A stretch of DNA of 14,949 bases from Bacteroidales bacterium (GTDB lineage Bacteria > Bacteroidota > Bacteroidia > Bacteroidales > SM23-62), in assembly GCA_016783865.1 (NCBI GenBank), contig JADHVS010000105.1, positions 1-14,949 on the forward strand, in the 5' to 3' direction. A program made the translations under genes and the position numbers. This document shows positions 1-14,949 of this stretch, piece by piece (position 1 is the stretch's first letter; each line of letters opens with the position of its first letter). The notes below the pieces were generated by a model that saw only the letters and a program-made list of their open reading frames with translations, was not told the DNA's origin and did no database searches.

Positions 1-1651
1 AGACAACCTGGATTCCATATTCGGCTGAAAGTGCACTCAGGGCTTCTTTGGCCTTATATATGCTCCAATTAGCCATCAGGTATCCTCCATCCTTGGTCCC
101 GTCAGAATAGCCCAGCATAATGGTTTGTATATTTTTCCTCCTGTAAAGATGCTTCCGGTAGGGTACAAGTTCATACAATTCTTTCATCACATTGGGAGCA
201 TTTCTAAGGTCATTAATGGATTCGAAAAGGGGCACGAAATCCATCCTGAGCCGGTTATGTTTCCATCCTGCCAGGAGAAAAAGACCATAAACTTCTATGA
301 CATTCAGGGCAGAGGCTGTATGACTGATGATATAACGGTGGCACCCATCTTCCCCGTTTGATTCCTGTATTTTCTTTACAGAAGCAATGGTTTCAAATGC
401 ATTCCGGTAGAGATCCTGATCTTTTGGGGCTGGTTTGGCTTTACCATTAATCCCCATCAGAATTTTAATCTTCTCATTCTGACCAAGAGCGTCGAAATTA
501 TCAGGCAGTAAATCAGAATTATTTGATATGGATTCTAAAATCGTTGAATGAACAGCACTGTCCTCCCGAATATCCAGTGAGGCAAAATGAATTCCGAAAA
601 GTTCCACTTTGCTGATCATATCTTCTACATGATTGAGGAAAAGACCTTCGTGAACATCGATCAGGATTTGCCTGATGTTTTCTAACGAATGCAATATTTC
701 TGCCCGTGATATGCTTTTTCTCTTATCGTGTTTCATCATGCTTTCGTAGAGCCTTTTTTCCAGTAATGAAACCTGCTGGTAAACACCCTTAAAAGTAAGC
801 CTGCGTTTCAGGTTCCTGACATCATTATAATAGCAGGTAATAATTGCATTCCGTAAAGCCCTGGAAACGTTAAATGCCGTATCAGATTTAACATTTGGAT
901 TTCCATCACGGTCGCCTCCGGGCCAGAAGCCGAGTTGGATCAACCGGTTATTGGCAGGAACGATTTCCGGGAAATGTTCTTTCAGATTAGACAGGATTTC
1001 CCCCGCTGCAAAATAAAAGATATTCTTCAGGTACCAGATCAGGTTAATCGCTTCATTGAAGGGGGTAGGTTTTTCACTTTTTAAAAAAGGAGTTTTTCCT
1101 AATTGCTGCAAGTAGCTGTTTACCAATGCAGTGTCGTTGATTTCAATGGCTTTGGCCAGGTCATTTATAATGATCAGCACTTCGCTTGGATAAAATTGTG
1201 TGGGATGGGCAGTCAGGACCAACCGAACCGAAAAATCTTTCAATTTGTCAGCCAGCAATGGCTCGGCCTGGTGGTGAATAACCTCTGATTGAAGGTGGTT
1301 GAGCGTTCCTGGTCCATTCATGTCATGGACCTTTGAAAAGGATGCATCCTCAAGCGCATCGAATAAGACCACCTGACGCTCAGCATATTGCACAAACCTG
1401 AATAACAGGTCGATAAATTCGGTCTCAGACCGGTAATTTGTATATTGTTCAAGGAAAGTCCGGACAATTTTAACCGGATCGTGTCCCTTGTTATAGCCCT
1501 CTTCGCAGTGCAGAAGAAAACTGGATACCAGGACGCCGGTTTTTTCAATCCGGTGAAATGGCAATGCTGTAAAAAGACTATTGTAAAGCTGAAATTTCAG
1601 CCCTACTTCTTTATTAAATATGCTCAGCGGATTGTTTTCAGAATATCCCAT
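1..1651 (-). CDS. ppc: Phosphoenolpyruvate carboxylase, N-terminal ~550 residues (3' end beyond window)
   Basis: PEPC is a cytoplasmic anaplerotic enzyme that adds bicarbonate to phosphoenolpyruvate to make oxaloacetate. The minus-strand frame is open from the ATG at 1651 to the left edge, about 550 codons. Three family motifs are visible: LTAHPTQF with the catalytic His at about residue 149; GFWPGGDRDGNPNV at about 241-254; and MLGYSDGTKDGGYLMANW near residue 510. The HGRGG catalytic loop and the C-terminal part lie outside the window; family members are usually 880-930 residues. The start is MGYSENNPLS; an in-frame TGA (of the bases TGAGAACAA before the ATG) closes the frame just upstream, so no earlier start is possible. 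The HPTQF form, where the E. coli-type enzyme has HPTE, looks typical of a Bacteroidota subgroup. It lies 39 bp downstream of the FAD oxidoreductase gene on the same strand but may have its own promoter. No frameshift was seen. Confidence 0.93.
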   Translation of the reverse strand, partial: MGYSENNPLSIFNKEVGLKFQLYNSLFTALPFHRIEKTGVLVSSFLLHCEEGYNKGHDPVKIVRTFLEQYTNYRSETEFIDLLFRFVQYAERQVVLFDALEDASFSKVHDMNGPGTLNHLQSEVIHHQAEPLLADKLKDFSVRLVLTAHPTQFYPSEVLIIINDLAKAIEINDTALVNSYLQQLGKTPFLKSEKPTPFNEAINLIWYLKNIFYFAAGEILSNLKEHFPEIVPANNRLIQLGFWPGGDRDGNPNVKSDTAFNVSRALRNAIITCYYNDVRNLKRRLTFKGVYQQVSLLEKRLYESMMKHDKRKSISRAEILHSLENIRQILIDVHEGLFLNHVEDMISKVELFGIHFASLDIREDSAVHSTILESISNNSDLLPDNFDALGQNEKIKILMGINGKAKPAPKDQDLYRNAFETIASVKKIQESNGEDGCHRYIISHTASALNVIEVYGLFLLAGWKHNRLRMDFVPLFESINDLRNAPNVMKELYELVPYRKHLYRRKNIQTIMLGYSDGTKDGGYLMANWSIYKAKEALSALSAEYGIQVV

Positions 1652-1676
1652 TTGTTCTCAACCATTACCGAAAGAT

Positions 1677-1711
1677 CAAAATTAAGATTTTTATTCTGCA
1701 TACTCCAGAAC
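1677..1711 (-). promoter_or_regulatory. Candidate Bacteroidota-type promoter for the PEPC gene
   Basis: On the minus strand TAATTTTG (1684-1677) matches the Bacteroidota -7 consensus TAnnTTTG exactly. The -33 TTTG element is only approximated by TCTG about 21 nt upstream, inside the end of the oxidoreductase gene. The predicted start of transcription would leave a short leader before the ATG at 1651. This is pattern matching in AT-rich DNA and could be chance. Confidence 0.3.
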
Positions 1712-3352
1712 CTGGCCATTCTCGATTAAGCGTTGCCTTATTTCATCATAGGAAAGGTCGTGGATACCAGTCTTTCTTTCTATTGCCATCGCAGCCATTG
1801 TGCCCGCACTTTGCCCCAGTATCATAAAAACCGGTTCCATACGGATCGAGCCAAAGGCTATATGGGAGCTGGAAAGGGCAACCGGTACCAGCAGATTGGG
1901 GCATTCTTCCTTTTTTGGCAGAATAGCGCCCAGTGCGATCCGGTAGGGCTTTGGCGGACGTACTCCAATATCCCCCTCATTTTGAACAAAACCATCCGGT
2001 TTTATGTACCGTTGTGTATTATGTGAATCCATGGTATATGAACCCATCCCGATCGATTCATTAACAGGTTTTTTGTCCATTATCTCATTTTCTGTCATCA
2101 CATATTTCCCGATCATTCTTCGTGCTTCACGAACATAGATCTGATGGGGCCAGTGCCCGTTATCCGGGAACTCATCCTTCGATAAACCCCACTGTTTCAT
2201 TTCGGACCGGACTTCTTCAGGAACACGCGGATCATTGGCAATGAAATACAATAATCCTTTTTGATAGGTCTCGTGTTCTTTTAATATTTCCTTCCGGCGC
2301 TCATAAGTAGCTTCAGGATAGTCATAGTTCATCCCGATGTTATCAAAACTGAATGGACCATGATTATTCACATCGGTTTTTGCATTGGGAATGGGATCAA
2401 ATTTATTGAAGGTTTGTCTCCAGCCGGCATCATAAACCCTTAACAGGAGTTCATATTGGGTGGAATCATAAACCTCTGGCCTGGCAAAGGGTATGCGGTT
2501 TTCTTCAACTTTTGTAAGGCAGGTCCTGAAACAGTAAGCCTGTAATTTATTATCTCCTGCATCTTTTTCACCAGGATGTTCTGTTGAGATCCGGGCCAAA
2601 ACTCCACTGGATGGATCATCCGGAACTACATATGGGCTGATCTGCATGTCACCAAAATGGTGTCCGTGGTGTAAAACACCTACCTGAACACCATCCCACT
2701 CTTCACCATATACCGAATTGGCCTCTCTTCCTACGAAATAATTTACGCCTGCAGCGGCCATCAGGTCACCTTCGTAAGTGGCATCGACGAAGACTTTTCC
2801 TTTATAGGTTTTCCCGCATAATGTGGTGATGGAGATAATTTTACCATTCTTCATTACGACTCCCTTCTCCCTGTTGAGCCACTCATCCCGGTGTACCTCA
2901 ATGTTATATTCCGAGACGAAATCTTCAAATATTTTTTCGGCAATATTAGGTTCGAAGATCCACATGGTCTTAAGGTCACCGTCGATGGCCGGAGTTCCCT
3001 GTCCTGTGTTTCCATATTCTTCCTTCTTCTGCCATTTCCATGTTTCAGGTTTCTGGTAGTACTGGTAAATGCGCTGATAAAACTCCCTGGATAATCCTCC
3101 GATTACCCCTTTGTTTCCGGTATCGGTATAACCCAGTCCTGAAGAAGAGAGTCCGCCTAAATGAATATCGGGACAAACAATGATGACCGATTTACCCATT
3201 TTTATAACCTGGACGGCAGCTGTAATGGCGGCTGAGGTTCCTCCATAAATTATTACATCAGCTGTATTAGCGGGATCATTACCTTTATCATTTATACAAC
3301 CTGTAAGGAGAATCCCAGGAATTACTAACAGGCTCAATAATAGTTTTTTCAT
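1691..3352 (-). CDS. Lipoprotein FAD-dependent oxidoreductase (FAD_oxidored-like)
   Basis: This 553-residue protein begins with a lipoprotein signal peptide whose lipobox is LTGC, placing the lipidated Cys at residue 19, so it is probably membrane-anchored outside the cytoplasm. A Rossmann dinucleotide-binding segment follows at about 31-60, with VIIYGGTSAAITAAV, a beta strand leading into a Gly-rich turn. The segment FVDATYEGDLMAAAGV (188-203) and a C-terminal LGQSAGTMAAMA segment are typical of the FAD-dependent oxidoreductase family (Pfam FAD_oxidored type) often found in Bacteroidota polysaccharide-use loci. Its substrate is unknown; some relatives are loosely annotated as xanthan lyase. 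The ATG overlaps the stop of the upstream small gene (ATGA), which suggests translational coupling. The role in the neighbouring glycan locus is inferred from position only. Confidence 0.85.
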   Translation of the reverse strand: MKKLLLSLLVIPGILLTGCINDKGNDPANTADVIIYGGTSAAITAAVQVIKMGKSVIIVCPDIHLGGLSSSGLGYTDTGNKGVIGGLSREFYQRIYQYYQKPETWKWQKKEEYGNTGQGTPAIDGDLKTMWIFEPNIAEKIFEDFVSEYNIEVHRDEWLNREKGVVMKNGKIISITTLCGKTYKGKVFVDATYEGDLMAAAGVNYFVGREANSVYGEEWDGVQVGVLHHGHHFGDMQISPYVVPDDPSSGVLARISTEHPGEKDAGDNKLQAYCFRTCLTKVEENRIPFARPEVYDSTQYELLLRVYDAGWRQTFNKFDPIPNAKTDVNNHGPFSFDNIGMNYDYPEATYERRKEILKEHETYQKGLLYFIANDPRVPEEVRSEMKQWGLSKDEFPDNGHWPHQIYVREARRMIGKYVMTENEIMDKKPVNESIGMGSYTMDSHNTQRYIKPDGFVQNEGDIGVRPPKPYRIALGAILPKKEECPNLLVPVALSSSHIAFGSIRMEPVFMILGQSAGTMAAMAIERKTGIHDLSYDEIRQRLIENGQVLEYAE

Positions 3353-3759
3353 GCTAACATGTTCTTTATATTGTTAATTTTACTTTCCCTTTCTATAGAA
3401 AATGTTCTATCCTGGGAATTGCATAATTCATATAAGTTCAAGGCCTTTTCGAGGTAGGCCTGGCGCAAATCCGGACCGGTTCTCATCCCCATTTCTTTAA
3501 GGAGATCGCCCAGAAGCTCAATGTTCGGACCTCTCATTCCATCAATTTTCATCAGATAGTCTTCAATTGCTGAATGATCAAGTTGTAGAAACTCATCCAT
3601 CTCAAAGCCGATTTCCCGGAACATCTCATTCGCCTCCTTTAACTCGTAATCGAACTGGATGGGAAGTTTTTCCTGCTTCACGATCAATTTTTTAATGATC
3701 ATCTGCAGCATCATACCGATCTTTTCGATTTCCCGGAGTATATAATCTTCTTTTTGCAT
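3349..3759 (-). CDS. Small helical cytoplasmic protein of unknown function
   Basis: This is a 136-residue protein with no signal peptide or membrane segment. It begins MQKEDYILREIEKIGMM and is predicted to be mostly helical and highly charged. Its start resembles small bacterial DUF6483-like proteins, which begin with a similar (E/D)(Y/F)I.R.IE segment, but I recognise this only loosely. The C-terminal half (AYLEKALNLYELCN) looks like one helical-repeat (TPR-like) hairpin. Its TGA stop overlaps the ATG of the lipoprotein oxidoreductase (ATGA), so the two are almost certainly co-translated. The partner is exported and this protein appears cytoplasmic, so a direct physical partnership is not obvious. 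The start ATG at 3759 has only an A/T-rich upstream region, common in Bacteroidota. Confidence 0.75.
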   Translation of the reverse strand: MQKEDYILREIEKIGMMLQMIIKKLIVKQEKLPIQFDYELKEANEMFREIGFEMDEFLQLDHSAIEDYLMKIDGMRGPNIELLGDLLKEMGMRTGPDLRQAYLEKALNLYELCNSQDRTFSIERESKINNIKNMLA

Positions 3760-3852
3760 GTTTATTCTAATAATTTGCCATAATGAGTTTTCCAGTTATT
3801 TGCAATTTCAATATAGGATAAATATCCGTTGTTATTAATAAATGCGAGTCAT

Positions 3853-3874
3853 TCTCCCCGGGTACCCGGGGAGA
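3853..3874. repeat. 22-bp perfect GC-rich palindrome in intergenic region
   Basis: The arms TCTCCCCGGGT and ACCCGGGGAGA are exact reverse complements. As RNA they would form a 9-bp GC-rich stem with a GTAC loop. The palindrome sits in the 197-bp gap between the giant glycoside hydrolase gene (stop at 3957) and the small helical protein gene (start at 3759), within AT-rich DNA. No U-tract follows on the minus strand, so it is not a canonical intrinsic terminator. It may be a 3'-end mRNA-stabilising hairpin, a rho-dependent 3' end, or a binding site for a dimeric regulator. The rest of the gap shows nothing I can assign, and no exact TAnnTTTG element was seen for the downstream gene. Confidence 0.7.
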
Positions 3875-3956
3875 GGAGCTTCCAAAGCACCGGACCTTTA
3901 TATGAAGACCTTATACCAGGTTCGGTCAGTCACCACAAAAGGAGTATGATCTATAC

Positions 3957-6900
3957 CTATTTCTTAATAAACATATGAGAGGTTTGGCTCTCATTGGAAT
4001 ATATGTTGATTATATAAACACCGGCCGGGTAATCCATTACGTTAATCCTGAGGAGGCCATATTTGTTTTTTTGATTATAAAGATCATTCCCGGTTATATC
4101 TGTAATCCGTATGGTATTTTCTATAAAGGTTTCCGGGATATTCAGATATAAAAGATCATGGACAGGATTCGGCCAGAATTTAATTTTTCCACGATCAGAA
4201 AGCCCTTCCGTATTGTTTTGAATTGCCTGCATGGAAATCTGAATGGTGGTATCTGTCTCCAGGAAGAAATCCCCACCTCGTTGCTCGTAGCCATCCTTCG
4301 TAATCAGATAGCTGTAATAGGCCGCGATTGGAAGATCATCAAAAAGGGCCAGTCCGATTGCATTAGAAAGGACCGAATCTCCATTAACAACAACCAGGGC
4401 ATTGTTGACAGGTGTGATATCTTCTGTCAGATTGAACTTAACATCACCATGGGTTCGGATTAAATAGAAGAGGATTGTTGTATCGGATGTGATGGTTAAG
4501 GTTCCCTGTTCTTCCTGGAAAGATGTCTTATGAAACTGATAATCGAAAGGTCCTGGCGGTAGTGTAAAAAATGCTTCTCCCTGTGTATTTGTTACCTCAC
4601 TATCCGATCCAATGGTGACATTTACTCCCCAGAACGGATCGTTGGTTTTACTATCCAACAGCTTCATGGTGACATTGACAAGATTCTCTGACAGGTATAC
4701 GGTGAGCGTAGTATCGCTGAATATTACTTTTTGCTGTTGTAAGTATGGGAAATACCCTTCTTTATCTATGTTGAGCAGGAAGCTTTCGGGAACCTGATTA
4801 AATAATATCCTGCCAGATCCATCCGTGGTTTTTAATTCGTCGTATATTTCCACATTGCAGCCAGGTATGACTTTACCTGTTCCTGCTTCTTTGACTATAA
4901 TATTAACATTATATGAACCGGTACCCTTTGGTTCGCTCAACCTTCTGTCAAGCTGATCGAGATAAAGTGACCAGGGCCTTAAATCTTCACCCTTTCCCAC
5001 GCCTTCGAGGAAATCTCTGGGTGTAGTATTATAGGAATAACCTCCTGCAGAACCTGAAATTGGGTCTAACAGCACTTCATTGGACGGTCCGGAGGTTCCG
5101 ATAACATATCCCCATCCAAGTTGTCTCGATTCAATAATATAGTTTTTGTTTGGATGATAAGCTTCCCCTTCTGTGTTATAAAATACTGATTGGGTGGAGG
5201 AGTATCCATGAATGGCGCTGCCTCCATAAGGTCTGAAAGTGGACTCAAGATAATCACCATTTATTGTGAAAACATCAAAAAGGTTCGACATGCTCAGGTA
5301 CATATGGAAGTCACTGGAATATTTTGAATTTTCTCCGCGACAATTATGTATTACGTTCCCATTGCTGTAAGGATACTTGAAATCATAATTATGCCTGCTG
5401 TGGTTTGCCCGGCTGTTACTGATCAGGCAATCGTTGGATTGAAGGGTATACATGTATCCGTTTCCTCCTCCTCCTTCATACTGGGGCTTCTGGAAATAGC
5501 ATGAATCGATGGTAATATTGCGACACTGATCCAATAAGAGGCAGTTACTAAGAACATGAATGTCTTCAGAATTAACAGGTGGTTTATAAGTATGTACATT
5601 GTTTACCCAGCAATTTTGAGCGTATTTGAACTGGATCGCATGTGAAAAATGAACATCATAGGCACCGGTCCCGATAGTATTGTATGATTCCTCCTCCCAT
5701 CCCGTTTTTGGATTTTCTTTATTCCCGATCGATAAATGCTCAATACCACATTCACTGATGTGGTTACCTGCATGATACACCCGGGAACTATCCCTGGTCT
5801 TTAGAAAATAGCGCGTAGGTACATCAATGATCAACAGGTTTTTTTCTGCATTGATGGAATCAATACGGCGCATGAAAGCCACTCCTTTAACGGCATCGGC
5901 AGTCCAGATCCCGGCCATCTGATGCTCTTCGATCCACTGTTCAGTGGGGGAGGAGGTAACAATTACATGATCCCCCACATTGAATCCTGCAACCGAATGA
6001 ACAGGGATAATACGGGTTGGTTCAGTGAGGTCAGCAGTTATTTGTGTAACCGTGCCGGTTTGTGAGAACCAGTTGGACCAGTCGCTTCTCACATGAATGA
6101 TGTCTTTTTGCCTCATGAATGTTTCATCGTGGAACAGGAAGGTGGAATCGACCCCTGCACCACGCAGAATGATACTGTCGTATTTTATATGCAAGCCATA
6201 ATCTGAACTGGAAGGAGTTTTGATCCGATAAGTGCCGGCAGGAAGGTAAACCACTCCGCCGCCTGAAGCCCCCACCTCATCCAGGGCTTGCTGGATAATC
6301 GCCGTGACATCATCTATACCGGTGTTATCAGCACTGTAAGGGGATTGGGTAATATTTACAATATTTTGGGTAATGTAAGGTATTTCAGTCTCTCCCTGGT
6401 GGTAACCTGCATATGAAAAATCATGTAAAAATCTTCCCTGGGTGTCTTTATAACCGGGTTTCCAGTTTTCAGGATAAAGGGCACTGCGCCATTCAAAGCT
6501 GGTTACGAAGTTGTGGGATTCAAGGGTTAAAACGTTTGGATTATTGTATACTGCTTTTATATGATCGTCAGAATTTTGATCAAACACCAGGTTGCTCCAT
6601 GACATAAAAAAAAGCCAGGGAGCTTCCTGTGCAAGGCAATCACCTGGTTCCGGGATGGGGCCATTTTCGGTCATGGCAATCAGTTTTTTACCCTGGGTGA
6701 GCCTGTATAAAACGTCGAAGGCATATTTCTGAGTTCCATAGTTATACTCACCAGGATAGGAATCGTGACCAATGATATCGACTTTATTGTTTCCCGGATA
6801 CCAGTCCTCTTCGGGTGTTGACCACACCCAGATCAGGTTATGCAGCTGGTGATGGTTTTTCAGCCGGTCGAACATGATATTGTAAAGTTCTTTACAGGGT

Positions 6901-9482
6901 TCCGGGCCTTTTGCACCCCACCAGAACCATCCTCCGCCGGCTTCATGCAAAGGCCGCCAGAGTATTGGAATACCTGCATCCTGAAATTTCTTCAATTCGG
7001 CAGCGATATCATCAATGTCCCTGATAATGTCATCATATTCCTGTGTGCCCGGTGTAACGGCCAGGGTAATATCGAAAGTGGTTTGATTCGTGTAAAAAGT
7101 ATTGGTTCCGGCCGATCCGCCGCTGGGTGAATGCCAGTGCCACTGGTATGAAATGATTCCCTTTCCTTCGGTAGAGTTATACCAATCGATCAGGGCATCC
7201 ACCGATCCGTCATCGTCTTTGCCGAAAGTGTGTTCGCCATCCACCCACAGGTAAGGGTAGCCTTCTGTAAAATGCTGGAAATCACCTACTCTTAACAGAG
7301 GGGATTTGCCTGTAAGGTTTTTGATATCGGCGTAGTTGCCGTGCGTTTGTCCGGAGATAATTCGTTTGCCAAATTGCAGTCGCAGCAATTCATAAAGCGC
7401 TTCTGTATTTTCTGTAGCTGCTGAATCCACAAGGTCAGGAGCTATATCATAGATGTTTTTAGATGATGTATAAACCATGAATTTATCTATGTCTGTCCAA
7501 CCCCAGTTTTTCCGTACGGTAAAGGTGTTGGAACCTGTCTCCAGCAGATAGCTTCCGGCATCAACGATTTCAAATGAATCGGTTTCCGGGAACCTCACCG
7601 GCGTGGAAAATCCATCGTTGATGATTACATCCTGTGTCTTAGTCCCGTTTGGGCCATTATAACGGATAAGCAGTCTGTATATATCGGTTTCAGGTACAAC
7701 CATAGTAACAGTTACCTTATCTGTGGCCTGATCAAATCCTGTCACATACCCGCTTCCGGAAAATCCCGGATTGCTGTTACCAATAGTAACTCCTGTTAAA
7801 ACTCCATCTTCAGCCTCTGCTTCTGCAACAAGATAACCTGTCTGATAGAAATTTTCTGCCCTTGTAAGGATGAGTGCATGGACAGAAAGGGGAGGAAGAT
7901 CCAGGGTTACCCTGTTGTCCATTAATTCAATTCCGCTGACCTCGAGAGCGTTGCTGCTGTGTGAAATAAAAGTTTCATTTTGGGGCAGATCAGAGAGGGA
8001 ATACATATCATACGTCCCATCCTGCACCGGGTAGTTATTCAGGTTAATTATGGATTGCTTTGACTGGCTTGTATGCCGGTTAACAACAAAGATTGTGATT
8101 GAATCGTTTTCGCCGTTAATGGTAGGATAGGCAGATACAAATTCCTCTTCGGAAGAGGCTGCCCCAATAAAATATTCCTGGCCATACCGGCTGAAAAGAT
8201 GGATCACTTCATCCATGCCGGTCTTCCAGCTCCAGGGTGTAAAAATTTCCACACCTTGTCTGGCAAACTCACCGAGTGTTGAGGCATACCATAATGCAGT
8301 TACATCGGGGTCATCACTGTTGATCCCTGTCTCAGTAACCGAAAATGCAACTCCATGATCCGGCCCCATGTATTGTTCCAGCCAATTCTGGCAGCGCATA
8401 AATATATATTCCTTTGTTATCGAATTGTCCCAGCTCCCCGGTCCGGTCCGTTTTACTCCGTTAGCACCCGGGTAGTCATACGTCATATCGAAATATACCC
8501 GGTGTAGCTGGACGATATCTTCAGGAGCGGTTTCCCCCGGGTAAAAATGTATATCCAGCACATCAAGCAACCGGATCCCTGAGATTTCCTGTTCCTCGGC
8601 TACCCGTCTGATAAAATATTCGAGCCATACATGGTCCCTGCCATCATAATTGATTTTACTACCCTTATAATTATACCATTGCCATTCATTGGCAGGTACA
8701 GGTCCCACCAGTTTAATACCCGGGAATTTTGCACGTGCCTTTTTAGCCACGCTAAAATACATTTGCATGAATGCTTCGGCTGAAGGCTGCACAGGCCATA
8801 CGTCATCATGCGTACCCTCCCAGATCTCGGGTTCATTGTCCATATTCCAGTAACGTATCCTGTTTGAATCAAGACCCCGGCCTCCCTCTCCGAACCAATG
8901 GTCAAGGATCCCTGCAGTGGAATCTGCTGTCCAATCTTCCAGGTAAAGTCCGGGATCACCATCCACCAGGGCATCCTCTCCGCCGTCCGGATTAACCTCT
9001 CCGCCTCCGCAGAGGTTCTGTCTTACACCTTCCCACCACTTGGCCTGGTTGTAATCCCACGAACTGAAATTATAGGCGTTCGTTTTGGCTGCTTTACCGA
9101 TCAGTTGAAATGCCCACATACCCTGGGCTGATGGGATATTTTGCTGAAGTGATTGTGCTGCATATCCCCAATCGTGAGGAAAAACATTATTGTACCAATC
9201 GGGATGACTGGACAATTTCCTTCTCCAGTTATATTTTGTAGAGTTATTTCCACCATTTTCACGGTACATCCTGATTCCCAGGTCACGCAACCGCTGCCAT
9301 TCGGATGCATTTAAGGGACTGCCTGAATTGTCGGACAAACTATTGTTTTTCGCGTAGATATAGAGTGAGATTGGTTTTTGTTCGGATGCCGCATCAATAC
9401 CAATAGTAACGGCTTGCTGTGCAGAACCGTTCTGATAAAAGATAATAAAGCAACAAAAAATTGAAATGAGTGTCTTCAGCAT
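3957..9482 (-). CDS. Giant secreted multi-domain enzyme: GH44 - CBM35 - GH26 - beta-helix - three beta modules - T9SS sorting domain
   Basis: This 1841-residue exported enzyme probably acts on cellulose, xyloglucan and (gluco)mannan. A signal peptide (about 1-22, ending GSAQ) precedes a GH44 domain (about 25-540). RENGGNNSTKYNW (74-86) is typical of GH44. YWNMDNEPEIW gives the likely acid/base Glu217, and FSVTETG the likely nucleophile Glu384. A CBM35-like module (about 550-672) carries WGWTDIDKF. A GH26 beta-mannanase follows (about 690-995), with WRPLHEAGGGWFWWG (acid/base Glu847) and AMTENGP (nucleophile Glu939). Next is a right-handed beta-helix (about 1018-1515) opening FSYAGYHQGETEIP and containing GGGVVYLPAGTYRI, as in pectate-lyase-3/GH28-like proteins; its activity is unknown. 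Three carboxypeptidase-regulatory or CnaB-like modules (about 1523-1752) lead to a T9SS type A tail (about 1762-1841: FWPNPVHD, PAGVYIINIY). The ATG at 9482 is preferred over an in-frame TTG at 9503 because AAGGA sits 8 nt before it and the signal peptide follows directly. GH44 plus GH26 is known from Paenibacillus Cel44C-Man26A; the beta-helix and T9SS additions are unusual. Confidence 0.93.
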   Translation of the reverse strand: MLKTLISIFCCFIIFYQNGSAQQAVTIGIDAASEQKPISLYIYAKNNSLSDNSGSPLNASEWQRLRDLGIRMYRENGGNNSTKYNWRRKLSSHPDWYNNVFPHDWGYAAQSLQQNIPSAQGMWAFQLIGKAAKTNAYNFSSWDYNQAKWWEGVRQNLCGGGEVNPDGGEDALVDGDPGLYLEDWTADSTAGILDHWFGEGGRGLDSNRIRYWNMDNEPEIWEGTHDDVWPVQPSAEAFMQMYFSVAKKARAKFPGIKLVGPVPANEWQWYNYKGSKINYDGRDHVWLEYFIRRVAEEQEISGIRLLDVLDIHFYPGETAPEDIVQLHRVYFDMTYDYPGANGVKRTGPGSWDNSITKEYIFMRCQNWLEQYMGPDHGVAFSVTETGINSDDPDVTALWYASTLGEFARQGVEIFTPWSWKTGMDEVIHLFSRYGQEYFIGAASSEEEFVSAYPTINGENDSITIFVVNRHTSQSKQSIINLNNYPVQDGTYDMYSLSDLPQNETFISHSSNALEVSGIELMDNRVTLDLPPLSVHALILTRAENFYQTGYLVAEAEAEDGVLTGVTIGNSNPGFSGSGYVTGFDQATDKVTVTMVVPETDIYRLLIRYNGPNGTKTQDVIINDGFSTPVRFPETDSFEIVDAGSYLLETGSNTFTVRKNWGWTDIDKFMVYTSSKNIYDIAPDLVDSAATENTEALYELLRLQFGKRIISGQTHGNYADIKNLTGKSPLLRVGDFQHFTEGYPYLWVDGEHTFGKDDDGSVDALIDWYNSTEGKGIISYQWHWHSPSGGSAGTNTFYTNQTTFDITLAVTPGTQEYDDIIRDIDDIAAELKKFQDAGIPILWRPLHEAGGGWFWWGAKGPEPCKELYNIMFDRLKNHHQLHNLIWVWSTPEEDWYPGNNKVDIIGHDSYPGEYNYGTQKYAFDVLYRLTQGKKLIAMTENGPIPEPGDCLAQEAPWLFFMSWSNLVFDQNSDDHIKAVYNNPNVLTLESHNFVTSFEWRSALYPENWKPGYKDTQGRFLHDFSYAGYHQGETEIPYITQNIVNITQSPYSADNTGIDDVTAIIQQALDEVGASGGGVVYLPAGTYRIKTPSSSDYGLHIKYDSIILRGAGVDSTFLFHDETFMRQKDIIHVRSDWSNWFSQTGTVTQITADLTEPTRIIPVHSVAGFNVGDHVIVTSSPTEQWIEEHQMAGIWTADAVKGVAFMRRIDSINAEKNLLIIDVPTRYFLKTRDSSRVYHAGNHISECGIEHLSIGNKENPKTGWEEESYNTIGTGAYDVHFSHAIQFKYAQNCWVNNVHTYKPPVNSEDIHVLSNCLLLDQCRNITIDSCYFQKPQYEGGGGNGYMYTLQSNDCLISNSRANHSRHNYDFKYPYSNGNVIHNCRGENSKYSSDFHMYLSMSNLFDVFTINGDYLESTFRPYGGSAIHGYSSTQSVFYNTEGEAYHPNKNYIIESRQLGWGYVIGTSGPSNEVLLDPISGSAGGYSYNTTPRDFLEGVGKGEDLRPWSLYLDQLDRRLSEPKGTGSYNVNIIVKEAGTGKVIPGCNVEIYDELKTTDGSGRILFNQVPESFLLNIDKEGYFPYLQQQKVIFSDTTLTVYLSENLVNVTMKLLDSKTNDPFWGVNVTIGSDSEVTNTQGEAFFTLPPGPFDYQFHKTSFQEEQGTLTITSDTTILFYLIRTHGDVKFNLTEDITPVNNALVVVNGDSVLSNAIGLALFDDLPIAAYYSYLITKDGYEQRGGDFFLETDTTIQISMQAIQNNTEGLSDRGKIKFWPNPVHDLLYLNIPETFIENTIRITDITGNDLYNQKNKYGLLRINVMDYPAGVYIINIYSNESQTSHMFIKK

Positions 9483-9486
9483 ATTC

Positions 9487-10452
9487 TTATTCCTTCCCCG
9501 CAAAATCCCTTAATAATTCACGTGTTTTAATCCCTGATTCCTTAAGGTCACCCTCTTTCCAGTTTCCATCAGAGCTGGCACTTGTGTTCAACATAGAGCA
9601 AGTTTCGTCCTTATCGGTAATTGACCAGCTTACCCAGCTGATCTTGTTTTCCCGCATCCAATCGATCCAGGCATGCCATTCTTCATAGTCAATAGGTCCG
9701 TCACCACTGGCCTCCATCCCTGCAGACTCTGATACAAATAAAGGGACCCCTTTTTCGAGGGCATAGTTGCCTCTGTCCCTTAAAAACTGATGATGGGTGG
9801 CGGCATAAAAGTGAAGGGTATACATGATATTCTGATGCCCGGTTATCGGATCATCGGCAACAATGTGAATATCCTGGTCCCAGTGGGGACTGCCAACGAG
9901 TATAATATTGTCGGGATCAATTTCCCTGATGGTTTCGATCAGTTCGACTGAATATGATTTAATCTCATCCCATGAATCTTTTACAGGTTCATTGAAAATT
10001 TCATATATGATGTGCGGATATTCACCGTATTTTTCAGCCATTTCAATGAAAAAGGCTCTGGCTGCTTCAAGTTGAATACCATGGCTGTGCCAGTCGATGA
10101 TTACATAGATGTCATTTTCGATGGCACCCTCAATGACTTCCTCCATTAAATCTTTCGACCAATCAGGTGACTCCAGGTATCCCTTTTCAGGTTCAATCCC
10201 CATGGCAGCTCGTACCACATCGCATGACCAGTCATCCCGTAACCATTTAACTGCCTGTTGGTTATAGAATCTGGGCCACCAGTTGTGCCATCCAAAGCTG
10301 ACACCCTGAAGCATAATGGTTTCACCGTGCTGGTCAATTAATTGGGTTTCCTTCACCGAAAGATTACCGTGATCTTTAACCGGCTGGGACAGGGAAATTC
10401 CTGTTACAAAGACAAATAGGAATAGTAACGAAAGTAATTTTTTATCGCTCAT
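9487..10452 (-). CDS. GH5 endoglucanase-like enzyme (probably subfamily GH5_2)
   Basis: This 321-residue protein has a type I signal peptide (LLSLLFLFVFVTGISLSQ) and a single (beta/alpha)8 GH5 catalytic domain, expected to hydrolyse internal beta-1,4-glucan bonds. Family landmarks are MLQGVSFGWHNWW (47-59), VVRAAMGIEP (79-88), VIIDWHSHG (117-125), IIYEIFNEPV with the acid/base Glu155 (148-157), LHFYAATHH (213-221) and LFVSESAGMEASGDG with the nucleophile Glu242 (238-252), then WVSWSITDKDET (273-284). The nucleophile motif differs from the common TEWG form, having SESAG in its place, which may mark a Bacteroidota subclade. There is no CBM, lipobox or T9SS tail, so it should be periplasmic or released by another route, unlike its large neighbour. 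It is 4 nt upstream of the giant enzyme and only 32 nt downstream of the terminator hairpin. Exact substrate (cellulose, glucomannan or mixed-linkage glucan) cannot be read from sequence. Confidence 0.9.
   Translation of the reverse strand: MSDKKLLSLLFLFVFVTGISLSQPVKDHGNLSVKETQLIDQHGETIMLQGVSFGWHNWWPRFYNQQAVKWLRDDWSCDVVRAAMGIEPEKGYLESPDWSKDLMEEVIEGAIENDIYVIIDWHSHGIQLEAARAFFIEMAEKYGEYPHIIYEIFNEPVKDSWDEIKSYSVELIETIREIDPDNIILVGSPHWDQDIHIVADDPITGHQNIMYTLHFYAATHHQFLRDRGNYALEKGVPLFVSESAGMEASGDGPIDYEEWHAWIDWMRENKISWVSWSITDKDETCSMLNTSASSDGNWKEGDLKESGIKTRELLRDFAGKE
9491..9499 (-). promoter_or_regulatory. Ribosome binding site of the giant enzyme, inside the end of the GH5 gene
   Basis: Minus-strand GGGGAAGGA contains an AAGGA core 8 nt before the ATG at 9482 and lies in the last codons of the GH5 gene. 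The GH5 stop (TAA, 9487-9489) is 4 nt before the ATG. This supports the 9482 start over the upstream TTG at 9503 and suggests coupled translation of the two enzymes. Confidence 0.6.
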
Positions 10453-10480
10453 AATATGTTTCTTTTTAAGGTAGTCTCTA

Positions 10481-10520
10481 TTTAAAAGAAAAGAGCCTGC
10501 GACCGCAGGCTCTTTTCTTT
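10481..10520 (-). terminator. Strong intrinsic terminator after the LTD-repeat surface protein gene
   Basis: Perfect 16-bp inverted repeat: 10485-10500 pairs with 10505-10520 around a 4-nt loop (GACC on plus). The stem has a GC-rich top (GAGCCTGC/GCAGGCTC) and an A/T-rich base, so on the minus strand the hairpin ends in TCTTTTCTTTTAAA, a good U-tract. It lies 10 nt after the stop of the 1312-residue protein gene and 32 nt before the GH5 start. Confidence 0.88.
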
Positions 10521-10530
10521 ATTAAGGCTC

Positions 10531-13500
10531 TTATTCCACTATTAGCTTGTAACGTCCGATGGCTACATCGTCGTCACATACTATAATGAAATAAATACCG
10601 TTAGGCTGGTTATCGAGTGAAATTACTTCAAGTTCCTGATAAGTAACAATATCCCGAACCGCAACACCCAGCATATTATAAACACGGATCCGGTTTCCGG
10701 GCTCAAGGCCGGTAACTGTAATCATACCTGCACTTGGATTCGGATATACCAGGATGGAACCATTGTTTAATTCATCTATGGCAACACCATATACATTAAT
10801 TATATAATATGCCGTTGTTACTCCATCGGCTGCAATTACCTTTACTAAGTCACCAGCCGTCAATGTACCTGTATTTTCGACATCGTTTTCATCGACAACC
10901 ATAGCGGTTGCACCAGGCGCAGGGATAAGGTTCGCAAGGAATGCGGAGACTTCAGTAGCATCATTAAGTCCGCCACCGGAAATTTGAAGTGTTACCTGGT
11001 TTATGCCATAAACATCAGACAATACATATGCAAGATAAATTCCAACTTCATCTTCCTCTTCGGCCAGCATAGAGAAATAGTACACCTTGGTCACTTCACC
11101 ATCCTGGGAGGTAACGATCAGCTTATCATCCCTCGATATATCTCCAAGTGCTCTTGGATGCCCTAATTTGTCTACAATTTGCATGGAAGCTCCTGCTGCC
11201 GGGACCACATTCTTTAACAGGGACTGAACTGTTGTTCCTGAAGGAATCAGTTTGATTAAAGCATTATCCTGATCAACCGTAAATACCTCGGATGTTACAA
11301 ATGCATCGGATGCTGTGGAAGTGGGCGTCAGCTGGTAAAGGATGGTAGTCGTCCCATTCTCAGCAACCACTTCAATAAAGATCTGGTCATTTACCGTAAC
11401 ATTGACATAATTGGTATCAAAATTTAACTTTTTAAATGGCATATAGTCACCTTCCGCATCAATCACGGTCATGGTGGCAGCCGGATAGGAGGTGGATATA
11501 TCAGCCACAACATCGGCCAGCAGGTCACCATACTCCATTCCGCTTACAGTACCGGTGGCCCCGTCATCAGCTACAACATATACTGTTGAAGTAAGTGTTG
11601 CAATGTTGTTTAATCCCTCTAAATTAACCTCCAAAACATATTTGGTCATATTGTCCTGGTTGGCCGATATAACCAGAAGTGTGTCACCGTCTGCAAGGAT
11701 GTCGCTGCCGGAAAGCGTATCACCACCCGAACCACTTATCAGTTTCAGTGTCTGTGCAGTATCCGCTTTATTGATATTGCTCAGGAATACATCCACTGAG
11801 GTCCCCGTGATAACTCCCCTGATCAGTTCATCCAGAGAGAATCCTCCGCTTGGTTTATAAACAACAGATGTAATTCTTGATTGATAAACCGTTACCTCAT
11901 TCATGAAGTGAGTACCAAGATCCTGGGAGCATAGAATAACATCCAGCGGCCATGGTACATTGTTCGCATCGAAGTAAGCACGGTTAAAAAATAACCACTC
12001 GCTTTCTTCCGGAGTATTGCCGAATGATTCCCTGGCTCCCTTTTTGGGTTCGAAAAATTCTGGTTTTCTTACGCAGCTTGAAGCTGTTTCAATTTGGTTT
12101 ATGGTATCAAAGACCTTCCATCCGGTACCGTCCATTTCCCCAAAGGTTTCAATGTGGATGAATGCTGCCGGGTCATCGACTGCTTTCAGGCCTAGTTTCA
12201 TCGAATCTTTATAAGCCTCATCCATCTTATACAGGTATATGTTTGAGCCATACCAGTGATCCAGGCAGGTTGGTCCAACGTATTCATTCCATGGATTTCC
12301 GAACTCATTACCATACAGATCGGGATCTACATGTTTGAATATGACATCACATTGTTCTGTTGCCGGATATTTTCCCTGGGGTAAAGTGCCATTTGCCCAT
12401 GCTATCTGATGTTCACCATCACCGTAGATCAGGCCTAAAACAAATACATCTCCAGGCTGAACATTGGAATTCACATAAGTATCCTTCTCAAGCGTTGCAG
12501 GAGCGCTTTTCCATTTCTGCGAATCCACCCATTTATATCCTGGAATATATTTTCTGTACCTGTTATTCCAATCGGCCGAATCTGCAGATGCGTGCCAGCC
12601 GATCACATCCAAAGGATCGTCAGACCAATCGCCGATGATCATATAGTCACTCAGGTCAAGTGGCTGGTTTCCCGGATTAAAAATTTCCAGGTAATAATTA
12701 TCCCATTCCTCCTGGAAGACCCACTCGGATATAATCGGTAAAGCATCCCAGGGTTGGAAGTCGGTCGGGTCTTTTTGTTTAAATAACTCAACCTTATAAA
12801 CTAATTGAGTGGTATCATCTTCCGCAGCGGTTGTATAGGTTATTGTCCTGTCTTTGGGTGCTCCGCTTAATGTAGTGGCCCTGTCCACTTTAACAGAGGC
12901 ATTCACATCTACGGTTTTTGCCACCAGGGCAGGGATGCCGGCTGAGCCAAACGGGACTTCAACACGGTAATTATATTTTCCGCTGACGAAATTGGGTATG
13001 GTGTCACCATTCCAACCCCATGCTCCTTTTAACCACTCAGGAATATCGGGCCAGGTAATCGAACTCAGATATGGATTATGTGCTTTCCTGTAATCATCCA
13101 CTTTAATGTAATAATCTTTGGTTGAGGTTCCGTTCCTGGCAGTTATCGTGAGTATGTCACCATCGATCAGATCAGTCCTTGTTACGCCATCTTTCCAGAT
13201 AACATTCCATTTAGCACCACCGGGTAATTCAAGATATTTTAACAAAGAATCCACGCGTGTGGCGAATCCAACATTGCTGATGGTATCCATGCCTGGTATC
13301 TTATCACTCACTTCATAAGGAACACCTCCATTCTCATAATTCCCATCTTCATCCAGGCTCCGCTTAGGTACCACAATATTGGCATCTGCTGTAGGAGGAA
13401 CTACAATGATACTGAAAGTAACTGTTTCCAGATCATCACCGCAGGCATATACAGTTAATTTGTCACCAGTCCGACAGGATACAAAAGCTGAATCTGCAAA

Positions 13501-14469
13501 TTTGGGAGCGTAAATATAATCCCACGCAAGGCCACCCCGTTTCTCAAACTGGAACATGAGTGAGTCATCGTTCCGTACACCCCATGGCAGCGTGATGAGT
13601 TTAAAGGACCAATTCACATCGATGTCATCTCGCAGAGGCGTGAGTGAATTTTCATCGAAACTGTAGTTCCCATGGTTACCAAGTGTCCAGAATACGGCGC
13701 GGTCCTGTTCCCAGCCTCCAGTTCCTAACCTTGGAATAGGTATCCACTCTGAGTCCTCATAGTCAACACCCTTTGCATCGCGGAAGTTGATATTTCCGTG
13801 TTTGACATTGAACCTTCGAACCAGGATGGAGTTACCGGTTGCCCCCGTAACACCTGCCACATCTATCATTCCGCCATCCGGATTAGATCCGTTCGCATCC
13901 GTGAATACACCTCCTACCTGGTCGACAATAACAGAGTCGGTTTCTGTGACATGGTGCCGGATATACCAGCAATCTCTTCCGCTCCAGGTTTCCATAACCT
14001 GGTAATGGTCAGAGATGCTGTCGGTTGGGTCATTAGTGGGGGACTCAGGCCTATGCATTTGGATATCAGCCAGTTCCCACATCTCTTTTTTCGTAATATT
14101 TTCCTGATGGTCGGGAGAATATCCAAACCTGGCCACATCCAGTGCATACTGTTCTTCGGTCCACTCAAGGACAGAGACAATAATAAAAGATTCACCCGGA
14201 GCGAGTTTCCTGTCGGGAAGCATCATCCAGGCTTCATCACCGGGTTGAAAGGGATCACCCTCCACAGCTGAAGTAAATGGATCGACCCGCCCAAATTCAA
14301 ATTGCGACAGATTCAGGGTATCGGTACCCATGTTGGTAAGCTCAACATAGGAGTAATCTGCCCGGTCCATGCGTGCCTCGGTGATGATCAGTGTGCGAAT
14401 GGTATCATCCTGAGCACTCAGTATACCACATGAAAACAGCAATAAACAGAGTAGTAGTCTAAGTTTCAT
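10531..14469 (-). CDS. Large secreted surface protein: two lamin-tail-like domains, tandem beta-rich repeats, T9SS sorting domain
   Basis: This 1312-residue protein is exported (MKLRLLLCLLLFSCGILSAQ, likely cut after SAQ). A Cys at 14 within LLFSC could mimic a lipobox, but the T9SS tail argues for signal peptidase I. LTD-like segments occur at about 26-60 (LIITEARM, YVELTNMGTDTLNLSQFEF) and about 577-615 (PIISEWVF, YLEIFNPGNQPLDLSDYMI). Between them lie two partial copies of a beta-rich module (about 330-357 and 400-460). Four more copies follow at about 862-1227. The last about 78 residues are a T9SS type A sorting domain (ILVYPNPSAGMITV, NGIYFIIV, GRYKLIVE). No catalytic motif was recognised. 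LTD domains in secreted bacterial proteins are generally non-catalytic, so an adhesin, carbohydrate-binding or scaffold role is inferred from its position just upstream of the cellulase genes. It has its own terminator and a good promoter candidate. Confidence 0.85.
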   Translation of the reverse strand: MKLRLLLCLLLFSCGILSAQDDTIRTLIITEARMDRADYSYVELTNMGTDTLNLSQFEFGRVDPFTSAVEGDPFQPGDEAWMMLPDRKLAPGESFIIVSVLEWTEEQYALDVARFGYSPDHQENITKKEMWELADIQMHRPESPTNDPTDSISDHYQVMETWSGRDCWYIRHHVTETDSVIVDQVGGVFTDANGSNPDGGMIDVAGVTGATGNSILVRRFNVKHGNINFRDAKGVDYEDSEWIPIPRLGTGGWEQDRAVFWTLGNHGNYSFDENSLTPLRDDIDVNWSFKLITLPWGVRNDDSLMFQFEKRGGLAWDYIYAPKFADSAFVSCRTGDKLTVYACGDDLETVTFSIIVVPPTADANIVVPKRSLDEDGNYENGGVPYEVSDKIPGMDTISNVGFATRVDSLLKYLELPGGAKWNVIWKDGVTRTDLIDGDILTITARNGTSTKDYYIKVDDYRKAHNPYLSSITWPDIPEWLKGAWGWNGDTIPNFVSGKYNYRVEVPFGSAGIPALVAKTVDVNASVKVDRATTLSGAPKDRTITYTTAAEDDTTQLVYKVELFKQKDPTDFQPWDALPIISEWVFQEEWDNYYLEIFNPGNQPLDLSDYMIIGDWSDDPLDVIGWHASADSADWNNRYRKYIPGYKWVDSQKWKSAPATLEKDTYVNSNVQPGDVFVLGLIYGDGEHQIAWANGTLPQGKYPATEQCDVIFKHVDPDLYGNEFGNPWNEYVGPTCLDHWYGSNIYLYKMDEAYKDSMKLGLKAVDDPAAFIHIETFGEMDGTGWKVFDTINQIETASSCVRKPEFFEPKKGARESFGNTPEESEWLFFNRAYFDANNVPWPLDVILCSQDLGTHFMNEVTVYQSRITSVVYKPSGGFSLDELIRGVITGTSVDVFLSNINKADTAQTLKLISGSGGDTLSGSDILADGDTLLVISANQDNMTKYVLEVNLEGLNNIATLTSTVYVVADDGATGTVSGMEYGDLLADVVADISTSYPAATMTVIDAEGDYMPFKKLNFDTNYVNVTVNDQIFIEVVAENGTTTILYQLTPTSTASDAFVTSEVFTVDQDNALIKLIPSGTTVQSLLKNVVPAAGASMQIVDKLGHPRALGDISRDDKLIVTSQDGEVTKVYYFSMLAEEEDEVGIYLAYVLSDVYGINQVTLQISGGGLNDATEVSAFLANLIPAPGATAMVVDENDVENTGTLTAGDLVKVIAADGVTTAYYIINVYGVAIDELNNGSILVYPNPSAGMITVTGLEPGNRIRVYNMLGVAVRDIVTYQELEVISLDNQPNGIYFIIVCDDDVAIGRYKLIVE
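10789..11886 (-). repeat. Four tandem beta-rich modules of ~85-95 residues coded in the LTD surface protein
   Basis: Residues about 862-950, 955-1048, 1056-1136 and 1142-1227 share a degenerate pattern. An opening strand is followed by LL..V with a Gly/Ala turn (DLLADVV, SLLKNVVPAAGAS, AFLANLIPAPGAT), then an acidic V.D segment, then GD.L.V.A.DG.TT.YY.I.V (for example ADGDTLLVISANQ, SRDDKLIVTSQDG, TAGDLVKVIAADG). Related partial copies are at about 330-357 and 400-460. The repeats are diverged, so recent DNA-level duplication is unlikely. They look like stacked Ig-like/beta-sandwich stalk modules. Confidence 0.65.
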
Positions 14470-14838
14470 AATTTTATGATTTTAAGGTTATAAAACAAAA
14501 ATAATAAATCTTTTACTCTATATCACAGGCATTGATAAAACAGTTTATTTAGAAATTGTTTAAATTACAATGTCTGAACAGGAATTTGATGGGTGATTAT
14601 TTATCTAAATTATTAACTGTCATTATAATCTATTATACCTGGCTTTTTTCTTACAAAAGGGAGGTCTGTAGTTTTGATAGACGAATTCGCATTTTTTTTT
14701 ATAAGGTCTATGTTAATTATCATCTTTAATCAATCAACTTTTTTTTATTTTTATATTTATCCGCCTCAATCAAATGGTTAATGCTGACAAGGACATATCC
14801 CAACTAAAACAGAACAGTTAAATTACTATATAACAATC
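14470..14838. other. AT-rich divergent intergenic region
   Basis: This 369-bp gap separates divergent genes. It holds the candidate minus-strand promoter at 14496-14527. On the plus strand the only promoter-like element I see is TATATTTA at 14752-14759, one mismatch from TAnnTTTG and without a TTTG at -33. Two T-runs occur at 14692-14700 and 14739-14746. No RNA gene, convincing hairpin or insertion-sequence end is apparent. One 46-codon plus-strand reading frame (14589-14729) is probably chance. Confidence 0.6.
14496..14527 (-). promoter_or_regulatory. Candidate Bacteroidota promoter for the LTD surface protein gene
   Basis: Minus-strand TATTTTTG (14503-14496) matches the TAnnTTTG -7 consensus exactly. 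TGTG (14527-14524), one mismatch from TTTG, lies 20 nt upstream of it. The element is 26 nt before the ATG at 14469, giving a short A/T-rich leader with no clear Shine-Dalgarno, as is common in this phylum. Confidence 0.45.
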
Positions 14839-14949
14839 ATGGTGGTCAGGACCAGGCATATCATTTCCCTTATCATAATTGGTGCAGCTCTTTTCAGCTG
14901 TATAGATGATCGTGAGAAAGGAAGTAAGTATGATCGTCCCGAGTGGTTA
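14839..14949 (+). CDS. N-terminus of a lipoprotein, possibly fasciclin-domain surface lipoprotein (runs off right edge)
   Basis: The first 37 codons from the ATG at 14839 are open to the window edge. They encode a lipoprotein signal peptide (HIISLIIIGAALFSC, lipidated Cys at 21) followed by an acidic segment (IDD) and then KYDRPEWL. A (K/R)Y.RP.WL motif shortly after the lipid Cys is what I recall for Bacteroidota fasciclin-domain lipoproteins, where it is followed by GKLYTQ. Those are often encoded with SusC/SusD-type outer-membrane uptake genes. The fasciclin domain itself is outside the window, so that part is inference; the lipoprotein call is direct. The gene is divergent from the LTD surface protein across a 369-bp AT-rich gap. 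Confidence 0.65.
   Translation, partial: MVVRTRHIISLIIIGAALFSCIDDREKGSKYDRPEWL

What the first reader, a model, noticed from the sequence alone, without database searches (positions are those of the whole stretch)
3957..9482. Single-chain GH44 + CBM35 + GH26 + beta-helix enzyme with a T9SS tail
Two complete glycosidase domains with intact acid/base and nucleophile pairs (Glu217/Glu384 and Glu847/Glu939) are joined to a third, beta-helix fold that usually acts on polysaccharides. Family knowledge: GH44 cleaves beta-1,4-glucan or xyloglucan and GH26 cleaves beta-mannan; a GH44-GH26 fusion is known in Paenibacillus (Cel44C-Man26A), but I do not recall one with a beta-helix or T9SS export. Inference: a self-contained surface machine for a mixed cell-wall polymer such as glucomannan next to cellulose, working without a scaffoldin.
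Basis: partly seen in the sequence, partly recalled or inferred. Interest (0 to 1): 0.82.

Follow-up and report, generated by a model that had tools for sequence, protein, structure and literature searches.

The report
Secreted multi-domain polysaccharide-degrading enzyme
A bacterial gene really does join a cellulase-type enzyme, a mannan-cutting enzyme and a third, uncharacterised fold in one secreted chain; dozens of related chains exist, and the third part is probably an enzyme that attacks acidic sugars.

Summary
One intact minus-strand ORF (9482..3957, 1841 aa) carries GH44, CBM35, GH26, a beta-helix and a T9SS tail, with all four catalytic Glu in place. It is no chimera: 38 other proteins match the same four modules in order. 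The kind is known: T9SS multi-modular cellulases, Paenibacillus GH44/GH26/CBM35 chains and, since May 2026, CelAly (GH5 + PL31 beta-helix lyase + T9SS tail). New are this combination and its beta-helix, from a family with no assigned function that I could find. Its predicted fold is nearest alginate epimerase/lyases; some stand-alone and distant relatives sit near GH88, PL6, PL14 or PF05426 lyase genes; and six of 106 fused chains have jointly lost the same His/Tyr/Asp/Arg patch while keeping both glycosidases, which marks out an active site. I read the module as a uronic-acid-directed lyase (or epimerase), so the chain would attack glucan, mannan and an acidic polymer together. Against this, no GH88 lies in the nine fused or T9SS-tailed loci examined, and no activity or substrate is shown. 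Architecture ordinary in kind; the beta-helix family is the part worth testing.

The parts
3957..9482 (-). whole ORF, 1841 aa from ATG at 9482 (TTG-first ORF starts 9503)
9417..9482 (-). signal-peptide-like N-terminus (P0001 residues 8-29)
   Evidence: hydrophobic N-terminus by eye and a crude hydropathy test; no signal-peptide program was run
7854..9419 (-). GH44 domain (P0001 29-550); catalytic Glu224 at 8834-8832 and Glu391 at 8333-8331
   Evidence: Pfam PF12891; 3ii1, 2yih by phmmer; Glu conserved in relatives
7473..7820 (-). CBM35 (P0001 562-677)
   Evidence: Pfam PF16990; one continuous match with GH26 to 3zm8
6525..7430 (-). GH26 domain (P0001 692-993); catalytic Glu854 at 6944-6942 and Glu946 at 6668-6666
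   Evidence: Pfam PF02156; 3zm8 PaMan26A 322 bits; Glu conserved 118 of 118
4944..6494 (-). beta-helix module (P0001 1004-1520), 11 residues after the end of the GH26 match, the same spacing in 39 of 39 four-module chains
   Evidence: PF12708 on its first part, AF2 pLDDT 95.7, fold matches, junction length
5208..5651 (-). stretch with the putative active-site residues of the beta-helix (P0001 H1285 to H1432)
   Evidence: conservation and joint loss in six relatives; no structure-level check
4209..4916 (-). linker region, probably carboxypeptidase-regulatory-like repeats (about P0001 1530-1765)
   Evidence: inferred: PF13620 precomputed for some relatives; no Pfam hit in the window's own chain here
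3957..4175 (-). T9SS type A sorting domain (P0001 1777-1848)
   Evidence: PF18962 and TIGR04183
9487..10452 (-). GH5 endoglucanase gene, 4 bp upstream; a 64%-identical gene in 2 of 9 related loci, other GH5 genes in 4 of 9
10531..14469 (-). 1312-aa lamin-tail-like/T9SS protein gene, 78 bp upstream of the GH5 gene; homologs in 8 of 9 related loci

Best explanation
A T9SS-exported, cell-surface or released multi-enzyme. GH44 cuts beta-1,4-glucan (cellulose-like or xyloglucan). The CBM35-GH26 pair holds and cuts beta-mannan. The beta-helix is a third catalytic module that attacks a uronic-acid-containing polymer by beta-elimination (a polysaccharide lyase; a polymer C5-epimerase is the close variant), using a His/Tyr-type site. 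Together with the upstream GH5 and the lamin-tail-like/T9SS partner it would open a mixed wall in which neutral and acidic polymers are intermeshed; freed oligosaccharides would be taken up by SusC/D pairs like those in related loci. Shown by sequence: domain identity, catalytic Glu pairs, T9SS tail, conservation, module order. Inferred: every activity, the substrate, the location, and the lyase chemistry.
Against: No GH88 in the nine fetched stretches with fused or T9SS-tailed beta-helix (0 of 9, four of them cut by contig ends; 0.12 expected by chance), although all nine genomes carry GH88 elsewhere; the neighbours there are GH5, GH20, sulfatase and an acetylesterase. Four of the six GH88-linked loci are one clade. 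Of 15 non-fused loci 8 have no GH88 within 11 kb; one of those (L065) has PL6-type genes, in the other seven I recognised no lyase, though not every neighbour was scanned and two are contigs of 3.5 and 5 kb. The PL29 match is far below the family cut-off. A shared beta-helix fold shows no function, and phage tailspikes of several kinds match it too. D1374 and D1398, among the lost residues, would also suit a hydrolase. AF2 of CBM35-GH26-beta-helix gave pTM 0.60, so no fixed packing is shown.
Confidence: 0.55

Rival explanations
1. The beta-helix is a glycoside hydrolase (GH28/GH110-like chemistry) that trims or cuts a neutral or galacturonic polymer alongside GH44 and GH26.
Against: Epimerase/lyase folds rank above GH28. 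D1374 is not kept throughout the stand-alone/distant set (76 of 91), whereas H1285, Y1350, R1370, H1371, H1400 and H1432 are (91 of 91 each). GH88 and lyase neighbours of several non-fused relatives.
Confidence: 0.22
2. The beta-helix is a non-catalytic binding or spacer module in the fused chains.
For: In 6 of 106 fused chains 4-9 of ten cleft residues are lost while the module persists and GH44/GH26 stay conserved, so catalysis is dispensable at least there; 14 of 54 GH44-bearing listed chains lack the module altogether.
Against: The window's own copy keeps all ten residues; of the other 99 chains outside the six, 92 keep all ten and 7 differ only at H1316. Among those 100 the median number of changed polar columns (99% conserved in the rest) is 0, maximum 3. 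Secreted members exist with no other catalytic domain listed.
Confidence: 0.15
3. The ORF is an assembly chimera of separate genes.
For: None found; the chain is unusually long.
Against: 38 other proteins with the same order, the same GH26/beta-helix spacing in 39 of 39, no abrupt GC break.
Confidence: 0.01

Closest known systems
CelAly, Aquimarina sp. 2-A2 (PMC13235733; abstract, passages and two result sections read)
   Same: One chain with a beta-1,4-glucanase, a beta-helix lyase module (PL31 alginate lyase), accessory beta domains and a T9SS tail; both activities shown experimentally there.
   Different: GH5_2 instead of GH44 + CBM35-GH26; the beta-helix here is not detectably PL31 by sequence. 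Its survey names four GH + alginate-lyase types; the terms GH44 and GH26 do not occur in its main text.
Paenibacillus polymyxa Cel44C-Man26A and the A18 chain WP_017427072.1 (PMC5473887, passages read)
   Same: GH44 and GH26 in one chain; the A18 chain also has a CBM35.
   Different: Paenibacillus is Gram-positive (recalled); CBM3; no beta-helix and no T9SS tail named in the passages seen.
T9SS multi-modular cellulases of 'Candidatus Paraporphyromonas polyenzymogenes' (PMC5831590, passages read)
   Same: Bacteroidetes, several catalytic domains per chain, T9SS tails.
   Different: GH5-GH5 and other combinations; GH44 is not mentioned in the main text.
PaMan26A (PDB 3zm8; species recalled as Podospora anserina)
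   Same: CBM35-GH26 mannanase aligned over both modules in one stretch (322 bits).
   Different: Only these two modules; the Trp pair in its KWWSGFY stretch is absent here.
PL29 GAG lyase BT3328 (PMC9067506, passages) and AlgE-type alginate epimerase/lyases
   Same: Sequence match to PL29 over part of the beta-helix; AlgE-type among the nearest folds.
   Different: PL29 model score 42 bits here against a cut-off of 1100; AlgE sequence similarity is limited to the first rungs.

Membership tests
GH44 | Pfam profile above cut-off and two catalytic Glu | tested here: met
   83.1 vs 25.1 bits; Glu224 and Glu391 conserved
GH44 | endoglucanase or xyloglucanase activity | not testable with these tools
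   needs an assay
GH26 | Pfam profile above cut-off and two catalytic Glu | tested here: met
   202.6 vs 20.2 bits; Glu854 and Glu946 in 118 of 118 relatives
GH26 | beta-mannanase activity | not testable with these tools
   needs an assay; best PDB match is a mannanase
CBM35 | Pfam profile above cut-off | tested here: met
   84.1 vs 28 bits; ligand not tested
T9SS type A cargo | C-terminal sorting domain above cut-off | tested here: met
   PF18962 34.8 vs 27 bits, TIGR04183 34.5 vs 23
T9SS type A cargo | N-terminal signal peptide | tested here: inconclusive
   crude hydropathy test only
T9SS type A cargo | T9SS machinery in the same genome | not testable with these tools
   no genome held for the window
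PL29 | NCBIfam BT_3328_fam above curated cut-off | tested here: not met
   42.4 bits vs 1100; six stand-alone relatives 51-76 bits
PL31 | detectable sequence similarity to the solved PL31 lyase 6kfn | tested here: not met
   not listed at E up to 1 with one sequence or with the profile
PL31 | beta-helix fold with Tyr/Lys catalytic pair | tested here: inconclusive
AlgE-type mannuronan C5-epimerase/lyase | YG(F/I)DPH(D/E) motif | tested here: not met
   pattern search of P0001: none, and no DPH at all; motif as given in PMC8824271 (passages)
Cellulosome enzyme | dockerin | tested here: not met
   no dockerin hit in P0001 at E up to 0.1

The most novel reading that the evidence does not exclude
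The beta-helix is the first described representative of a new polysaccharide lyase (or polymer-level epimerase) family whose members, stand-alone or fused, cut a uronic polymer that is physically tied to beta-mannan and beta-glucan. GH26 + beta-helix is then the conserved core of a surface machine onto which GH44 is repeatedly added or lost.
Probability: 0.4. Interest if true: 0.65.

Novelty: new variant of a known kind. Interest (0 to 1): 0.47.

Why it matters
Joining neutral-glycan hydrolases to a lyase in one exported chain is a recently described way for Bacteroidota to open composite cell walls (PMC13235733). Here a different hydrolase pair is combined with a beta-helix family that has 939 sequence relatives at E <= 1e-5 and no assigned function in the libraries searched (Pfam, NCBIfam, PDB). 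The naturally altered copies point to particular residues, so a few single-residue changes and a 232-nm assay would settle the chemistry. If the module is a lyase, it adds a PL family and implies an acidic component beside mannan/glucan in the substrate; if it is not, it adds a new hydrolase or binding family.

Tried and rejected
Assembly chimera: rejected (38 relatives).

PL31 and PL29 membership: considered because of the fold and the NCBIfam hit; not accepted (see membership test). VIA-align lists only Foldseek's own matches, so families absent from that list are not excluded.

AlgE active-site mapping: by spacing, R1370-H1371-x-x-D1374-x-K1376 resembles R148-Y149-x-x-D152-x-H154 of AlgE7 (positions from PMC8824271, passages), but D1314-x-H1316 is an equally possible counterpart and no residue-level superposition was available, so I do not rely on it.

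Fixed GH26/beta-helix packing: AF2 of 970 residues gave pLDDT 83.9 and pTM 0.60, so it is not claimed despite the short junction.

Beta-helix relatives in viral contigs: 94 stretches matched a pattern, none confirmed. Plasmids: two partial hits in Sandaracinus, 35% of the query.

Rfam, tRNA and tandem-repeat scans of the window: nothing. Promoter scan: 27 found against 29.3 in shuffles, terminator scan 15 against 10.6, uninformative.

Trees are FastTree only. GH44 presence changes 15, 14 and 9 times; the beta-helix 2 times on the GH26 tree. Some rows may be truncated genes; 20 rows without a clear N-terminal signal or with a short GH26 piece were dropped.

Parts of lists not seen: one search used the 120 listed of 156 hits; one search listed 120 of 939; one search listed 120 of 1988 and gave no name that tells a function. 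Loci L058 and L028 are contigs of 3.5 and 5.0 kb, so their context is incomplete. Of the nine fused or T9SS-tailed loci, L033, L062, L063 and L064 reach a contig end. Neighbour genes were scanned with Pfam only in part (30 proteins); the rest were read by eye or by tblastn with chosen queries.

The interval 1274-1432 and the ten residues were picked after seeing conservation and losses, so the p-values flatter the pattern.

Papers: the 10 searches are. No listing showed me a GH44-GH26-beta-helix T9SS chain; only open-licence PMC papers are in that library, and I saw listings, abstracts and passages, not every text.

Full report
WHAT IS THERE. The finding lies on the minus strand. The ORF runs from 9503 (TTG) or 9482 (ATG) down to 3957 and is open throughout; the plus strand of the same stretch holds many stops. 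Pfam assigns GH44, CBM35, GH26, a Pect-lyase_RHGA_epim stretch and a T9SS sorting domain, all above their curated cut-offs. The PDB search adds length: GH44 is matched across 26-549 by 2yih (CEL44C) and 70-543 by 3ii1, and CBM35 plus GH26 by the mannanase 3zm8 over 562-996 in one stretch.

NOT A CHIMERA, NOT ALONE. A search of 5.8 billion proteins scored 7,992 candidates and gave 156 hits at 1e-10, of which 120 were listed. BLAST of the separate modules sorts the 120 into: 39 GH44-CBM35-GH26-beta-helix (the window's own included), 48 CBM35-GH26-beta-helix, 18 GH26-beta-helix, 12 GH44-CBM35-GH26, 2 GH44-GH26 and 1 GH44-beta-helix. 36 of the 39 are 1828-1871 aa long, the other three have only part of GH44; the GH26/beta-helix spacing is the same in all 39. 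On a tree of the GH26 domain (118 rows) the beta-helix changes state 2 times and GH44 14 times; with only GH26-beta-helix chains that have a signal-like N-terminus, GH44 still changes 9 times (85 rows kept, 20 dropped). So GH26-beta-helix is the stable core and GH44 the module that comes and goes. These are FastTree trees, and the direction of change is not inferred.

AN ACTIVE SITE DRAWN BY LOSS. In a set of 91 (the window, stand-alones and seven distant relatives, four of them at 28-31% identity), H1285, Y1350, R1370, H1371, H1400, D1410 and H1432 are invariant. In the fused set of 106 (window included), six chains (P0020, P0040, P0041, P0042, P0045, P0053) have lost 4-9 of ten chosen residues, while their GH44 and GH26 keep 56-69% and 65-77% identity. 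The ten were chosen after looking at conservation, so I then took all 161 columns that are at least 97% conserved in the other 100 rows: in each of the six the changes crowd into residues 1274-1432 (for P0020 9 of 64 inside and 0 of 97 outside; p from 1.7e-4 to 3.6e-10). The interval was itself set from these changes, so the p-values flatter it. H1400 is changed in 6 of 6; H1285, Y1350, D1374, D1398 and R1424 in 5 of 6. P0020 is the cleanest, with Y1350I, D1374N, D1398N and H1400Q in a module still 68% identical. P0041, P0042 and P0045 group on the tree, so the six are not all independent. All six carry GH44. The window's own copy is intact. Joint loss of such residues is what one expects of a decayed enzyme. 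The His/Tyr/Arg make-up suits His/Tyr beta-elimination as described in PMC9410043 (passages); the two Asp leave a hydrolase possible.

CONTEXT OF RELATIVES. Flanks were fetched for 24 loci. Nine carry a fused or T9SS-tailed beta-helix close to the window's; I call them Bacteroidales-type after source names of similar proteins (P0017, P0025), an inference. In them (tblastn): a homolog of the window's P0003 (43-46% identity) in 8 of 9; a SusC/SusD pair similar to each other (58-63%) in 5 of 9, the query locus included; a P0002-like GH5 (64%) in 2 of 9 and other GH5 in 4; GH20 in 3; sulfatase in 2 plus a fragment; acetylesterase in 1. No GH88 lies in any of the nine fetched stretches, although all nine genomes hold 1-6 of them elsewhere. 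The 15 non-fused loci differ: GH88 within 10 kb in 6 (four of one Hymenobacter-like clade, 28-103 bp away; G068, its only GH88, 1.7 kb; G194, 8.6 kb), with 0.24 genes expected; a seventh, G259, is at 10.04 kb; eight have none within 11 kb. In the four Hymenobacter-like loci a PL14-like gene is seen in 3 and a PF05426 gene in 2 of the fetched stretches. Of the four distant loci, L065 has two PF14592 (PL6-type) genes, a heparinase-II/III-like and alginate-lyase-like protein and a cupin; L068 PF14592, PF05426 and GH88-GH2; L066 GH88, UxaC and KDPG aldolase; in L067 I saw a GH28-like gene by eye. This is why I favour a uronate lyase; the nine loci closest to the window do not add to that case.

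THE WINDOW'S OWN CLUSTER. P0003 (14469..10531), P0002 (10452..9487) and P0001 (9482..3957) run in one direction with gaps of 78 and 4 bp, operon-like. P0002 is closest to solved GH5 cellulases (5i2u, 1.3e-118). P0003 has a T9SS tail, a lamin-tail-like stretch just under its cut-off (30.9 vs 34.3 bits) and no solved relative at E <= 1 except a weak match of its sorting domain. Downstream genes (136-aa protein without Pfam hit, FAD-dependent oxidoreductase, PEP carboxylase) look unrelated.

COMPARISON WITH THE KNOWN. GH44 and GH26 in one chain: Paenibacillus (PMC5473887, passages). Multi-catalytic T9SS cellulases: PMC5831590 (passages). Glucanase plus beta-helix lyase plus T9SS tail: CelAly, with both activities and active-site mutants shown (PMC13235733; abstract, passages and two sections read). 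The survey in that paper found four GH + alginate-lyase types; GH44 and GH26 do not occur in its text. So the kind is known; the four-module combination and the beta-helix family did not turn up in the ten paper searches (listed under Tried and rejected).

VERDICT. Observation confirmed; interpretation partly supported; a new variant of a known kind. The most testable and least known part is the beta-helix.

Noticed in passing
window 10531-14469 (-): 1312-aa lamin-tail-like T9SS protein with homologs (43-46% identity) in 8 of 9 related loci; function unknown, possibly a surface partner.
   Followed up: partly
L031 7808-11766: The CBM35-GH26-beta-helix gene is split into two overlapping ORFs, so it is broken in that assembly.
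   Followed up: no
L032 6924-8231 and L031 11777-13087: A 435-436-aa family (69% identity to each other) beside the beta-helix genes; no Pfam hit for either, no PDB hit for the one searched.
   Followed up: partly
L023 11751-12578, L029 6026-6715, L062 186-860, L063 4530-6011: A 224-275-aa family links the Hymenobacter-like lyase loci with the GH20-bearing loci (25-28% identity); the three members scanned had no Pfam hit.
   Followed up: partly
P0221: A beta-helix relative carries a dockerin (PF00404), so the family also occurs in a probable cellulosome setting.
   Followed up: no
window GH26 domain, P0001 about 796-805: The Trp pair in the KWWSGFY stretch of 3zm8 is missing here, the aligned stretch being SAGTNTFY; from memory it shapes a distal subsite, so the binding mode may differ.
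   Followed up: no
P0020, P0040, P0041, P0042, P0045, P0053: Fused chains with apparently decayed beta-helix active sites; all six carry GH44 (6 of 40 GH44-bearing rows, 0 of 66 without).
   Followed up: partly
window 1691-3352 (-): FAD-dependent oxidoreductase (PF12831) downstream; link to the cluster unknown, not found in the 24 other loci by tblastn.
   Followed up: no
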